The position numbers and the translations under genes were made by a program. Shown here in pieces: positions 1 to 64,000 of a stretch of 64,000 nt of DNA (position 1 is its first letter; each line of letters starts with the position of its first letter). The notes under the pieces were generated by a model. It searched no databases and was not told the origin of the DNA. It was given only the letters and a program-made list of their open reading frames with translations. Origin of the DNA: a virus; IMG/VR virus record IMGVR_UViG_3300037804_000222, positions 26,772 to 90,771 of that record. The stretch is one strand, 5' to 3'.

Positions 1-74
1 CGGATTCTCTTGTGCTTTCCATCAATAATTACTGTAACATCCGAGGGTGTTACTTTCGCTACTAAGTAGTTCAT
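1..74 (-). CDS. partial gene, N-terminus only (possible rIIB-like)
   Basis: An ATG at 74 opens a minus-strand reading frame, beginning MNYLVAKVTPSDVTV, that runs off the left edge after 24 codons. It follows the rIIA-like gene by 11 bp and is on the same strand, so it is the next gene of that operon. In T4-type phages rIIB follows rIIA, and I recall rIIB-like proteins that open with a short beta-rich segment of this kind. The rIIB assignment therefore rests on neighbourhood and is only a guess. Confidence 0.4.
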   Translation of the reverse strand, partial: MNYLVAKVTPSDVTVIIDGKHKRI

Positions 75-85
75 TGAAATTAATT

Positions 86-2464
86 TTAAGCGGTTAGTGT
101 TAATTTAACTGGTTGATTATTAGGCATTTTATCTTTTAAAGATAAGAAATCTTTGATAGAATTCCTAGATTCTGAATGGAAAGTTACATGGTTTAGAAGT
201 TCTAATCCTTGCGCATATTCCACCACTTCCTCTAGCTTATCTATCATATTCATACTATACCTAACATTGTCTGGTATATCAAGTTTCATAATCTCATCTA
301 CTATCGGTTTGATGTCCTCTTCACAACGCCAACACCCGTGGGTATTGTCTCTGTGATACTCATAAAGAGATCTGTATAAACCAAATAATGGCTTATCATA
401 CTCATTATAGTAATTTAGGAAGTTAAAGTGCTTGATATACTTTGCAATCTTTTGTGTAGTGGCAAATCTTTGTAGGTGTTTTGGACTTTTCATAAATTCG
501 TGTGCTGTTAGGAATCCGTCTAACTTTGCAAATTGCTTTGCAACGTCTTTGGATACTTTTACTACTCTATATTCTGATTCAAACCTATAACTGTAATTAT
601 AGTTACTAGTATAATAATCTTTACTACTACCAAGGACTGTGACAACTTTTACAAGTTCGTCAATATCCTTAGTCTCAGCATAAACTACAGCTTTTAAAGT
701 AGGCTCACCCTCTGCAGGATGTAGCATGTCTTGAAGATCTGAAACTTTATACTCTTGATTAGTGTACTTAATCTCAGTTTTCCAACCATCAGACTTGAAT
801 TCAGCATTACGAGCAAACACCATCTTATCTAGTTTACGACGTGTCTTATTGTCTACTATGTCACCGAACATTTCACTCTCGAGTTCTGCTTCTTCAACAT
901 CTGCATATTTTAATACAGAAGAAGATTTACCAAGAGTTCTAGATACAGTATTAAAGGTGGCAACTCTTTCTACAGATTTTCTACTATCAATTAAATTAGT
1001 TTTATCGCTTATACGACCACCTAACTTAAGTTTATCTGCTTTAAAAGAAATAAAATTACCCACATCATTTATAAGAGTATAACTTTTAGGTTTACTAAAG
1101 TTACCTTCTACATAATAAAATTGAGTGTGGTTCTTTATAGCAGCAAAGAATTCTGTCCAGTTGCTTAACTCTTTATTGTAAATAGTCTCACCTCCAATAG
1201 CACCTTTGTTAGAAACAATTTTACTTTCATAAAAATGTATCCCATCAAATATGTGATGAAAGTCTCTACTAGTCAAATGAAGTCCAGGACTAATTCCTGG
1301 GTTATGGTGAAATGGAATGTCAAATGCAGTTATACTACAAACAGAAGATTTGATTGCTTTAGGATCGTCACTTTGTAAAGAACTCCATGAACGGCCTCCA
1401 GTACCATAAAGTTGTGATACTGCTATTAAATACTCAACATAATCAGTGATTTGTTGGTATTCTGCAGCAATACTAGCTTTGAAGGCAGCTTTAATAGACT
1501 TTATCTTATTAAGAATAAGCTCAATAGTTTTTGGTGTATATCGCAGCTCTTCACGAGAGGGCACAAGATCTAGTATACCAATATCAAATTTAACTCCGAT
1601 ACTAGCTCTAAAACTAGATATATCTATACCAATTAAATCCCAATTAATAGGATAAACTACTCTACCCACAAGTAAAAATGGATCTCTACCATCATTAGTC
1701 ATAAGGTAATCTTGTGTTTCTTCTATGGCCTTTTTACTTTCAAGCCCAGAAGTATAGTAATTATTAACCTTACCTAAAGCTTCTTCTACATTCTTAAATA
1801 CTATGTTTTGAAAGAAAGGAAGCTGCTCTTCAATAGACTCTCTAAACTTACGTCTATCATAAGAGCCCTCGATAGGAACAATTACCGTGGTACCATTTTG
1901 CTGATCTGTAGAAGTTTGGTAAACCTGGTCCATATGTGGTACATTATCATTGTTACGATAAAGCATGTAATATGTTTCAGTACCATTATGTCTACTAGAT
2001 ACATAAAATGTTTCTGTGTAGGCTAAAGGAGATTTAGCTCCTAGCCCAAAGCCACCAATTTCATAATTGTTATCTCTCTTAGTAGAGGCCCCAAATGTAG
2101 TAAATACATTTCGAACTCTTTCTTCAGAAAGACCACAACCATAGTCATGGAACATCATACACTCATCTATTCCTAGAATTGTGTTCTTGTCAATGTATTC
2201 AATACAAACCGTTTGCTTTTTAGACCAAAAACTAGTGTCATCTGTACCCTCCATAGGAATTTTGCCGTCTAGTTTAAGATCTCGCTCGCGGTTTGCATCG
2301 ATACAATTCGAAGTTATCTCACGGACAATCGAACCAATAGGATCCGAGTATAAATTAATCAGGCTATCCATAATGATAGCCTGAGAGTCGTCTGTGATTT
2401 TAAATTTGTGTTGTTGTTGTACGCCAATTACTTCATTGACGTTTGTGTGTTGGATGATTTTCAT
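86..2464 (-). CDS. rIIA: rIIA-like protein with GHKL ATPase domain
   Basis: A 792-residue protein with an N-terminal GHKL (histidine-kinase/Hsp90-type) ATP-binding fold. The N-box REITSNCIDANRE is at residues 48-60, the G1 box DYGCGL at 107-112, and the glycine lid GGFGLGAKS at 137-145. The roughly 600-residue remainder has no motif I recognise. A phage protein of this size with this N-terminus matches the rIIA family; T4 rIIA is implicated in lysis timing and exclusion systems, but its biochemical role is unsettled. It shares a 1-nt stop/start overlap with the upstream 189-aa gene, so the two are co-transcribed. A very similar domain occurs in other phage GHKL proteins, so exact orthology to T4 rIIA is less certain than the ATPase call. 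Confidence 0.8.
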   Translation of the reverse strand: MKIIQHTNVNEVIGVQQQHKFKITDDSQAIIMDSLINLYSDPIGSIVREITSNCIDANRERDLKLDGKIPMEGTDDTSFWSKKQTVCIEYIDKNTILGIDECMMFHDYGCGLSEERVRNVFTTFGASTKRDNNYEIGGFGLGAKSPLAYTETFYVSSRHNGTETYYMLYRNNDNVPHMDQVYQTSTDQQNGTTVIVPIEGSYDRRKFRESIEEQLPFFQNIVFKNVEEALGKVNNYYTSGLESKKAIEETQDYLMTNDGRDPFLLVGRVVYPINWDLIGIDISSFRASIGVKFDIGILDLVPSREELRYTPKTIELILNKIKSIKAAFKASIAAEYQQITDYVEYLIAVSQLYGTGGRSWSSLQSDDPKAIKSSVCSITAFDIPFHHNPGISPGLHLTSRDFHHIFDGIHFYESKIVSNKGAIGGETIYNKELSNWTEFFAAIKNHTQFYYVEGNFSKPKSYTLINDVGNFISFKADKLKLGGRISDKTNLIDSRKSVERVATFNTVSRTLGKSSSVLKYADVEEAELESEMFGDIVDNKTRRKLDKMVFARNAEFKSDGWKTEIKYTNQEYKVSDLQDMLHPAEGEPTLKAVVYAETKDIDELVKVVTVLGSSKDYYTSNYNYSYRFESEYRVVKVSKDVAKQFAKLDGFLTAHEFMKSPKHLQRFATTQKIAKYIKHFNFLNYYNEYDKPLFGLYRSLYEYHRDNTHGCWRCEEDIKPIVDEIMKLDIPDNVRYSMNMIDKLEEVVEYAQGLELLNHVTFHSESRNSIKDFLSLKDKMPNNQPVKLTLTA

Positions 2465-3033
2465 TACTCAAATGGTTTTTTATCAGGTTTTAAAGGTTCT
2501 TCGTACTTAAATTTCTCAGTGTAAATTTCTAAACTCATATCAGGTACAGAAGAAACTTCTGCATCATCAGGTATAGGCATCTCAAGTGCTTCTTCCCATT
2601 CTTCTCTAAGATCAGGATGTTTGAATAAAACTTGAGCAACCCTATGACTAGGATCTTTTATACCATGAAATTTAAATATATGTACTTTATAGTCTTGAGG
2701 AAATTCAGAATACTTACCATCAAGAAACTTATCATATATCTCTTTATGACTATCTGGGATCTTAAAGGCAAACATCACATGATGCTTATCAGGATCATAA
2801 GAAAGCTCAAAAAGCTCTTCTTTTTCAAGATAATCTTCATATTCTAGAAAGACTTTAGCTCCAGAAAATTTATAAAGTAAAAATAAATGATTAGTTAATT
2901 CAGGCTTATCCGCACTTTTTATAAATGTGTTTAATAAGTTTTCTGTTTTGACATCAAAATATAATGCCAACATTGGTAATACGTATGTAAAAGATTTATT
3001 TCGCATCAATCTACCTTCATAATCTCTCTGCAT
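2464..3033 (-). CDS. hypothetical protein, 189 aa
   Basis: I do not recognise this protein. It is hydrophilic and charged, with no membrane segment or signal peptide; the acidic/proline-rich tail (residues ~150-189) contains several Glu/Lys clusters. The ATG at 3033 starts the frame, and its stop overlaps the ATG of the rIIA-like gene (TAATG), indicating translational coupling. It lies between a nuclease and rIIA in the replication operon, so a DNA-metabolism or early-takeover role is possible but not shown. Confidence 0.75.
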   Translation of the reverse strand: MQRDYEGRLMRNKSFTYVLPMLALYFDVKTENLLNTFIKSADKPELTNHLFLLYKFSGAKVFLEYEDYLEKEELFELSYDPDKHHVMFAFKIPDSHKEIYDKFLDGKYSEFPQDYKVHIFKFHGIKDPSHRVAQVLFKHPDLREEWEEALEMPIPDDAEVSSVPDMSLEIYTEKFKYEEPLKPDKKPFE

Positions 3034-3049
3034 AGCGAAAATTTAAAAA

Positions 3050-4024
3050 TTAATACATTACGATTTCCTCGAATCCTTGCTTAACAGTCCAACTGTTAGT
3101 ATCCTTATAATGTTTATACTCAGCTAATAAAGATTCAATTTCTTTATTACCCTCATCTAACCATTCTTTAGGAAGCTGGTAAACTGCTACATCATAAGAT
3201 CCTTTAGTATCAACTGCTACTATAAAAGACTCAACCTTGTAATCAGGGTATTCAGCTTTAATAGCGTTAATATAAAAGGCAAGTTGTCTATAATATGAAT
3301 ATTGTAAACATGAGTACATAAATCCTGTAACATGCCAATCTCTCATAAGTATACCAGTTTTAGTTTTAAGTGGTTTACACTCTCCATAAACTTGATTACT
3401 TGTAGTCTTAAGATCAACAAAAGTTATAGTTTTAGTTTTCTCATCAATTGTAATTCTATCTAATTTAGATTTACAATCTACTTCATGCATATTAAAGTAA
3501 ATCTCTTTTTCAGCAAAAGAACTGTCTTCATTTTGAAATAATAGTTTATTTGCAACGACGTGTCCTTTTAAAGATGTTAAACATCCTTCTACAATTTGAC
3601 GGTCTTTTACTGTAAGAGCAATTTTACCATCTGCACTTTTTAAGAATTCATAAAAGGTAGCATTCTCTGGTTTATTCTTAAAACTTTTAAGAACTGTTTC
3701 AGGTTTAGAATGAGATGGTTTATAACCAGACATTTGGTACGCCATATTAGATATTTGATCTTCTGGGGTACCAACTTTCTCTAATTCAAAATAAGCTTTG
3801 ATATATTCACCCATTTTACCACCAACAGGTTCTACGTCGGCTACTATAAATGAGTCAGGCTCAAGTGTAAATTTATGAATAAGAGTACCAAGTTCCATTG
3901 CGGCGCTCTTGGTTCGCATTTCTTGCTGTTTACGCATAACAAATCTACGAGGAGATAATTTAAGCTCTCCTATATCACTGTTTGATATAGATTCCTTAGC
4001 GTAGTAATTCGATTCTTCTGACAT
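3050..4024 (-). CDS. PD-(D/E)XK-type exonuclease-like protein
   Basis: A 324-residue protein whose second half carries the signature of RecE/Cas4-like PD-(D/E)XK nucleases: a conserved Asp in KSKLDRITID, then TFVDLKTT about 12 residues later (the D-x-K pair of the active site), followed by a QLAFYINAI helix with the Gln-Tyr often found after the core in this family. The N-terminal segment (SNSDIGELKLSPRRF...) resembles the start of phage exonucleases of the DUF3799/VRR neighbourhood. It would digest dsDNA ends to feed the Sak4-like annealing/recombination protein encoded a few genes upstream. An in-frame TTG lies 12 nt upstream; I chose the ATG at 4024. It overlaps the next gene upstream by 29 bp. 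Confidence 0.7.
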   Translation of the reverse strand: MSEESNYYAKESISNSDIGELKLSPRRFVMRKQQEMRTKSAAMELGTLIHKFTLEPDSFIVADVEPVGGKMGEYIKAYFELEKVGTPEDQISNMAYQMSGYKPSHSKPETVLKSFKNKPENATFYEFLKSADGKIALTVKDRQIVEGCLTSLKGHVVANKLLFQNEDSSFAEKEIYFNMHEVDCKSKLDRITIDEKTKTITFVDLKTTSNQVYGECKPLKTKTGILMRDWHVTGFMYSCLQYSYYRQLAFYINAIKAEYPDYKVESFIVAVDTKGSYDVAVYQLPKEWLDEGNKEIESLLAEYKHYKDTNSWTVKQGFEEIVMY

Positions 4025-4307
4025 CGGTTTTATCAAGTGTTAAAGTTAGTAATTCCATGTACTCATTATACAACTCTTGTCGTACATTATGTGCATGTAT
4101 TTTAGCGTTAGCAATTCTTCTTGAGCCATCATCTGGAAGTTCTTCACTAATATATAGTTCAGAGTCTTCTAATGCTTGCTCGAGATAATATCTCACAATA
4201 TTATCGTGCCCATTATCCAGTGCGGATGTAAGCAATCGGATGTCCATAAAAAATCTGAGATTATTAAAACATTTATCTCTGAATTCTTCTGGGTATTTAA
4301 TTTTCAT
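3996..4307 (-). CDS. hypothetical protein, 103 aa
   Basis: Unrecognised. It is a small, mostly helical, charged protein without membrane segments or Cys motifs. Its 3' end overlaps the start of the PD-(D/E)XK gene by 29 bp, and it starts 2 bp after the RusA-like gene ends, so it is embedded in the recombination operon. A partner role for one of the nucleases is possible but nothing in the sequence shows it. Confidence 0.7.
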   Translation of the reverse strand: MKIKYPEEFRDKCFNNLRFFMDIRLLTSALDNGHDNIVRYYLEQALEDSELYISEELPDDGSRRIANAKIHAHNVRQELYNEYMELLTLTLDKTDVRRIELLR

Positions 4308-4309
4308 AC

Positions 4310-4696
4310 TTAAGATTTTAAAACGTTAATATATACTCCTGGATTATCTTTATCGTATTCAAACTCTAAGAAAATAGGAAGCATTTCATCTGCATTATCA
4401 TCAGAGATCCACCCATACTTTACCATTTGATCTTGTATTGTTTGTGCGGGATTTATGTAGTCAAACTTATGCCTACTTTTCCTTACAAACTTAAACGAGA
4501 TTCTATATGGTTTTTTGTTTTGTGAATCCTTGCCTTTTAATAGCTTTTGAAACTCTTTCTTATTTTCTATCCAATACTGTTTACTGTTCTTGTAATAGCG
4601 TTGGGTTTGTTTAGATACTATAAAGTATCTCCCTGTCCATCTTCTACCGTTTTTACTTGACGGCACGTTTCCTGGTATGAATATTCCTCTTGGCAT
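4310..4696 (-). CDS. rusA: RusA-like Holliday-junction resolvase
   Basis: A 128-residue protein, the usual length for RusA. The opening (GNVPSSKNGRRW) matches the family's N-terminal 'PxSKNxR' strand, and the acidic active-site region is visible as KFDYIN (D79), QDQ (D89) and GWISDD (D99, D100). RusA dimers cut four-way junctions symmetrically, which here would resolve recombination and replication intermediates before packaging. The gene overlaps the end of the primase gene by 79 bp in another frame, an unusually long overlap but with clear homology features in both proteins. Confidence 0.8.
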   Translation of the reverse strand: MPRGIFIPGNVPSSKNGRRWTGRYFIVSKQTQRYYKNSKQYWIENKKEFQKLLKGKDSQNKKPYRISFKFVRKSRHKFDYINPAQTIQDQMVKYGWISDDNADEMLPIFLEFEYDKDNPGVYINVLKS

Positions 4697-5694
4697 ACAT
4701 GTTCTATTAGTTCAGCCGTTCTTCTAACTCCGTGAAGAGCAATGAAGTCCGAAAAATCTTTTACTTTATGATCAAAGGTACTAAATTTTCCGTTAGTAAA
4801 AAATAACGGCGTAAACCCGTATAACTTTCTATGCTTATTTGCAAAAGTTACACCAGTACGATCAAAATCATATAATATGTATATTTTGCCAAATCTGTCA
4901 TATAAATTATCTACAACATCTGCAGGAATGACACAACTTTCCGAAGAAGGTGCAATAGAGGGGATTTCAAATATATCCAAACACATAGCATCTTTTAATG
5001 CTTTAGTAATAACTAGCGTGTCTCCGCTTTTAGGCAGTTGGCTCAAACCTTGAAGGTCAGACGCGCTAGTATTACTAAGCCATTTATATACTAAGCTATA
5101 TGGTTGGTATATTTTCATCTTACCATCACCAAAGTCGAAGGCATAAATAGGATTATATTTGTTACTACTAACAATGAGATTACCGTTAATCCATACATGT
5201 AGTACAGGTTTAACGTTAAACTTATTTAATATAGCACAATCAATTCCAAATTTAGACCAAAACTCTTTATCTTCTTTAGAATTCCAAGGACGCGATTTAA
5301 TTTGTATAGTAGTAGAAGAGAGTTCAATATTTGCAAGCTCTTTTATGTGTACTCCTACATATTGTTTAGTAGGAGTTGTAAAAGATGTATTAGAAATACC
5401 CAGCTGAAAATCGTTATCTATGAGACGATATGTGGCAAATCTAGTAAGGCCAAACATTTTAGTTAAAAATGTAAAACAATCACCAGTCTCACCAGTACTA
5501 AAGTCTTTAAAGAAGAATTTTCCACTATTATGTCTAAAAACAGTGAACGAAGGAGATTTATCTTTACGAAGAGGAGAGCACATAGCTCTCGTCGCTCTAA
5601 AATCTTTTCCTATATAATAAGCAAAGATGTCTAAGCAGGTTACCCTGCTTAGAATCTCATCTTCACTTAATTCTACTACTTTACTACCGTACAT
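4618..5694 (-). CDS. DnaG-type DNA primase (zinc-binding plus Toprim)
   Basis: A 358-residue primase. The N-terminus has a CHC2-like module: CSPLRKDKSPSF (compare CPFHxDxTPSF of DnaG), then FKDFSTGETGDCF, with fewer cysteines than a canonical zinc finger, as in some phage primases. The C-terminal half is Toprim-like: TLVITKALKDAM, then ILYDFDRTG, whose DxD supplies the metal site. The usual Toprim Glu is not evident at the first motif (Thr-Lys instead), a variation I have seen in phage primases. It would synthesise RNA primers for the polymerase and work with the DnaB-like helicase of the same operon. The start ATG overlaps the stop of the SSB-like gene (TAATG). Confidence 0.8.
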   Translation of the reverse strand: MYGSKVVELSEDEILSRVTCLDIFAYYIGKDFRATRAMCSPLRKDKSPSFTVFRHNSGKFFFKDFSTGETGDCFTFLTKMFGLTRFATYRLIDNDFQLGISNTSFTTPTKQYVGVHIKELANIELSSTTIQIKSRPWNSKEDKEFWSKFGIDCAILNKFNVKPVLHVWINGNLIVSSNKYNPIYAFDFGDGKMKIYQPYSLVYKWLSNTSASDLQGLSQLPKSGDTLVITKALKDAMCLDIFEIPSIAPSSESCVIPADVVDNLYDRFGKIYILYDFDRTGVTFANKHRKLYGFTPLFFTNGKFSTFDHKVKDFSDFIALHGVRRTAELIEHVCQEEYSYQETCRQVKTVEDGQGDTL

Positions 5695-6248
5695 TAGAAC
5701 GGCATTTCAGCTCCACCAGTAGCTAATACTGTTTCTGGAGCTGTAGCAGCAGCATCTGGTTCAGGTTTAACTAATTTCTTTTTATTCCAGTCTGAAATAT
5801 AGATATTAGTTTTCTCTGTAGGGATGTCCATGCTTTCAATAAAATTAGGAAATTTAGGAAGTGATACATATTTACCCTTGTAAATAAATAACATTCTAAA
5901 TTTTCTACCTATATATTTCTGCCCTAAAAGGCTTGTAACTTTGTTACCGTACTCTGCAAATGTTGTTACATTGTCGATAACAAATTCTGGTTCAGGCATA
6001 CACTTAGTAGCAATATGCTTAACACGACGAGATACATCTGTAGCTTGCTTCTCTACATCTCCAAAATCTGGATTAGCAGGGAATTCTGCATGCTTAACTG
6101 TTGCACCATTTGGTTGCTTAAACTCAAAGTCTAAACGCCCACCTTTATCCATATTTAAGGATACACTTACTAATTCGCAGTTTTCTACGATACCTACTGC
6201 TGGCATTACTCCACCAGTACTGTTGCTTTCTACGTTACTTCCGTACAT
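5694..6248 (-). CDS. single-stranded DNA-binding protein candidate
   Basis: A 184-residue protein with a beta-rich central part (LVSVSLNMDKGGRLDFEF, KFRMLFIYKGKYVSL) consistent with an OB fold, and a disordered Pro/Ala-rich tail ending GGAEMPF. That recalls the acidic -PF tip by which SSBs recruit partners. It sits between the primase and the Sak4-like ATPase. Sak4-type annealing proteins frequently have an SSB encoded next door, which supports the call. No Cys or catalytic motif was seen. The assignment is from context and tail, not a diagnostic motif. Confidence 0.55.
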   Translation of the reverse strand: MYGSNVESNSTGGVMPAVGIVENCELVSVSLNMDKGGRLDFEFKQPNGATVKHAEFPANPDFGDVEKQATDVSRRVKHIATKCMPEPEFVIDNVTTFAEYGNKVTSLLGQKYIGRKFRMLFIYKGKYVSLPKFPNFIESMDIPTEKTNIYISDWNKKKLVKPEPDAAATAPETVLATGGAEMPF

Positions 6249-6277
6249 TTTTCTCTCTTTTAAGAATTAATTACTAA

Positions 6278-6955
6278 TTATTGATACTCTTCGATAGCTT
6301 GTGCTACCAATGATAAATCGTTTGGAATTTTAACAGATCCAAACATGTCTTTAGGGGCTTTCCCTGTATTAGCACCATCATTTTCTGTAATGAATGAATA
6401 CTCCATACCGTTCTCACCCTTCGTTACGTCTGTGTACAATACAATTGTAAACATACCCTCAAGAGTAACTACATTGTCCATCATTTTACCGATAGTTTTA
6501 GCTTTGGTAACTTTATTACCGTGGGCATCAAATGTAACTTCTGAGTGCATCATAAACACAACTAATAAATCATCGCGCATAGCTTTAACTGCATTGATAA
6601 CTGACCAAGCATTCTGAGCAATCTCAGTAAACTTTTTGAAACCAGTTTCGTTAGCTCTACGCATGTATTCATTAGCCATAGTGTATTGATAATCATCAAC
6701 AATAATCGTCTTGATTTCAGGACGCTTCTCGTTAATGTAATTCAAACATCCAAGAATTTCATGTGGCACATCTGTAGAACAGAAATTACCTTTAGGATTC
6801 TCTTTGTCGAATGTGGGATACTTAGTCTTCCATCCTTTAAACGGTAATGCTTTACGAGCTACGTTTACAATAAAGGTTGACTCAGGGTTTAAGTTCTCAA
6901 TTGAGGTGGATTTCCCTGTTCCACTAGCGCCAACTATTAATACTTCTTGTGCCAT
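6278..6955 (-). CDS. Sak4-like RecA-fold recombination ATPase
   Basis: A 225-residue AAA/RecA-core protein. Walker A is GASGTGKST (residues 9-17) and Walker B is TIIVDDYQY (around 84-92), followed by a sensor-like VVFMMHSEV. This size, a P-loop within the first 20 residues and a 'VDDYQ' Walker B are typical of phage 'AAA_24' or Sak4 proteins, which anneal or pair single strands. Its neighbours are an SSB-like protein, a RusA resolvase and a PD-(D/E)XK exonuclease, so the phage appears to carry a full recombination set. Confidence 0.75.
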   Translation of the reverse strand: MAQEVLIVGASGTGKSTSIENLNPESTFIVNVARKALPFKGWKTKYPTFDKENPKGNFCSTDVPHEILGCLNYINEKRPEIKTIIVDDYQYTMANEYMRRANETGFKKFTEIAQNAWSVINAVKAMRDDLLVVFMMHSEVTFDAHGNKVTKAKTIGKMMDNVVTLEGMFTIVLYTDVTKGENGMEYSFITENDGANTGKAPKDMFGSVKIPNDLSLVAQAIEEYQ

Positions 6956-7252
6956 TTAAAATAGATTAATTTCGGTTTTTACTTTGCTTTCTTCTGCGTG
7001 TCTAGCATCCCATTTGGTTCCTCTAAGCTCTGTGTGTTTTTCTTGAAGTTTACGACGACACCGACTCACTCCTTCAAATGAAGGGTAGCTTTTATCATGT
7101 AAACCTTTTAGAAAATCTTTAGTGCTTAGTGTATGTATATTGACATTGTGTGACAATAATACAAAACCATATAGAACATAGTCGCAATCTCTAGCCTTTG
7201 ACTTATGAAGAAGGATTGATGATACCTTCTTCTCGTACTTCTTGATCTTCAT
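6956..7252 (-). CDS. hypothetical protein, 98 aa
   Basis: Unrecognised basic protein (many Lys/Arg) with no membrane segment. It ends immediately next to the Sak4-like gene and its start overlaps the 3' end of the DnaB-like gene by 50 bp, so it is part of the same transcript. The basic composition would suit nucleic-acid binding, which is inference only. Confidence 0.65.
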   Translation of the reverse strand: MKIKKYEKKVSSILLHKSKARDCDYVLYGFVLLSHNVNIHTLSTKDFLKGLHDKSYPSFEGVSRCRRKLQEKHTELRGTKWDARHAEESKVKTEINLF

Positions 7253-8198
7253 TGCTCGAATAGGTTGGTGGTTTAGCGTCTAATATTTGATTATGAGCCA
7301 AATCATTTTCCATAAGCGCAATGCAAGGCTCGCCCTCCCTAACCTTCAAGTAATGCCAAAATATAGCATTATCTGTAGGCCATCTCTTTGGGCCATATGC
7401 CCTAATACCAAGCATCTCTGGTCTGTGTGTTACAATGACAATGTCAGAATACATATAACATGCATCTGCACCAAAAATATCTTGTTTCTTAGGGTAATGT
7501 AAATCAGGATTTTGGATACGTTCTGAATTCTCTATGTTACGATTCATTTGAGATATTAGAATAAATGCTACTCTAATAACCTTTTTTAAACCGTTAAACA
7601 TAGCCATCAAATCATAGAGTAAATCTCTATCTTGTGCTCCGCCTACCTTCTTTACAAGTAAAGTATGATCTAACATGATTATAACAGGTTTGTCTTTCTC
7701 TTTAGAGAATGCTAATATAGTTGCCTCTAAAGCTTTAACACTACCTGGTATATCTACATAATTTATATCATACTTATTTAACTTGCGAGCCTCTTGTACA
7801 GCGTTCATATAGTAATTATCGTTAAGCGTAAAGCTTTCCGACGCACTATAGAGTTGCTGTGTAGTAAGTTTCATCTTGTTACTAAGCTTACGGCCAATCA
7901 GCCGTGAAGAGAGCATCTCAAAGTTAAATGATAGTATTGCAAAATCGTCATTTTGATTAAGATCTTTCAATCCTGTTTCAAGTTGACCGAGTACTGCAGT
8001 TTTACCGCTACCAGACATACCAGCAATAGTTGTGATAGTCTGCCATTCTATTCCTCCCATAGAAATATTATTAAACTTTTTCCATGGGGTGATTAGAGAT
8101 TTAATAATTCCTTTTCTTCTGCCATCTATGTAGCGTAATGCTGCACTAGAGGCTTTAGATATGTGGCGCCAAGGTAATGCTTTCTGTTCCTCGCTCAT
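7203..8198 (-). CDS. DnaB-type replicative helicase (SF4)
   Basis: A 331-residue SF4/RecA-fold helicase. Walker A is GMSGSGKT (residues 60-67), Walker B is VIIMLDHTLL (around 171-180), and FILISQMNR follows (the DnaB 'Q-x-R' region), with an arginine-rich stretch later. Canonical DnaB has an additional N-terminal DnaG-binding domain of about 150 residues; it is absent here, leaving the ATPase core with a short basic lead. The adjacent 180-aa gene might supply that part, but I see no motif proving it. It acts at the fork with the primase encoded downstream. Confidence 0.85.
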   Translation of the reverse strand: MSEEQKALPWRHISKASSAALRYIDGRRKGIIKSLITPWKKFNNISMGGIEWQTITTIAGMSGSGKTAVLGQLETGLKDLNQNDDFAILSFNFEMLSSRLIGRKLSNKMKLTTQQLYSASESFTLNDNYYMNAVQEARKLNKYDINYVDIPGSVKALEATILAFSKEKDKPVIIMLDHTLLVKKVGGAQDRDLLYDLMAMFNGLKKVIRVAFILISQMNRNIENSERIQNPDLHYPKKQDIFGADACYMYSDIVIVTHRPEMLGIRAYGPKRWPTDNAIFWHYLKVREGEPCIALMENDLAHNQILDAKPPTYSSNEDQEVREEGIINPSS

Positions 8199-8737
8199 AC
8201 TAAATCTTCTCCATAAGTTTGTTCGTCTTCTATTGGCTCGTTATGTTCTGTGTTTTCATACATAGTCCAAGCTTCTTGGTTTATATATGAACTCATCATC
8301 TTCCAACGAGGACGAAATTCATTAATCCAACTTGCACGTTTTCTATCTTCTTTCTCATTTTCTAGAGCTTGTAAAATAGTTTCATGTAAATCTGGATTTT
8401 TTTCTACTAATGATAAATATTTAAGTTTATTACGCTTTTTATCATTATGTAAAGGGCGACTTTGATCCTTCATAGGATAAGCTACCACAAATTGATTCCA
8501 ACAATCCTCACATCCTCGTACTTTAAATAAATCCAACGCTTTTTGACGGAGCATAAATGACTGATCGGGCATTATTTTAATAAAGCCACGGGTCTGTAAT
8601 TTTTCACTGTCTATAGGTAGAATTTCTAAATATTTTTGAACTTGTTTATCTCCTTCGCTTTTAAGAAGCATATAAACAAACTCACTAGGAGTAAGCTTGT
8701 TGCCCTTCAACTTGGTTAAGTTTAAAGACACTTTCAT
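8195..8737 (-). CDS. hypothetical replication-operon protein, 180 aa
   Basis: Unrecognised helical protein, rich in Lys and aromatic residues, ending in an acidic tail. The start is the ATG at 8737 (an in-frame GTG lies one codon upstream). Its stop overlaps the helicase start by 4 bp (ATGA), the tight coupling expected for a protein that works with the helicase. A helicase loader or the missing DnaB N-terminal partner are candidates by position only. Confidence 0.7.
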   Translation of the reverse strand: MKVSLNLTKLKGNKLTPSEFVYMLLKSEGDKQVQKYLEILPIDSEKLQTRGFIKIMPDQSFMLRQKALDLFKVRGCEDCWNQFVVAYPMKDQSRPLHNDKKRNKLKYLSLVEKNPDLHETILQALENEKEDRKRASWINEFRPRWKMMSSYINQEAWTMYENTEHNEPIEDEQTYGEDLV

Positions 8738-8837
8738 CACAGTTTAGATATTTATCGAGTTCCTCTTCAGTTAAGCTTACCAGAGAATCGTCTGGTAAAC
8801 ATCTTAATTCTTCTTCACATTCAATACAATTAATCAT
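8685..8837 (-). CDS. small Cys-containing protein, 50 aa
   Basis: A short frame beginning MINCIECEEELRCLPDD. The CxxC plus nearby Cys suggests half a zinc knuckle, and a third Cys pair partner occurs later (NCDES). The ATG at 8837 overlaps the end of the upstream 79-aa gene by 8 bp, and the 3' end runs 53 bp into the 180-aa gene, a compact arrangement common in this operon. Without it there would be a 90-bp gap in an otherwise continuous gene chain. Moderate confidence because it is short. Confidence 0.5.
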   Translation of the reverse strand: MINCIECEEELRCLPDDSLVSLTEEELDKYLNCDESVFKLNQVEGQQAYS

Positions 8838-9069
8838 GATACTTTATATTACCTTCAGAATCCCTATTTTGCTCTGATGCCTGCACCGTAAAGAGATATA
8901 AATATACGTCTTTTTTAGATACTATGCAACCAAATTCCATTTGCATTATCTCTGCTATTGCAGCTGGAGCTAAAGTCTCTAAATCTTGATAATAGAATTT
9001 CAACACTTGAAAAATGTGAAATATCTCATCAAAATTTAGAGCTTTGCCTTTATAGGGGCTTTCTTTCAT
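8830..9069 (-). CDS. hypothetical protein, 79 aa
   Basis: Unrecognised. The segment DEIFHIFQVLKFYYQDLETLAPAAIAEI, read in pieces, suggests a helix-turn-helix-like helical domain (alternating hydrophobics, then 'PAAIAEIMQMEFG' before a basic strand), so a small DNA-binding regulator is possible. It lies 12 bp after the DUF932 gene on the same strand. Confidence 0.6.
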   Translation of the reverse strand: MKESPYKGKALNFDEIFHIFQVLKFYYQDLETLAPAAIAEIMQMEFGCIVSKKDVYLYLFTVQASEQNRDSEGNIKYHD

Positions 9070-9081
9070 ATTTACATTATT

Positions 9082-9861
9082 TTAATGCCAATGAAGATTA
9101 TTTTGAGTTTCCTCTAGCAATGCAATTTCATCTGCAACATGCTTTTTATAATCTTTTAAGACATAATCTTCTGTAAATGTATGCAATTTTGTGTACTTTT
9201 CCAAAGCGTTTGACGGGTGTGCTGCCTTTAGTGCCTCAGTACATGCGTTATACGCTGACCATAATGTCCGCTCTTTAAACACGGGGGATTCAAACCATTC
9301 ATTAGCTGCTTTATTCATTTGAGAACCATTTAAAATGTGCTCATTTACAAATAATTGGCCAAGATAATCTCCCACCTGTTTATCGCTAAATTGTATTTCT
9401 TTCATAAACCCTGCATCTTCATGTGCTTGTTTATATCTACGATCTACATCTTCAAATAATTTTTGAATCAATACATCAAGATCGTCTTGCACATTTTGTG
9501 TGTGTTTACGCATATTGATAATATCACCTACAAACATTAAGTTAGAGCACACCATTACTGATGCTCCTCCACACAATCCTATAGGTAATGTTTTATCATA
9601 AGAGTTACGGAAGCCAATAGTTCTATTCATACCGCTTCCGTTTGACATACTAGCTCCATCGTGAAACGTTAAGCTGCCAAACATTTGTTGGCCTCTGTGG
9701 TTTACCTCTAGTTTTTCTTTGTGCGGGGACACTCCATAATGTTTTGTGCCCGCCTCTTTAATTCTTGTTACTAATTCTTGGTGACTTACTGGTACATAAG
9801 TCTCTGTTTGAGCTGGCACTGTTATCATGCCTAGCTCACCGAAATCTACTACTTTTGCCAT
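9082..9861 (-). CDS. DUF932-like phage/plasmid protein
   Basis: A 259-residue protein. The central GMNRTIGFRNSYDKTLPIGL, then GASVMVCSNLMFVGD, closely follows the core I recall for the DUF932 family of phage and plasmid proteins (a beta strand with 'RNSYDKT', then 'NG/CSNLM'). The C-terminal ~120 residues are helical with NNLHWH at the end. The family's biochemical role is not established; members sit among replication and recombination genes, as here. The ATG at 9861 overlaps the upstream small gene by 26 bp. Confidence 0.75.
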   Translation of the reverse strand: MAKVVDFGELGMITVPAQTETYVPVSHQELVTRIKEAGTKHYGVSPHKEKLEVNHRGQQMFGSLTFHDGASMSNGSGMNRTIGFRNSYDKTLPIGLCGGASVMVCSNLMFVGDIINMRKHTQNVQDDLDVLIQKLFEDVDRRYKQAHEDAGFMKEIQFSDKQVGDYLGQLFVNEHILNGSQMNKAANEWFESPVFKERTLWSAYNACTEALKAAHPSNALEKYTKLHTFTEDYVLKDYKKHVADEIALLEETQNNLHWH

Positions 9862-10075
9862 TGCTTCCGTTTGTTTTAGGGTCCTTATATGTCTTCAAGT
9901 ACTTAAATGCACGAGAAGGATTAACTTTGGGTGCTTCGTCCCAACCAAATTGTAACTTAAATGAATGATCAGTTACAAATTTTGTGGCGGGAGGATGCTT
10001 AACTTTAATAAGCTCTTTGTCGACTTTTACCTTTTTAATCAAAGGTTTGTAGTCTAAATAAGTTTTACTAGGCAT
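9836..10075 (-). CDS. small basic protein, 79 aa
   Basis: Unrecognised, strongly basic (runs of Lys, e.g. LIKKVKVDKELIKVK) with a single conserved-looking FGWDEAPKVNPSRAF segment. No membrane segment. It overlaps the DUF932 start by 26 bp. A nucleic-acid-binding role would fit the charge but is not shown. Confidence 0.6.
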   Translation of the reverse strand: MPSKTYLDYKPLIKKVKVDKELIKVKHPPATKFVTDHSFKLQFGWDEAPKVNPSRAFKYLKTYKDPKTNGSNGKSSRFR

Positions 10076-10077
10076 AT

Positions 10078-10254
10078 CTATACTTTTGTTTTTAGTTCTT
10101 CAATCTCTGTTTCAAGTATATCTGTAGCTTCTGTTAATAATTTAACTTGTTTTTGCAGCGAATTTAATTGCTGCTGTTGTAATAATACTAACTCTGCTAA
10201 TTTAGATGTTCCTGTTGAAAGATTTTGTTCTGAAGGTTTAGTTTCTACGTCCAT
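10078..10254 (-). CDS. small coiled-coil protein, 58 aa
   Basis: ATG at 10254, stop at 10078. The protein has a polar N-terminus, then a Leu/Gln-heptad segment (LAELVLLQQQQLNSLQKQ) typical of a coiled coil. It is 2 bp from the next gene and overlaps the upstream small membrane-protein gene by 10 bp. No function can be assigned. Confidence 0.5.
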   Translation of the reverse strand: MDVETKPSEQNLSTGTSKLAELVLLQQQQLNSLQKQVKLLTEATDILETEIEELKTKV

Positions 10255-10424
10255 TTGTGGTTTTTCTTTTTTCTTTTAGTTTTACCTCTAGGTACATCCA
10301 CATAATTAATTGGTGCACTCGTTCTTTTTCTTTCTTTTTTAGCTGCAGTATTAAACTGCGCTATTGACCAGCATACATATAATCCTATTACACATATTAC
10401 TGCTAACATAATTTCTAATGCCAT
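10245..10424 (-). CDS. small single-pass membrane protein, 59 aa
   Basis: ATG at 10424. One hydrophobic segment at residues ~4-22 (IMLAVICVIGLYVCW) is followed by a basic cytoplasmic tail (KKERKRTS... KTKRKKKN). The layout is an inner-membrane protein with a positive-inside tail. The gene is wedged between two other short minus-strand genes with overlaps of 10 bp or gaps of 1-2 bp. Confidence 0.5.
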   Translation of the reverse strand: MALEIMLAVICVIGLYVCWSIAQFNTAAKKERKRTSAPINYVDVPRGKTKRKKKNHKWT

Positions 10425-10425
10425 A

Positions 10426-10572
10426 TTACTCTTGTTTTAGTTCTTTAAGTTTTTTTTCAAGTTCTTCAATTGTTCTGACATGAAATTGGGAAGGTCTATT
10501 TCGATTGTATTGTTCAATACGCCATTCCTCCTCTCTTTTGAGTCTAATCCACTCTTCTTTCATTTTCCCCAT
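10426..10572 (-). CDS. small charged helical protein, 48 aa
   Basis: Start ATG at 10572 (a second in-frame ATG at 10563 gives 45 aa). It is almost entirely Glu/Lys/Arg-rich helix (KEEWIRLKREEEWRIEQY; EELEKKLKELKQE), likely a coiled coil. It ends 2 bp before the start of the small membrane protein. Confidence 0.4.
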   Translation of the reverse strand: MGKMKEEWIRLKREEEWRIEQYNRNRPSQFHVRTIEELEKKLKELKQE

Positions 10573-10699
10573 CTTGGTTTAAATTTTTTAAAGGTTTCTT
10601 AACCTTTAGTTAATACTTCTATTGCCAATTAATAGTATATTCACTTCATGAAAAGATCCACAAAATTTATATATGCACTTTTAATGGCAATAGTTTATA

Positions 10700-11023
10700 C
10701 TATAGCTCTCTTAAGCTAGTCACTAAATTACTTAATGATTCTATACTAGTTATTTTAGTGTTATCTTCCAGATACACATAAAAGTCTGGCTCATCTATAG
10801 ATGTTGATAGAAAATGAATTCCAGCTATATCTAAAGAATAATATATATATCCTGCAGCAATATAATTTTTACCTATCTCAGGTTTTTGATATACTTCTTC
10901 AAATCCTAAAGTTAATAATGCTAGTGGTGTTACATCTGATTTTTCAAAATCTTTAATAGATTTTTCTAATCGTTCTTTGTTTGCTGTAGAGGATGTAAGA
11001 TACTCTGTTTCATCTTGTTCCAT
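10700..11023 (-). CDS. hypothetical protein, 107 aa
   Basis: Unrecognised. An acidic N-terminus (MEQDETEYLTSS) leads into a mixed alpha/beta domain with a YIYYSLDIAGIHFL strand pair. No catalytic motif. ATG at 11023, 3 bp after the end of the 76-aa gene. A gap of 127 bp separates it from the 48-aa gene downstream. Confidence 0.65.
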   Translation of the reverse strand: MEQDETEYLTSSTANKERLEKSIKDFEKSDVTPLALLTLGFEEVYQKPEIGKNYIAAGYIYYSLDIAGIHFLSTSIDEPDFYVYLEDNTKITSIESLSNLVTSLREL

Positions 11024-11026
11024 AAA

Positions 11027-11257
11027 TTAAGGTTTTAGTTTGGTTAAATCTAATACAGGCTCTTGTGTTCCATAAATTAAGTTTTTTTGCTCTTCAAGAT
11101 AATTATTTACAAAAGCAATGATCGCTTTTTCAATATCTTTAGTTATTCTTTTTTTCATAGCCTTTTTCTTTTTACGGGGAAGTTTGTAATACCTCCTTGT
11201 ATAAGGCAATAACTCTTTTAGAGTTTCATGGCTAAAGTTTATTCTTTTCTTCCCCAT
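11027..11257 (-). CDS. small basic protein, 76 aa
   Basis: Unrecognised. It is very Lys/Arg-rich in the middle (RKKKKAMKKR), with an amphipathic C-terminal helix. I chose the ATG at 11257; an in-frame GTG at 11275 would add six residues. It is the first gene of the leftward run that follows the hairpin array and tRNA-like element. Confidence 0.6.
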   Translation of the reverse strand: MGKKRINFSHETLKELLPYTRRYYKLPRKKKKAMKKRITKDIEKAIIAFVNNYLEEQKNLIYGTQEPVLDLTKLKP

Positions 11258-11334
11258 AAAATAATTGTTTTTCACTGTTAATAATCGTTTTTCACCTATA
11301 TTTCGCCAAACCCACCTACTATAGAAAGTTATGG

Positions 11335-11459
11335 CAGGTTATAACCTGATAAAATGTTCGTGAACGTACGGCTATAGCCTGATGAGATTGTTCAGTGGAC
11401 TGAACAATTGTCCAGTTTTTTGATTAATAAACTGGACATTTGTCGCTTTTTTTGCGACA
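11335..11459. repeat. array of six short hairpins
   Basis: Six inverted repeats follow each other in 125 bp. They are: CAGGTTATAACCTG (11335-11348, perfect palindrome); GTTC-GT-GAAC (11356-11365); GGCTATAGCC (11370-11379, perfect); TTGTTCAG with CTGAACAA (11388-11407, 4-nt loop); TGTCCAGTTT with AAACTGGACA (11409-11438); and TGTCGC with GCGACA (11441-11459). All have different sequences, so this is not a family of copies of one repeat. The array abuts the 3' (CCA) end of the tRNA-like element at 11462 and lies 78 bp upstream of the 76-aa gene. A structured RNA, a processing region or a protein-binding/origin region would each fit. Confidence 0.75.
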
Positions 11460-11461
11460 GT

Positions 11462-11625
11462 TGGCTGTAGGAGAAGGATTCGAACCTCCACGTAGTAGTT
11501 AGCTAAAGGACAGATTTTAACCAGGGCGCTGCGCAGCTTGGTGGTCAATCCCATTATCCTTAGTTTATCCTATAATCTACACCCCCGAGACAGGAGGGTA
11601 TGTCTGCCAATTTCATCACCCTACA
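11462..11625 (-). tRNA. tRNA-like element with 92-nt variable region
   Basis: Reading leftward from 11625: acceptor 5' strand TGTAGGG, TG, a D-arm (ATG / AAATTGGCAGA / CAT), an anticodon arm CCCTC-CTGTCTC-GGGGG (11598-11582; 7-nt loop with U33, anticodon GUC, which would read Asp), then 92 nt, then T-arm GGAGG-TTCGAAT-CCTTC (11489-11473), acceptor 3' strand TCCTACA pairing 7/7 (one G-U), discriminator G and an encoded CCA at 11464-11462. Every tRNA part is present, but the distance between anticodon arm and T-arm is far beyond even class II tRNAs (total 161 nt without CCA). The D-arm looks like class II (Leu/Ser type). It could be a pseudo-tRNA, an interrupted tRNA or a tRNA-like RNA. Confidence 0.5.
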
Positions 11626-11990
11626 TTAAATTTGTACGTATTCCGTACATATATAGGTTTTCCTTTTTGTTAACGTCAACAAAATGGTTTACTCCGTCAG
11701 TTGCTCCGTCAACAAAAGGGTTTACTTATAGTTACAAATGTAAACAACTTAGTATAACTTTTAACTATACTTAAAACTTATTGCTCTATTCCCCAAATAA
11801 ACGGTTTTTCTGCGATTGTAATCACCAAATAACCGAAAATGAAGCTCAAGCTAACCTTAATTGTGTCTCATATTTGATACAAAATGAGCTTTATTGGTGC
11901 AAATATGCACCACATCTGCACCACATTAGGTTTGTTTTGTTACAGTTTGACAATCATTTTACCCTTGTTTTGATACACAAACAAGTTTGA
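11626..11990. other. gene-free segment with scattered inverted repeats
   Basis: About 365 bp without a convincing gene; frames on the plus strand here lack sensible composition and are discarded. Visible structure: TGTACG/CGTACA (11633-11649), GTTTAC/GTAAAC (11720-11745), AGTATA/TATACT (11751-11771), GGTGCA/TGCACC with a 4-nt loop (11896-11911), and CTTGTTT/AAACAAG (11964-11985). The last lies just past the stop of the 85-aa minus-strand gene and may act as its 3' end or terminator. The octamer CTCCGTCA also occurs twice (around 11692 and 11704). Confidence 0.55.
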
Positions 11991-12248
11991 TTAGAATCTT
12001 TTTACATTATCAGACAATGACTCTATGAAATTATTTACGCTATCGTACAGCTTTTTCTTTTTCTGCTCTACTTCTGCACATCTTTTTTGGTAATAGGTTA
12101 TAGCTTCAACGTAAGCATCTTGCTCTGTTTCTGCTCCCATAGATAAGTTCATTCCTCTTGTTTCATCATACAACCAATAGCCATCCTTACACTCTGATAT
12201 AGTTAGGCTATCTGTTAGTTTTATGTTACTTATTGCTTTACTTGCCAT
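11991..12248 (-). CDS. hypothetical protein, 85 aa
   Basis: Unrecognised. Short beta-hairpin-like region (SLTISECKDGYWLYDETRG in pieces) followed by a long C-terminal helix (YQKRCAEVEQKKKKLYDSV). The ATG at 12248 stands alone between two hairpin-rich non-coding stretches. Composition and codon use match neighbouring minus-strand genes. Confidence 0.65.
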   Translation of the reverse strand: MASKAISNIKLTDSLTISECKDGYWLYDETRGMNLSMGAETEQDAYVEAITYYQKRCAEVEQKKKKLYDSVNNFIESLSDNVKRF

Positions 12249-12561
12249 TTTATTTAGCTTTTAGTATGTACCAATTTGGTACATAATTAAGTGGTATGTC
12301 GGGATTTCCGACTAGTTCAATCTTAGTAAAATGTCCCAATTATTACCTATTTTCGGTACTTCTGGCGAATTTTTACTAAGATTCTTGATTCGCGAATTGC
12401 AAATTAATCTACAAGAATCACAATATAATATGAATTGTGCATGATTTGTCATGCGTTAACCCCATAAACGGTACTTAATGTATGAGAACTCATACAATAA
12501 TGTGATTTTCGTAGTATTTATATGTAGAAACATACAACTGGTGATGATTTGTCACTGGTTG
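12249..12561. repeat. hairpin-rich non-coding region
   Basis: No gene. Inverted repeats in order: TATGTACCAA/TTGGTACATA (12265-12285, 10-bp arms); GTCGG/CCGAC (12298-12312); AATCTTAGTAAAA with TTTTACTAAGATT (12319-12383, 13-bp arms, 39-nt loop); GATTCTTG/CAAGAATC (12380-12419) enclosing the perfect palindrome ATTCGCGAAT (12388-12397); GCATGA/TCATGC (12439-12454); TGTATGAG/CTCATACA (12479-12496); TATGT/ACATA (12521-12534). AT-rich with many palindromes, it could be an origin, a regulator-binding region or an encoded structured RNA. The same CGCG palindrome recurs at a late promoter (26495). Confidence 0.7.
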
Positions 12562-13038
12562 CTACATACTAGTTTCTATCCAAAGTCCTAAAGCGGTTCC
12601 TAATAAAAAGACAAGAAAGAAAACAAATACAATAAAAATAACTCTAGATTCGTTTATTCCCTCATTTGTTCCCTCATTTAATCCCTCACTTATTCCCTCA
12701 TTTGGTTTTTTATACGCTTCTTTTGGAGTTAAAGGTTTTTTAAAAATATCCTCATTTGTTCCCTTACGTAGTATCCCAGCTGTTTCACATAGCTTCAGGA
12801 ACTTATTATACTCGCCATCTTTATTGATAGTGTTAGGTGTTTGGGAATCGCCTGTATCTATTTCGCCAAATACTGATGTATTTATAACGACAACCTCCCC
12901 CATATTACGTTGGTAATGTTCTTCTAAGTCTACAAAGGATTCTCCACATTTGCAATAATCCATTGACCATCTTTTAGCGCTATCGGATTGCTGAATACTA
13001 TCACAGTACCCACATCTCCATTCCAGTAGTGTTCTCAT
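12562..13038 (-). CDS. zinc-ribbon, tail-anchored membrane protein
   Basis: A 158-residue protein. The N-terminus has a zinc-ribbon pattern: CGYC (from residue 9), then CKCG about 20 residues later. The middle is low-complexity: a four-fold repeat of a tetrapeptide of the form NEGx (GISEGLNEGTNEGINE). The C-terminus has a hydrophobic segment (VIFIVFVFFLVFLLGTALGL, residues ~133-152) ending close to the stop, i.e. a tail anchor. An in-frame TTG upstream at 13056 is possible; I prefer ATG at 13038. Role unknown; the cytoplasmic zinc ribbon suggests binding of a nucleic acid or protein at the membrane. Confidence 0.65.
   Translation of the reverse strand: MRTLLEWRCGYCDSIQQSDSAKRWSMDYCKCGESFVDLEEHYQRNMGEVVVINTSVFGEIDTGDSQTPNTINKDGEYNKFLKLCETAGILRKGTNEDIFKKPLTPKEAYKKPNEGISEGLNEGTNEGINESRVIFIVFVFFLVFLLGTALGLWIETSM
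12655..12702. repeat. four tandem 12-bp units
   Basis: Four imperfect copies of a 12-bp unit of the form TATTCCCTCATT (12655-12666, 12667-12678, 12679-12690, 12691-12702), differing at one to three positions. They encode the NEGx tetrapeptide repeats of the zinc-ribbon membrane protein, with a partial fifth copy near 12755. In-frame tandem units like these expand and contract by slippage, so the length may vary between related phages. Confidence 0.8.
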
Positions 13039-13054
13039 GTTTTCTTTTTTAAGC

Positions 13055-13082
13055 AAATAAGATTAATCAGTTGATCTTATTT
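13055..13082. terminator. candidate bidirectional hairpin terminator
   Basis: A 9-bp stem AAATAAGAT/ATCTTATTT with a 10-nt loop lies between the stop of the small membrane protein (13090) and the start of the zinc-ribbon gene (13038), both on the minus strand. The stem is AU-rich and has no long U-tract, so it may instead be an RNA-stabilising or regulatory hairpin. Confidence 0.4.
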
Positions 13083-13089
13083 ATCATAA

Positions 13090-13191
13090 TTATAAGTCAT
13101 CAAAATCATCATAATCTTTGATAGCTCGTAAGTATATAATGTTTGCTACAATAACTGATACTATAAAAACACCTATGCAAATTCCTACCAT
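13090..13191 (-). CDS. tiny membrane protein, 33 aa
   Basis: ATG at 13191. The product is MVGICIGVFIVSVIVANII... followed by a short acidic tail (DYDDFDDL): one membrane segment and little else. Its composition and position, directly downstream (leftward) of the structured 13.2-13.8 kb region, support a real small gene, but the length limits confidence. Confidence 0.45.
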   Translation of the reverse strand: MVGICIGVFIVSVIVANIIYLRAIKDYDDFDDL

Positions 13192-13306
13192 AATACTTGT
13201 TTTTTAATCTTGTCTCTTCAAAATGCAGCACTCAAGTAGCTTACTCTCTTTGGGATAAAGGTATTAAATATTTTTAACTTTACTATCTTATTTTTAAATA
13301 GTTAAG

Positions 13307-13442
13307 TTGTAAGTAATCCTTACAAGTTGATCAAAAGCGAAGCCTGAATAAGACATCTCCTACCCAGAACTTTACTTTTGATGCTGATTTTACCTAAGCT
13401 CCCCAGCTTAGGATTTCTTACCTATTGATTCTCATTAATAGG
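13307..13442. repeat. structured non-coding region with four stems
   Basis: Within the gene-free 13.2-13.8 kb: TTGTAAG/CTTACAA (13307-13325, 5-nt loop); ATCAAAAG/CTTTTGAT (13330-13382, closing a 37-nt region); CCTAAGCT/AGCTTAGG with a 4-nt CCCC loop (GGGG on the minus-strand RNA, 13393-13412); and CCTATTGA/TTAATAGG (13421-13442, one G-U). The short sequence GGATTT follows two of them. The stems are consecutive without a poly-U run, so this reads as one folded RNA of about 150-250 nt, directly 3' of the tRNA-like element if transcribed leftward. No known family recognised. Confidence 0.6.
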
Positions 13443-13483
13443 ATTTTCACTGTTTGCCCAACTCACGCTTGGTACTCTCGTTG

Positions 13484-13620
13484 TCAAAGAGGCAGGAGTC
13501 GAACCTGCATGAAGGACATCACAGCCTTTATGTGGACTTTTACCACTTCCGAATTACCAAGACTCAGTTAATTACTCCGCTTCTTTAGAAATTCTGCGTT
13601 TACCGTTTCGCCACTCCTTG
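13484..13620 (-). tRNA. tRNA-like element, 137 nt, interrupted
   Basis: Reading leftward from 13620: acceptor CAAGGAG, TG, D-arm GCG / AAACGGTAAA / CGC, A26, then about 80 nt that do not contain a normal contiguous anticodon arm, then T-arm GCAGG-TTCGACT-CCTGC (13508-13492) and acceptor CTCTTTG pairing 7/7 with the 5' strand (one G-U), discriminator A; no CCA is encoded. GAATT directly after A26 could pair with AATTC 34 nt later, which would place extra sequence in the anticodon loop. The D-arm is of class II (Leu-like) form. It cannot be a standard functional tRNA unless spliced or processed. Confidence 0.45.
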
Positions 13621-13802
13621 ATGCGCAGCACTCACGCAGCTTGCTCTCGTATTAGACCAAACGATAATTTTAGTTGTAGTATCACGTACTACGAGTGGTC
13701 TTTGTAAGAAAATAGGCTCTCAGGTTTTGTTTCGAAGTCTTACGGTGCAGTATCTGAGATTATTAGAGTTTAACTGCGTTCACTCATGCCTAACCTGTAC
13801 CC

Positions 13803-14978
13803 CTACAGGATGATTTCATCTATACTCTCCACCCATTTCACAATCTGTCCTTCTTGTCGTTTATTAAGCCACGAGACTTCTTGTGTATTAGGTGCATAAA
13901 GATTAATAATAACTGCTGTCTTACCTGGTACATATCTAATGACACGTCCAGTACGCTGTATATTATCAAGTTTACGTGAATTACCTGCAGCTACAATACC
14001 TAAAGAACAATCTGGTACATCCAATCCTGCATTCAAAGCTTTAACTGAGCTTATCACACGTTGTTTTGTTCTACCATCTTTAAATTTTCTAAGTACTTCA
14101 GCTTGCTGTTTTTTACTACGTTTACTATGAAAGCTTAGACATATATCGCCTAACTCTTCCTGTACTTCGTCTGCAAATTTAACGCTTCCATTGAATAATA
14201 AAGCTTTTCTATCACTAAATTTCTCTAGTAATTCTTTAATCACTGGTATCTTTGCTTGAGAGTTTTTACATATCTCTCCTCTTTTACGCATAGCATTGTA
14301 ATAAATAGCTGCAATACCACGCATATTTGGATCAGCATTCTGATCATTAAGATATTTCCTTGCCATATTAAATGACTGGGAACCTCCAAAGCCTAATCTA
14401 CCTGCAGCAAATCTAAATTGCTTGTTAGCTTTATCATAATCCTCAACTTCATCGTCATACATAGGTACTTTTAAATTATATACAAGATAATCACTCACCC
14501 ATCCTTTCTCATGACATTCTTCAATAGTCACTTCTTCAAATATAGGTGCATTCTCAAGTAATAAATCATGTCTACCATCTGCACGTTCTATAGTAGCAGT
14601 TAATCCCAAAAGATATGTATATTCTATTTTATGAAATACTCTTTGAAATTGATCTGCTCCATAACAATGTAACTCGTCAAGAATTAACATGTCACACTCG
14701 TAATTGTTTTTATATGCTGTATTAATTACAACAGTCTCACAATTCTTATGTATGTTGTGTTTCTTTAACTCTGCATTCCATTGATTCTTCAAGTTAATGG
14801 TAGGCACTACTATAATAACGCTGTTGCCAGGGTATCGATTAAACATACGTTTAAGTATAAGAATACTTGTGTAAGTTTTACCGAACCCTGTTGCAGCGAC
14901 TAAAGTTCCCACTCCTTTAACTTTACTAAATTTATCTGCTATCTCTAATTGTCTAGAGGTTCTGCTTAAATCTGTCAT
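13803..14978 (-). CDS. SF2 DNA helicase, UvsW-like
   Basis: A 391-residue superfamily 2 helicase. Motif I is ATGFGKT (residues 29-35), motif II is DELH (101-104), motif III is GLTATIERADGRH, and motif VI is IQRTGRVIR near residue 340. The layout (Walker motif almost at the N-terminus, no accessory domains) is close to T4 UvsW and phage 'DEAD-like' helicases that remodel branched DNA and R-loops. It lies just downstream of the polymerase gene with one small gene between; the starts overlap by 26 bp, so it is part of the replication operon. Confidence 0.85.
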   Translation of the reverse strand: MTDLSRTSRQLEIADKFSKVKGVGTLVAATGFGKTYTSILILKRMFNRYPGNSVIIVVPTINLKNQWNAELKKHNIHKNCETVVINTAYKNNYECDMLILDELHCYGADQFQRVFHKIEYTYLLGLTATIERADGRHDLLLENAPIFEEVTIEECHEKGWVSDYLVYNLKVPMYDDEVEDYDKANKQFRFAAGRLGFGGSQSFNMARKYLNDQNADPNMRGIAAIYYNAMRKRGEICKNSQAKIPVIKELLEKFSDRKALLFNGSVKFADEVQEELGDICLSFHSKRSKKQQAEVLRKFKDGRTKQRVISSVKALNAGLDVPDCSLGIVAAGNSRKLDNIQRTGRVIRYVPGKTAVIINLYAPNTQEVSWLNKRQEGQIVKWVESIDEIIL

Positions 14979-15240
14979 ACTGTTCTTCTGTTATTTTAAG
15001 AACTTTTAACATTCTGTTAGGATACTTATCGTTAGATGCTGTATTAGGATGGCCAGGTAAATAAGGTTGTAATCTACCTGGTGCCTGAGCTCCTGTATAG
15101 CTAATATATGTATAGTCACATAGCATACAAGACTCTGTAAAACTTCTAACTTTTGCCACCTCTAATCCTTTCCACCCTTGAATTGTCACATGGTCTCCTG
15201 GACGAAGCTCTTCTCCTGTCACGTCTTCTACTTTTTCCAT
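14953..15240 (-). CDS. hypothetical protein, 95 aa
   Basis: Unrecognised. The N-terminal half (VTGEELRPGDHVTIQGWKG in pieces) reads like a small SH3/KOW-type beta barrel ('PGDHVxIxG'); the C-terminus is helical and basic. It overlaps the polymerase 3' end by 13 bp and the helicase 5' end by 26 bp, so it belongs to the polymerase-helicase transcript. Confidence 0.65.
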   Translation of the reverse strand: MEKVEDVTGEELRPGDHVTIQGWKGLEVAKVRSFTESCMLCDYTYISYTGAQAPGRLQPYLPGHPNTASNDKYPNRMLKVLKITEEQYDRFKQNL

Positions 15241-17132
15241 ACTGTCGATATTTCTGTTTCTGCTTTTAATAGCCCTGATGGTATAATATCAAGTGTTGAT
15301 GTCTCCATAATCTCTTGTAATCTATGCTTCCACACAATTGCGTAGCTTTCATGTACGATTGTATCAATTTGATCATGAACTGTCATCACTATTTTAACAG
15401 GTAAATCGTTTTCATAGATATGATCACGAACCATAACAAGTGCAGACTTACACATATCAGCTCCACTACCTTGAATTGGTGTGTTTTTGCTGGCACGTTC
15501 TATCTTACCCATTATTGCGTTATCTGTGTTAATACCTTTCCACTCTTCAAACCATCTGATACGACGATATGGTGCATATGTTTTAATATGACCATTCTGT
15601 TTACCATAATTACCAAGAGACACTAAGAAATTCTTAATTGCAGGAAATGCTGTGAAGTATTTCTGAATCAATTTCTCTGCCTCTCTGTTACTTATAAGTA
15701 ATGTATCAGCTAATTTGTGTGGGCCCATACCATAGGCTAAACCGAAGTTAATACTCTTTACGTTTGTACGCAGTTTTTTATGTTTAGGGCAATCACATTT
15801 AAGTTGAGCACGTTCTGTACCACCACCTAAATTAGAATAAGCATAGTAAGCACAGCCTACATCAGCTGCATCTTTCCATTCTTTACCATAAACTAAATCT
15901 GCACACACGCTATGAAGGTCTTTACCTTCTTCTAGCGCCTTAATCCACACTGGATCTTTACTCCCTGTGGCTATAATACATAGTTCTTGTGAGCTGTAGT
16001 CGCCTGAAACAAATACCCAATCATCATAACCACTTATAAAGCAATTACGGTAATCATTATCTGCAGGTATCTGTTGCATATTTGGTTTCCCTGATGCTAC
16101 TCTACCTGTATTTAATATTTGTCTAAAGCTTGTTCTGACTCTACCGTCAGTATCTACATTATCTAAGAACTTTTCACCATAACTTGTAGCAAGCTTGGCC
16201 TGCTCTTTGTACTTAATATATGTTTTAACAAATGGATCTTTACTGTGGACATGTAAATTCTTAGCATTTACATCTTCAACGTTTAATCCATATGTTCTAA
16301 ATACATTTAGCACTTGTTTTGGTGAACTCCATTTAACATTTACCTTTCTAAGCTCTTCTACTGGCATAAATAAATCGCCTTGCACATAAGAATCTACAAA
16401 ATTATGAAGTATGTCATTAGATTCTATGATTTCATCTAAAGCATTCTCCATATTTTGCACTTCAAATTTAGCTTTCTTTGCAAGAATATTCCAGTTCTCT
16501 ACATCCAATCCGATACCATTAAATTCAATATCAGCAAATGTTAAAGCTGCATTGTTTTCAAGTTCGGCTGTATGTACAAGATCAAGTCTGCGACAGCTAA
16601 CTGTCTGATTATGATATAACTGTACAAGATATTCTACATCCTTTGCACCATATGTTATCTCTGACTCAGTGAATTCTTCACTACTTTTATTGATGAAATT
16701 AAATCTCACGCTCTTATCCATCTCTATTTTAAGTTCTCTTGAAAGAACGTTATTTAAAGAGTGGGACATGTCTTTACCGCAATGTATAACTTGAGATGTT
16801 AGCATAGTATCCCACACATTATTAAGTCTGATGTTATGTTTCATAAGAAACTTGTAATCAAACTTAACATTGTGTAAGATTTTAACTATGCTATCATCTT
16901 CAAGCACTCTTCTCAGAGGGGCAATACTTACGTAGCGCGTATCTATTACAAACTGAACATTTTCATCTCCAATTTGTAACATAATCATATCATCATCAAT
17001 GTGGCTTAGTCCAGTAGTTTCAGTGTCAATTGCTAACACTGTTTTATCCTTGCAATAGTTTATTACAGGCTCAAGATCTGTGCATGTAGCACAACAATCA
17101 AGAAGCTTTGGATTTCCTACGAACTGTATCAT
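15228..17132 (-). CDS. polA: DNA polymerase I family (family A)
   Basis: A 634-residue family A polymerase with 3'-5' exonuclease. Exo I is LAIDTETTG (D36, E38). Polymerase motif A is SGDYSSQELC (~375-384), motif B is KSINFGLAYG (~455-464), and motif C is VHDQID (~585-590). Motif C normally reads HDE; here the Glu is Gln. Between A and B there is a Cys/His segment (CAYYAYSN... KCDCPKHKK) that looks like an added metal-binding loop. There is no 5'-nuclease domain, as in T7-like replicative enzymes. This is presumably the replicative polymerase, acting with the primase and DnaB-type helicase of the 4-9 kb cluster. Confidence 0.9.
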   Translation of the reverse strand: MIQFVGNPKLLDCCATCTDLEPVINYCKDKTVLAIDTETTGLSHIDDDMIMLQIGDENVQFVIDTRYVSIAPLRRVLEDDSIVKILHNVKFDYKFLMKHNIRLNNVWDTMLTSQVIHCGKDMSHSLNNVLSRELKIEMDKSVRFNFINKSSEEFTESEITYGAKDVEYLVQLYHNQTVSCRRLDLVHTAELENNAALTFADIEFNGIGLDVENWNILAKKAKFEVQNMENALDEIIESNDILHNFVDSYVQGDLFMPVEELRKVNVKWSSPKQVLNVFRTYGLNVEDVNAKNLHVHSKDPFVKTYIKYKEQAKLATSYGEKFLDNVDTDGRVRTSFRQILNTGRVASGKPNMQQIPADNDYRNCFISGYDDWVFVSGDYSSQELCIIATGSKDPVWIKALEEGKDLHSVCADLVYGKEWKDAADVGCAYYAYSNLGGGTERAQLKCDCPKHKKLRTNVKSINFGLAYGMGPHKLADTLLISNREAEKLIQKYFTAFPAIKNFLVSLGNYGKQNGHIKTYAPYRRIRWFEEWKGINTDNAIMGKIERASKNTPIQGSGADMCKSALVMVRDHIYENDLPVKIVMTVHDQIDTIVHESYAIVWKHRLQEIMETSTLDIIPSGLLKAETEISTVWKK

Positions 17133-17137
17133 TTAAT

Positions 17138-17449
17138 TTAGTGTTTAAGATTTTGAGGATTGTGTTTATTTCTCTGCTCGCCCAATATTTTTTCCAGCGA
17201 CTCTTTGTTAACCTCTGGAATCGTGAAAGTATATTGACTTGCTTCTCCGACACTTCTAATTCTTCTCGTCGCTTCATCTCTATATCTTTTAGGTATGTGA
17301 GTACTAACTTCTAAATTATAAATAGCTTTAGCAACTATATTAGAAGCAATATCTATATCTCTACACTTTAATTGAAAAGAGAAGAAGTTAAGAAGAGTGT
17401 TATAATCACTCCTCTTATCTTCTGGTAACTCTTGCATAAAGGTATACAT
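17138..17449 (-). CDS. hypothetical protein, 103 aa
   Basis: Unrecognised helical, charged protein without membrane segments. I use the ATG at 17449; an in-frame TTG at 17479 would add ten residues and overlap the upstream gene's stop, giving tight coupling, so the true start is uncertain. It ends 5 bp before the polymerase start. Confidence 0.6.
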   Translation of the reverse strand: MYTFMQELPEDKRSDYNTLLNFFSFQLKCRDIDIASNIVAKAIYNLEVSTHIPKRYRDEATRRIRSVGEASQYTFTIPEVNKESLEKILGEQRNKHNPQNLKH

Positions 17450-17465
17450 ACGAGCGATAAACTCT

Positions 17466-17717
17466 TTACAACTCTCCAAGTGTATGAATTACTTTAGGTT
17501 GTACATTCTTTCTTGGTCTACCTCTTTTAGCTTTAGGTTTATTAACTTTATTACTTAATGTGTCTAACTCTAATTGAGTTATTCTACCTCTTGAGGCACA
17601 ATCTAAAAGATCTGATTCTAATTGGTGTACATTACGTCTTAATGAGCTTGTAGCTAAAAAAGCTATAAAAGCCATTGAAAGTGATACAAACATTGCTAAT
17701 CCTACTACTGTTTCCAT
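17466..17717 (-). CDS. small membrane protein with basic tail, 83 aa
   Basis: ATG at 17717. A hydrophobic N-terminal segment (VGLAMFVSLSMAFIAFLA, residues ~5-22) is followed by a coiled-coil-like polar stretch and an AT-hook-like basic patch (KPKAKRGRPRKN). The GRPRK core is the classical AT-hook motif that inserts in the minor groove of AT-rich DNA, so this may be a membrane-tethered DNA-binding protein. It is the first gene after the terminator at 17749. Confidence 0.6.
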   Translation of the reverse strand: METVVGLAMFVSLSMAFIAFLATSSLRRNVHQLESDLLDCASRGRITQLELDTLSNKVNKPKAKRGRPRKNVQPKVIHTLGEL

Positions 17718-17748
17718 ATTTTCTACTTATTTAAGTGTTTTAAAAAAT

Positions 17749-17775
17749 AGGAACTGCCTTTTCAGACAGTTCCTT
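17749..17775 (-). terminator. rho-independent terminator
   Basis: On the minus strand, AGGAACTGTC pairs with GGCAGTTCCT (10 bp, one G-U, loop TGAAAA) and is followed by ATTTTTT. It lies 28 bp past the stop of the 200-aa gene and before the 83-aa gene. It should end most transcription of the 200-aa gene and separate it from the polymerase operon. Confidence 0.8.
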
Positions 17776-17802
17776 TCTAACTAAATTGTTTGCTACAACA
17801 AC

Positions 17803-18405
17803 TTAATCCATTAATACTTGAGATAATTCTTCTACTACACTCTCTGCTGTTTTAGGAGCAGTACCATCACTAGAGATTGTTACATCATTAGCTAATGGGT
17901 TTGAAACCATAACACCATCATCATCGATAGTATATAATGGTAGTGCGTAAGTTTCACGATAGATTGGTCTACCTTGATTACATACAACAGCTTTTGTAGT
18001 AGGATTCATTTTAGGAGCTCTACTCATGGTTTGCCCTGTCTTTTTATCTTCCCAAGTATGAGCAGTAAAAGATTCTTTCACAAATAACCCTATTTCAGGC
18101 ATTGCATCTGGAAGAGTCTTAGTATCTTCATTATCAACTACTTTTTCAGTGTGTTCATTCCACAACTCATCACCTGGAACATCTAATGTAACAGGATCAA
18201 ATGTGTAACCAAATGCTTCTAACCATGCAGGTGTTACTGGATGCCATACTACTCGTGGTCTCGCTTGAGCCCCTAAAGTCATTGAAATTAAGTTGTTACC
18301 ACCTGTGGTTCCAACTTCACATCTTAGAACAGCTTGATAAACTCCTTCATTAGAAGTTGGTGTTAATTCTGATAATCTCGGCGTTTTACTAGTAATTTCA
18401 CTCAT
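17803..18405 (-). CDS. hypothetical protein, 200 aa
   Basis: Unrecognised. Mixed beta-rich protein with no Cys cluster, no signal peptide and an acidic C-terminal helix (ESVVEELSQVLMD). The gene has its own strong terminator 28 bp downstream and a non-coding structured region upstream, so it is likely an independent and possibly well-expressed transcript. It could be an SSB-like or anti-host protein, but nothing in the sequence decides. Confidence 0.65.
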   Translation of the reverse strand: MSEITSKTPRLSELTPTSNEGVYQAVLRCEVGTTGGNNLISMTLGAQARPRVVWHPVTPAWLEAFGYTFDPVTLDVPGDELWNEHTEKVVDNEDTKTLPDAMPEIGLFVKESFTAHTWEDKKTGQTMSRAPKMNPTTKAVVCNQGRPIYRETYALPLYTIDDDGVMVSNPLANDVTISSDGTAPKTAESVVEELSQVLMD

Positions 18406-18465
18406 TTTCTTGTGTTTTTAAGTGATTAATAAATAATTGTGTGTGTTGATTATGCTTACGCATAG

Positions 18466-18508
18466 TAAAGCATGCAGGAATCGAACCTGCATTTATACCA
18501 TATGCTTT
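18466..18508 (-). ncRNA. tRNA acceptor/T-arm minihelix-like element
   Basis: On the minus strand, AAAGCAT (18508-18502) pairs perfectly with ATGCTTT (18473-18467), enclosing an 11-nt linker and a perfect T-arm GCAGG-TTCGATT-CCTGC (18490-18474); the next base is A in the discriminator place. This is the top half of a tRNA with no D or anticodon arm. It may be the 3' end of a longer tRNA-like element whose 5' part I could not find, a remnant, or an independent minihelix. Confidence 0.4.
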
Positions 18509-18513
18509 ATTTA

Positions 18514-18696
18514 AAGAGCTGTGCATAGCTCTTAGTGTTAGTTGCCAACCTAACTCTTGGCTTTTTTTGGAGCACATCCGATGCACCGAATGTTTCTGGA
18601 TTTGATAACTAATATTGCTATTATAGCATCTCACCATTACAGCTTCTTTGTTTGAGGTGAAGTATCTGCAGCCTTCTCATTACACAATATGTGTAA
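18514..18696. repeat. array of five hairpins next to the minihelix
   Basis: In order: AAGAGCT/AGCTCTT (18514-18533, 6-nt loop), GTTAG/CTAAC (18537-18554), CATCCG/CGAATG (18575-18592, one G-U), TGCTA/TAGCA (18616-18628), TTACACA/TGTGTAA (18680-18696). No gene fits here: the only long frame crosses the minihelix and has an implausible composition. The organisation (short, unrelated, closely spaced stems plus a tRNA-like end) is the same as at 11.3 kb and 13.3 kb. Confidence 0.65.
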
Positions 18697-18703
18697 AGTA
18701 TTG

Positions 18704-18883
18704 TCAAGCAACCTCTGTTTTTATTGATGTTAATTCAAATGGCTCTTTATATCCTCTAGCTCTTAACTCTTCTATTAAGAATCTTTCTTCAAATTGTAGT
18801 TGAAAGTGAGGTTCTTTTTCTTTTTTCTTAGTCTTTATTCTTTTTCTTACGGTTAAAAGAGAGTTTAATAATATGTCATCCAT
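18704..18883 (-). CDS. small basic protein, 59 aa
   Basis: ATG at 18883, stop at 18704. N-terminal half very basic (VRKRIKTKKKEKE), C-terminal half an amphipathic helix (EERFLIEELRARGYKEPFEL). The segment 'LIEELRARGY' looks like a real protein helix. No function recognised. It is separated from the next gene by 33 bp. Confidence 0.5.
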   Translation of the reverse strand: MDDILLNSLLTVRKRIKTKKKEKEPHFQLQFEERFLIEELRARGYKEPFELTSIKTEVA

Positions 18884-18916
18884 GACTTAATAGATTTATG
18901 TTAATGAAAAGAAGGG

Positions 18917-19111
18917 CTAAAATAGCCCTCCATAATTATCTTTCTTTGCGTTACAACAAATGTCGCAACTACATCCTCCAGATGCTGTTCTTGGTTGAGG
19001 ATTAAATCTCATAAGAGTATCTGTAGGGTTCTCAATCATATCTAGTACTTCTAATACTTTATGATTTCTTTTTCTTTTGTAAAGTCTGCGTAAAGCTTTT
19101 AGCTTCTTCAT
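18917..19111 (-). CDS. small Cys-rich protein, 64 aa
   Basis: A basic N-terminal helix (KKLKALRRLYKRKR) precedes a C-terminal CSCDICC motif: four cysteines within seven residues, likely a metal-binding knuckle (possibly zinc). ATG at 19111. It overlaps the end of the 39-aa frame by 53 bp. A tiny nucleic-acid-binding regulator would fit, as inference. Confidence 0.6.
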   Translation of the reverse strand: MKKLKALRRLYKRKRNHKVLEVLDMIENPTDTLMRFNPQPRTASGGCSCDICCNAKKDNYGGLF

Positions 19112-19178
19112 TATTTCTTTGGCTTAGTTTATACTCTTTGATTGCTTTTTTTACTCTGATATAATTCTCGTATCTCAT
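19059..19178 (-). CDS. possible tiny basic protein, 39 aa
   Basis: ATG at 19178, stop at 19059. A highly basic helical peptide (YIRVKKAIKEYKLSQRN; QTLQKKKKS). It overlaps the following Cys-rich gene by 53 bp, longer than usual here, which lowers confidence. Confidence 0.3.
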   Translation of the reverse strand: MRYENYIRVKKAIKEYKLSQRNNEEAKSFTQTLQKKKKS

Positions 19179-19199
19179 AGGTATGAAGATTAATTAAGA

Positions 19200-19600
19200 C
19201 TTAAAAAGTATCGGCTTTGGGTTCAGGTACCGAATATGGAGACTGATTCCACATCTAAATGTCAATATAGCTCACCAGCCTTATCAAGTTATTATCCCGC
19301 CATTGTGTCGCCTATGCTCTCTTGCAAACGTTGGTTGTATTGAGCTCCTCAGCTTTACTACAACTGATTATTACGTTACACAATAACTTACAACTATCGG
19401 GATAACCAGAGTATGGACAAGGAAATACCAACTCTGTGCGCATTCTTTATTTAGTAATTGTTATAATAGCCATACCACGAAGGTCATTTACTTTAGATTA
19501 CTCTATTAAGAAAGTTCGTTATGATCTAATCTATTCGACTTTCATAGTTTATTGGTAGGAGAGTTTCGCTCCAGTATCTAATGCTATTACAACAATTATC
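19200..19600. other. gene-free 400-bp region with long-range pairing
   Basis: No credible gene in any frame. Visible inverted repeats: TTATCCCG (19292-19299) with CGGGATAA (19398-19405) enclosing about 98 nt, which contain GTTGTA/TACAAC (19334-19364) around TGAG/CTCA (19341-19351); then CAGAGT/ACTCTG (19407-19436). The nesting (a closing 8-bp stem around smaller stems) is what a folded RNA domain would look like. No T-arm consensus is present, unlike the other three structured regions. Confidence 0.5.
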
Positions 19601-19601
19601 T

Positions 19602-19838
19602 TTATTTATACATTATCTGTCCAAACTCGTCTTCACAAAGTTCTTCTGAATTATCATCAACTTGTGCTTCAAGCTCTTTGATACGATAATCTTTTTTATT
19701 TATAGTATTTCTAAGCTTGTTGATGCGTTTTTTAAACCTATCTGAATCTTCTATTGCATCTTCTTCAAGATCTTTGATACGTGCATGTGCTAATTTAAGC
19801 GCATTTCTTAATTCTATGTTTTCTATCTCGTAATCCAT
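19602..19838 (-). CDS. small coiled-coil protein, 78 aa
   Basis: Almost entirely heptad-patterned charged helix (ELRNALKLAHARIKDLEEDA; RINKLRNTINKKDYRIKELE), ending in an acidic tip. ATG at 19838. A coiled-coil dimer is the only structural prediction that can be made. Confidence 0.6.
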   Translation of the reverse strand: MDYEIENIELRNALKLAHARIKDLEEDAIEDSDRFKKRINKLRNTINKKDYRIKELEAQVDDNSEELCEDEFGQIMYK

Positions 19839-19898
19839 AATTAGCTATATTTATAATGTTAGGTTAAAAGGTTAAGTGGTGAAAGGTGGTAATATGTG

Positions 19899-20016
19899 GG
19901 TGTTGTATCTGGAACACCAACTAACACGCATGAAACGTAGCGTAACTGTACCTCTACAGTACCTCTACAGTACACGACGTATCATGACACTACACAACAC
20001 GTGTGATTACACACGT
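19899..20016. repeat. hairpins and an 11-bp tandem duplication
   Basis: GGTGTT/AACACC (19899-19918, 8-nt loop); two perfect tandem copies of GTACCTCTACA (19948-19958, 19959-19969) ending in a third GTAC; ACGTGTG/CACACGT (19999-20016, 4-nt loop). This lies just past the terminator of the 73-aa gene (leftward), in a gene-free 190-bp stretch. Confidence 0.6.
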
Positions 20017-20017
20017 A

Positions 20018-20046
20018 AATAAAAAAAGAGAGAGCAAAGCTCTCTC
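20018..20046 (-). terminator. rho-independent terminator
   Basis: On the minus strand, GAGAGAGC and GCTCTCTC form an 8-bp perfect stem with a 3-nt loop, followed by TTTTTTTATTT. It is 10 bp past the stop of the 73-aa gene (20057), the textbook arrangement for termination of a leftward transcript. Confidence 0.85.
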
Positions 20047-20056
20047 GATTCATGGG

Positions 20057-20278
20057 CTATGCCCATATGATTCCGCCATCTGCGATGGTGCTAATCTCAG
20101 GCACTTCAGTGCCTTTAGCAAATTCGTCGCTACAGTCGCCTTCTAGGCGGATGAAGCAAGTATTTGCATTGGTAGAGACCACTCGGTCTTTACCAAGAAT
20201 TTTGCGAGTTTCGAACCCGCTTAAACCTACGACAGTTTGACCGTCTTTAACTTGAACCCAAAAACATTTAGTTTTCAT
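20057..20278 (-). CDS. small protein from a hairpin-dense gene, 73 aa
   Basis: ATG at 20278. The product (MKTKCFWVQVKDGQTVVGL... ) reads as a small beta-rich protein with one Cys pair (CF... DCSDE); no family recognised. The DNA is extraordinary: it holds a 12-bp stem (20169-20196, one G-U, 4-nt loop), AGGCACT/AGTGCCT (20099-20114), ATGGGC/GCCCAT (20052-20066), CCATC/GATGG (20076-20088), CGCC/GGCG (20137-20149) and GCGAG-TTTCGAA-CCCGC (20204-20220). It may therefore be a structured RNA rather than, or as well as, a gene. An intrinsic terminator follows. Confidence 0.5.
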   Translation of the reverse strand: MKTKCFWVQVKDGQTVVGLSGFETRKILGKDRVVSTNANTCFIRLEGDCSDEFAKGTEVPEISTIADGGIIWA

Positions 20279-20376
20279 AATGTAGCAAAATTTAGTTAGG
20301 GGGCATTAGTGCCCAAAACTTAGAGGGGGTGGGGTTATATAAGTGGTCTACTCTCTCATTTCCGTAAACAAAATTT

Positions 20377-20793
20377 TTATAGAAATAAAATTAGTAGGAT
20401 GTAGGAGAGGTATTCGAACAAAGGGAGAGGCAACACACCTATCCAGGTAAGTAGGATTAGAAAAAGTAATACGGCTACTTTAGTGAGGGCATAAGAATCC
20501 TTAGATTTCTTATATTCTAAGAAGAAGATAAGGGGTTGAATTATGAAAAACATAAAGGCAAAGAAGTTATGGATACTTGAAAAGTAGTACATATCGTATA
20601 TAGAAAGTAGGGATAATGCGCTTAACCCCATAAATACTATAAAGGGTTTTACATTTCTTCTTTTATATAAAGCGCCCAAGATTACAACTTGGAGTGTCAT
20701 AAAGTATGCGAAATATTTTTTAGTGATTGGGTGAACCCCTAGTAGTGAGATGGGAGTTACAAAAAATTCCCACCCTTCAATTGCTATTATCAT
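20377..20793 (-). CDS. polytopic membrane protein, 138 aa
   Basis: About four hydrophobic segments (e.g. YFAYFMTLQVVILGALY, FIVFMGLSALSLLSIY, NFFAFMFFIIQPLIFFLEY, VAVLLFLILLTWIGVLPL) make this an integral membrane protein. No family recognised; superinfection exclusion or holin-like roles are guesses. I chose the ATG at 20793; a TTG 15 nt upstream is in frame. A 7-bp hairpin (ACTGGTT/AACCAGT, 20794-20814) sits immediately 5' of this ATG and could limit ribosome access. It is the first leftward gene from the divergent control region. Confidence 0.7.
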   Translation of the reverse strand: MIIAIEGWEFFVTPISLLGVHPITKKYFAYFMTLQVVILGALYKRRNVKPFIVFMGLSALSLLSIYDMYYFSSIHNFFAFMFFIIQPLIFFLEYKKSKDSYALTKVAVLLFLILLTWIGVLPLPLFEYLSYILLILFL

Positions 20794-20912
20794 ACTGGTT
20801 AGCAACAAACCAGTTATAAGGAGTATCCCCCCTTTTATTACCCTTACCCCATGTGATTATTGTGTTATAATTAGACCTCTAACCTAAAGATAAAAAAAAT
20901 ATTCCATAAAAA

Positions 20913-20943
20913 TTTGTTTTATTGAAAATAAATTTTATCTTTG
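20913..20943 (+). promoter_or_regulatory. strong rightward Bacteroidota-type promoter
   Basis: TTTG (20913-20916), exactly 19 nt, then TATCTTTG (20936-20943). This is a full match to the Bacteroidota sigma-ABfr consensus (TTTG at -33, TAnnTTTG at -7). Initiation is expected near 20949. It faces the rightward genes; the first product must read through the intrinsic terminator at 20992-21026. Confidence 0.8.
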
Positions 20944-20991
20944 CCATACTGTGTGTTTCTCGATTCATAGTTTTTTGGTTTTTATGATGTG

Positions 20992-21026
20992 AATATCTCC
21001 CTCGGTCTGAGGGGGATATTTTTTTT
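20992..21026 (+). terminator. intrinsic terminator in the rightward leader
   Basis: AATATCTCCCTC pairs with GAGGGGGATATT (12 bp, one G-U, 5-nt loop) and is followed by eight T. It is only about 45 nt downstream of the expected transcription start and before the first rightward gene, so it would give a roughly 75-nt RNA unless read through. It could be an attenuator/antitermination site for the rightward operon, or define a small RNA. Confidence 0.8.
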
Positions 21027-21196
21027 CAAAAGTTTTTTAAAAAAGTCATGGCCAAATAAAAAATTTTATATAGCTTTGCAATCTGAGTTACCGAACTAAC
21101 ACTTCAGTCACCCACCTTTAAGGATAAACAAATAGAGGACGGCTGTTGGAACAGGTAAGTTCTTTCGTGTAATGATGTTTGAGAGTTGAACCACCA

Positions 21197-21367
21197 ATGA
21201 CTCTCCCAATTGAAAAATTAGTGGCGTTTCAATTTGGTTTTCTTTTGGCCACTTTTCTTTTAACATTTAAATGCGTATATTTATGGCGACACAAGACACC
21301 GATTACATTAAAGACTCTATTAATAGAGCAGAAGAATCGAAACAGAATACCTTTGATTCATGGATAA
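21197..21367 (+). CDS. possible small membrane protein, 56 aa
   Basis: ATG at 21197. It has one strong hydrophobic segment (VAFQFGFLLATFLLTF, residues ~9-24) followed by a basic tail. It overlaps the 52-aa gene at 21283 in another frame by 85 bp. Both frames look protein-like, so either both are used or one is a shadow. Confidence 0.35.
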   Translation: MTLPIEKLVAFQFGFLLATFLLTFKCVYLWRHKTPITLKTLLIEQKNRNRIPLIHG

Positions 21368-21441
21368 TAGATCTAGAAGATCAAGATCAACCAGAAGCAT
21401 GCAGTATTGATGATCCAGATTGCGAGAACTGTGGATCATGA
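21283..21441 (+). CDS. small acidic protein, 52 aa
   Basis: ATG at 21283 (an in-frame ATG at 21271 adds four residues). It is acidic (DSWIIDLEDQDQPE) with three Cys near the end in the form C-x6-C-x2-C (ACSIDDPDCENC). Its stop overlaps the next gene's ATG (ATGA), so the two are translationally coupled. Function unknown. Confidence 0.5.
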   Translation: MATQDTDYIKDSINRAEESKQNTFDSWIIDLEDQDQPEACSIDDPDCENCGS

Positions 21442-21635
21442 GTAAGATTGAAGATAAAGTCTGTAAGAAGATTGAAGAAAGAGCAAAAATCGGTGCAAAT
21501 AAGTATAATGTCACTATGGAAAGAAAAGATCTTTCAACCCAGCAATGGTTAGTGCATTTACAAGAAGAACTAATGGATGCAAGTGTGTATATAGAGAAAC
21601 TACTAGATGATATTCAAAGAGCTAAACAAATTTAA
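21438..21635 (+). CDS. MazG-like small phage protein, 65 aa
   Basis: ATG at 21438. The pattern GANKYNVTMERKDL followed by WLVHLQEELMDASVYIEKLL matches small phage proteins related to MazG/dUTPase-type pyrophosphohydrolases ('GKxKYG...TMERxDLxxxxWLxHxQEExxDxxxYL'). The EExxD helix would hold Mg2+ for nucleotide hydrolysis, but at 65 residues only part of the MazG fold is present; a dimer or an oligomer would be needed. Located at the head of the rightward operon. Confidence 0.6.
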   Translation: MSKIEDKVCKKIEERAKIGANKYNVTMERKDLSTQQWLVHLQEELMDASVYIEKLLDDIQRAKQI

Positions 21636-22347
21636 TAACGTAGTCTTCACGGAAGACGGACATACGTACACTGTAGATGGTAAGCCTGCAACGTCAGTAA
21701 CTACATTTATAGGAAAATTCAAAAAACCATTCGAAAGAGATTTTTGGGCAACCAGATCTGCGAAGAAAGAGAACAAGACACTACAAGAGATTTTAGATAA
21801 GTGGGATTCAATTAGTTTGCGAGCATGCAATAAAGGAAGTAAGTTTCACGCATTTGCTGAAAATTACATTAATAATAAGATTCTCCCTAATATAATATAT
21901 GACTTTGATTTAGATAAAGAAGCGTATGACAAAATTGAATCCCATTTTTTAAAATTCTATGAAAACTCTAAAGAAAATCTTATACCTATTCGCTCTGAGC
22001 TTTGCGTTGGTTCTAGCCAGCTTGGAATTTGCGGTATGGTTGATCAGTTATATTATTCAGAGCCTCTTGGAGGGCTGGTTATATTTGATTGGAAAACCAA
22101 TAAAAGATTAGAGTACGAAAGTAAATTTAACAATTGGATGTTAGATCCAATATCCCACCTCCCTGAATGTGAGTTCACAACCTACTCACTACAACTATCC
22201 CTTTATAAGTATATTATAGAGCTTGAAACAAAGCTTGAGATAAAAGACTGTTATATTGTATGGTTTAACGAGAAGAATGATTCTTATCGATTAATACAAT
22301 GTGCGGATTATAAAAAAGAAATTATTAATATGTTGAATTATAATTAA
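21607..22347 (+). CDS. PD-(D/E)XK nuclease-like protein (Cas4/RecB type)
   Basis: A 246-residue protein. The N-terminus (FTEDGHTYTVDGKPATSVTT) matches the start I know from RecB-like phage nucleases; GICGMVDQL (~residue 137) supplies the first Asp, VIFDWKTNK (~154-162) the D-x-K pair, and YSLQLSLYKY (~195) the downstream Gln-Tyr helix. This is the Cas4/RecB-like PD-(D/E)XK order, and a DNA exonuclease role is the usual inference. It overlaps the MazG-like gene by 29 bp. It is a second such nuclease; the other is at 3050-4024. Confidence 0.7.
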   Translation: MIFKELNKFNNVVFTEDGHTYTVDGKPATSVTTFIGKFKKPFERDFWATRSAKKENKTLQEILDKWDSISLRACNKGSKFHAFAENYINNKILPNIIYDFDLDKEAYDKIESHFLKFYENSKENLIPIRSELCVGSSQLGICGMVDQLYYSEPLGGLVIFDWKTNKRLEYESKFNNWMLDPISHLPECEFTTYSLQLSLYKYIIELETKLEIKDCYIVWFNEKNDSYRLIQCADYKKEIINMLNYN

Positions 22348-22363
22348 TTTTATTATATATTTG
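22333..22363 (+). promoter_or_regulatory. promoter for a leaderless or near-leaderless transcript
   Basis: TTG (22333-22335), 20 nt, TATATTTG (22356-22363), matching the Bacteroidota consensus with one extra spacer base. Only four nt separate it from the ATG of the 97-aa gene at 22368, so the transcript would begin at or next to the start codon. Located over the 3' end of the nuclease gene. Confidence 0.55.
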
Positions 22364-22367
22364 TGAC

Positions 22368-22661
22368 ATGAATGATTTTGAAAAAACTATAAGAGAATAT
22401 TTTAGCCTCCCTATGGAGGGTAAATTATGTGAGGAATGCATGAAGAAGTATATGGCGAAATACAGAATCGACGATTTACTTCGACTGAATGCCCAGGCAC
22501 AAATGCAACTAGGTACTGATGCCACTGCTGAAGATAAGCAGAAGGCTTTAGATACAGCTAGATATGTAAAAGCTTCTATTATGAAGTACGACAAAACTAG
22601 GGCAGAAAACATGTTTCCAGAAATAAATTTATCTGAAGATGGTAATACCTTTAAAAGCTAA
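22368..22661 (+). CDS. hypothetical protein, 97 aa (possible small terminase)
   Basis: Mostly helical, with a CEECMKKYMAKY segment and a long central helix (LLRLNAQAQMQLG... KQKALDTARYVKA). It is followed at short distance by packaging genes, so a small-terminase role is possible, but I see no HTH signature that would establish it. Own promoter immediately upstream. It overlaps the next gene by 23 bp. Confidence 0.55.
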   Translation: MNDFEKTIREYFSLPMEGKLCEECMKKYMAKYRIDDLLRLNAQAQMQLGTDATAEDKQKALDTARYVKASIMKYDKTRAENMFPEINLSEDGNTFKS

Positions 22662-22986
22662 CATAGCACAATCTTTTAAGGCGTATCTTCAAATTCTTAA
22701 TCCTGTATTAAAACTTAAGGATAAAGAAATTGAGGTGCTATCTAGTTTTTTATCTATATGGTATATCAATAGAGATAAGAAAAATTTAGATAAACTTTTA
22801 TTTTCCACCCCTGTTAGAAAGATGATTAGGAAATCTATAAAGATGTCCGAGGCTTCATTTAATAATCATATTACAATGCTTAGAAAAAAGAAAATGATTA
22901 TTGATAAGAAGTTAAACTCTAATATTCTAAACGGGATAAAAGACCAAGGAATCGAAGTAACATACAAAATAGAGTGGACAAACTAA
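22639..22986 (+). CDS. winged-helix-like DNA-binding protein, 115 aa
   Basis: The order helix, DKEIEVLSSFLSIWYI, then KMSEASFNNHITMLRKKKMIID resembles a winged helix-turn-helix: 'SEASFNNHITMLRKKKMI' has the recognition-helix pattern of MarR/ArsR-type or replication-initiator wings ('S..tv..hl..L...gli'). It could be a transcription regulator or a terminase small-subunit-like protein. It overlaps the gene upstream by 23 bp and the IHF-like gene downstream by 13 bp. Confidence 0.55.
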   Translation: MVIPLKANIAQSFKAYLQILNPVLKLKDKEIEVLSSFLSIWYINRDKKNLDKLLFSTPVRKMIRKSIKMSEASFNNHITMLRKKKMIIDKKLNSNILNGIKDQGIEVTYKIEWTN

Positions 22987-23183
22987 TAAAGCAGTTAGCT
23001 AAAAAATATAAACTTAGCGAGTTTAAAACGGAGCTTATAGTAAAATCCCAATTCGGACTTCTTAAAGAAGTTATAGAGGATGGGGATTTTGAATCTACTC
23101 GATTAAAACATTTAGGAATGTTTACAGTGAAAAAGAATAGATTTAAATATTATAAAAATGGCAGAAGAGAAAAAGAAAATTGA
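22974..23183 (+). CDS. HU/IHF-like DNA-bending protein, 69 aa
   Basis: Starts with GTG at 22974, overlapping the previous stop. The N-terminal helices (LAKKYKLSEFKTELIVKSQF) and the strand (TRLKHLGMFTVKK) match the HU/IHF fold ('L...G.F.v...'), but the protein ends soon after, lacking the full beta-arm of a 90-residue HU. Short IHF-like proteins next to packaging genes are characteristic of crAss-like phages. It may bend DNA at the packaging or replication site. Confidence 0.55.
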   Translation: MDKLIKQLAKKYKLSEFKTELIVKSQFGLLKEVIEDGDFESTRLKHLGMFTVKKNRFKYYKNGRREKEN

Positions 23184-23418
23184 AACTCCTTCCCCACAAG
23201 TAGATAAAAGATCTGCTGTAGATAAAGTGGGAGAGATTTTTAATGGGTGGAAGAATGTAGTATTCCCAAACGAACATGTAGAGAAAATCGCAAAAGCTAG
23301 AGCATCTATATGCGGAGGTTGCGAGTTTAACGTAAAAAGTAGATGTACAAAATGCGGATGCCCGCTGGTTGCTAAAACAAGATCAATGCAATCGCACTGT
23401 CCGATTAAAAAATGGTAA
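23158..23418 (+). CDS. zinc-ribbon protein, 86 aa
   Basis: Charged N-terminus, then CGGCEFNVKSRCTKCGCPL, with a further Cys (SHCPI) at the end: at least two CxxC pairs (C-x2-C ... C-x2-C-x-C), i.e. a zinc ribbon of the 'CxxCxxxxxxxCxxCGCPL' type seen in small phage proteins near terminase genes. It overlaps its upstream and downstream neighbours by 26 and 1 bp. Specific function unknown. Confidence 0.65.
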   Translation: MAEEKKKIETPSPQVDKRSAVDKVGEIFNGWKNVVFPNEHVEKIAKARASICGGCEFNVKSRCTKCGCPLVAKTRSMQSHCPIKKW

Positions 23419-23780
23419 TGATGAAAAACACAATTAGTTACGAACCTTTAGGAAACCACATTGTAGTGGAAATGCCTAACGTGGAGAAAGAAACAGCATC
23501 AGGGATTATTAAATCTGATTTGATGTTAAAAGAAGAGGCTGATAAAAGAGATGGACATGCTAAAGTGGTGGCCGTTAGTCAGGATGTTAAAACTGTTAAA
23601 GTTGGAGACACTGTTATACCAAAAGGCCAAGGATTTATGGTTATGGTAGAAGATACAGAGTATTTTCAAATGAATATGTTTGATGTGCTAGGTATTATAA
23701 GAACTCCGAATTTAGAATTCAGATCTAATATAACACTAGGGTCTGATATAGATCTAAACGATAACAACGCGCATGCCTAA
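23418..23780 (+). CDS. GroES-like co-chaperonin
   Basis: A 120-residue protein. PLGNHIVVEMP, then a mobile-loop-like stretch (KETASGIIKSD), AKVVAVSQDVKTVKVGDTVIP and FDVLGIIR reproduce the GroES core order (PLxDRVVV... GIxxP... G.VvAvG.G....VGD.Vlf... eDVLavi). It would cap host GroEL to fold the phage capsid protein, as T4 gp31 does. It is a plausible reason for its place just before the packaging and head genes. A TAATG overlap with the zinc-ribbon gene supports the start at 23418 (an ATG two codons upstream is also in frame). Confidence 0.75.
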   Translation: MMKNTISYEPLGNHIVVEMPNVEKETASGIIKSDLMLKEEADKRDGHAKVVAVSQDVKTVKVGDTVIPKGQGFMVMVEDTEYFQMNMFDVLGIIRTPNLEFRSNITLGSDIDLNDNNAHA

Positions 23781-24301
23781 TGATATTAGAAAGCTTTGAT
23801 ACAGATGTAAATTTTTGGAAATTACATCCCCAGTTAAAGGTTCCTGATTCTTTTGCTTTAATTTATAAAGAAGATAAAAGTAAAGGAAAAAGTAAAAGCT
23901 CACAGATAATGTGGGCTATTGCGCTTTTAGTAGACCCTGATTCTAAATTCTCTAATATCTCGTACAATACGAGAAGAGATATGATTAGTGGAGACTTTCT
24001 TAAAGATAAGGAGTTTGATTGGAGTAAGTATAAAGAAGCAATAATATTTTATGAGCGCACTCTAGTCACTCCTGCTAAACGCCAACTTATGGTGTGGAAT
24101 AAAAAGATGGATGAAAAAACACTTTATCTTGATATTCTTACATACGAGGATAATGCAGATACTATTGAAGGCCTACTTAAAACAAATGTTAAACTATTTG
24201 AAGATTACGAACGCCTTCTTAAATTAGTAGATAAAGAAACTAACGAAGGGGCTACAAAAGGTGGTGCTGAAGAATCTGCTTCAGAAAAAGGATTAATATG
24301 A
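23780..24301 (+). CDS. hypothetical protein before terminase, 173 aa
   Basis: Unrecognised. Mixed alpha/beta with a low-complexity Gly/Glu-rich tail (NEGATKGGAEESASEKG). It overlaps TerL by 4 bp and the GroES-like gene by 1 bp. Genes directly upstream of TerL often encode a small terminase or a portal partner, so that role is a candidate, but no HTH or coiled-coil core is evident. Confidence 0.6.
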   Translation: MILESFDTDVNFWKLHPQLKVPDSFALIYKEDKSKGKSKSSQIMWAIALLVDPDSKFSNISYNTRRDMISGDFLKDKEFDWSKYKEAIIFYERTLVTPAKRQLMVWNKKMDEKTLYLDILTYEDNADTIEGLLKTNVKLFEDYERLLKLVDKETNEGATKGGAEESASEKGLI

Positions 24302-26415
24302 TTATTAATAAGAGTGCGTTTTTACTTAATGAGATACCTCAGTTTCATCCTGCCAGTGAAGAATACTTATTATTCTGGCGAGAGGAAAAGAAACGATGTA
24401 TTGAAGGGTATTGGGTAGGCGGAGTATGGATGCCAGGCAATCTCTATTTTTATGTAAATTATTGGACCATTCTTTTAAATAAAACCGCACATTCTAAAAC
24501 TAAAACCCCAGGTAAACCTTTTCTTAGAGATCTTGAGTGGGAGTTCTTTTATAACTGGTGTGAAGCCAGAGGATTCTCAGGGTTCTCAGATGATAAAGAA
24601 TTTACTTGTAATAGAGAGTTTATAGGAAAAGATAATTATGTACCCGCTGCAGAATATATGCGTAGGACACACAAAAAGAATTTAGGATGCCCTTTATGGA
24701 ATAATGAAGCTAAAAACTTTATGATGATGGGGAGTCGTGGATTTGGTAAATCTTATTCTGTTGCGGGCGGAGTAATTGGACATGAGTTTGTATTTGACGG
24801 AATGAAATCATACGATCCAGAGTATATAGGTAATCCACCATCCACTGAAATTGTGGCGGGAGCAGGAGATGCTAAGTATTCAGGGGATATATTAAAAAAG
24901 ACACAATTTGGATTGGATAATTTACCTGGAGGAATTGAGATTGGGAATAAATTTTTTCCTTCACCTTTCTCTAAACAATACGGAGGAAGTTGGTATTCTG
25001 GTAAAGAGGTTATTGCAGAATATAAAAAGAAACTTGGTGGTACCTGGAAAGTTATGGGTAGTAAATCCAAGATTAAACATCGTACTTTTAAGGATAACCC
25101 ATTTGCTGCCAATGGTACTCGTCCTGCTGTAATGGTAATGGAGGAGATTGGTATGTTTAACAATCTTCGAGCTTCTCATGAAGCATCTGTAGAATGTATG
25201 AAAAACGGGGCCTATAAATTCGGAAGTTGTATGTATTTGGGTACAGGGGGTGATATGGAAGGTGGAGGTACTGTAGATGCTAGAGATATGTTCTACAACC
25301 CTGACGTTTATGATATGATTTCTTTTGAGGATGTGTGGGAAGATAAAGGAAAGATTTCTTACTTTGTTCCTGCATACTCTGGGCTAAACCAGTTTAAAGA
25401 TGAAAATGGAAACACATTAGAAGAGCCTGCTAAGAAATATCTAGATGAATTTAGAGAGAAATTAAAGAAAAGTAAAAACTCTAGAAGCGCTTTAGATGCT
25501 GAATTGCAGAATAGACCGCTTGTACCTTCTGAAGTATTCCTTACTCGTACAGGTAACTTATTTCCTGTAGCAGATTTACTTACAAGATTAGCAGAGCTAG
25601 AAGTATCGAATAAAGAGAGGAATCACGATTATGTAGGAGATCTTTACGTAGATTCCACTAGTAATAAAATTAAGTGGAAACCAAATGCTAAACTAACTCC
25701 GATTACAGATTTTCCTTTAAGAGGAAGTGATGATTTATCAGGGTGTGTAGTTATATATGAAATGCCTTATGAAGATTCTGATGGAAATACTCCGTATGGC
25801 ATGTATCTTGCAGGTACCGATCCTTATGACCATGACGATTCTACTACCTCTTCATTAGGATCAACTATTATTTTAAATAAACTTACAAATAGAGTTGTAG
25901 CAGAATATACTGGAAGACCAGATACTGCCAATCAATACTATGAAAAAGTAAGACGATTATTACATTTTTATAATGCTAAGTGTTTATACGAGAACGAACG
26001 TAAAGGAATGTATCAATATTTAGAGTATAAAAATCAAACTCATCTTTTACTTGATCAGCCAGAGATCATAAAAGATGTTGTTCAAAATAGTAGAGTGAAT
26101 AGAGGGAAGGGGATGCATATGTCTAAACCTCTAAAGGACTATGGAGAAGAACTTATCAAAATGTGGTTATTAGAACCTTATGAAACCGAAGGCTTACTTA
26201 ATTTACATAAAATACGAAGTATCCCTTTACTCAAAGAACTTATAGCTTATAATGATATAGGAAACTTTGATAGAGTGATGGCATTTATGATGGTTGTATA
26301 CCATCTTCAAGAAGTAAGAAAAATAAAAGTGGATAAAGAAAAGAAAGTAACAACAATATATGATCAAGGATTTTGGAATAAGTCACTTTTTTCCAGAAAG
26401 AAAAAAATGTTTTAG
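24298..26415 (+). CDS. terL: terminase large subunit
   Basis: A 705-residue packaging ATPase-nuclease. Walker A is GSRGFGKS (145-152), Walker B is VMVMEEIG (~277-284), and the nuclease domain opens with AGTDPYDHDDS (~506). The order ATPase then RNase-H-like nuclease is that of TerL. The length is at the long end, as in crAss-like phages, with a long N-terminal lead (WRxxKKRCIEGYWVGGVWMPGNLYFYVNYW) that I recall from Bacteroidota phage terminases. A terminator-free A/T stretch and a late promoter follow. Confidence 0.9.
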   Translation: MIINKSAFLLNEIPQFHPASEEYLLFWREEKKRCIEGYWVGGVWMPGNLYFYVNYWTILLNKTAHSKTKTPGKPFLRDLEWEFFYNWCEARGFSGFSDDKEFTCNREFIGKDNYVPAAEYMRRTHKKNLGCPLWNNEAKNFMMMGSRGFGKSYSVAGGVIGHEFVFDGMKSYDPEYIGNPPSTEIVAGAGDAKYSGDILKKTQFGLDNLPGGIEIGNKFFPSPFSKQYGGSWYSGKEVIAEYKKKLGGTWKVMGSKSKIKHRTFKDNPFAANGTRPAVMVMEEIGMFNNLRASHEASVECMKNGAYKFGSCMYLGTGGDMEGGGTVDARDMFYNPDVYDMISFEDVWEDKGKISYFVPAYSGLNQFKDENGNTLEEPAKKYLDEFREKLKKSKNSRSALDAELQNRPLVPSEVFLTRTGNLFPVADLLTRLAELEVSNKERNHDYVGDLYVDSTSNKIKWKPNAKLTPITDFPLRGSDDLSGCVVIYEMPYEDSDGNTPYGMYLAGTDPYDHDDSTTSSLGSTIILNKLTNRVVAEYTGRPDTANQYYEKVRRLLHFYNAKCLYENERKGMYQYLEYKNQTHLLLDQPEIIKDVVQNSRVNRGKGMHMSKPLKDYGEELIKMWLLEPYETEGLLNLHKIRSIPLLKELIAYNDIGNFDRVMAFMMVVYHLQEVRKIKVDKEKKVTTIYDQGFWNKSLFSRKKKMF

Positions 26416-26423
26416 CTATAAAA
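26410..26423 (+). repeat. 14-bp element upstream of a late promoter (copy 1)
   Basis: TTTTAGCTATAAAA at the TerL stop, 35 bp upstream of the -33 box of the promoter at 26459. A second identical copy (29929-29942) sits 36 bp upstream of the next late promoter. The matched sequence and matched distance suggest an activator site or an UP-element-like sequence shared by late promoters. Confidence 0.6.
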
Positions 26424-26458
26424 GTTAAAACTTAAAATATAATTTAGTACATTATTAC

Positions 26459-26488
26459 TTGGACATACAAATTAAATTACTATTTTTG
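26459..26488 (+). promoter_or_regulatory. late promoter 1
   Basis: TTG (26459-26461), 19 nt, TATTTTTG (26481-26488): Bacteroidota-type promoter, with initiation expected near 26494. It precedes the decoration-like gene pair at 26523 and the portal gene. A 12-bp perfect palindrome AATTCGCGAATT covers 26495-26506, i.e. the first transcribed bases, which makes it a candidate operator. Confidence 0.75.
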
Positions 26489-26494
26489 TTCTTT

Positions 26495-26506
26495 AATTCG
26501 CGAATT
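26495..26506. promoter_or_regulatory. candidate operator palindrome
   Basis: AATTCGCGAATT, perfect 12-bp palindrome starting 7 nt after the -7 box of late promoter 1. Its 10-bp core ATTCGCGAAT also occurs at 12388-12397 in the hairpin-rich minus-strand control region and I did not notice it elsewhere in the window. It could bind a common regulator. Confidence 0.45.
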
Positions 26507-26522
26507 TTAAAAAAACAATAAT

Positions 26523-26930
26523 ATGGCAACAGTAAATGTAACACTGTCTCTTTCTAGTACAGACTTATTTGCAAAGCAAAATGTAAGTTTTACAGAAACA
26601 GACGCACTTTCTCCTGCAGGAGATCAAATGCTTGTAGGCCGACTGGTAACTACAGGCTCAGGAACAGAAGATAATATAGCACTAAAAGCTCTAGATGGAA
26701 CAAATGATCGGGCTTATGTATTCTTACATAATTTAAGTAGTACTTCTGGTGAATATGTTAAGATTGGATTATGCGCAGCTCATGGTACAGACTCAGCATC
26801 AGGTGACTGGTTTGCAGTTTTAGGGCCTGGCGAATTCCTGTTTTTACCTACAGGAGATATGCAGGATATAGATATTGAGGCAGCGGCAGGAAACCCTGTA
26901 GTAGAATATATCTTGATGGAAAAAGCATAA
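26523..26930 (+). CDS. small structural protein, paralog A (135 aa)
   Basis: Beta-rich, Thr/Ser/Gly-rich protein (VTLSLSSTDLFAKQNVSF ... GEFLFLPTGD ... EYILMEKA). It is clearly homologous to the 129-aa protein encoded next to it: both share SSTDLF near the start, FARLSPGEFLF / FAVLGPGEFLF, and a 'VE(Y/F)(I/L)L' C-terminus. Small beta sandwiches of this type are usually capsid decoration proteins or fibres. It is the first gene from late promoter 1. Confidence 0.6.
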   Translation: MATVNVTLSLSSTDLFAKQNVSFTETDALSPAGDQMLVGRLVTTGSGTEDNIALKALDGTNDRAYVFLHNLSSTSGEYVKIGLCAAHGTDSASGDWFAVLGPGEFLFLPTGDMQDIDIEAAAGNPVVEYILMEKA

Positions 26931-26950
26931 TTTATAAAATAATATAAGAC

Positions 26951-27340
26951 ATGGCAAACGCAACTTTAAACGTAACTTTTAGCATTTCCAGTACGGATTT
27001 ATTTGATACTCTCAATATATCAAAGACTGTGACAGATGCTCTAACAATAGACGGTGATAACCGACAAGGTTTAACAACTTTATTAACCAGTACTTCGTAT
27101 GATGATATTAATGTTAACGCATTAGGAGGATCAACAGGTGGTGGTAAAAAAGCATATGTATATGCTAAAAATATTGATTCCACTGATGATTTAATCTTTG
27201 CAGATGATGGTTCACAGGTATTTGCAAGATTATCTCCAGGAGAATTTCTTTTTTACCCAACGGCAGATAATACACAGATTCAAGTTAAATCTTCAGCAAA
27301 TACTCCTACAGTAGAATTTTTACTACTAGAAGTAGACTAA
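26951..27340 (+). CDS. small structural protein, paralog B (129 aa)
   Basis: Tandem duplicate of the preceding gene (shared SSTDLF, P-G-E-F-L-F and terminal 'VEFLLLE'), 20 bp downstream and co-transcribed. The two have diverged substantially in the middle, suggesting hetero-oligomers or division of function, for example two decoration positions. Confidence 0.6.
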   Translation: MANATLNVTFSISSTDLFDTLNISKTVTDALTIDGDNRQGLTTLLTSTSYDDINVNALGGSTGGGKKAYVYAKNIDSTDDLIFADDGSQVFARLSPGEFLFYPTADNTQIQVKSSANTPTVEFLLLEVD

Positions 27341-27349
27341 AAATAATTT

Positions 27350-29755
27350 ATGGCTTACATAGATTTCCCTAGACAAAAACTGAGTCGTAGGAAAAAGACT
27401 CAGAAATGGGGAGAAGAGTGCATAGAATCTGCATTAGGCTTAATTGGAATATACGATAATACAAGACGTAGTCCGCGACATAAAAAGAAGCGGAACTACG
27501 ATTTGTATAATGGTAAATTCGATAAAAAGGATCTAGAATATGTTACAGATCCTTTAGGCTTAGGTGGAACTGCAGAACTTCCCGCTACTTTACAGTATTA
27601 TGATGTAGCATCTCCTATCTTTAATCTCTTATTAGGAGAAGAAACTAAACGTGCTTTCAGTTATGTAGTACGTTCAGTTAATGAGGAGGCTATATCCAGT
27701 AAAGAAGAGGAGAAGAAATCTCAAGTATTAAGTTATTTTCAAAACTTAATGCAACAATCTGTGCAGCAATTTATGCAAACTCAGGAACAACCTCAAAGTC
27801 CTGAAGAGCAACAACAGTTAATGCAACAGGCGCAAGAGAATATTCCTGAAGAGCTTAAAAGAATTCAAAAATATTTTGATTATGATTTTCAAGATATGAA
27901 TGAATCTGTAGCTCATAAACTACTTACATACTTTGAAAGGCAGCAAAAATTAAAAACTAAATTTAATAAAGGGTGGGAAGACGCTTTATTAGCTGGAGAA
28001 GAAATTTACTGTATAGAAGAAATTTCAAATGAACCAGTGGTAAGGAATGTAAACCCTTTAGAGTTTTACTGCCTTCTTCCACACAATTCAGATTTAGTAG
28101 ATCATGCCGATGTAATAGTTGAAGACACTTGGATGTCTGTAAATACTATTATAGATAATTTCTATGAGGATCTAACTCCTAAACAAATAGACAAATTAGA
28201 AAAAGAGCAGGGAAATAGAGCTTCTATGGAAAGCGAGAGTCTATTGAACTACCCATCCCAAGAAAAACTGTTTATTCAAAATAGAGAGGAAGAGGATGGG
28301 AATCTTTTTAATTACTACGATCAAGATGGAAATATCCGAGTTACTAAAGTAGTTTGGAAGTCTATGCGTAAGATAGGGAAGCTTTCTTACATAGATGAAT
28401 TAGGAACTCCTCAAGAAACTATTGTTCCTGAAGGGTATAAAATAGACGAAGAAGTAAATGAGTCTATTGAATGGATCTGGGTAAATGAGTATTGGGAAGG
28501 TACTAAAATAGGAGATAATATTTATATAAATATACGCCCTAGAAAAAATCAGTTTAGACATTTAGATAATTTATCTATATGTAGTTCTGGTTATGTGGGT
28601 ACAATATACAATGCTAATAATTCACAATCTGTTTCTTTAATGGATAGATTAGTTCCGTGGATTTATTTGTATATAACAATGTGGTATAGACTTGAATTAT
28701 CTATTGCAGCTAATCAAGGTAAAATCGCACTTATTGATTTATCACTAGTTCCCGATGGATGGGAAGTAGAAAAGTGGATGTACTATGCACAATCAATGAA
28801 ATTTGGTTTTGTAGACTCATTTAATGAAGGTAAGAAAGGACAATCCACTGGTAAATTAGCAGGTAATATATCTACGCAAAATAAAGTGCTAGATATGGAA
28901 ACTGGTAATTATATCCAACAACATGTACAATTATTAGATTTTGTAGAACAAAAGATTCATAGTTTATCTGGAGTTACTCCTCAGAGAATGGGAGCAATCT
29001 CTACTTCTGAATTAGTGGGTAATACTCAAAGAGCAGTGGTACAGTCTTCACATATTACTGAGAAACTATTTGAAGTTCATAATGAAACTAAAATTAGAGT
29101 TATGGAGTCCTTATTAAATGTCTCTAAAGAGCTTTATAAAGGAAAAACAAAAAGATTCCAATATATAACAGATGAATTAGCAAGTGTTGTATTTGCTGTT
29201 CAAGGCGATCAAATTGCTGCTTCTGAATATGGATTATTTGTATCCAACTCTGCACAAGATACTCAAGCATTAGATGCTTTAAAACAACTTACACATGCAG
29301 CTTTACAAAACGATCAAATCTCGCTTTCAGATGTTATCGGTATTTACAACTCAAATTCTCTCGCAGATACAAGAGTTAAACTTAAACAATCCGAAAAAGA
29401 AGTTAAAGAAAGAGAATCTCAAATGCAAGAACAGCAAATGCAAATGCAACAACAACAGTTGCAAGCAGCACAGCAAGACAAAGAAATGCAAATGCAGTTC
29501 GAGCTAGAAAAAGAAAATAGAGAAGATGCTAGAAATACTCAAGACAATCAAACAAAACTAGAGATAGCTCGTATGAATGCTCAAGAGAAAGGTATGGATA
29601 GAGATTTAAATAATAATCAAATCCGTGATGATATAGATTTAGCTAAATTACAGCTAGAGCGAGAAAAACTACAAGTTAATTCTAATATAAAACAACAAGA
29701 GTTAGAAATTAAACGAAAAGATTCAGATGCCAAAGCCAAGCGAGATAGTAAATAA
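27350..29755 (+). CDS. portal protein
   Basis: An 801-residue protein placed between the terminase and the scaffold/capsid genes. A helical N-terminal part is followed by the stretch LVPWIYLYITMWYRLELSIAANQGKI read in pieces (the long 'stem' helix region) and a Gln/Glu/Lys-rich C-terminal coiled coil (~680-800; QMQEQQMQMQQQQLQAAQQ). This is the size and order of crAss-like portals, which form the dodecameric DNA channel in the head. The 49-aa gene follows immediately. Confidence 0.8.
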   Translation: MAYIDFPRQKLSRRKKTQKWGEECIESALGLIGIYDNTRRSPRHKKKRNYDLYNGKFDKKDLEYVTDPLGLGGTAELPATLQYYDVASPIFNLLLGEETKRAFSYVVRSVNEEAISSKEEEKKSQVLSYFQNLMQQSVQQFMQTQEQPQSPEEQQQLMQQAQENIPEELKRIQKYFDYDFQDMNESVAHKLLTYFERQQKLKTKFNKGWEDALLAGEEIYCIEEISNEPVVRNVNPLEFYCLLPHNSDLVDHADVIVEDTWMSVNTIIDNFYEDLTPKQIDKLEKEQGNRASMESESLLNYPSQEKLFIQNREEEDGNLFNYYDQDGNIRVTKVVWKSMRKIGKLSYIDELGTPQETIVPEGYKIDEEVNESIEWIWVNEYWEGTKIGDNIYINIRPRKNQFRHLDNLSICSSGYVGTIYNANNSQSVSLMDRLVPWIYLYITMWYRLELSIAANQGKIALIDLSLVPDGWEVEKWMYYAQSMKFGFVDSFNEGKKGQSTGKLAGNISTQNKVLDMETGNYIQQHVQLLDFVEQKIHSLSGVTPQRMGAISTSELVGNTQRAVVQSSHITEKLFEVHNETKIRVMESLLNVSKELYKGKTKRFQYITDELASVVFAVQGDQIAASEYGLFVSNSAQDTQALDALKQLTHAALQNDQISLSDVIGIYNSNSLADTRVKLKQSEKEVKERESQMQEQQMQMQQQQLQAAQQDKEMQMQFELEKENREDARNTQDNQTKLEIARMNAQEKGMDRDLNNNQIRDDIDLAKLQLEREKLQVNSNIKQQELEIKRKDSDAKAKRDSK

Positions 29756-29756
29756 T

Positions 29757-29906
29757 ATGTTAGGAGAACAATTCAATAAAGCTTTAGAGTTTATTGTTAC
29801 TCCTCCTGCAGAAAAAATGCCTACTATGTATGAAGAGGTAAAACTGAATACACAGAGGGTACAGGAAGAAACCCTAAAAAAGCAACAAGAAAGATTTTTA
29901 GGTTAA
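29757..29906 (+). CDS. small helical protein after portal, 49 aa
   Basis: ATG at 29757, 1 bp after the portal stop; a charged amphipathic C-terminal helix (LNTQRVQEETLKKQQERF) follows a short hydrophobic stretch (KALEFIVTPPAEKM). Composition matches the portal's C-terminal coiled coil. It ends in an A/T-rich hairpin. Confidence 0.5.
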   Translation: MLGEQFNKALEFIVTPPAEKMPTMYEEVKLNTQRVQEETLKKQQERFLG

Positions 29907-29932
29907 AAATATAATTTAAGAAATTATATTTT
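29906..29932 (+). terminator. A/T-rich hairpin terminator candidate
   Basis: AAATATAATTT/AAATTATATTT (11-bp stem, 3-nt loop) starts at the stop codon of the 49-aa gene and is followed by TTTT. It precedes late promoter 2, so it probably closes the portal transcript, at least in part. Confidence 0.5.
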
Positions 29933-29978
29933 AGCTATAAAATACGAATAATTTTAACAATACCACAGTGACAAGGTA

Positions 29979-30008
29979 TTGCATATTAACTTAAATTAAT
30001 TATTTTTG
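29979..30008 (+). promoter_or_regulatory. late promoter 2 (scaffold/capsid)
   Basis: TTG (29979-29981), 19 nt, TATTTTTG (30001-30008), with the 14-bp TTTTAGCTATAAAA copy at 29929-29942, the same geometry as late promoter 1. Transcription would begin near 30014, giving a leader of about 16 nt before the ATG at 30030. Confidence 0.75.
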
Positions 30009-30029
30009 TCACTTAATAAATTAAATTCT

Positions 30030-31184
30030 ATGGCAATAGGAGAAGATAACATTTTAGATGGATTGGATTTAAGTGTGTTAGATAATCTAACCACTACTCC
30101 AAAGGAAGAAGAAAAGCAGGAGACTACTCCTGTAGGTGAGGTAGAAAATGAAGAGCCTGGTATTTTTAATCCTGAATTAAAAATACAAGAGGTTGAAGAA
30201 TTACCCGAAGCCCAAGAAAAAGAAAAAGTAGATGTAGAAGAATCTAATGAACCCGAAGCAACAAATACTGAAGAAGATTCAGAGGAGCAAGTTTCAGAAA
30301 CACCTGAAGCAAGCGAAGCTGAACAAACAGAAGAAGATGCTTCAGTTCTCCAAGTATTCGCAGAAATACAAAGAGAAAATGGTTTAATAGATTTTAAAGA
30401 CGATGAATTTGAAAACTCAGAAGAATGGTTATTATCAAAAGTGCAAGACACTATTAATACCAAGATTGGAGAATATAAAGATTCTATGCCAGAAGAGATA
30501 AAATATCTTTTGGAAAATCACGAAGAAGGCGTTAATATATATGACTTACTTCAGTCAGATGCTCAACAAAGAAGTTATGATTCTATAGATAAAGAAAAAT
30601 TATCAGATAGTGATTCATTACAAAAGCGGTTAGTTAAAGATCTATTATTATTAAATGGATTTTCAGAGGCGCAAGTTGAGAAGAAAGTTTCTAGATACGA
30701 AGATGCGGGGGTTCTTTTAGAGGAAGCCGAGGAAGCTTTAAGTACATTACAAGATGCACAAAAGCAACAAAAACAGCATTTAGTTCAGAAACAGAAAGAA
30801 GAGCAGAAACAAAGAGTTGAAGCTCATAAAGTTTGGTTAAATGATTTAAAAACTCATATAACTAAAAAAGAAGAAATTTTACCAGGATTTAATTTAACAC
30901 CAAAAGATAAAGATTCTTTATATAATGGTATTACTAAATTAGATAGACACGGTAAAAATGAAATAATGAGAATGCGGGAAAAAGATCCCGAGTTTGATTT
31001 AAAAATTGCATATTTAGCGACAGTCCTAAAGTGGGATTTTTCAGCGTTTGAGCGTCAGTCAACTACGAAATCAACTCGTAAATTGGCAGATGTAATAAAG
31101 AGTACGAAAAAAACTGGTTCCAGACCAAGTAGAGGTACTTCGAATAATGTTGATTTTGACACTATGCGAAAATCTCTACGATAG
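30030..31184 (+). CDS. capsid scaffold-like protein
   Basis: A 384-residue, very acidic protein (long Glu-rich stretches in the first 110 residues, e.g. EEEKQETTPVGEVENEE) followed by a helical Lys/Glu middle and a basic C-terminus (KLADVIKSTKKTGSRPSR). Acidic/helical, no beta domain, directly 5' of the capsid gene: this is the standard profile of a scaffolding protein, whose basic tail would bind the capsid protein. No Ser-His protease signature is visible. I start at the ATG 30030; an in-frame TTG at 30006 lies inside the promoter. Confidence 0.75.
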   Translation: MAIGEDNILDGLDLSVLDNLTTTPKEEEKQETTPVGEVENEEPGIFNPELKIQEVEELPEAQEKEKVDVEESNEPEATNTEEDSEEQVSETPEASEAEQTEEDASVLQVFAEIQRENGLIDFKDDEFENSEEWLLSKVQDTINTKIGEYKDSMPEEIKYLLENHEEGVNIYDLLQSDAQQRSYDSIDKEKLSDSDSLQKRLVKDLLLLNGFSEAQVEKKVSRYEDAGVLLEEAEEALSTLQDAQKQQKQHLVQKQKEEQKQRVEAHKVWLNDLKTHITKKEEILPGFNLTPKDKDSLYNGITKLDRHGKNEIMRMREKDPEFDLKIAYLATVLKWDFSAFERQSTTKSTRKLADVIKSTKKTGSRPSRGTSNNVDFDTMRKSLR

Positions 31185-31231
31185 GGAGCTATTTATTTAT
31201 AAACAACAAGTAATAATTTAATTAATTAAAA

Positions 31232-32671
31232 ATGGCAAACACAATTAGTTCATTACAAATGTATGCTCCTAAAAGTTGGTCTGGCTTAACAACAGAGAAC
31301 CATCTAGGAAGCGTATTCGCACAAGAACCAACTTTGGTGTCTAACATCATTAGTAGAGTTTTTGGACTAAACCAATACGCAGGTTTAGATTATTTTCTAT
31401 CAATTGGCGGAGGGGAGCAAGAGCTTCCAGATGACAATGATTACGAGTGGTACCTAAAAGGTGACGACGAACGTGCGATCACTATTACAAACACTTTATC
31501 AGGAACTCCTGGACAGTACGGCGCTGAAATTCTTATTGAATTTGCAGAAAAGTACTTCGCTGTTACTGATAAACTAGTTTTAGATGATGGTGAAACAGCT
31601 GTACGTGTAATGCGTGAGCCTTACATGTCTGGTACTTCTTGGGTTTACCCTTGTGTACTTATGGCAGCAGATGCTGATGCTTTTGTAGCTAATTCTTTGT
31701 TAGCTGCGGGATCTAAGGCGAGTAAAGAATACTCTCCACAAGAAAGAACATTGAACAAGACTTATGGTGAAACAAGCTATACTTCTCCGTTCAAAATGCG
31801 TAATGCAATGTCTTTCTTATCTAAGACTTATACTATTCCTGGAAACATGCACCAACGTCCGTTAGTGATTGAGATGTTAGATCCTAAGTCAAACAAGACT
31901 TCTAAGATCTGGACTCAATATGCTGAATGGGAGTTTATGTGTCAGTGGATGAAAGAAAAAGAGCGTATGCTTTGGTTCTCTAAATCTAACAAGCAGGCTA
32001 ATGGTACTTATAATATGTACGGAGCAAACGGAACTCCAATTATCGAAGGTGCAGGTTTACGTGAGCAAATCTCTCCATCGTACAAGTTCCACTATACTGA
32101 CTTTACAATTGACTATTTAGAAGATGTATTATTGAATCTTTCAATTAACATTCTTCCAGAAGACCAACGTCACTTCGTAGCGTTTACAGGTGAGCGTGGT
32201 ATGGTTCAATTCCACAGAGCGCTTGAAAATCACGCAGCTCGTTTCCAACCATTAGATTCTAAAAGAATTTCTGGTGATGGACAAAACTTAGGATTCAAAG
32301 GTCAGTACAGAGAATTCATGGGCCCACAAGGGATCAAGTTTACTTTGGTACACTTACCAATGTATGATAATGAAGTTCGTAACCGTGTTGCTCACCCAAA
32401 AGGCGGATACACTGAGTCTTACCGTTATACTATCCTTAACATGGGTACGTCAGGTGGAGAAAAGAACATCAAACGAGTATATCCTAAAGGACGTAAAGAA
32501 TTAATGTGGCACGTTGCTGGTTCAACTTCACCGTTGGGTCCAAATACAAACTTCAGTAAAGGTTCTGCGTCTGCAGTAGATGGTTATCAATTATTCGCTC
32601 AAGCTCAACAAGGTGTGCTTATTGCAAACCCAATGTCTTGTGCAGAATTGATTTATTCATCAACTGTCTGA
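31232..32671 (+). CDS. major capsid protein
   Basis: A 479-residue protein downstream of the scaffold gene with its own leader of 47 bp. No Cys-rich or repeat features; the position (portal, scaffold, this), length near that of crAss-like capsid proteins, and codon use (more C-ending and CGT codons, e.g. aac, ttc, cgt, than its neighbours, as expected for a very abundant protein) support the call. The HK97 fold cannot be seen by eye. Confidence 0.8.
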   Translation: MANTISSLQMYAPKSWSGLTTENHLGSVFAQEPTLVSNIISRVFGLNQYAGLDYFLSIGGGEQELPDDNDYEWYLKGDDERAITITNTLSGTPGQYGAEILIEFAEKYFAVTDKLVLDDGETAVRVMREPYMSGTSWVYPCVLMAADADAFVANSLLAAGSKASKEYSPQERTLNKTYGETSYTSPFKMRNAMSFLSKTYTIPGNMHQRPLVIEMLDPKSNKTSKIWTQYAEWEFMCQWMKEKERMLWFSKSNKQANGTYNMYGANGTPIIEGAGLREQISPSYKFHYTDFTIDYLEDVLLNLSINILPEDQRHFVAFTGERGMVQFHRALENHAARFQPLDSKRISGDGQNLGFKGQYREFMGPQGIKFTLVHLPMYDNEVRNRVAHPKGGYTESYRYTILNMGTSGGEKNIKRVYPKGRKELMWHVAGSTSPLGPNTNFSKGSASAVDGYQLFAQAQQGVLIANPMSCAELIYSSTV

Positions 32672-32707
32672 TAAATAGTAATTAAATTAATATAAACACG
32701 AAAGAAG

Positions 32708-33583
32708 ATGGCAAAGAAGACAGCTAAAGCAACAGAGATTACTACTGAAGCAAAACCTGTATCAGTGAAGAAGGAAAGTGTTGTTAATAATACACCAGAT
32801 AAGGTTACTTTAAAACCTATTAAGAAGAATGGATGGCTCCCTGAAGATCACGACGGGGCCATCCGCTATTCTAAATGCTTTGAACGTTTAACTGTTCAGG
32901 CTACTAGAGGTACAGGAGTACTTAATACTGGATTAACTGAGGAAGACGAGCGTCGTCTTGAAAAGAAGATGAATATGTCTACTGGAACATTATCCCGATA
33001 TAATAAAGATTATTGGACAATGTTTAGAGTAGATGTTCCTAAAGAGGGACAAATTCTTGATCTTGCCTTCCCAGAAGATGAATTAAAATATTTAGTTTTA
33101 AAAGCTCATCAGAGAGTTGCAAACTCAGAAATGGAAAGATTTGATTCTCCATTTGCAGAGTATGTAATGACTTCAGAAGAGCAAGAAGCTAAAGTAGTGA
33201 ATAAGAAATCTAAACTTAAGCGTAAAGCTTACAAAGTATTTAGTAGTATGAGTACTACAGAAATGAAAGATGTTCTTAAAGTTATGGGTAAACGAGCTGG
33301 AGATGATTCGTCTGTAGATTTCGTTGAATCACAACTGGATAAAATCGTAACAGATGATCCGCAGAACTTTCTTAATACTGTAGAAGACCCAACATTTGCT
33401 ATGAGAGCATTTATTGACGATTGTATATCATCAAGAGTTCTTGTAAAGAATGGTACTAAATATCAACTTCCTGGTGGAGATGTTGTAGGATATACACTTG
33501 AGCAAACGATTGAATATTTACAAAATCCTGATAATCAGGAAGTGTATTTAGATTTAAAAGGTAAAATGTCTATAGGCAAATAG
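32708..33583 (+). CDS. head protein, 291 aa
   Basis: Unrecognised by motif. A Lys/Thr-rich disordered N-terminus (~40 residues) precedes a helical C-terminal domain. It is 36 bp downstream of the capsid gene and 1 bp before the connector-like gene. Proteins at this position are usually head-closure or capsid-associated proteins. Confidence 0.6.
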   Translation: MAKKTAKATEITTEAKPVSVKKESVVNNTPDKVTLKPIKKNGWLPEDHDGAIRYSKCFERLTVQATRGTGVLNTGLTEEDERRLEKKMNMSTGTLSRYNKDYWTMFRVDVPKEGQILDLAFPEDELKYLVLKAHQRVANSEMERFDSPFAEYVMTSEEQEAKVVNKKSKLKRKAYKVFSSMSTTEMKDVLKVMGKRAGDDSSVDFVESQLDKIVTDDPQNFLNTVEDPTFAMRAFIDDCISSRVLVKNGTKYQLPGGDVVGYTLEQTIEYLQNPDNQEVYLDLKGKMSIGK

Positions 33584-33584
33584 T

Positions 33585-34289
33585 ATGGATAGAACTGAAA
33601 TGCATAAAGAATTTAAACTTCTCATGGATAAAGCAGGTGGGGGCGGAGCCCCTTCCTTCATATCCTCAGAGATAGATAGATTTTTAAATATAGCGCAAGA
33701 TAAATTTGTGTCTAAACGTGCATTTGGTAATAATCCTAGACGTACTGGTTTTGAAGAAGATCAAAAGCGTAGAGATGATTTAGTAGGAATAATTCGACAA
33801 AGTAATTTATCTTCCTTTAATACTTATGGTGCAAATAAGCCAAACGCTGTTTTAGCTCCTATTCCTGCACATTACAGGCATGCTATAAACGAAGAGGCTA
33901 TTATTTATACTCCTGGAAAGGAAGATTCTTCTAGAAGAGTTGGAGTTAAACCTATAACTCATGATCGCTATAATAAAATTATAGACGATCCTTTTAATAA
34001 ACCTGATAAAGATACAGTTTATAGGTTAGATTTCGCTGCTATTAATGGTAGTGGAGAGGACGCGGAAGGTGCTCCTGGCTTTGAATTAATATGCGGGGAA
34101 GGACAAGAAATATCTATGTATTATATAAGGTATATTCGAAATCCTATACAAATAGCACCCGATCAAAACTGTATGTTATCAGAACATACACACAGAGAGA
34201 TTATAAGGATGGCTATCGTAGATGCTTTAGAAACAATAGAGCAACCACGATACCAATCAAGTAAAATAGAACTTAACGAAATAGAATAA
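33585..34289 (+). CDS. head-tail connector-like protein, 234 aa
   Basis: The N-terminal helix-turn pattern EMHKEFKLLMDKAG... FISSEIDRFLNIAQDKFVSKRAF is the type seen in phage 'adaptor/connector' proteins ('E.Id.fLN.Aq..fv..r'), which bind below the portal. A similar opening ('QVEFQINSLRAQFIRQD') is in the 231-aa protein at 59002. It ends one codon before the next start. Confidence 0.6.
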   Translation: MDRTEMHKEFKLLMDKAGGGGAPSFISSEIDRFLNIAQDKFVSKRAFGNNPRRTGFEEDQKRRDDLVGIIRQSNLSSFNTYGANKPNAVLAPIPAHYRHAINEEAIIYTPGKEDSSRRVGVKPITHDRYNKIIDDPFNKPDKDTVYRLDFAAINGSGEDAEGAPGFELICGEGQEISMYYIRYIRNPIQIAPDQNCMLSEHTHREIIRMAIVDALETIEQPRYQSSKIELNEIE

Positions 34290-34290
34290 A

Positions 34291-34857
34291 ATGGCAAGAA
34301 CAGCAAAAATAACAAAAGCCAATGTAGGCCCTCGACAGAACGTCGGAGGTGCTGTTGGTAATACTCCCGTTCGAGCACAGGATTTTAACGATCTTGCGGG
34401 AGATCATGTCAGTCAATCTGATACAAATGCTCAGACAATTGCTAGTAACCTTACGATTAGAGGAGATATATTCACTAATCCTGGTACTCCTGCTGCAGCT
34501 CTTGGAACTGGAAATATAACTTTAACTATTGCGCAAATTTTAACGCAAGTTTTAGAGGAAGATCCTGAAGGAGCTGCTAATTGGACTACTCCTACTGCTG
34601 CTTTATCGGTAGCTGGAATAACTGATGTAGCTGCTGGAGACTGTCTTGATTTTTATGTAATAAATTCTGCTACTACAGGAGCCAACGAAATAGTTACTAT
34701 GGTAGCGGGTACTGGATGTACACTTGTTGGGAATGCACTAGTTGCAGCACCTAATGTTACAGAAGATCAAGAGAATGCAGGTAGTGCACACTTTAGAATG
34801 AGATTTACAAACGTAACTTCTGGTTCTGAGGCGTATACTCTTTATAGACTAGCTTAA
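34291..34857 (+). CDS. beta-rich head fibre or decoration-like protein, 188 aa
   Basis: Ala/Gly/Thr-rich protein with SQSDTNAQTIASNLTIRGD and GNITLTIAQILTQVLEEDPEG; the latter half is a probable beta sandwich (TGANEIVTMVAGTGCTL). Low-complexity, beta-rich proteins of this size near the head genes are usually fibres or decoration proteins. No binding motif recognised. Confidence 0.55.
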   Translation: MARTAKITKANVGPRQNVGGAVGNTPVRAQDFNDLAGDHVSQSDTNAQTIASNLTIRGDIFTNPGTPAAALGTGNITLTIAQILTQVLEEDPEGAANWTTPTAALSVAGITDVAAGDCLDFYVINSATTGANEIVTMVAGTGCTLVGNALVAAPNVTEDQENAGSAHFRMRFTNVTSGSEAYTLYRLA

Positions 34858-34887
34858 CAATTAATTAATTTTTAAAATAGATAACAA

Positions 34888-36165
34888 ATGTTTAAAACAG
34901 ATAATTCCCTACATGTATTTGTAGGACCTCAAGAAACATCTTCTATTGCAGCAGCGTCTGCGGGGGATGTATTTATAGTGGATGAGACTAATGCTATTAT
35001 CTCTGATGGAGCTATTACAGCTGCGGCTCACCCATACTTAAAGATCGGACAAAAAGATGCTGACGGTAACGTTCGCTTCACTCCTTTATTTAAATTTGCA
35101 AATATTACTAGTAAAGTAGCTAGAGAGCACGATGAAGACAGATCTCAACAATCTTCTGTATTTGGTTCAGGCGGATCAACTGGTTCGATTGAAGCACTTA
35201 ATTCTAACCGTTACACAATACGTGTAAACTTTACAAATAATGTAGATATGTATTCTGAGCAGTCAGATCAACATTTCTTTGAATATGTTTCTGATTCTTC
35301 TGCAACTCAAATTGAAATTGCAGATTATTTTGCACAGACTATGTCTAAAAGTGCTAAGTTTTCAGGAAAAAGAACTGGTAAAAACCGTGCTTCTGTAAAA
35401 GTAGAACGATTTACTTCTGCAGCTGATTCAGCTATTTCAACTGATATTACAACTGCTACAGTTACTAATGGTAGTAAATACATTACTGGATTTACTTTTG
35501 GTTCTGGTACTGATGTATCTGGAATGGTAGCAGGTAACTATCTACGTATTGTAGAAGAAGGAACTGTTACAGATACTCCAGTTGCAACAACTGATGCAAT
35601 TTATAAAATCGTTTCTGTAGATAATACTAATGATATTATTGAGTTAGATCAGCCTTTCCAAGGTACAGGAGCTGCTTTACAAGATGTAGCAATTAACCAA
35701 ATTACAGCTGCTGTTATGGCAACTGCAGATGTTGGTATCCGTATTATGGGATTAGAACAAGAATGGAAATTAGGTTTACTTCCTGATGCAGGAAATCTAA
35801 TTACTTTTGAAGTTACTTTAGATGGTTGGGGCGCTACTACTGCTGTTGCAAATACTGCTGCAGTTTTAGGAGATGGTACTGCTAGAGCAGTTGCTGACTT
35901 AGAGTGGTTTGCTCAAGGTGCTGCAGGTGCTTATTATCATAAAGGTGCAATTCCTAGTAATGCAGACAATATTACCTTGTATGCTGATGGAACATTAACT
36001 ACATCTTATAATACACTTGAGTTACAAGTAGACTTAGAAGATCCTGGACATGCAGTTGCTACAGGTGGTAAAGGTAAAATGACTATTGTTATGGCTGCTC
36101 TTGAAGGAGCTTCTCAAGCATTAGTTACTACTGCTCTTGCTACTACAGGAGACGCTTGGGATTAA
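34888..36165 (+). CDS. abundant structural protein, 425 aa
   Basis: A beta-rich, Ala/Thr-rich protein without recognised motif. It opens SLHVFVGPQETSSIAAASAG and has GSSTGSIEAL-like turns. The strong terminator 26 bp after its stop suggests a transcript boundary after an abundant product. Candidates are a second capsid-shell or tail-tube protein; the sequence does not decide. Confidence 0.6.
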   Translation: MFKTDNSLHVFVGPQETSSIAAASAGDVFIVDETNAIISDGAITAAAHPYLKIGQKDADGNVRFTPLFKFANITSKVAREHDEDRSQQSSVFGSGGSTGSIEALNSNRYTIRVNFTNNVDMYSEQSDQHFFEYVSDSSATQIEIADYFAQTMSKSAKFSGKRTGKNRASVKVERFTSAADSAISTDITTATVTNGSKYITGFTFGSGTDVSGMVAGNYLRIVEEGTVTDTPVATTDAIYKIVSVDNTNDIIELDQPFQGTGAALQDVAINQITAAVMATADVGIRIMGLEQEWKLGLLPDAGNLITFEVTLDGWGATTAVANTAAVLGDGTARAVADLEWFAQGAAGAYYHKGAIPSNADNITLYADGTLTTSYNTLELQVDLEDPGHAVATGGKGKMTIVMAALEGASQALVTTALATTGDAWD

Positions 36166-36190
36166 TATTCCGAATAATTTTTATATAATC

Positions 36191-36226
36191 AAAGGGCAGG
36201 CAGCTTATCTGTCTGCCCTTTTTTAA
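36191..36226 (+). terminator. strong rho-independent terminator
   Basis: AAAGGGCAGGCAG pairs with CTGTCTGCCCTTT (13 bp including one G-U, loop CTTAT) followed by TTTTT. It is the strongest terminator in the window and closes the head/capsid transcription unit, 26 bp past the 425-aa gene. Confidence 0.9.
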
Positions 36227-36235
36227 TACCTACCT

Positions 36236-36823
36236 ATGCCATTAGATATAAAACTTAATGTACGAACAACTGATGATTGTAAGAATTTAGTTATAGAAGA
36301 TATAACTGGATATTATGACATTTTAAATAACCCTGGAGGGTGGGGACAAATCAATCAGAGTCCTAGTATACCAAATGAAAGTATTAATGTTTTTATAACA
36401 GTATATCACCATATAGCTGGAGTACAGTATACTACAACTATTCAGGTGCCAGAAAGTTTATATTATACAGCATTTCCTTTTGAAAGTAGTATAGAAGGAT
36501 TTAAAATGTCTATTCCTTCTGATATAATATCTACATATATTGCAAATCAGATAACTTTAGAGCCTGGTGTTGAATTACCTGAAGAATATAATATAACTCA
36601 AGAAACTGTAGAAGATAATATATATCAAGTAGTAGTTAGACTTTCCCATGAAAATATGGAGATTATATCTACCCCTTCTATATACTCCTCTACATGTAAC
36701 ATGAGAAAAGATGTTGACGCTTTGTTATCATCTATAGATTTATCTTGTAAGGATTGTGATCAAACTGATTTTGATAAAGCCTTATTAGCAAAAAGTATAC
36801 TTGAAGGATTAGAAAATGCTTAA
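36236..36823 (+). CDS. hypothetical protein, 195 aa
   Basis: Beta-rich, Tyr/Ile-rich; no signal peptide. It has a Cys pair in the C-terminal helix (SCKDCDQTD). First gene after the strong terminator and directly upstream of the metzincin-like pair. No promoter is evident in the 10-bp gap, so expression needs readthrough or an internal promoter. Confidence 0.6.
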   Translation: MPLDIKLNVRTTDDCKNLVIEDITGYYDILNNPGGWGQINQSPSIPNESINVFITVYHHIAGVQYTTTIQVPESLYYTAFPFESSIEGFKMSIPSDIISTYIANQITLEPGVELPEEYNITQETVEDNIYQVVVRLSHENMEIISTPSIYSSTCNMRKDVDALLSSIDLSCKDCDQTDFDKALLAKSILEGLENA

Positions 36824-36832
36824 TTTAAAATA

Positions 36833-38278
36833 ATGGCTACACCAAAAAAGGCAAAAAAGGCATATAATACTACACATTTAATAGGTGCATCAGGTCAGAG
36901 TTGTGGATTTGAATGGAGTTTAAAAAAACACGTTCAAGATTCTGATATTAATTTCGGAGGATATACTACCGCTATAAAGCAAATTCTTCAAAGCTCTAAA
37001 TTTGAAAGAACTAATAAAGTGTTCCCTATTGTATTTCACGTAATTCGTGATGATGCAAATCTTCTACATCCTTCGGGAGGTGTTAATAGGGATTTTAATG
37101 TAGAATATTTATTAGCCTGGGTAAATTTTTGGTTTGGGGGTACTTCTATATCATTTAAAGGCGCAGAAAAAGATCCTCAAGGAAATATTATGACTACTCC
37201 AGGATTAAATATAATAGAGGGAAGTGATGTATCTCAACAGAGGGGGAAGAATTTTTATACGTACAATAAAGATTTTGTGGCTTTAGATGAGTTTGCAGAC
37301 TATTCGCAAAGAGAGGAAATTCCAGGAGTTCTTTTAGAATATATTCAAAATACATATTCATGGGATAATTATAAATATATAAATATATTTTTAATAAATA
37401 AAACAAATTCTGGAAATGCAAAGGTTATGATGACTGCTGTTCACCCATTAACAGCTGAATCAATAAATCCTACTCTTCTATCGGCAGCAGTAGATTTATG
37501 GGCAATAGGAAGAAAGCATGATAATATTTCTTCTCAAGTATCGAGTGATCCTGGGTTAGTGGGTGAAGAGGTAACATTAACCAATTTCGGATATAGATAT
37601 AATCCTAGTAGTAATTCGGCAATTCAGATTGAAAAAGATGAAGGAGGACTAAATCTTGGGTTTAGAGCTAGGGCTAGAACTATAGTGCATTCTTTAGGAC
37701 ATATATTGGGATTATTTCATATACGCCAAGCTTTAGGGTTTCGTCCTGGAGATATAGATGCTTGTGAAAGCCACGGTACTCCCTCAATATTTTATAATAC
37801 TTCAGAGCTTCGGGGAGGAACTATTTACACTGATCCTCATACAGATACTGAGAATATTCCTACTGTATACCAAATGTTGAATTTTAAGGACTCTCTTAAT
37901 ATTAATCCATGTACTGATAATACTATTTTTACAGATGCCGCAACCCATATGCATATAAACCAATTTACTGGTCCTTCGGGAACGGAACGTGGAGGGCCTG
38001 GAGTTATGTTCAGTTCTGAACAAATTGATTGGATGCATGCTAATTGTGAATATGTAATTGAGAGAGATACCCCAGGAAATTTTGATTTTGGAATACTAGG
38101 ACAAATACTATTAAATACTTCAGAAGTTTTTCTACCTGTAGATACGTCTGTGGATCCTTGTGAAGGTTTTGTTACACCTACAGTACCAAATATTGATACT
38201 TTAGATCAAGTTATAGTTGATGAATTTCAATTTTATAAAGAGTTAATTAATAATAGTATAATTAAAAAGACAGATTAA
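36833..38278 (+). CDS. metzincin-like protein with degenerate active site, 481 aa
   Basis: Pappalysin (M43)-type layout: N-terminal KVFPIVFHVIRDDAN strand with a following helix, zinc-site helix HSLGHILGLFH (286-296) and a Met-turn-like GVMFSSEQIDWMH (~391-403) about 100 residues later. The zinc motif is normally HExxHxxGxxH; here the catalytic Glu is Ser, while all three His and the Gly are kept. It could bind zinc without hydrolysing. It lies 2 bp before the homologous 1345-aa protein that has the intact motif. No signal peptide; presumably a virion protein. Confidence 0.75.
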   Translation: MATPKKAKKAYNTTHLIGASGQSCGFEWSLKKHVQDSDINFGGYTTAIKQILQSSKFERTNKVFPIVFHVIRDDANLLHPSGGVNRDFNVEYLLAWVNFWFGGTSISFKGAEKDPQGNIMTTPGLNIIEGSDVSQQRGKNFYTYNKDFVALDEFADYSQREEIPGVLLEYIQNTYSWDNYKYINIFLINKTNSGNAKVMMTAVHPLTAESINPTLLSAAVDLWAIGRKHDNISSQVSSDPGLVGEEVTLTNFGYRYNPSSNSAIQIEKDEGGLNLGFRARARTIVHSLGHILGLFHIRQALGFRPGDIDACESHGTPSIFYNTSELRGGTIYTDPHTDTENIPTVYQMLNFKDSLNINPCTDNTIFTDAATHMHINQFTGPSGTERGGPGVMFSSEQIDWMHANCEYVIERDTPGNFDFGILGQILLNTSEVFLPVDTSVDPCEGFVTPTVPNIDTLDQVIVDEFQFYKELINNSIIKKTD

Positions 38279-38280
38279 TA

Positions 38281-41200
38281 ATGGCTAAAAAAATATCTTC
38301 TGTAAATCCTGAAATACCTTCTAATTCTTGTCCTTTCGAGACTAATTTTGAATTAGCAGGTGAGCCAACATTAAGGGTAGATGAACTAATGGGGGGAGAA
38401 GAAGGAAATGCTTTGTCTGATGCACTTACTGAAGATATGGCGAGAGGCTTAATATCTACTCATATTCCCCAATCAAAAGCGGCTACTCCTACCTCTACTC
38501 CAGTAAGCCCTCAAAACTTAGTTTATATTCCAATACTTTTTAAGATTTGTTATAATACTAAACAAGACGGAGAGGCATTTCCATCTCGAGAGACTATTAA
38601 TATAATACACTCTAATGTACAAGCAATAGTAGCTAGAGCAAATAATATACTATCAGGAACAATTAATAATTCTGGGGATGCAGCACAAGCCGATGGTAAT
38701 TGGGATACCCCGCTAAGTCTCCACGGAGTTGCATCTAACTTTAGATTTTTTCTACCTTGGAAGATGCCTAAAGAATATTTATATCCCTTTTTAAAAAATC
38801 CTGCTGTACAGCATATGACAGGAGCAGATTTATCTTCTCCACAAGCCTATCAAAATAATTTTGATTATGGTCTTTATAATATTCCAGATCCTAATAATAT
38901 AGGCTATACTAGCTCGTATACTTATGATGATATAAAGAATAAAAGACTTGCAGTTATAGCACAACACAATAATATAATAGGGGCTCCTGGGCAATATATA
39001 CCGCAGCTGGTATCTGAGCTTGAAACTGAAAAAGCAGTTTTAGAAAATATGGAAAATGATTATTTCTTTTTCCTTGCAGAAACTCCTGGGATATTATTTT
39101 TTAAAGTTTTTGAAGACTTAGAAGGGTTTTCAGTTAGTCAGGGTTCGGACCCCGCATATCAAAGATTAGCTATTTTAGGGAATGAGCATGGAGAATTACC
39201 TCCTTACAATTCGATATGGGGAACCCATGTATTTTGTAGTTTTAATTCTTGGAGGGTATTACATAGAAGTGTTTTAAGTAATCTCCCTGTTGTACCTGTA
39301 ATATCAAGTACTAAAGCGTCGAATAGTTCTATGCTTGGAGACGCTATACTAGGAGACGTAGTTAGACCTGGACTTATAAATGGTATGCGCTTTGGTAGTA
39401 TGTTCGAACAATCACAATCAGATGAAAGTTTAGATAAATTTTATTATAGTGTATTTCTACATGAATTTTTCCATACGCTTGGTTATGGGCATTGTAGAGA
39501 TGGCTTTAATATTTCAGGAGAAATTAATGGAGACGCGCTAGAAGGAATAGTACGAGCAAAATTGCGCAAGACAACTCTTCCAAATTCTTTTGGTAGAGGA
39601 CAAAGAATAAAATCTCCTTTAGATCCAAATAATTATTACGCAGGATTCGAACCTCCTTTTAAATATTACAATCCTGAAGATGCCGCTCATGATTTAAATA
39701 ATTTTAATACTCTACCTGATTTTGAAACTATAGATCCAGACGAAAAGAAATTTGTAGAAACTTCTATAAATTCAATATTTGAATGGACTAGTCTTTATTG
39801 GACATTGTATAAAGGAAATAATCCTGGGCACAAACTTTTTCTGCATCCTCCCCAAGGAGCAACCCAAAAGGCTAAAGAGCAATATGGAAAAATATTTGGA
39901 TTTATATCTCATCTTCCTACATTTTGGGGAGGCAGTTATACTATAAATGATGGGGGCAGTAAATCAATGCTTATAAATCCTACTACAATAGAATTTAATC
40001 ATACTATAGGAGATATTGTTGAGGAAGGATATTTATTTAGAATTAATGAGGATGGAACTGGGCTAATTAATAGTACAAGTGTAGGAATAGATGAAAGTAT
40101 GAGCTGGAGTACAGCTATGGAGGATTATTCATACTCGGGGTATTCTGAAGGAAATAATGAATGGTATTTACCTACATCAAGTGAACTTTTAGAAATGTAC
40201 AATACGATTGGGCCAGGTTCTCCGCAAGGTAATATAGGAGATTTTGATATAGATGAATATTGGTCTGGTACAGGATTTGGCAGTTCTTCATATACTGTTG
40301 ACTTCAGTGATGGCCATCAATATGTCCGTGCTCACGCATCACTAAAGAAAATTCGTGTTATTAAACAAATAGTGATTCCAGGAGAAGAAGTTAGAAAAGG
40401 ACCAGATATAACAGTATATAATCCTGTATGCGATAAAGATGATTCTACGAAATTTAATTTTTCGCTCCCATTTACTTTAGATTGGTATAACGATGAGTAC
40501 CCTCCTTTTCCATCTAATACTAGAGTGGAAGATATGTTTAGTCCAGACTTATGCCCTTGTTTATATTCTCCTCAAACTTTTAGCAATAATGCTGGAGAGG
40601 AAAAAACTGTTACTTTATTTTCACCATTAATAGATGATATTACGGGAGCTGAAATAACTACTACAACAGGACAAATAATAGATAGTGAAGATATTAGAGA
40701 GATTAATGATATATATTATTTAAACACAGAGTATCTTGCTGGTGATGAAAATACGAATAATATTATTCTTAATTATTTATTTGGAGAACAAGGGAATGAA
40801 ACAGTTAGTATATATGATTATTTTGGGAGACATAAAATAGGTTCGGACGGAAATCCTGACATTATTTCAAGAGCATGGCTAAAAACTGTGGGAGGAGTAG
40901 TTCTTCCTAATTTCCCAGTTTATATAGGATTTATGCCTGAAAGCCCATTGCCCGCTGCTTTTAAATTTGATCCTGAAAAAATAGCAACCGATAAAACTTT
41001 AGATATTGGAAAATTTTCTACAGTAAACGATATAAATGATCCTACTGTGTATAATAGTTGGTGGGTTAATTTTGATAGTCTAGTTAATAAATATCTTAGA
41101 GTTGGTAACTCTAATCCAAATAGCGATAATTATAATCCTTTTAAATTAGATTTTAATACAACAGGTGTAGCAGATTATATTAAAGGAGTTCCAAAAGCAA

Positions 41201-42318
41201 GTGGGGGATATTGGACGACGGAAGAGTTCGAAGATTTTAGTTCTGCAGATGCTTTTAATAGATACTACAATAGTTCTAATGCTTTAACATTTGAACCTTT
41301 CTTTAATAGAAAGATTCCCAACTCTACTAATCCTGCCTTAGACTTAATAGGGGATACATTATTTGGACCTTTTGATCAAAATACTGTGGGGAATATAATG
41401 TATTATAATTCCAATAGAGTAGAGCCAGTCTTACCATCTAAATCTATGCTACAGAGATTAAATTATTTAACAAATGATGCTGATGTAGGGGCTCTGCAAA
41501 TGATAAAGACTTTTGCTTCAGATCTATACGATGTTGAAAATGTATACTCGGGACTTTTACCAGATAAAAATCAACAATTTAGTAATTCATTGCAATCATA
41601 TATTACCACTGCTATGGATTATGTATATTCTCAAAGGGTTGCACCAGAAGATGTAACTTACGGGTGTACAAATCCAGATGCATGGAATTATAATGAATTT
41701 GCAACTATTAATGATAACTCTTGTATTGATAGAGTATTTGGGTGTACAGATCCTGCTGGAATCGGATATAATCTTTTAGCTAATACAGATGATGGTTCTT
41801 GTGAGTATTATAGTTTAATTCCAACAGAGGTAGAGTTAATTACTATATGCCCCTCGGAACTTAGCGAAGCATGTAATACATACGAAGGAGAATATATACC
41901 TGTAGATATATATGATGCAATTTCACAAAGCCATACCCTTCTAAATATAGCTCCCTCATCGGACGAAAATATTATTAGATCTATGATTACTGATCTTAGC
42001 CATCATTTTTGGAGTAAACCAGAAAAAGTTGCGATATTTAATAAATACAGATATTCAGGAGGAGATTGTACTAATCCATTAGGAAGTACCTCAGAAGGTA
42101 GTTTAAATTTGGGAGGAGGATGTATTAATATTCCAGACCCTAGTATATGTGTATTCCCTACAATTCATAATTATCAATGTGATTTATTAGGAAATCTAAC
42201 AGCTGCTGAATCTGGATTTAGCTTTGAGGGGTCTTCAGGGGTTATGCCTTTTGCAGAATTTGTAACGTATTTTGATGGATTATCTTCAGGAGATAATACT
42301 ATAGGAACTTGTAATTAA
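38281..42318 (+). CDS. giant metzincin metalloprotease-like protein, 1345 aa
   Basis: N-terminal strand VYIPILFKICYNTKQD, then zinc motif HEFFHTLGYGH (394-404), an intact HExxHxxGxxH. A Met-turn-like NIMYYN is near 1040, so either a large insertion lies in the catalytic domain or the second element is unrelated. Around 575-705 is a DUF1566/FISUMP-like segment (NEWYLPTSSELLEMYN, YWSGTGFG, VRAHASLKKIRVIKQ). At ~1125-1180 two Cys repeats (GCTNPDAWNYNEFATI..., GCTDPAGIGYNLLANT...). Likely a tail or surface enzyme that digests host envelope or extracellular protein. Confidence 0.75.
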   Translation: MAKKISSVNPEIPSNSCPFETNFELAGEPTLRVDELMGGEEGNALSDALTEDMARGLISTHIPQSKAATPTSTPVSPQNLVYIPILFKICYNTKQDGEAFPSRETINIIHSNVQAIVARANNILSGTINNSGDAAQADGNWDTPLSLHGVASNFRFFLPWKMPKEYLYPFLKNPAVQHMTGADLSSPQAYQNNFDYGLYNIPDPNNIGYTSSYTYDDIKNKRLAVIAQHNNIIGAPGQYIPQLVSELETEKAVLENMENDYFFFLAETPGILFFKVFEDLEGFSVSQGSDPAYQRLAILGNEHGELPPYNSIWGTHVFCSFNSWRVLHRSVLSNLPVVPVISSTKASNSSMLGDAILGDVVRPGLINGMRFGSMFEQSQSDESLDKFYYSVFLHEFFHTLGYGHCRDGFNISGEINGDALEGIVRAKLRKTTLPNSFGRGQRIKSPLDPNNYYAGFEPPFKYYNPEDAAHDLNNFNTLPDFETIDPDEKKFVETSINSIFEWTSLYWTLYKGNNPGHKLFLHPPQGATQKAKEQYGKIFGFISHLPTFWGGSYTINDGGSKSMLINPTTIEFNHTIGDIVEEGYLFRINEDGTGLINSTSVGIDESMSWSTAMEDYSYSGYSEGNNEWYLPTSSELLEMYNTIGPGSPQGNIGDFDIDEYWSGTGFGSSSYTVDFSDGHQYVRAHASLKKIRVIKQIVIPGEEVRKGPDITVYNPVCDKDDSTKFNFSLPFTLDWYNDEYPPFPSNTRVEDMFSPDLCPCLYSPQTFSNNAGEEKTVTLFSPLIDDITGAEITTTTGQIIDSEDIREINDIYYLNTEYLAGDENTNNIILNYLFGEQGNETVSIYDYFGRHKIGSDGNPDIISRAWLKTVGGVVLPNFPVYIGFMPESPLPAAFKFDPEKIATDKTLDIGKFSTVNDINDPTVYNSWWVNFDSLVNKYLRVGNSNPNSDNYNPFKLDFNTTGVADYIKGVPKASGGYWTTEEFEDFSSADAFNRYYNSSNALTFEPFFNRKIPNSTNPALDLIGDTLFGPFDQNTVGNIMYYNSNRVEPVLPSKSMLQRLNYLTNDADVGALQMIKTFASDLYDVENVYSGLLPDKNQQFSNSLQSYITTAMDYVYSQRVAPEDVTYGCTNPDAWNYNEFATINDNSCIDRVFGCTDPAGIGYNLLANTDDGSCEYYSLIPTEVELITICPSELSEACNTYEGEYIPVDIYDAISQSHTLLNIAPSSDENIIRSMITDLSHHFWSKPEKVAIFNKYRYSGGDCTNPLGSTSEGSLNLGGGCINIPDPSICVFPTIHNYQCDLLGNLTAAESGFSFEGSSGVMPFAEFVTYFDGLSSGDNTIGTCN

Positions 42319-42326
42319 ATATAAAA

Positions 42327-42599
42327 ATGACAACTATTATATTAACAGGAAATATAAATATACCAAATTACTTCTTTACATCAGAAGGAAATTCGTATAT
42401 AGGTACGTATACTGTGTCTTCAGATCCCTTTATTTTAACAGGGATTGACGCAAATTCTTTGCAGCAGATACTCTATTTTAGAAATTATTTACTTCAATCG
42501 GGGGACGTACAATTAACAGAATTGGAACTTTTAAGCAAAAAATTTCAAAATACCAAAGATAAGATGGAAAAAATTGTTAAATTTACAAATTCTAAATAG
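42327..42599 (+). CDS. hypothetical protein, 90 aa
   Basis: Short protein with a beta-rich start (IILTGNINIPNYFFTSEG) and a C-terminal coiled-coil-like helix (LTELELLSKKFQNTKDKMEK). No function recognised. It lies between the metzincin gene and the 166-aa protein. Confidence 0.55.
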   Translation: MTTIILTGNINIPNYFFTSEGNSYIGTYTVSSDPFILTGIDANSLQQILYFRNYLLQSGDVQLTELELLSKKFQNTKDKMEKIVKFTNSK

Positions 42600-42603
42600 A
42601 CTA

Positions 42604-43104
42604 ATGGCAAATACATATAAAAATATTTCTACTAAGTACTTACAAGTAAAAGAAGCTTTCTCTTCTTATACTAATAAATTTATAGCTAATAGTGGCTCTG
42701 GTATAATTTCTAATAAGAAAATACGTAAGATCAATATTATAGCTATGTGGATAGATTATATTCAAAAGTGTTTGAATTCTAAGTCTTCTGATAAATATGA
42801 TAAAGTAAGTCAACTACTTGATTTAATAGCTATAGAGTTTGGGACAATATATAAAACAGAAGAAAAAGTTCAATTAGAAAATAGATTAGCTTCAGGGGTT
42901 CAAGCCTCAAATGCTTCCGAGTCTACAGTATTAACAGATGAACAATCTCCAATAATAACTGAAGGAGGAGATCCTATAGAATTTGAAGAAGTTAGTACTA
43001 CTACTCCTTCTATAGGTCCCTCACAATTTCAGGAGGAGATCTCTCAGCTTATTACTGATCCTAGACAAGTAAGAAAGGATCCTAGACAAGGAAGAAAATA
43101 TTAA
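42604..43104 (+). CDS. hypothetical protein, 166 aa
   Basis: I chose the ATG at 42604, 4 bp after the preceding stop (an in-frame ATG at 42574 overlaps the previous gene). Helical first half, low-complexity Pro/Thr/Glu-rich second half, and a terminal basic repeat (DPRQVRKDPRQGRK). It could be a small adaptor or chaperone for the adhesion proteins; unsupported by motif. Confidence 0.5.
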   Translation: MANTYKNISTKYLQVKEAFSSYTNKFIANSGSGIISNKKIRKINIIAMWIDYIQKCLNSKSSDKYDKVSQLLDLIAIEFGTIYKTEEKVQLENRLASGVQASNASESTVLTDEQSPIITEGGDPIEFEEVSTTTPSIGPSQFQEEISQLITDPRQVRKDPRQGRKY

Positions 43105-43122
43105 AATATAAAATTATAAAAA

Positions 43123-44655
43123 ATGAAAATATCTAAATTACCCAAAACTTCTGCAAGCGCTAAAACAGATCTTCTCACTATTGTTCAAGGAGGGGTTACT
43201 AAGTCTATTTCTAAAAAAGATTTATTAGGATCTTTAGAATCGCAACTAGCTTCAGCTGCTGCAGAAATTAAAAGTTTAAAAACACAATTAGGAAAACGAA
43301 GTATTAGTAAAGATACTCCTTTTTTTAATAAACCTGTATCGGCCTCAGATCCTACAGCTTCTTCACATTTAACAACTAAAAGTTATGTAGATGGAGAATT
43401 GTTTAATGTAGTTAAAAATGATGGTACAGCAAAGCTATTTAATAATTTATCGTACCATACTCATCCCGACGCATTTGCAGACACAGATGTTGTAGATAAA
43501 AAGTTTGTAGATACTGAACTTAAAAATACTTTAAAGACTATTAAGAAAGATAAAGGCGACTCTGGTTACCCTGCTGCATCTGCAGGAGAGTGTTTTATAC
43601 TTGAAACTAGTGTAGATATATTTGCTACCAATGGTCCTGAAGTGCAAGAAGGAGATTTATTAATATGTATAGAAGATTCTGAGGGAGGGGCTCACGGAGC
43701 TGTAGGCCACCAATTTGCTATTGTTAATACTAATGTAGTATTTTCAACAGAGGATTCTGCAGGAATTCTTAAAGTTGCCAAGGAAGAAGATTTAGTAGAT
43801 TTAGATGCTGGAGACTCTGCACTAACTCCTGAAAAATATAAAAGAGCTCTTGAATTAGGAAGTGAATATAATAGAACTATAGTAGTTACTAGTACTCACA
43901 CATTACTAGAAGAAGAGAGAGGTATTATAGGGGTAGATTGCCGACGTAATGCAGTAACATTAACTTTACCTTCTATTGGAAGATTAAATAATTCTAAGAT
44001 TGCTAAATTTCTTATAAAAGATGAGTATAGAAATTCATTAAAAAATAATATAATACTAGTAACTTCTGGTGGGGACACTATACAAGGCTCTAGAACTTAT
44101 TTAATAAATTCTAATGGAGCTTCTGTTAAATTATATAACGATGGCGCAGATAAATGGTATTTAGAGAGTAATGTATCCTCTAGCACTGAGACAGGTTCGG
44201 GAGTTAAAAGTTTTATAACTGATGATATTACAAACGGGGAAAGAGTTACTACTACAGGGGCATATGAATCCGTTATGAGTATAGATGTAGATTTAAGAGA
44301 GTACCCAATTGGTACAGGATTTAAAGTTGTATCTCATTGTTTTGCTGCAGATAATAGTAATACAAAAACAGTGGCTATTGGTATAGATGGGACTCAAACA
44401 TTGGCATCCTCTTTAACAGGTACAACCGCTCCTGCCCTTAAATTTATTCATCATGAAGCTACTGTTTTACATTCCGATACTGCTAAGTATTTTATATTTG
44501 GTACTATTCATACAGGAGCAGATGATACTGCAGCAGGACTAACAAATAATATAGATTTAGATTGGAATTCTACTATAAAAGTTAGTGTAGATGTAAATGT
44601 AGGCACTGCAACAGATATTAATGTATATGCTTTACAAGTAATTCCTTATAAATAA
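43123..44655 (+). CDS. tail-fibre-like protein, 510 aa
   Basis: The N-terminus (ISKLPKTSASAKTDLLTIVQGG) is the attachment-type start seen in phage tail fibres ('...t.tDll.vvqgG.tk.i...dll'), followed by a coiled coil (SLESQLASAAAEIKSLKTQL, ~50-70) and SSHLTTKSYVDGEL ('atTksYVD', the phage fibre segment). The C-terminal half is beta-rich. A trimeric fibre is likely. Confidence 0.7.
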   Translation: MKISKLPKTSASAKTDLLTIVQGGVTKSISKKDLLGSLESQLASAAAEIKSLKTQLGKRSISKDTPFFNKPVSASDPTASSHLTTKSYVDGELFNVVKNDGTAKLFNNLSYHTHPDAFADTDVVDKKFVDTELKNTLKTIKKDKGDSGYPAASAGECFILETSVDIFATNGPEVQEGDLLICIEDSEGGAHGAVGHQFAIVNTNVVFSTEDSAGILKVAKEEDLVDLDAGDSALTPEKYKRALELGSEYNRTIVVTSTHTLLEEERGIIGVDCRRNAVTLTLPSIGRLNNSKIAKFLIKDEYRNSLKNNIILVTSGGDTIQGSRTYLINSNGASVKLYNDGADKWYLESNVSSSTETGSGVKSFITDDITNGERVTTTGAYESVMSIDVDLREYPIGTGFKVVSHCFAADNSNTKTVAIGIDGTQTLASSLTGTTAPALKFIHHEATVLHSDTAKYFIFGTIHTGADDTAAGLTNNIDLDWNSTIKVSVDVNVGTATDINVYALQVIPYK

Positions 44656-44661
44656 TAACAG

Positions 44662-45420
44662 ATGGCACAAAAAAATTATAATATTGCGGTATTAAATTCT
44701 TTAAATAAAGCAAGAGCTGGAAATAAAGAATCTTTTACTATTGGATATAGCATATCAGACGATTTGCTTAAAAAAGTATCTGATGGAGGTATTTTAAATT
44801 CTAGACTATCTTCAGTAGAATTCCCTTTAAATGTTTTGAGTGCTTTAAATTTTTGGAGAGATGTTTTTAATACTATCTACGCTTCAAATAAAAAAATATC
44901 AGGATCTTTTACTTTGAAGTTTGTAAATAATTCTGACTCTACTAATGATTTGAATATAGGAATAAAAGGATTTAAAGGTAAAGGTCATATACAAATAAAA
45001 GGTAATTCGATACAGCTAAATTTAAATACTAAATGGAAAGCTTTGCCTTATAGTTCGGGAACAGATATTTTTTCTTATGTTGTATATGGTGTGGGTAAAA
45101 TCCTGCAGTTAGGAGATTCTCAGACAATAGGAACCATACTGAATAAATCGCACCTACAAGTAAATTATATGCCTTACTACTCTTTAAATATAGGAGAAGA
45201 TGGGGTGGTATCAGATCCAATTTCTATTTTAGATAAAAGTACTATTAAAAGTATTAAAAGAACTTATGGGAGTATGACATATTCATATCCTATAGTTTAT
45301 GGGTGTACAGATCCTAATGCCGATAATTTTAATCCTAAAGCTACCAGATCAGAGAGGTCTTGTATATATAGTACAAAAACTTTTTCATCTCCATATATTA
45401 CTAAAAATATAAATAAATGA
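44662..45420 (+). CDS. hypothetical protein with one GCTD repeat, 252 aa
   Basis: Beta-rich N-terminal ~190 residues, then at the C-terminus (~213-240) GCTDPNADNFNPKATRSERS, followed by C: one copy of the Cys repeat used in several proteins here. The repeat holds two Cys, likely disulphide-bonded. Part of the adhesion block; overlaps the 1151-aa gene by 4 bp (ATGA). Confidence 0.6.
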   Translation: MAQKNYNIAVLNSLNKARAGNKESFTIGYSISDDLLKKVSDGGILNSRLSSVEFPLNVLSALNFWRDVFNTIYASNKKISGSFTLKFVNNSDSTNDLNIGIKGFKGKGHIQIKGNSIQLNLNTKWKALPYSSGTDIFSYVVYGVGKILQLGDSQTIGTILNKSHLQVNYMPYYSLNIGEDGVVSDPISILDKSTIKSIKRTYGSMTYSYPIVYGCTDPNADNFNPKATRSERSCIYSTKTFSSPYITKNINK

Positions 45421-48400
45421 GCGTAGATATTAATTATACAGATGGGCATAAAGTAATTAATTTTAGTGGGGCAACTCCTACATTTGGAGATTTAAAGAAT
45501 TCTAATTTTGGAGTATTTAATAATTACTCTTCAAATTCATTTAGTTCTGTATTTCCCGATGACCAATTAGCGTTGGCACTATCTTCTTTTACTATATATT
45601 CAGAAGAGGGAGTTCCTAAGATTACTGTATTTGCAGATACGAATGGTTATATAAGAGCGTTTAACAGAGATATTCAACCTTTAAGCGGCCCATCTTCTCA
45701 GCAATGGTCTCAAATGGTTGGAAATGCGGCCTTTATGACGTCATGGAGTGGAGGATTTATAGATCTTCACGAGGCTGATTTTTGTCCTACAGTTGCAACT
45801 ATAATTGAAGAGCCAAATCAAGATGTTAGTAATAAACAGACTTTTCTTGTATCTGGAGATGATTGGACAAGTAAACTTTGGCTGCATCATTTCGATTTAG
45901 ATGCCCATCAACTTGATTCTAATGGAAATGAAATTATAGATTGCGCAAATTCTATAGATCCAGAGTATGGAAATGTAATTAATAAACAAGGGATGTTTAT
46001 AACCTCTAATCTACAGGAACATATTACATCTGCAATAACTATTAATTCAGATGAACCTACTGATGAGTCTATTAATGCTTCCTCTGATAAAGAAGCAGCA
46101 TTAGCTTTAAGAGAAGCTCTTATATATCCTGGCCTTAATATTACTACTACTTATAGTAGTTGTTATAAATTTTTTGTAATACCTGTAAAAACAGATGTTA
46201 TTGCTCTAAATAATAGTCCTGTTAATTTAGGGGTAGTACTTTTTGATTATGAATTAAATGCTTTTCAATATAGACATATAGCTTCAGATCTTTCGGCGGT
46301 TTCCACTTATATAAAAATTTCTAATGGGTATAATGGTAGTTATAAAAAAGTTTTAAGATATAGTGATTTAGAGCCTAATGATACAGCTATCTCTACATTT
46401 ACAGGATTTAGTTTTGATACTAATGGATTAAAAGCTACTGCAGGTAAAAAGTGGAACTCTAGTTCTAATCAGTTTTCTACAGGAGAGACCCTGTCGGGAA
46501 ATAATTGGGATATATTATATAGTCAACTTCCTGTAGCTTTTGGAAATAGATTATTAGCAGCTTCAGATACTACTATTTTAAGTGAAGCTGCGTTAGGAAC
46601 TTCTGACGCTTTAAGTGATTATGATACTTCTGCTGTAGAGTTAGAAGAAAAAAGCGACAATGTAGGATACTTTAATATCGCATATGGGACTAAGCATGGG
46701 TTTGTACTAATGCGTATGCATTCACACTGCCCTATTATTTTAGACCCTTCTACACCTGATGGTATAGAGTTACATATTCCTGGAGGTAAATGGGATTATA
46801 CAGAAACTATTAATGGAGTTGATTCAACTCCGATAAATGACGCGGGAGGATACACACCAATATCTATGGTGTTTTCTCCTGATAATAATTTTCTATACAC
46901 TGTTGTAGCTAAACCAGATGAAAGAGATAAAAGATATATTTGTATTTATGATTTAACTAATCCTGATGTAGATGCTATTAATAGTAGTGCTCAAATATAT
47001 GCAGATCCATTTGAGGCGGGAGTTAAAAATGTTAGGTTATTGGCTAATAATAAAATAGTTTTCTTTAGTCGATCTGGTAATGAGTATTCAGTATCTACTC
47101 CAGATATAGATACGCAAGCGGGAGTCTTAGGTTTTGATATTGGTGGTTATACGTCTAGTGCTAGTGAAGTAGATTTTTCAATTACTCCTATGAAAGGTTT
47201 ATGGTCTACAGCTAGCTCTAATAATACTTGGAAAGGGGCTAATACTCCTCCTATAGCCTCGGGCTCGGTTATGCTTGTTAATACTGCAACAACAGATAGT
47301 AGTGTAGCCACTCCTTATGGGTACCTAGATGTGCAAAATCCTGCAAATGGATTTACACCAACTGCTTCTTTAAATGCTGCAAATGCTGAGAACTGGATAA
47401 ATTCTGTATTAATATCAGACGGTAATAACTCTCCTTTTATAGCCGCAAAACTAGAAAGAATAGATAATGTAACTACTGTCACGATTTTTAATCCAAATAC
47501 TAATGATATAGAGCATATATTAACGCTAGATGATTCATATATTCATGATGAGTTTTATACTATGCCAGATTCTATTAGTTATGTTAAACTAGCATCTCCT
47601 GCAAATATGTATGGAATTCTAGTGCACTATGCTAATCATAATCCGCTACTTGTGAGCGGTGAAGCGGGGGCTGCCTTCTTTGGAGGAATGCAAGGAACTA
47701 ATACTCCAGATTCTTTTGTTGGTTATAATAAATCTTTTGTTTGTTTAGTAGAACTTTCAGCAGATAATACAGTAAATATTATCACTGATATGAGCTCTGA
47801 TAATCCCAACTTAGCTCCTTATAGCCCTCCTTTAGCAACCTGGAACATTGTAGGTTCGCAAGATTCGACTGGGAGTTCGAGGCAAATGCAAACTTTTGGA
47901 GGAATGAAAATTATTAGTCTTGATGGAGATGACAGTTATTTGATTGAGCTTAAGAATAATGATGATGATGTCTATCATGATATATCTTTCAATAGTGCTA
48001 AAGATATGTCTCATGATTATATTAGAGTTGAAATAAATATTAGTAATCTTAGTAGTGGGCATTCGGCGAGTACTTTATCTTATGATAGTGTTAATAACAC
48101 AGTATCTGCATTTACGGGAGCCACTGCGGCTTCTTTCAAGTATATAGGACTACCTTCTACTTTTGGGAAAAAGACTTCAATAACCCCTAATCCTCCTACA
48201 CATAGTTTTATAGCTGTTTCTCATGATGCTAATTTTATAGCTGGGTTTTATTATAATACTACAGCTGCCACTGTTCTTATATTTGCTCCCCACGCTACTA
48301 TGGAGTTTGAGCAAGATGATAGACATTTAGCATCAAAACTTAGTGAAGCTGCTTCTAGAAAGTTATCAGGATATATAGGAGAAGATTTTTATATTTCAGG

Positions 48401-48872
48401 AGCAGAGTTTGCAGCAAATAGAAGAAATCTTTATGTTCTTTTAAAACATAAAGCAGATGAAACTATTTCAAAGATAATTAAAATAGATATTGGAAATACT
48501 GATAACTATTACAATGGATATAATACAGAAGGACCATTTACAACTTATAATATACCAGAAAGTAATTTATTAGAAGTTTCAGAGTATCATTATACTACCG
48601 CTATATCTGTGAGTGAGGCTTATGCTGGATTTGAATTACCTCCAGGCGTTACTTCCGAAACTTTATTAGATACTTCTATACAAAATAATACCTATATAAC
48701 TGGAATGTTCAAGGCTTTAGATCATAGAATATATTTTATATGTGAAAATGAGGGTTCAACTGCCCTTACACTAGGACGGATAGTAAATCCTGATACTATT
48801 ATAGGGGCCCCAACATCAGCAACTAGATATATAAAAGCAGGAATACCTCTTACTATAAACGATCTTTCATAA
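45417..48872 (+). CDS. large beta-propeller-like protein, 1151 aa
   Basis: Repeating beta-strand/turn pattern with YVTN-like elements (SMVFSPDNNFLYTVV at ~484-498; SFIAVSHDANFIAGF at ~930) suggests one or more beta-propellers; aspartate- and asparagine-rich turns throughout. No signal peptide, no Cys. Such proteins in tailed phages are commonly adsorption or virion-surface proteins, but no binding motif is recognised. Translationally coupled to its upstream neighbour by an ATGA overlap. Confidence 0.6.
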   Translation: MSVDINYTDGHKVINFSGATPTFGDLKNSNFGVFNNYSSNSFSSVFPDDQLALALSSFTIYSEEGVPKITVFADTNGYIRAFNRDIQPLSGPSSQQWSQMVGNAAFMTSWSGGFIDLHEADFCPTVATIIEEPNQDVSNKQTFLVSGDDWTSKLWLHHFDLDAHQLDSNGNEIIDCANSIDPEYGNVINKQGMFITSNLQEHITSAITINSDEPTDESINASSDKEAALALREALIYPGLNITTTYSSCYKFFVIPVKTDVIALNNSPVNLGVVLFDYELNAFQYRHIASDLSAVSTYIKISNGYNGSYKKVLRYSDLEPNDTAISTFTGFSFDTNGLKATAGKKWNSSSNQFSTGETLSGNNWDILYSQLPVAFGNRLLAASDTTILSEAALGTSDALSDYDTSAVELEEKSDNVGYFNIAYGTKHGFVLMRMHSHCPIILDPSTPDGIELHIPGGKWDYTETINGVDSTPINDAGGYTPISMVFSPDNNFLYTVVAKPDERDKRYICIYDLTNPDVDAINSSAQIYADPFEAGVKNVRLLANNKIVFFSRSGNEYSVSTPDIDTQAGVLGFDIGGYTSSASEVDFSITPMKGLWSTASSNNTWKGANTPPIASGSVMLVNTATTDSSVATPYGYLDVQNPANGFTPTASLNAANAENWINSVLISDGNNSPFIAAKLERIDNVTTVTIFNPNTNDIEHILTLDDSYIHDEFYTMPDSISYVKLASPANMYGILVHYANHNPLLVSGEAGAAFFGGMQGTNTPDSFVGYNKSFVCLVELSADNTVNIITDMSSDNPNLAPYSPPLATWNIVGSQDSTGSSRQMQTFGGMKIISLDGDDSYLIELKNNDDDVYHDISFNSAKDMSHDYIRVEINISNLSSGHSASTLSYDSVNNTVSAFTGATAASFKYIGLPSTFGKKTSITPNPPTHSFIAVSHDANFIAGFYYNTTAATVLIFAPHATMEFEQDDRHLASKLSEAASRKLSGYIGEDFYISGAEFAANRRNLYVLLKHKADETISKIIKIDIGNTDNYYNGYNTEGPFTTYNIPESNLLEVSEYHYTTAISVSEAYAGFELPPGVTSETLLDTSIQNNTYITGMFKALDHRIYFICENEGSTALTLGRIVNPDTIIGAPTSATRYIKAGIPLTINDLS

Positions 48873-48892
48873 TTAAATAGAAATTAGACAGA

Positions 48893-51800
48893 ATGAAAAA
48901 TATTAATATTGATAATGTAGATGCTAAAATAGTAGTTCAAGGAGGACCAGGAGTTGGGCCTGGAGGTGATGGAGGTGATCCCGTTGAGCCAATCGCAGGG
49001 TGTACTGATCCAGCTGCTTGTAATTATAATTCATATGCTACTTATAATAGTGGTTCATGTACTTATCCTGATGAGTATTGTATGAATCTTTCTGGAGGGG
49101 AGGACTATCTAGGAGGTTTTGTAGACGCTGGTGCGGATTGTGAAATGGCTCCATTAAATGTTTGTCCTGGATGTTATATAACAGATTCTGATTGGGGTAT
49201 ACCTCAATATACAAATAATGATGGAGGAACAAATAATGAGTGGTGTGAATATTGTAATGATCCAGATGCACTTAACTATGTTGGTCCGTGGGCTGTTACA
49301 GACCTAATGATAGCAAAACCATCGATGTGTAGATTTGGAGTTTGTTTGACTCCTCAAAATTCAGCTTTAACCGCTTGTAATGTGCATGAGTTTTCTAGTC
49401 AGGTGCCTGGATTTATGGTAGATAATTATGAGCACGATGAAGATAAATGTGTTTATGCGCATACAGGATGTCATTGTGTTCCTGATGGGCAGCAAGGGCC
49501 TGGTGTTACTGCTTGGATAGACTCAGATTACTGTGGAAACTGTATGGATGGGCAGCCATATCCTCCAGCTGTATCTTATCAAGAAGGACTTAGCGAGGAA
49601 TACTGTGATTGCGAGGGTAATGTATTTTCAGAATATTGTAATTGTTCAGGAACTCAACCTGCTGCAAATTGTGACTGTGAAGGCAACCTAATATCTAGTG
49701 CTTATTGTGATTGTGCTGCAGAGCAGCCTACAAGTTCTATTTGTGGGTGTGACGGAGGTGCTACAGGTACTACATTACCTGCGTATCCTACAATTTCAAC
49801 TTTTGATACTGTTGGGAATACAATCTCTGTTTATGATAATATTCCTGGAGGGCAAGTTGCTTGTGATTGTGACGGTTCTGAAACTCCCACTGCTTACTAT
49901 CTCGATGTTGATGGAGATGGATATGGGTGGTCAGGCGACGGCGCAATATATGTATGTACTGCACAACTAGAGGGAGGATCATTAAATATTTCAACTCCTG
50001 GGGCACCAGCAGCTGGTGGATGGTCTACATCTCAATCTGCTTGTGCAGATGCCGATAAAGATTGTAATGGTACTTGTCCAAGTGAATATATTAGTTCTTA
50101 TGGTGCAAATGTGCCAGCCCAACTTAATAGTTGTACTGAATGTATCTCTCCTTCTGGGCAAATAGGAAACTGGGATACAGAATGTTGTTTTAATAATGTA
50201 TTTCAATATGGGCCTTCTGGAGAGGGTTCTTGTCAGGTATGTAATGACGCTTACTGGGGAGTGGGTGCCTATAGTGATGGCGTAGTTTCGGGGGCTATGA
50301 GTGTTGATAGTACTAGTAACACAGACTCTTCTTCAATTAACACTCAACGCGTTTTGTATCAAACCAATGTACCTAATACTGATAGTTCTTCACAAGATTG
50401 GCTCACAGATCATTTCTTTACTTGCAATTGTGCAAATCTTGTAGGAGCAAATTACTATACCGACGATATAGAAAATACAATGTATATAGGGGATGCATGT
50501 GCTTCCTGTTTACAAAAAAATAGTGATGACTTTAAAACTATAGTTACTGATGTTCAGGTAAGTGCTCAATTAGGGGCGAATGGTATAGTTCAAAACGGAG
50601 CGGGGCAATATTTCTGTGACTGTAATGCATCTACTCCTGTAGTTCCTGGAGGGGGATGTTGTGCAGGTAAAGTATTAGCTTGTAATGGACAGTGTTATTA
50701 CCCAGGCTCAGAAGCTGCACCTGTAGATGTGGGATGTGGTTGCGGAGAACCAGAACCAGATGAATGTGGTGTTTGCGCAGGAGGCGGAATTCCTGGAGGA
50801 AATTGCGATTGTAATGGAAATATTCTTGACTGTGCGGGAGACTGTGGAGGAAGTGCAGTAGAAGATGAATGCGGGGTTTGTAATGGAAATAATAGCAGCT
50901 GTACTGGATGTATGGATCCTGATGCTGAAAATTATGATTCAGATGCAACTATAGAATGTGATACTTGTTGTACATACCTCACTGCTAATTTACTTCAATT
51001 AATACAAGCAGATACAGATGCAGACGCTACTGGAGAAGTAGTTTCTCAAGATAATCTTGTCACTCCTTTTACTATGCTGCAATCAGTATTTTCTGAATAT
51101 TATACAGATGTAATCTCTAGTTTACAGGTATGGTATCACCACGGAACGATAGACTCTAATCTATCGCCAAATTCTTTGACAGGGCAGGCAATTTATGGGT
51201 GGAAAGAATTCATAGATAATGACTTTATTACAGGACAAGCTGGTTCTGCTAATTATATAACACAAGGAAATAACTTATATCAATGGAAACCCCCAACGAT
51301 TTCTAGTAGAGTTCAAAAAGTCTCTGCTGATAATTTAAAAATTATATGTGAAAACCCTCAAACTAATGGTGTTGTTTCATATAATATTTATGATTCGAAT
51401 AATGTACTAAGCCTTGCAGACATATACTACTATGGGGATGAGGCTGGATTCGCGATGAGTAATCCTTATATAGATCAGTATTACTCAACATTATATACTA
51501 ATAGTTTAGATGGATATGCAGATGTTAGTAAAATTCGGTATTATTTTTATTTTGATGAAACTATAGATCTTAATACCTCAAGTGTAGAGCAAATATTTGG
51601 AGGCTTTTCTGGTGTTGAATTCGTAAAGTATGTGACTGATGTTAGTGGGCAATCCCCCTCATACATGCTATTTGACGATGGGCAAGTTTGGGATAGTATT
51701 GGTAATATACAATCGGGTGTTCTTGGGTACTTAGCTTCAAATGGCCTACATCCTACTCCTACGATAGGAAATACAACTTATATTAATAGTCAGGGAGCAC

Positions 51801-53245
51801 AGGTTACGGGCTCGGTAGAATCTATACCTGTATATCACGTATATGAAATAACTGTTCGTGATGCAGAAGAGTTTATTATAGATTTAACTGAAATTCCTTT
51901 CCTTTTAGCGCCTGCAGATATTGAAGGGTGTATGAACATGACCGCATGTAATTATAACCCTAATGCAACCATAGGAAATGAAAGTATGTGTAATTTCCCA
52001 GTACCAGGTTATTATTGTGATGGTTCGTCTATTCCTGTAGAGGGATGTATGGATGTTGCAGCAGAGAATTATAATCCTAGTGCAAATGTAGATACAGAAA
52101 ATGTTTGTATTTATTCTGGGTGTACAGATCCATTAGCACTTAATTATAATGTAGTAGCAACAGTTGATGATGATTCCTGTGTGCTGCCTGCGATATGCGA
52201 TGGATTACCTTTAACTCCTATATGTTGTGAAAGCGGATTTACAAATTCTACAACTAATTTTACTTTATTAGATAATATTCCTATATCAAATGAGGAATGT
52301 GAAATTTGCGATTCTTCTATATGTGCAAATGAAAATAATACTGTTTATATATGCTGTGCAGAAGATGCTATTAATACATATGCTGGAGATTTTATAGAGG
52401 GAGTAACAATATGCTCGTCGACTGTATGTGATTTTGAAAGCCCAGAGCCTTCAACATTACATATTAAGACCGCTATAGCTAAACCTTACGAGGTAACTCC
52501 AGCTATGCTCGAAACGTTACAATGGGTAATTTATGATACTTCAGCAAATATAGTAGCAAGCTCATCTTTTATATCTAGTGAAGCAGCAGCTGCTCATTGG
52601 CTTAGTCCTATGTATGGTGTGTCGCAAGTTTCGGAAATACGTAATATTGATAACATAGATACAAATAGTGGTTGTTTATGGTTTATACCTATTGGGTATA
52701 AAGAAAATCCTATATGGGATTATGTGCAGCTGGAAGTTATGTACGGAAATAATCCAATACATAAACTTTATGGTAAACATTCAATTCCTATAAGACTGGG
52801 TACATATGAAATTCTAGGAGGCCCTTCTATATATCCAACAGGAGAGAATTATTCTTCATCTACTGAAAAAGGGTCGGTTAAAATAACTCAATATGGAGAA
52901 TGTGAGTTAGATTGTGATAAAAATACGGTTGCTTTACAGACAGAGTTTTGTGAATTCCCATTAAGAAAAGATGTTATAGAATTCACAGAAGTATTTTTAA
53001 TAGTTGAAACTTCACAACAAGACGGAGATTTTTCACAATCTTCTGTTGTAATCTACAATTTAGATACTGGAGATATAATAACAGAGGTTGTAGGGTTGAG
53101 TAGTAACTCTACTTACAGTAAAAGATTTGTAATATTGAAAGATACTTCTATAGGTATTAAGGCTGTTGGAAACGGTACTACGCCTTTATCTTACAAATTG
53201 ATAAGCGAGTTTGGAAAAGTAATAACTACAAAAGTAATATTATAA
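48893..53245 (+). CDS. giant cysteine-rich repeat protein, 1450 aa
   Basis: The largest gene of the window and extremely Cys-rich in the first ~700 residues. It has GCTDPAACNYNSYATYNSGS near the start, then YCDCEGN / CNCSG / CDCEGN repeats (~230-290), DVDGDGYGWSGDG (calcium-loop-like), DCAGDCGGSAVEDECGVC (~640-660), GCMDPDAENYDSDAT, and after a Cys-poor middle (~700-1010) more GCMN/GCMD/GCTD repeats at ~1020-1095. These are motifs of secreted Bacteroidota proteins. It would be an extended, disulphide-linked adhesin or fibre; two further Cys clusters follow near ~1105-1180. Confidence 0.7.
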   Translation: MKNINIDNVDAKIVVQGGPGVGPGGDGGDPVEPIAGCTDPAACNYNSYATYNSGSCTYPDEYCMNLSGGEDYLGGFVDAGADCEMAPLNVCPGCYITDSDWGIPQYTNNDGGTNNEWCEYCNDPDALNYVGPWAVTDLMIAKPSMCRFGVCLTPQNSALTACNVHEFSSQVPGFMVDNYEHDEDKCVYAHTGCHCVPDGQQGPGVTAWIDSDYCGNCMDGQPYPPAVSYQEGLSEEYCDCEGNVFSEYCNCSGTQPAANCDCEGNLISSAYCDCAAEQPTSSICGCDGGATGTTLPAYPTISTFDTVGNTISVYDNIPGGQVACDCDGSETPTAYYLDVDGDGYGWSGDGAIYVCTAQLEGGSLNISTPGAPAAGGWSTSQSACADADKDCNGTCPSEYISSYGANVPAQLNSCTECISPSGQIGNWDTECCFNNVFQYGPSGEGSCQVCNDAYWGVGAYSDGVVSGAMSVDSTSNTDSSSINTQRVLYQTNVPNTDSSSQDWLTDHFFTCNCANLVGANYYTDDIENTMYIGDACASCLQKNSDDFKTIVTDVQVSAQLGANGIVQNGAGQYFCDCNASTPVVPGGGCCAGKVLACNGQCYYPGSEAAPVDVGCGCGEPEPDECGVCAGGGIPGGNCDCNGNILDCAGDCGGSAVEDECGVCNGNNSSCTGCMDPDAENYDSDATIECDTCCTYLTANLLQLIQADTDADATGEVVSQDNLVTPFTMLQSVFSEYYTDVISSLQVWYHHGTIDSNLSPNSLTGQAIYGWKEFIDNDFITGQAGSANYITQGNNLYQWKPPTISSRVQKVSADNLKIICENPQTNGVVSYNIYDSNNVLSLADIYYYGDEAGFAMSNPYIDQYYSTLYTNSLDGYADVSKIRYYFYFDETIDLNTSSVEQIFGGFSGVEFVKYVTDVSGQSPSYMLFDDGQVWDSIGNIQSGVLGYLASNGLHPTPTIGNTTYINSQGAQVTGSVESIPVYHVYEITVRDAEEFIIDLTEIPFLLAPADIEGCMNMTACNYNPNATIGNESMCNFPVPGYYCDGSSIPVEGCMDVAAENYNPSANVDTENVCIYSGCTDPLALNYNVVATVDDDSCVLPAICDGLPLTPICCESGFTNSTTNFTLLDNIPISNEECEICDSSICANENNTVYICCAEDAINTYAGDFIEGVTICSSTVCDFESPEPSTLHIKTAIAKPYEVTPAMLETLQWVIYDTSANIVASSSFISSEAAAAHWLSPMYGVSQVSEIRNIDNIDTNSGCLWFIPIGYKENPIWDYVQLEVMYGNNPIHKLYGKHSIPIRLGTYEILGGPSIYPTGENYSSSTEKGSVKITQYGECELDCDKNTVALQTEFCEFPLRKDVIEFTEVFLIVETSQQDGDFSQSSVVIYNLDTGDIITEVVGLSSNSTYSKRFVILKDTSIGIKAVGNGTTPLSYKLISEFGKVITTKVIL

Positions 53246-53565
53246 TGGCAACAACATTTGAAGCTTTAACATTAAGTTTAAAAGTATACGGATGTACAAA
53301 TTCCGAATCTATTAACTACGATTCTACAGCAGAGGTAGATAACGGAATGTGTATAGACGCCGCTTTTACATCTTGTATAGAAGACGCAGTATTTAATTCT
53401 TCTCTAAAAGATTGTGAATTAGATAAAAATAAAAGGCACTTAGAAGTATATACGTATTATCAATCATTGCTTGCAGCTTTAAAAGAAAAAAATCAAGTTA
53501 AGATTGATATGTATAAAGATAAATTGGCAGAGCTATGCAATGCTGAATATTGTGAATCATGTTAA
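53245..53565 (+). CDS. small protein with one GCTN repeat, 106 aa
   Basis: KVYGCTNSESINYDSTAEV, then CI, is one Cys repeat at the N-terminus, followed by a charged coiled-coil-like helix (YYQSLLAALKEKNQVKIDMY) and a terminal C-x5-C-x2-C (LCNAEYCESC). It overlaps the 1450-aa gene's last base (TAATG). It could pair with it through disulphides or act as its chaperone. Confidence 0.6.
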   Translation: MATTFEALTLSLKVYGCTNSESINYDSTAEVDNGMCIDAAFTSCIEDAVFNSSLKDCELDKNKRHLEVYTYYQSLLAALKEKNQVKIDMYKDKLAELCNAEYCESC

Positions 53566-53576
53566 AATAAAATAAA

Positions 53577-53936
53577 ATGGATAGAAATAGAGATTTAGCT
53601 AAAGTATTAGCAAGAATAGAAACTAAGATACAAAATCAAATGGATCTGGATTACTCTCGTCATGGGATAACATTTGTTGCTGATGATGATGAGAATGATT
53701 ATACTAGCGCTGATTATGCATATGGGTGGTACGGATTAAAAGTAGATTCAACTGCTACTACTCATGGGGCAAAATTTGACGTTTTAACTATTGACGGAGT
53801 AGATTGCTCAACTACTGTATTAGCAGCTGGAGACACTTTGTATGGAAAAATAACAGCACTTAGAATGCACAGTGATGCAGATTGCAATGTATTTTTATTA
53901 AAAAGAGCTTCTATAGCTTCAAATCTTATAGACTAA
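53577..53936 (+). CDS. small structural protein, 119 aa
   Basis: A helical N-terminus (RDLAKVLARIETKIQNQMD) followed by a beta-rich domain with DDDENDYTSADYAYGWYGL and DGVDCSTTVLAAGDTLYG. The 'GWYGLKV... AGDTLYGKIT' arrangement is typical of phage baseplate/fibre or decoration proteins. No confident family. Confidence 0.55.
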   Translation: MDRNRDLAKVLARIETKIQNQMDLDYSRHGITFVADDDENDYTSADYAYGWYGLKVDSTATTHGAKFDVLTIDGVDCSTTVLAAGDTLYGKITALRMHSDADCNVFLLKRASIASNLID

Positions 53937-54241
53937 TGGGATACGGTAATGGTAATAAACCAGTGGCAGAATCTAGCAGAAGAGTTGTTAAATTCAAATC
54001 TTTATATAAAAAAGCTTTTGGTACTTTCTATACGAATGCTGCTGCCACTAGTGGAAATTGCGCAGTTACATGTCTCTCTCGAAAATTGAAAGGGGCAAAT
54101 GGAACTTTTGCCTTCCGAAAGGGGAATCCAAATGTTATGTTCACATCTGATGATGGAAGAACTGTTGAAAAATTTAGTCTTCGTAATTTAACTTCTAACT
54201 CGACATATAGAGGTGTACATGGAGTAACATTTAGCGCTTAA
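53936..54241 (+). CDS. small protein, 101 aa
   Basis: Start ATG at 53936, overlapping the previous stop (TAATG); an upstream ATG at 53882 lies inside the previous gene. Basic N-terminus (ESSRRVVKFKSLYKKAFG), then Ala/Gly/Thr-rich with one Cys pair (GNCAVTCLS). Unrecognised; probably a structural partner of the 119-aa protein. Confidence 0.5.
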   Translation: MGYGNGNKPVAESSRRVVKFKSLYKKAFGTFYTNAAATSGNCAVTCLSRKLKGANGTFAFRKGNPNVMFTSDDGRTVEKFSLRNLTSNSTYRGVHGVTFSA

Positions 54242-54242
54242 T

Positions 54243-55259
54243 ATGAAAAATATATTATACATACTTTTATTACTTACTACTGTAGCACAAGCACAGATAT
54301 TTAGATTTTCTACATTCTATGCTAGTATAAATACAGGTTCTCCTTTTGCAGAGAATCAACAGTTTATGGTTGATGGAGTAGCGGGTTCAGGACAGCTTGT
54401 AGAGATTACACAAGTTAGTGAGCCTAACTTTAATTTAACTGTAGGGCTTAGAAAGATAGCTAGGTTTGATTATCAAGTTAAGAAGGGTAGATTTTATACT
54501 GGAACAGAGAATGAGATAAGCGATTACGCTACTGTATCTAATGCTCCTGGATTAGAGTATTTGTTAGAGTACTCCACACTTCGTAATAGAGGAATGGAGT
54601 TCCAACAGCATGAGTATAAAGTGAGATATATATCAAATCACTTTACAGCCCGAGCTGCTTATGTAGACGACGGCTTAATAGATTTAAAATATACACAGGG
54701 CGAGTTTAGGCTACGTAAAAATCTGGGAGGTTTAGATTTTACATTAGGCGTGGCCCATCGTTCCCACCCTGTATATGGATACTCTCCTGTACAGGCATGG
54801 TTTGCAATTCCAGAGAATAAGCATTGGTGGCAGTTAGCTAATGACTTTGGGTTTTACAGTGATGATAATGAGTGTTGGACTAGAGACAATATGTGTGTGG
54901 CAGTATCAGATGTAGAGTTTTATACATATCACTTCACTAAAGCTGTAAACGAATACAATAGGCGGCAACTTAAATCTATGGGCCTTCAGCAGGAAGTTTC
55001 TGGTGTAATAGGAGCTGACTATTATAAATATAAAGATAATCTATGGTTACATACCTGGTGCTCTATTTATCCTATTCATAAAGGATTAAATGATTTTTCT
55101 TATGAGTATGAGAATAACAAAGTAGAGTGGGATGTAGGTGTGATTATAGGAAGTAAAATAAACAACCACTTAGGAGTATTCTTAGAAGGAAGACATCTGA
55201 AGTATTGGGATATAAAGTCTTATGAATGTAAGGCGGGTATTAATTATTTAATTTTCTGA
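54243..55259 (+). CDS. exported, outer-membrane beta-barrel-like protein, 338 aa
   Basis: Starts with a classical signal peptide (MKNILYILLLLTTVAQAQ, cleavage near A17-Q18) and continues as alternating-polarity strands rich in Tyr and Gly, ending in a final aromatic residue (YLIF), as bacterial outer-membrane barrels do. So the phage exports a protein that is likely inserted in the host outer membrane. Possible roles: superinfection exclusion, receptor masking, or assistance of lysis. No close family recognised. The 48-aa gene's ATG overlaps its stop (TGATG). Confidence 0.6.
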   Translation: MKNILYILLLLTTVAQAQIFRFSTFYASINTGSPFAENQQFMVDGVAGSGQLVEITQVSEPNFNLTVGLRKIARFDYQVKKGRFYTGTENEISDYATVSNAPGLEYLLEYSTLRNRGMEFQQHEYKVRYISNHFTARAAYVDDGLIDLKYTQGEFRLRKNLGGLDFTLGVAHRSHPVYGYSPVQAWFAIPENKHWWQLANDFGFYSDDNECWTRDNMCVAVSDVEFYTYHFTKAVNEYNRRQLKSMGLQQEVSGVIGADYYKYKDNLWLHTWCSIYPIHKGLNDFSYEYENNKVEWDVGVIIGSKINNHLGVFLEGRHLKYWDIKSYECKAGINYLIF

Positions 55260-55405
55260 TGAGTAAAAAGTATAAATGGGTAAACTTAACGCCCGATGAG
55301 ATTTGGGAACAGACATCTCCTAAAGTTCATAAGAACAAGAAAAAGTATAGTAAAAAAAAGAAATTTAAAGATGAAGACGATTATGGAAATTTTCAAAGAC
55401 GATAA
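55259..55405 (+). CDS. small basic/acidic protein, 48 aa
   Basis: ATG at 55259. Very charged: a Lys-rich middle (HKNKKKYSKKKKF) ending in an acidic patch (KDEDDYGNFQRR). It overlaps the start of the next gene. Unknown function. Confidence 0.5.
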   Translation: MSKKYKWVNLTPDEIWEQTSPKVHKNKKKYSKKKKFKDEDDYGNFQRR

Positions 55406-55598
55406 TAATTGGAATGAAAAAGCTATTGTAGGGTTTGTAGCTTTTGCTATAATGTGTCTTATAATGGTAGCTGATCTTGTCACGGGTTGGATAGGTGAAG
55501 ATTTAGTAATAAATGAGTTTGTATATGATTCATTCGTATGGGTTGTACTTGGTTGCTTTGGTATATCAGGGGTAGAAAAATTTGCTAACAAAAAGTAA
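55371..55598 (+). CDS. small membrane protein, possible holin, 75 aa
   Basis: I use the ATG at 55371 (an upstream ATG at 55296 would overlap the 48-aa gene heavily). Two hydrophobic stretches (IVGFVAFAIMCLIMVADLV, SFVWVVLGCFGI) with a charged N- and C-terminus (KDDNNWNEKA, EKFANKK). Small, two-segment membrane proteins in a lysis cassette are commonly holins. A clearer holin candidate is at 57454. Confidence 0.55.
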   Translation: MKTIMEIFKDDNNWNEKAIVGFVAFAIMCLIMVADLVTGWIGEDLVINEFVYDSFVWVVLGCFGISGVEKFANKK

Positions 55599-55822
55599 TG
55601 GTATCAATAGGAATGATAGAACTAGTTATAGGAGTAGCAGTAATACTAGCTACCGCCATGGGATTATGGATAAATTTAAATAATGAATGTACTAAGATAA
55701 AATCAAGAGTATATCAATTAGAACAGTCAGATTCAGAGCTTAAATCACTTTTAGCAGACATATCTGCTAGATTACATGCGATTGAATTATTATTGGCTGC
55801 AAACCAAATAAAAGAAAAGTAA
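55598..55822 (+). CDS. membrane-anchored coiled-coil protein, 74 aa
   Basis: One N-terminal membrane segment (MIELVIGVAVILATAMGLWI), then a coiled coil (RVYQLEQSDSELKSLLADIS). Organisation resembles small phage membrane-coiled-coil proteins (possible spanin-like or holin accessory). It is coupled to both neighbours (TAATG). Confidence 0.55.
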   Translation: MVSIGMIELVIGVAVILATAMGLWINLNNECTKIKSRVYQLEQSDSELKSLLADISARLHAIELLLAANQIKEK

Positions 55823-56100
55823 TGGCAAAAGAATTAAATGAAGATACAAGTTTTAATGTAAGTATTAAAACATTAGCAGGGATAGGATTTGGGATAGCTA
55901 CTATTGTAGGTATGTGGTTCGCTCTTCAGGCAGACATAGCAGAGGCTAAGAAATTACCTGAGCCCCCAGACCCAGAAATTACTAGAATGGAGTTTGATAT
56001 GAAAGATCAATTGATACGCCAAACTATTATGACTACTCAAGATGATGTTTCTGAAATCAAGGAAGATATTAAAATGATTAAAGAAAAATTATATGAATAA
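55822..56100 (+). CDS. membrane-anchored coiled-coil protein, 92 aa
   Basis: A single membrane segment near residues 15-35 (IGFGIATIVGMWFAL) and a C-terminal coiled coil (DVSEIKEDIKMIKEKL). Very similar in plan to the 74-aa gene before it, perhaps by duplication, though the sequences show little identity. It overlaps the thioredoxin-like gene by 8 bp. Confidence 0.55.
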   Translation: MAKELNEDTSFNVSIKTLAGIGFGIATIVGMWFALQADIAEAKKLPEPPDPEITRMEFDMKDQLIRQTIMTTQDDVSEIKEDIKMIKEKLYE

Positions 56101-56461
56101 GCTATTACTTATATTACTACTGCCTTTAAATATATTTGCCCAGGAGTTTGTGAGTTCTGGGGAATTTGATAATAAAGTTGCGAAAGGAATTACTATTATA
56201 GAATTTTGGGCAGAGTGGAATAAAAGTAATGAATGCTCCTATTTATCTCAATTAAATGACTGTCAAGTATATAAGATTGATGTGTTAAAACACTCAAATA
56301 TCCAAAAGAAATACAAGGTTTTTTCACTTCCGACCCTAATTATTTTTGAAAATGGAAAAGAAATCACTAGATTTGCATCAGACATTACATTTAAACTCCC
56401 CATAGATAAGAAAGGGGTGCAAAAAGAAATCGATAAATTAATTTTTAATAAGTTTCAGTAA
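56093..56461 (+). CDS. exported thioredoxin-like protein with altered CxxC, 122 aa
   Basis: Signal peptide (MNKLLLILLLPLNIFAQ), then a thioredoxin-like fold: ITIIEFWAEW (the strand before the active site), followed by NKSNEC where a redox thioredoxin has WCxxC, then KKYKVFSLPTLIIFENGKE (the cis-Pro loop and following strand). Only one of the two active-site cysteines remains. So it is exported to the periplasm and is unlikely to catalyse disulphide exchange like a normal thioredoxin. It sits in the lysis/export cassette. Confidence 0.7.
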   Translation: MNKLLLILLLPLNIFAQEFVSSGEFDNKVAKGITIIEFWAEWNKSNECSYLSQLNDCQVYKIDVLKHSNIQKKYKVFSLPTLIIFENGKEITRFASDITFKLPIDKKGVQKEIDKLIFNKFQ

Positions 56462-57003
56462 TGAAGAACAGAAGATTAAACGAAGCAAAAGTACTAGTAG
56501 TATGTCTAGTAGTAATTTTTATGTTTATTATAGGCATAGGAAAAGCCAACGCTCAACAGCAACAAGTATTTGTAGAATGTACTTCGGGAGATTTTCCCGA
56601 TGAAGTTACTTGGCAAATCTTAACATGTAATGGTGGAGTATTATTAGAGGGTGGGGCTCCTTTTCTTGGAGCAGTAATTCTTCCCCCTTATTATCAAATC
56701 AATATGCAAGACACTTATGGGGATGGCTGGAACGGAGCTTATCTTTATGTAGATAATATAGAGTATGGATTCTTATCTGATGTGGATTGGATAGATTCTT
56801 TAGGCACTTGGCCTCAAGAGTTTACACAACAACTAGTTGATGTAGGCTGTTTAACTATAGGTATAGAAGAGTTAGAAAGTGCAAATTTTATACCACACAC
56901 TTATTATGATTTACTTGGTAGAAAGGTAACCCCGTCAACAGGTTTGTATTTTGCAACAGATGGAATACTAACTAAAAAAGTATATATAGATGAGATTAAG
57001 TAA
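56461..57003 (+). CDS. exported protein with type IX-like C-terminal signal, 180 aa
   Basis: A signal-peptide-like start (hydrophobic VLVVCLVVIFMFIIGIG, then KANAQ). The middle has NMQDTYGDGWNGAYLYVDN, the 'D(S/T)YGDGWNG' motif common in secreted Bacteroidota proteins. The C-terminus (YYDLLGRKVTPSTGLYFATD... KKVYIDEI) follows the type IX secretion C-terminal domain pattern ('yDllGr.v...sGlY......g...kkv'). If real, the host's type IX system would carry this phage protein to the cell surface. Two Cys (C42, C54). Confidence 0.6.
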   Translation: MKNRRLNEAKVLVVCLVVIFMFIIGIGKANAQQQQVFVECTSGDFPDEVTWQILTCNGGVLLEGGAPFLGAVILPPYYQINMQDTYGDGWNGAYLYVDNIEYGFLSDVDWIDSLGTWPQEFTQQLVDVGCLTIGIEELESANFIPHTYYDLLGRKVTPSTGLYFATDGILTKKVYIDEIK

Positions 57004-57457
57004 AAACTTTGTATTATCTGAAATTACTCATAGCAATACAGCTTTGAGAAAAGGCATTCCTAATGAGCCGACTAAGGAGCATTTAGAAAACCTGCAGCGA
57101 TTAATTACAAACCTTATACAGCCTATGCGGGATGAGCTTGGCCCCATTCGTGTTAGTTCTGGGTATAGAAGCCCTAGATTAAATCGCGCTATCGGGGGAA
57201 GTAAAAAATCGCAACACTGTAAAGGCCAGGCGCTTGACCTCCAGTTTTGGAGAAAGGGCGAGATGTGTAATAAAGAGGTGTACGATTGGGTTCTAAAAAG
57301 TGGTTTAGATTTCGATCAAATGATAAACGAATTTGATTTTTCTTGGATTCATCTATCATTAAGAAAAGATAAAAATAGAAAGCTTGTCTTAGATGCATAT
57401 AAAGATGCAGACGGAGACACTGCTTATAAAACTGCGGATATAATACGAGGAATATGA
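56990..57457 (+). CDS. peptidase M15-type endolysin
   Basis: A 155-residue M15-like L-Ala-D-Glu or D,D-peptidase: SSGYRSPRLNRAIGGSKKSQH, then SQHCKGQALDL with H76 and D83 (SxHxxGxAxD), and a second zinc His in WIHLSL (H121). These are the zinc and substrate motifs of VanY/Peptidase_M15_3-type phage lysins. No signal peptide, so it needs a holin. It overlaps the gene before by 14 bp and the holin gene after by 4 bp: a compact lysis cassette. Confidence 0.85.
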   Translation: MRLSKNFVLSEITHSNTALRKGIPNEPTKEHLENLQRLITNLIQPMRDELGPIRVSSGYRSPRLNRAIGGSKKSQHCKGQALDLQFWRKGEMCNKEVYDWVLKSGLDFDQMINEFDFSWIHLSLRKDKNRKLVLDAYKDADGDTAYKTADIIRGI

Positions 57458-57840
57458 GTAAGCTTTTAGATATATTAGGTGGAGGAGTTATTAAGCAAGT
57501 CGGTGACGTGCTTGATAATTTAACTACATCTAAAGAAGAAAAGCTAGCTGCACAGCAAAAGATTAAAGAAGTGCTTGTGCAGGCAGAAGCTAACGCTCAA
57601 GAGCAGGTTACACGACGCTGGGAAGCTGATATGAAATCTGATAATTGGCTTAGTAAAAATATTCGTCCACTGATATGTATATTTTTAACAGCAATGTTTG
57701 TTGTTATTTCAATTTTTGATGGGAATGCAGGAGGGTTTACAATAGCCCCAGCATATGTGCCAATATACCAAACACTTTTAATTACAGTGTATGGGGCATA
57801 TTTTGCAGGTAGAAGTTTAGAAAAAATTAAAAAACGATGA
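57454..57840 (+). CDS. holin-like protein (3TM type), 128 aa
   Basis: Amphipathic, Lys-rich helix in the first half (KEEKLAAQQKIKEVLVQAEA, VTRRWEADMKSDNWLSKN), then two clear membrane segments (PLICIFLTAMFVVISIFDG, QTLLITVYGAYFAG) and a basic end. This order matches the 'holin of 3TMs' family, found as phage and gene-transfer-agent holins. It is coupled to the lysin (ATGA). Confidence 0.7.
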   Translation: MSKLLDILGGGVIKQVGDVLDNLTTSKEEKLAAQQKIKEVLVQAEANAQEQVTRRWEADMKSDNWLSKNIRPLICIFLTAMFVVISIFDGNAGGFTIAPAYVPIYQTLLITVYGAYFAGRSLEKIKKR

Positions 57841-59000
57841 TACAGCAATTGGACCGAGAAGGAAATCTTATAGATGAATTCTCTAATGCGAATGAAGCCG
57901 CAATAGCTTTAGGTATTGATGATAGCAATATTAGAAAAGTACTTAAAGGAAGTAGGAGTTATGCGGGAGGCTATCAGTGGATAGATAATAATTCTAATAC
58001 AACTGTAACAGATGATGTAGGAGAAACAATAATTCCTAACATACCCGAACTCGATTTACATCTTAAAGAGAGAGGGATAGATAAAAAAGATGTGCAGTCA
58101 GTAAAGCACTGGCAATCAGGCTCGGGAGAATATAGGTTTTCTATTGTAACAAAAGAAGATAAAAAAGATCTTACTGGGTTTAAAGAGAAGTTCTTTGAAG
58201 AAATGAAGCAGTATATTCCGCAGGTTGTAGATCCAGTCTATAGCTTTAAGAAGGGGTCTCCTGTAGCTTACGAAATATCTTTACCTGATTTTCATTATGG
58301 TAAGATAGGCGGTATGTCTCAAAAACAAGCTAATGCCGATTTCTTAAATACTATTAAGGAATTACATAGAAAGGCAGAAGGCTTGAATATAGAAAAATTC
58401 ATCTTGCCGATTGGTAATGATGGATTGAATTCTGAGGGATATAGTAGAGCCACTACTAAAGGCACTCCGCAGCACGATGCTGAAGAGTGGCAAGAAACCT
58501 TTAGAGGTTATTGGAAGTTGTTAGTTATTGCGATTGATTACTTATCAGCATTTGCACCAGTAGATGTTATTGTGATTCAAGGTAACCACGACTTCGAACG
58601 TATGTTTTATATAGGAGAAGTAATAGAGTCTTGGTATAAAGACTACGATCCAGTGACAGTAGATAATAGTTATGACTCAAGAAAGTATTACAGATACGGA
58701 AAGAATATGCTTATGTTTACGCATGGGGATAAGGAGAAGCCAGCAAATATGCCTCTTCTTATGGCGACAGAACAGCCGCTCATGTTTGCACAATGCCCTT
58801 ATAGAGAGGTTCATTGTGGGCACCAGCATAGAGAAATCGTTAACACCTATCAAGGAGTTAAAGTAAGATTTCTACCTAGCATTTGTACTAACGATGCTTG
58901 GCATAAAACAATGGGGTACAATGCCCCGAGAGAGGCTCAAGCTTATATATGGAATAAAGAAAAAGGATGCGAAGGATATTTACAAGTAAATTTAAATTAG
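57837..59000 (+). CDS. NUMOD1-metallophosphoesterase fusion, 387 aa
   Basis: Residues ~1-50 (IQQLDREGNLIDEFSNANEAAIALGIDDSNI, read in pieces; RKVLKGSRSYAGGYQW) are a NUMOD1 helix-turn-helix as found in homing endonucleases. The rest is a calcineurin-type phosphoesterase: PDFHYGKIG, PIGNDG (193-195), GNHD (249-252), THGDKE and CGHQH (~327-331), the expected metal-ligand order. It may be a DNA- or nucleotide-processing phosphoesterase in which NUMOD1 gives DNA binding. It follows the holin and may be unrelated to lysis. Overlaps the holin by 4 bp. Confidence 0.7.
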   Translation: MIQQLDREGNLIDEFSNANEAAIALGIDDSNIRKVLKGSRSYAGGYQWIDNNSNTTVTDDVGETIIPNIPELDLHLKERGIDKKDVQSVKHWQSGSGEYRFSIVTKEDKKDLTGFKEKFFEEMKQYIPQVVDPVYSFKKGSPVAYEISLPDFHYGKIGGMSQKQANADFLNTIKELHRKAEGLNIEKFILPIGNDGLNSEGYSRATTKGTPQHDAEEWQETFRGYWKLLVIAIDYLSAFAPVDVIVIQGNHDFERMFYIGEVIESWYKDYDPVTVDNSYDSRKYYRYGKNMLMFTHGDKEKPANMPLLMATEQPLMFAQCPYREVHCGHQHREIVNTYQGVKVRFLPSICTNDAWHKTMGYNAPREAQAYIWNKEKGCEGYLQVNLN

Positions 59001-59001
59001 A

Positions 59002-59697
59002 ATGGCAACAATAAAAGAAATAGTATATGATATAAAAAACATTATCAGAGGTGGAATACAATCTGATGATGAGATTATATCAGATCGTCAAGTAGAGTTT
59101 CAGATTAACAGCTTGAGGGCTCAATTCATTCGTCAAGATGTAAATAAGCGTAGAAGTATATCTGATAACATTAAGCAAGTAATACATTGCTTAGAGGTTA
59201 AAACTGTTTCAGGAACTACTTGTGGGTTATCTGGTGATCTTACAATTGTACGCTCTAAAGAAAAAATCCCTAATGCTATTGAGACTTCGCACCAAGATTT
59301 AATTACTGCTATAGGGCCCACAGGAATACTCTCTACGAACTTTCATATGATTCCTTACAATAGAGCTCCTTGGGCAGGAAACAACCGTTATACGAAGCGC
59401 ATGACGTTTGCTTTCTTATTAGATAGTTTTGTATATATTCTTGGTCCTGGCGCCGAGATGTTAGAAAAAATTAAAGTAGAAGGTGTTTGGCAAAACCCTA
59501 AAGATATAGAGTCTTATATAAAAGATGATGGTACTCCTTCATACGATGCAGAAATAGAAGAATATCCACTCTCTACATCTATGTTAGATTTGATTAAGCA
59601 AAGTATGTTAGCTACAAATATGCAACCATTTGTTCAAATGCCCACAGATAACTCTAATAACGCAAAATCAGATCTACAACCTAATCAACAGAAATAA
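59002..59697 (+). CDS. structural protein with crAss-like ring/connector signature, 231 aa
   Basis: The opening helix (SDRQVEFQINSLRAQFIRQDVNKRR) and 'VIHCLEV' strand match the pattern I remember for crAss-like 'ring' or connector proteins ('...in..Ra.lir.d.nk.r.i.d...q.l.cl.l'). Tail below the portal is the likely location. C-terminus is low-complexity. It ends with the next gene's ATG overlapping the stop (TAATG). Confidence 0.6.
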   Translation: MATIKEIVYDIKNIIRGGIQSDDEIISDRQVEFQINSLRAQFIRQDVNKRRSISDNIKQVIHCLEVKTVSGTTCGLSGDLTIVRSKEKIPNAIETSHQDLITAIGPTGILSTNFHMIPYNRAPWAGNNRYTKRMTFAFLLDSFVYILGPGAEMLEKIKVEGVWQNPKDIESYIKDDGTPSYDAEIEEYPLSTSMLDLIKQSMLATNMQPFVQMPTDNSNNAKSDLQPNQQK

Positions 59698-60161
59698 TGT
59701 TTGAGAATGCAAAGCGTGGAGAAGGAGTTTATAAAAAAGATCATGCCTCTGATGAGGCGTATAAATATTATAAAAAGAATACAATAGAAGAATTACAAGT
59801 AGATAAAAAAACTTATAGAAAAATATGCGACGAATTTAATAAATTATTTATAGACGAGATTCTAATAAGTTCAGAAGAAATGAGGTTACCTTATAGATTA
59901 GGAACTATTAGAGTTAAGAAGTCTAAGATGAAATACGATGATAAGAATAAATTGAAGATTGATTGGGCTGCAAGTAAAAAGCTAGGGAAAAGGATTTATC
60001 ATCTAAACGATCATACTGGTGGATACAAGTATAGATTCTATTGGACTAAAGGGATAGTTAAAAATATAACAGCTTATTCATTTATTCCTACTAGAACTAA
60101 TACAAGAAGATTAGCTAGTATATTAAAAGATAAAGAACGTGAACTAGATTACTTTATGTAG
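59697..60161 (+). CDS. hypothetical structural-region protein, 154 aa
   Basis: Basic, Lys-rich; contains LPYRLGTIRVKKSKMKYDDKN, a stretch similar in form to the IHF-like protein's LGMFTVKKNRFKYYKNG at 22974-23183 (shared 'LGxxxVKKxxxKY'). No membrane segment. The short shared motif might be coincidence or a common nucleic-acid-contact strand. Confidence 0.55.
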   Translation: MFENAKRGEGVYKKDHASDEAYKYYKKNTIEELQVDKKTYRKICDEFNKLFIDEILISSEEMRLPYRLGTIRVKKSKMKYDDKNKLKIDWAASKKLGKRIYHLNDHTGGYKYRFYWTKGIVKNITAYSFIPTRTNTRRLASILKDKERELDYFM

Positions 60162-62747
60162 ATGGCAATAAAAGATAAGATAATATCATTTTGGAAGCAA
60201 GTTAAGCTTAAGTCCTCCGATATGTTTACTCTGTTTAGAGTGGGTATCGGAGTCAAAGTTCCTACGCATAAACTTCACGTAAAGGATACAACAGATCCTT
60301 TAAAAGTTGAGGGGCTTCAAAATGATACCACTGACCCTGACAAGTATCTTACAATAGACTCTAATAATATAGTTAAATACAGAACAGGGACAGAGGTGGC
60401 ATCTGATATAGGGGTTGTCTCTTCTTTTATTTTAGAGGACGGCGATGGTACAGAAGTTACTGTCACCAATGGTTCGGAAATTAAGTTTGTAGAAACTGCA
60501 GGAATCGATATAGATTGGACAGATGTCTCTGATGGTTCTGACTCTGATCCTTATGATTTAACATTTACAGTTAATCCTGCGCAAACAACAATAACATCTT
60601 TATTTGCTACAGATATAAAGATAGGTGAAGACGACGAAACTAAGGTAGATTTCGAAACTGCAAACGAAATTCATTTTGACTGCAATAATGCAGAGGTAAT
60701 GAGTATTGCAGAAAATCAAATAGATATTACTGCTCAAGCAATTAATGTAACATCTAGCGGTTTAGGAGATCCTTCACTTACTTTAAAAACTACCGCTAAC
60801 GCAGATCATGGAAGTGCCTCTATAATCTTCGATAAAGATAGGGGCGCTGCTGCCGCAGACGGGCAAGTTATTGGTGTTATTCTGTTTAGGGCAGAAGATG
60901 ATGCTGAAAACCAGGAAAGTTATGCAAGAATTTTAGGACAGATTTCAGATGCATCACACGGATCAGAGGGAGGACAATTAGAACTTGAGATAGCCTCGCA
61001 TGATGGAGAACTTGTGTGCGGATTAAAACTAGTGGACGGAGACGCCGAAGACGAAGTAGATGTTACTATAGCAAATACTACAACATCTTTAACAACTATA
61101 GCGGGAGATGTACAAGTTAATGGTAATGATATTAAAGATGACGATGGTGTATCTTGCATTACATTTGATTCGTCAGGAAATACTACAGTAGCCAATACGT
61201 TAAATGCTACTTTAACAGGTAACGTTACTGGTAACGTATCAGGAAGTTCTGGAAGTGCTACGGGAAATGCCGCAACTGCTACAGCTTTAGAAACTGGGCG
61301 AACTATAAATGGAGTTAGTTTTGATGGTACTGGAAATATAACAGTAACCGCTGCAGGTACTACTTTATCAGATACAGTTCCTGTATCTAAAGGTGGTACA
61401 GGAGTAACTTCTATAGCAGCAGACACTATAATCACAGGAAATGGAACAGGCGCTCTTACATCTGAGGCTTATTTAACTTATAACACTTCAGATGAAGAAA
61501 TGATAATTGGTAATCCTGATACTGGAGATGCTAAAATATCTAGAAGGGCAAATTCTGGAACAGATGCCGCAGGAGGTAAGTTAATTATATCAGCAGGAGC
61601 TGCTACAGGTGATGCGGCGGGGGGTTCAATAGAGTTTCATTCAAGTGTTGCAGGATCTTCTGGGTCCTCAGTACAGTCTACAGCGGAAGTTGCTACTATA
61701 TCTAAAGAGGGAAATTTATCTATAGACGGAGATCTTACTGTAAAAGGCAACGATATAAAAGATGATGACGGAACAACTTGTATAACATTTGACAGTTCAG
61801 GTAATACCACAATAGCTGGTACTACTTCAGGAACTTTCTCAGGTAACTTATCAGGTAATGCTTCAGGATTATCAGCAACACTTGCTGTAGGCAGTGGTGG
61901 TACTGGTGCTACAACTTTATCTTCTAATGCAGTGCTGACAGGTAATGGTACGTCTGCTATACAAGCTGAATCATCATTGTCTTACTCTTCTGAAACTTTG
62001 ACTATAGGGGATAATGACAATGGTACTACCTCAATACTCAGACGGGATAATAGTAGTGGTGGAGGAGGAGGAATAACTATAAAAGCAGGTTCAGCAACTG
62101 GAACTGATGTGTCTGGAGGGCACTTAGCTCTTTATGGTGGTGGAGGTACAGGTACGGGTGTTAGCGGTCTGATAAGGTTTTATGGTCATGGAGCAGGTAG
62201 TTCAGGTTCTTCAGCAGGTACGTTTGGAGAGATAGCCCAACTTGACGGTACAGGTAATTTACAGATAGACGGAACGCTTATCGGTAAGGTATACCAAACC
62301 TACCCCATGAACTTCTATGACGATATAGGTACTACTCTGCACTACTTATCCTGGCAAGATCAGTATGAGTACTCATCAAATTCTTACACTGATATAGATA
62401 TTAGAATGATGGCGCCCGCAAATGGTAGAGTAGTATCCGTTTCTATGAGAATGAATGCTGTTACAAACGCAGCTACAAGAACTGTTACAGTATACTCAAC
62501 TGCCCCTGATTATGGGGCCGCAACAATATCGGAAGAATCTGAAGCTATAGCAATAGACGCAACAGATGATTACCATGCTTTTAACTTTGTATTCTCTAAC
62601 GCCGAACATTTTGATGCTGGAGATTTAATAAATATAGGTGTTCAAGATGATACTGATATGGGTTCAGCTCAAAATTGTTATGTCACTGTCCTAATAGAAT
62701 GGGATTACAATAACTTAATTTCAGCTAGCTCTGATGAATTACCTTAG
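60162..62747 (+). CDS. tail-fibre protein with internal duplication, 861 aa
   Basis: Beta-rich phage fibre. The N-terminus has RVGIGVKVPTHKLHVKDTTD. Two roughly 200-residue units repeat: NGNDIKDDDGVSCITFDSSG and KGNDIKDDDGTTCITFDSSG, each followed by a run of GN/SG turns (TGNVTGNVSG, SGNLSGNASG) and GGTG(V/A)T...ITGNGT segments typical of trimeric phage fibres. The C-terminal ~150 residues are a distinct beta domain, probably receptor binding. Confidence 0.75.
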   Translation: MAIKDKIISFWKQVKLKSSDMFTLFRVGIGVKVPTHKLHVKDTTDPLKVEGLQNDTTDPDKYLTIDSNNIVKYRTGTEVASDIGVVSSFILEDGDGTEVTVTNGSEIKFVETAGIDIDWTDVSDGSDSDPYDLTFTVNPAQTTITSLFATDIKIGEDDETKVDFETANEIHFDCNNAEVMSIAENQIDITAQAINVTSSGLGDPSLTLKTTANADHGSASIIFDKDRGAAAADGQVIGVILFRAEDDAENQESYARILGQISDASHGSEGGQLELEIASHDGELVCGLKLVDGDAEDEVDVTIANTTTSLTTIAGDVQVNGNDIKDDDGVSCITFDSSGNTTVANTLNATLTGNVTGNVSGSSGSATGNAATATALETGRTINGVSFDGTGNITVTAAGTTLSDTVPVSKGGTGVTSIAADTIITGNGTGALTSEAYLTYNTSDEEMIIGNPDTGDAKISRRANSGTDAAGGKLIISAGAATGDAAGGSIEFHSSVAGSSGSSVQSTAEVATISKEGNLSIDGDLTVKGNDIKDDDGTTCITFDSSGNTTIAGTTSGTFSGNLSGNASGLSATLAVGSGGTGATTLSSNAVLTGNGTSAIQAESSLSYSSETLTIGDNDNGTTSILRRDNSSGGGGGITIKAGSATGTDVSGGHLALYGGGGTGTGVSGLIRFYGHGAGSSGSSAGTFGEIAQLDGTGNLQIDGTLIGKVYQTYPMNFYDDIGTTLHYLSWQDQYEYSSNSYTDIDIRMMAPANGRVVSVSMRMNAVTNAATRTVTVYSTAPDYGAATISEESEAIAIDATDDYHAFNFVFSNAEHFDAGDLINIGVQDDTDMGSAQNCYVTVLIEWDYNNLISASSDELP

Positions 62748-62766
62748 ATAATAAAAATAGAATAAT

Positions 62767-63654
62767 ATGGCATTAAATGGAAAATATATATCACTAAATT
62801 CAATAATGGAGCAAGTATATGCTGATAATGGTTATCAGTTTGAACTTCCATGGGTTGATATAATGATGTGGACAGAGGAAGCTCTTAACTTGATAGGACA
62901 TCCTAGACAATATATAAGAAAAGTAACGGGGCATAAAGATAATCCTGATTTAGATATAACAAATTACAGAGCACATTTACCTTGTGACTTTCATCAGTTA
63001 GAGCAAGTAGCCGTAAATGGTATGCCTGCAGAGTATTCTGGAAACACCTTTCATCATTTACTTGATGGAGGATGTTGTGGTATAGAAGGATTTACAAATT
63101 TAGCTGCACATATTCAAGAGCAAAACTGGGGGGAGTTAGTAAAAGTTACAAACGAAGATGGAACTTCTAATTATGAACAAAGAGATGATTCCCTTTCAAA
63201 TACTGAAGGGGGTATAATGTCTTTTGATATGACAGCAGAAGTAGATTCTAGTTTTAATCCTATTACATTTGATTTAAACAATAATAATATCACACTATCT
63301 GTAAAGGAGGGTAAGGTATGTATGGCATACTTAGCTATTCCTACAGATGAAGAAGGTTTACCTCTTATCCCTGAAGACACAAGCTACCAACTAGCTGTAA
63401 AGAAGTATCTTACAATGAAGGTAGATTATATAGCTTGGAGAAGAGGAACTTTACCTCAAGCAGTATTTGAACATTCTCAACAAGAGTGGGCGTGGTATGT
63501 AGGGCAAGCAGGTAATAAAGCTAAGATGCCTAATCTCGATCAGATTGAAGCTATTAAGAATCAAACTATGAGATTGCTTCCTAATATAAATGCACACGAG
63601 ACATTTTTTAAAACATTAGGTTCTCCTGAAATAAGAAAAAACTTTAATAGATAA
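62767..63654 (+). CDS. structural protein, 295 aa
   Basis: Mixed alpha/beta with a recognisable opening (SLNSIMEQVYADNGYQFELPW... DIMMWTEEALNLIGHP) similar to crAss-like tail/connector proteins, and a Cys pair (GGCCG). The C-terminus is helical, ending in KNFNR. It overlaps the last gene's ATG by one base. A tail-tube or hub component is the likely location; evidence is context and resemblance. Confidence 0.55.
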   Translation: MALNGKYISLNSIMEQVYADNGYQFELPWVDIMMWTEEALNLIGHPRQYIRKVTGHKDNPDLDITNYRAHLPCDFHQLEQVAVNGMPAEYSGNTFHHLLDGGCCGIEGFTNLAAHIQEQNWGELVKVTNEDGTSNYEQRDDSLSNTEGGIMSFDMTAEVDSSFNPITFDLNNNNITLSVKEGKVCMAYLAIPTDEEGLPLIPEDTSYQLAVKKYLTMKVDYIAWRRGTLPQAVFEHSQQEWAWYVGQAGNKAKMPNLDQIEAIKNQTMRLLPNINAHETFFKTLGSPEIRKNFNR

Positions 63655-64000
63655 TGAGAGATCAGAATATAAATACATTTGAAAAAGGCATGATGAAAGA
63701 TGGAGGGCATTCTTTACCTCAGAATGGTTTCTATTCTCACGCTGAAAATATTAGAATACTAGTAGATGAATCTGTCGGAGAGTCTGGTGTTGTTGTTAGT
63801 GTAAAGGGAAATAAAAAATCTTTAGATTTCTCTGAGATTTTTCTAAATAATTCTTCGCAAGCTATACCAGATCTCTATTTTGAGTGGGTTGAAACAGGAT
63901 CATTAACTATTGATCTTTTAGATGAGTTTACAGTTCCAGGTACAGCATTACCAAAACGAGTATGGCCTAACGGGACATATCTTTATGCGTGGGATACTAT
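63654..64000 (+). CDS. structural protein, partial (5' end only)
   Basis: ATG at 63654 and no stop before the right edge. The start (MRDQNINTFEKGMMKDGGHS, then LPQNGFYSHAENIRI) follows the 'F.gGmn.D.s...l..g.Y..a.NiRi' opening of phage tail/stabilisation proteins from crAss-like and related phages. The gene continues beyond the window. Confidence 0.65.
   Translation, partial: MRDQNINTFEKGMMKDGGHSLPQNGFYSHAENIRILVDESVGESGVVVSVKGNKKSLDFSEIFLNNSSQAIPDLYFEWVETGSLTIDLLDEFTVPGTALPKRVWPNGTYLYAWDT

Follow-up and report, generated by a model that had tools for sequence, protein, structure and literature searches.

The tRNA-like domain of tmRNA combines an acceptor stem and a T arm with a D loop that has no D stem, and the TMERs of murine gammaherpesvirus 68 are viral tRNA-like units joined with hairpins. 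tmRNA is a substrate of RNase P, and MALAT-1 and Men-beta are listed among the tRNA-like substrates of this enzyme, the mascRNA and menRNA structures at their 3′ ends serving to make RNA ends (PMC4919913). RNase P measures the stack of acceptor and T stem from the elbow, the D loop being apparently dispensable, and any RNA presenting such a stack is expected to be cleaved; the CCA-adding enzyme also measures from elbow to 3′ end (PMC4919913). In plant mitochondria, tRNA-like t-elements serve as cleavage sites, and in this kind of tRNA punctuation the cuts are marked by tRNA-like structures between genes (PMC8003010). Many bacterial viruses appear to carry an RNA of about 43 bases that corresponds to the top half of a tRNA, and the family appears to be undescribed. 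No Rfam family covers the 43-nt element. A full-text literature search, from which subscription journals and preprints were largely out of reach, returned neither a description of such a mini-tRNA family nor a phage or bacterial counterpart of t-elements.

The window (the whole stretch of DNA analysed, 64 kb) belongs to a 90.8-kb (90,771-base) record of a crAss-like phage. Its PolA is nearest to those of crAss-like phages (cr108_1, crAss001 and others; 26–28% identity) and is flanked by a helicase gene on the left and a portal gene on the right; PolA and an SF2 helicase are ordinary genes within the 9 kb considered here. We retrieved 40 related IMG/VR loci via the PolA protein, and the set of relatives is therefore unbiased for everything nearby. 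A sequence-only reading of these 9 kb had pointed out three tRNA-like ends, and all three are real, on the minus strand (18508–18466, 13484–13620 and 11464–11625). T-arm searches in relatives established that the one near 18,490 is a complete small RNA and not merely an end.

This mini-tRNA-like RNA (18466–18508, minus strand; 43 nt), defined by T-arm search, covariance model and fold, consists of a 7-bp acceptor stem (AAAGCAT, 18508–18502, with ATGCTTT, 18473–18467), a linker, ATGGTATAAAT, which begins ATGGTA and carries the D-loop GG (18501–18491), a T arm (GCAGG-TTCGATT-CCTGC, 18490–18474) and a discriminator A (A73, 18466), all on the minus strand. It has neither a D stem nor an anticodon arm. 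Across the family, only a 9–11-nt linker or a variable hairpin separates acceptor from T arm, in place of a decoding anticodon arm; without an anticodon, the mini-tRNA cannot decode. The window copy folds into the stated structure (z −2.67) and matches covariance model R1 with an E value of 2.2e-18. Members of the family have the acceptor and T stems, with T loop, that characterize tRNA, but the window copy scores 22.4 bits against the Rfam tRNA model (RF00005), under its gathering cut-off of 29, as do the copies in relatives (13.6–24.6 bits). Hence, annotation misses these sites. An intron-split tRNA was considered and rejected: the calls that ARAGORN makes with introns allowed are inconsistent, and an intron would not fit into the compact form. 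A pairing of downstream AAGCAT with the acceptor 3′ strand was also discarded, being absent in three relatives (L011, L015 and L020).

The PolA-selected relatives carry the same design, in the same place, in other letters (GAAGCAT...GTGCTTC, AAGAGTA...TACTCTT, GTGAG...CTCAC). Of the 40 related records, 27 match a covariance model at E ≤ 0.1, mostly over its full length and with a best value of 3e-18; several of the records that gave no match are fragments ending before the region. In 13 distinct sequences from crAss relatives, 95.5% of cells are paired and 11 of 12 pairs show compensatory changes on both sides, with a covariation score of 0.599 compared with 0.267 for shuffled and at most 0.158 for slid alignments. 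Twenty-five diverse members, for which the acceptor was partly selected, are 98.9% paired and score 1.18 against 0.24. The acceptor and T stems are supported by covariation. GGT is present in compact members among the PolA-selected loci, although the retrieval criterion did not include it. Acceptor letters vary at every pair while GG and T loop are fixed, as expected for recognition by shape, and the TGGT strand could contact the T loop to form an elbow. In some copies (L016, L002 and L019) a variable insert, often a hairpin, replaces the anticodon arm. Three matches from the first pattern scan (L042, L045 and L059) are chance matches to ordinary tRNA-Gly-like genes and were set aside.

The family extends well outside the crAss-like phages. 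A pattern that fixes only linker and T loop and ignores the acceptor stem (ATGGTWA N2-8 RGTTCGATTCY) matches at least 120 IMG/VR stretches. Among the matches listed, 63 of 113 distinct sequences have six or more of the seven acceptor pairs, compared with a mean of 4.6 when 3′ strands are swapped among them and a maximum of 12 in 300 such swaps. A stricter pattern matched viral contigs 45 times and cell genomes, 257 Gb in all, 8 times; of 297 Bacteroidota genomes, 2 (including one seed) had a match to covariance model R2, built from the 25 diverse members. The mini-tRNA, 41–46 nt long, is rare in cell genomes and recurs among Bacteroidota, Firmicutes and Actinobacteria phages. Conservation in relatives, a check proposed in the sequence-only reading, holds for the 43-nt element far beyond this genome. 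Unannotated copies are found in the crAss-like phage cr53_1, in the Streptococcus prophage Javan87, in the Streptococcus thermophilus phage P738 and in the Corynebacterium phage PSonyx, in which the copy precedes an RtcB-like ligase gene; weaker candidates occur in the Streptomyces phage NootNoot, the Arthrobacter phage Talia1610 and the Listeria phage List-36. The P738 element has a promoter-like sequence just upstream and is therefore placed in a leader, not at a junction of two genes. PSonyx, on Corynebacterium glutamicum, and P738, on S. thermophilus, are culturable carriers.

By heuristic gene calls, on which all placement statistics rest, 86 of 134 contexts lie outside genes and 48 overlap an ORF. 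Of these 86 members, 74 have a downstream gene in the same direction and 9 have one in the opposite direction. The element runs in the same direction as its flanking genes, often just past a stop codon and 10–60 nt ahead of the next start. For about 23 of 69 members (counted by hand), the element begins no more than 20 nt after a stop codon on the same strand, and a start codon lies within 40 nt of 34% of members versus 19% of random positions. As with t-elements, the tRNA-like structure lies between co-directional genes. Most phages have one or two copies. The maximum, nine on one strand within 5.3 kb (record G044), forms successive units in which the mini-tRNA, mostly 7–8 nt past the preceding stop, is followed by a hairpin (mostly TTGACAC..GTGTCAA), a Shine–Dalgarno-type ribosome-binding site (GAGGAGG) and the start codon of a gene. 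Another record (L111) has six tandem copies with A-rich spacers between them and a terminator-like hairpin at the end. In the window, the gene directly downstream of the element (17803–18405, minus strand) encodes a 200-aa protein with no Pfam or PHROG match.

Directly after the window's element, in the leader of this gene, the sequence forms a small hairpin, TATGC-GTAA-GCATA (18451–18464, minus strand), whose counterparts in relatives are TATGCATAAGCATA, TATGCAAAATGCATA and TATGCAATATTGCATA; a hairpin with 10-bp arms (90%) lies just upstream of the element (18514–18533, minus strand), and similar ones with changed stems occur in L049 and L050. A downstream hairpin is present in the crAss, L112/G044 and L121 lineages. 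A general 5′ stabilizer hairpin after the element was examined and rejected, z being below −1.5 in 17% of members versus 25% of control stretches. Repeated perfect hairpins, which the sequence-only reading had seen in the gene-free parts, exceed chance in four blocks: 11300–11475 (two against 0.20 expected; MFE z −7.35), 12249–12561 (z −7.9), 18406–18703 (three against 0.45; 1 of 200 shuffles) and 19839–20056 (four against 0.35; 0 of 200 shuffles). By count they do not do so in the other gene-free blocks (13057–13480, 13621–13802 and 19112–19601). What had been taken for a gene made of hairpins (20057–20278, minus strand) is an ordinary gene for a 73-aa protein. It contains one perfect hairpin against 0.29 expected (53 of 200 shuffles), its MFE z of −4.7 is similar to that of a polA coding control (−4.3), and its product has relatives in L023 and L061 (30–33%). 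The sole ARAGORN report on the window, a tRNA-SeC at 20197–20292, overlaps this coding gene and is most likely due to chance. The idea that hairpin arrays, tRNA-like ends and hairpin gene form one combined system is unsupported, since the parts show separate conservation, the supposed hairpin gene is an ordinary one and the hairpins adjacent to the element are lineage-specific.

The other two tRNA-like RNAs are larger. The RNA at 11464–11625 (minus strand) is of an unusual class-II type, with an acceptor, a Leu/Ser-type D loop, an anticodon stem, a V stem round a long structured insert and a T arm. It is found in 13 loci (the window and 12 others) and is 95% identical to its counterparts in L005 and L007, the flanking genes being about 77% identical. 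In 10 aligned sequences the acceptor, anticodon stem, outer V stem and T stem are paired in every sequence scored, several pairs show compensatory changes and the insert in the variable arm differs in length. The anticodon loop, CTGTCTC, is invariant in the 10, an invariance that is partly selected, as the search pattern included this loop together with parts of the D arm. The RNA may be a tRNA mimic or a tRNA whose anticodon loop is unusual. A hairpin block just 3′ of it (11335–11463, minus strand) is 87–89% identical in L218 and L219. The RNA at 13484–13620 (minus strand), with a Leu-type D arm, an acceptor (CAAGGAG/CTCTTTG) and a T arm, scores 33.4 bits against the Rfam tRNA model (gathering 29); it contains some 85 additional nucleotides, and its anticodon/variable region is degenerate and enlarged. 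A 28-nt motif immediately 3′ of it (13455–13482, minus strand) is near-identical in four other phage loci and is coding in L012.

The best explanation of the 43-nt element, with about an even chance of being right in our judgement, is that it punctuates phage mRNAs by serving as a minimal substrate of RNase P and of tRNA 3′ processing. Its conserved shape features and its placement favour a punctuation mark in polycistronic transcripts, like mitochondrial tRNAs and t-elements. In the proposed mechanism, the 6–7-bp acceptor stem would stack on the 5-bp T stem (11–12 bp in all) with its TTCGATT loop, and what survives of the D loop, a bare ...TGGT... strand, could form a tRNA elbow by pairing with the T loop, the D stem and anticodon arm being absent or represented by a small variable hairpin. 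RNase P would cut the element at its 5′ side within a polycistronic transcript and the host tRNA 3′ machinery would trim its 3′ side. The message would be split into units, each downstream mRNA gaining a defined 5′ end and, in some lineages, beginning with a hairpin and then a ribosome-binding site. The excised mini-tRNA would be a by-product or a second product. We hold more tentatively, at somewhat short of even chances, that phages of several phyla use this anticodon-less mini-tRNA as a common mark by which host enzymes cut their mRNAs into gene-sized units. The suggestion in the sequence-only reading that tRNA ends are mimicked for processing agrees with what is seen for the 43-nt element. 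The contact made by bacterial RNase P prefers CCA. Most members end in ...A-C-T/A/G instead, which speaks against punctuation, as do the lack of a general downstream hairpin, the leader position of the P738 copy and the overlap of 48 of 134 contexts with heuristic ORFs.

The mini-tRNA might itself be the product and act as a decoy, in which case it would be a new counter-defence RNA. Its targets would be host factors that recognize a tRNA by the elbow, the acceptor stem or the 3′ tail, such as nucleases of the tRNA tail, toxSAS enzymes, SmpB, RNase P or the CCA-adding enzyme. The six-copy array with its terminator-like end suggests that the RNA can be a product, and host defence enzymes read the same tRNA parts: the immune effector Cas12a3 recognizes acceptor/T-arm/CCA tails (PMC12851939) and FaRel2 acts on a minihelix (PMC11559606). 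For these two reasons we keep the decoy in consideration, as an unlikely but serious contender. An encoded ACCA end in several members (L002, PSonyx) also fits it, but most copies lack an encoded CCA, variation at every acceptor pair leaves no place for a sequence-specific reader, and most phages have just one or two copies, tightly placed between gene ends. Leader positions, such as that of the P738 copy just past its promoter-like sequence and of the cr53_1 copy 18 nt ahead of the primase start, would suit a stable 5′-leader or translation-control element that is never excised, for example an elbow-containing exonuclease roadblock or a structure in the leader of the next gene. Such a role is decidedly improbable, for it explains neither the tRNA features (T loop, GG, discriminator A then C) nor the position just past upstream stop codons.

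Two readings at the level of DNA fare worse. Phage attP sites span the 3′ halves of tRNA genes (PMC10865867), and the element might be an attP with the 3′ portion of a tRNA gene of the host, or else what is left of an ordinary tRNA gene after loss of its middle. This is very unlikely: the 3′ half of the window copy is absent, at up to one mismatch, from 396 Bacteroidota genomes, a paired 5′ strand and a GG linker are not expected at attP, a record may hold up to nine copies, and compensatory changes across diverged phages contradict decay. The modular units of mini-tRNA, hairpin, ribosome-binding site and gene in G044 could also be read as recombination cassettes, with the element as a boundary for the swapping of gene modules. 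We regard this as the most far-fetched of the alternatives, because stem letters differ between copies while pairing is kept, so that RNA structure rather than DNA identity is served, and because it is the letters of the tRNA elbow that are conserved.

If the mini-tRNA does punctuate transcripts, a common phage non-coding RNA class has been overlooked, since an anticodon arm is required by tRNA finders. The way in which some phages use host enzymes to shape their mRNAs would then be explained, and the element would offer both a natural, minimal substrate of RNase P, RNase Z and the CCA-adding enzyme and a very small processing tag. With tRNA (RF00005) the element shares the acceptor stem, the T arm with its TTCRANN loop, the D-loop GG and the discriminator A, but at 41–46 nt it lacks D stem and anticodon arm. 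It resembles the tRNA-like domain of tmRNA but differs from tmRNA in having no reading frame, pseudoknots or long P2 helix; indeed, the compact form has no room for a tag frame or pseudoknots, and ARAGORN finds no tmRNA in the window. mascRNA and menRNA are eukaryotic and larger and retain an anticodon-like hairpin, whereas TMERs are near-complete tRNA folds that feed microRNAs in eukaryotic cells. t-elements differ in being organellar, and punctuation by the mini-tRNA would bring to phages a transcript-processing system otherwise known mainly from organelles. In structure, then, the mini-tRNA is a variant on the tRNA-like theme; if the cutting is real, its use for processing in phages would be new in kind.

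The class-II tRNA-like RNA, with its enlarged variable region, lies on the minus strand of the window (11464-11625) and is also present in the comparison phage loci L005, L007, L092, L093 and L211-L219. CTGTCTC forms its anticodon loop and the variable arm holds a long structured insert; neither ARAGORN nor Rfam calls this RNA at default settings. On the same strand, the gene-free block 12249-12561 is predicted to fold strongly (MFE z-score, -7.9) and matches no known family.

The 28-nt motif AACGAGAGTACCAAGCGTGAGTTGGGCA (window 13455-13482, minus strand) recurs in near-identical letters in L012, L026, L036 and L093. In L012 it is coding, but both the window and L093 have it immediately 3' of a tRNA-like RNA. 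Motifs resembling it occur near window positions 13220 and 13628.

Within one phage lineage (L098, L103, L141, L187, L194 and L209), the roughly 43-nt anticodon-less mini-tRNA is preceded on its 5' side by a conserved TATAAAaa-TG--GAACAAGTA-like stretch, possibly a promoter or an additional RNA domain. L111 carries six tandem copies of the mini-tRNA (8985-9840, minus strand) separated by A-rich spacers made up of xAAC-type repeats, a terminator-like hairpin closing the array. The minus strand of L256 (phage record G044, 9500-17293) holds nine consecutive cassettes, each ordered mini-tRNA, hairpin, GAGGAGG and gene.

Leu-type tRNA-like RNAs are found in two further loci. The anticodon loop of that in L032, a distant relative (5250-5340), appears cut to ~3 bases. 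The tRNA-Leu-like RNA of L034 (5420-5545) has an elongated anticodon arm, the loop of which may pair with the variable region.
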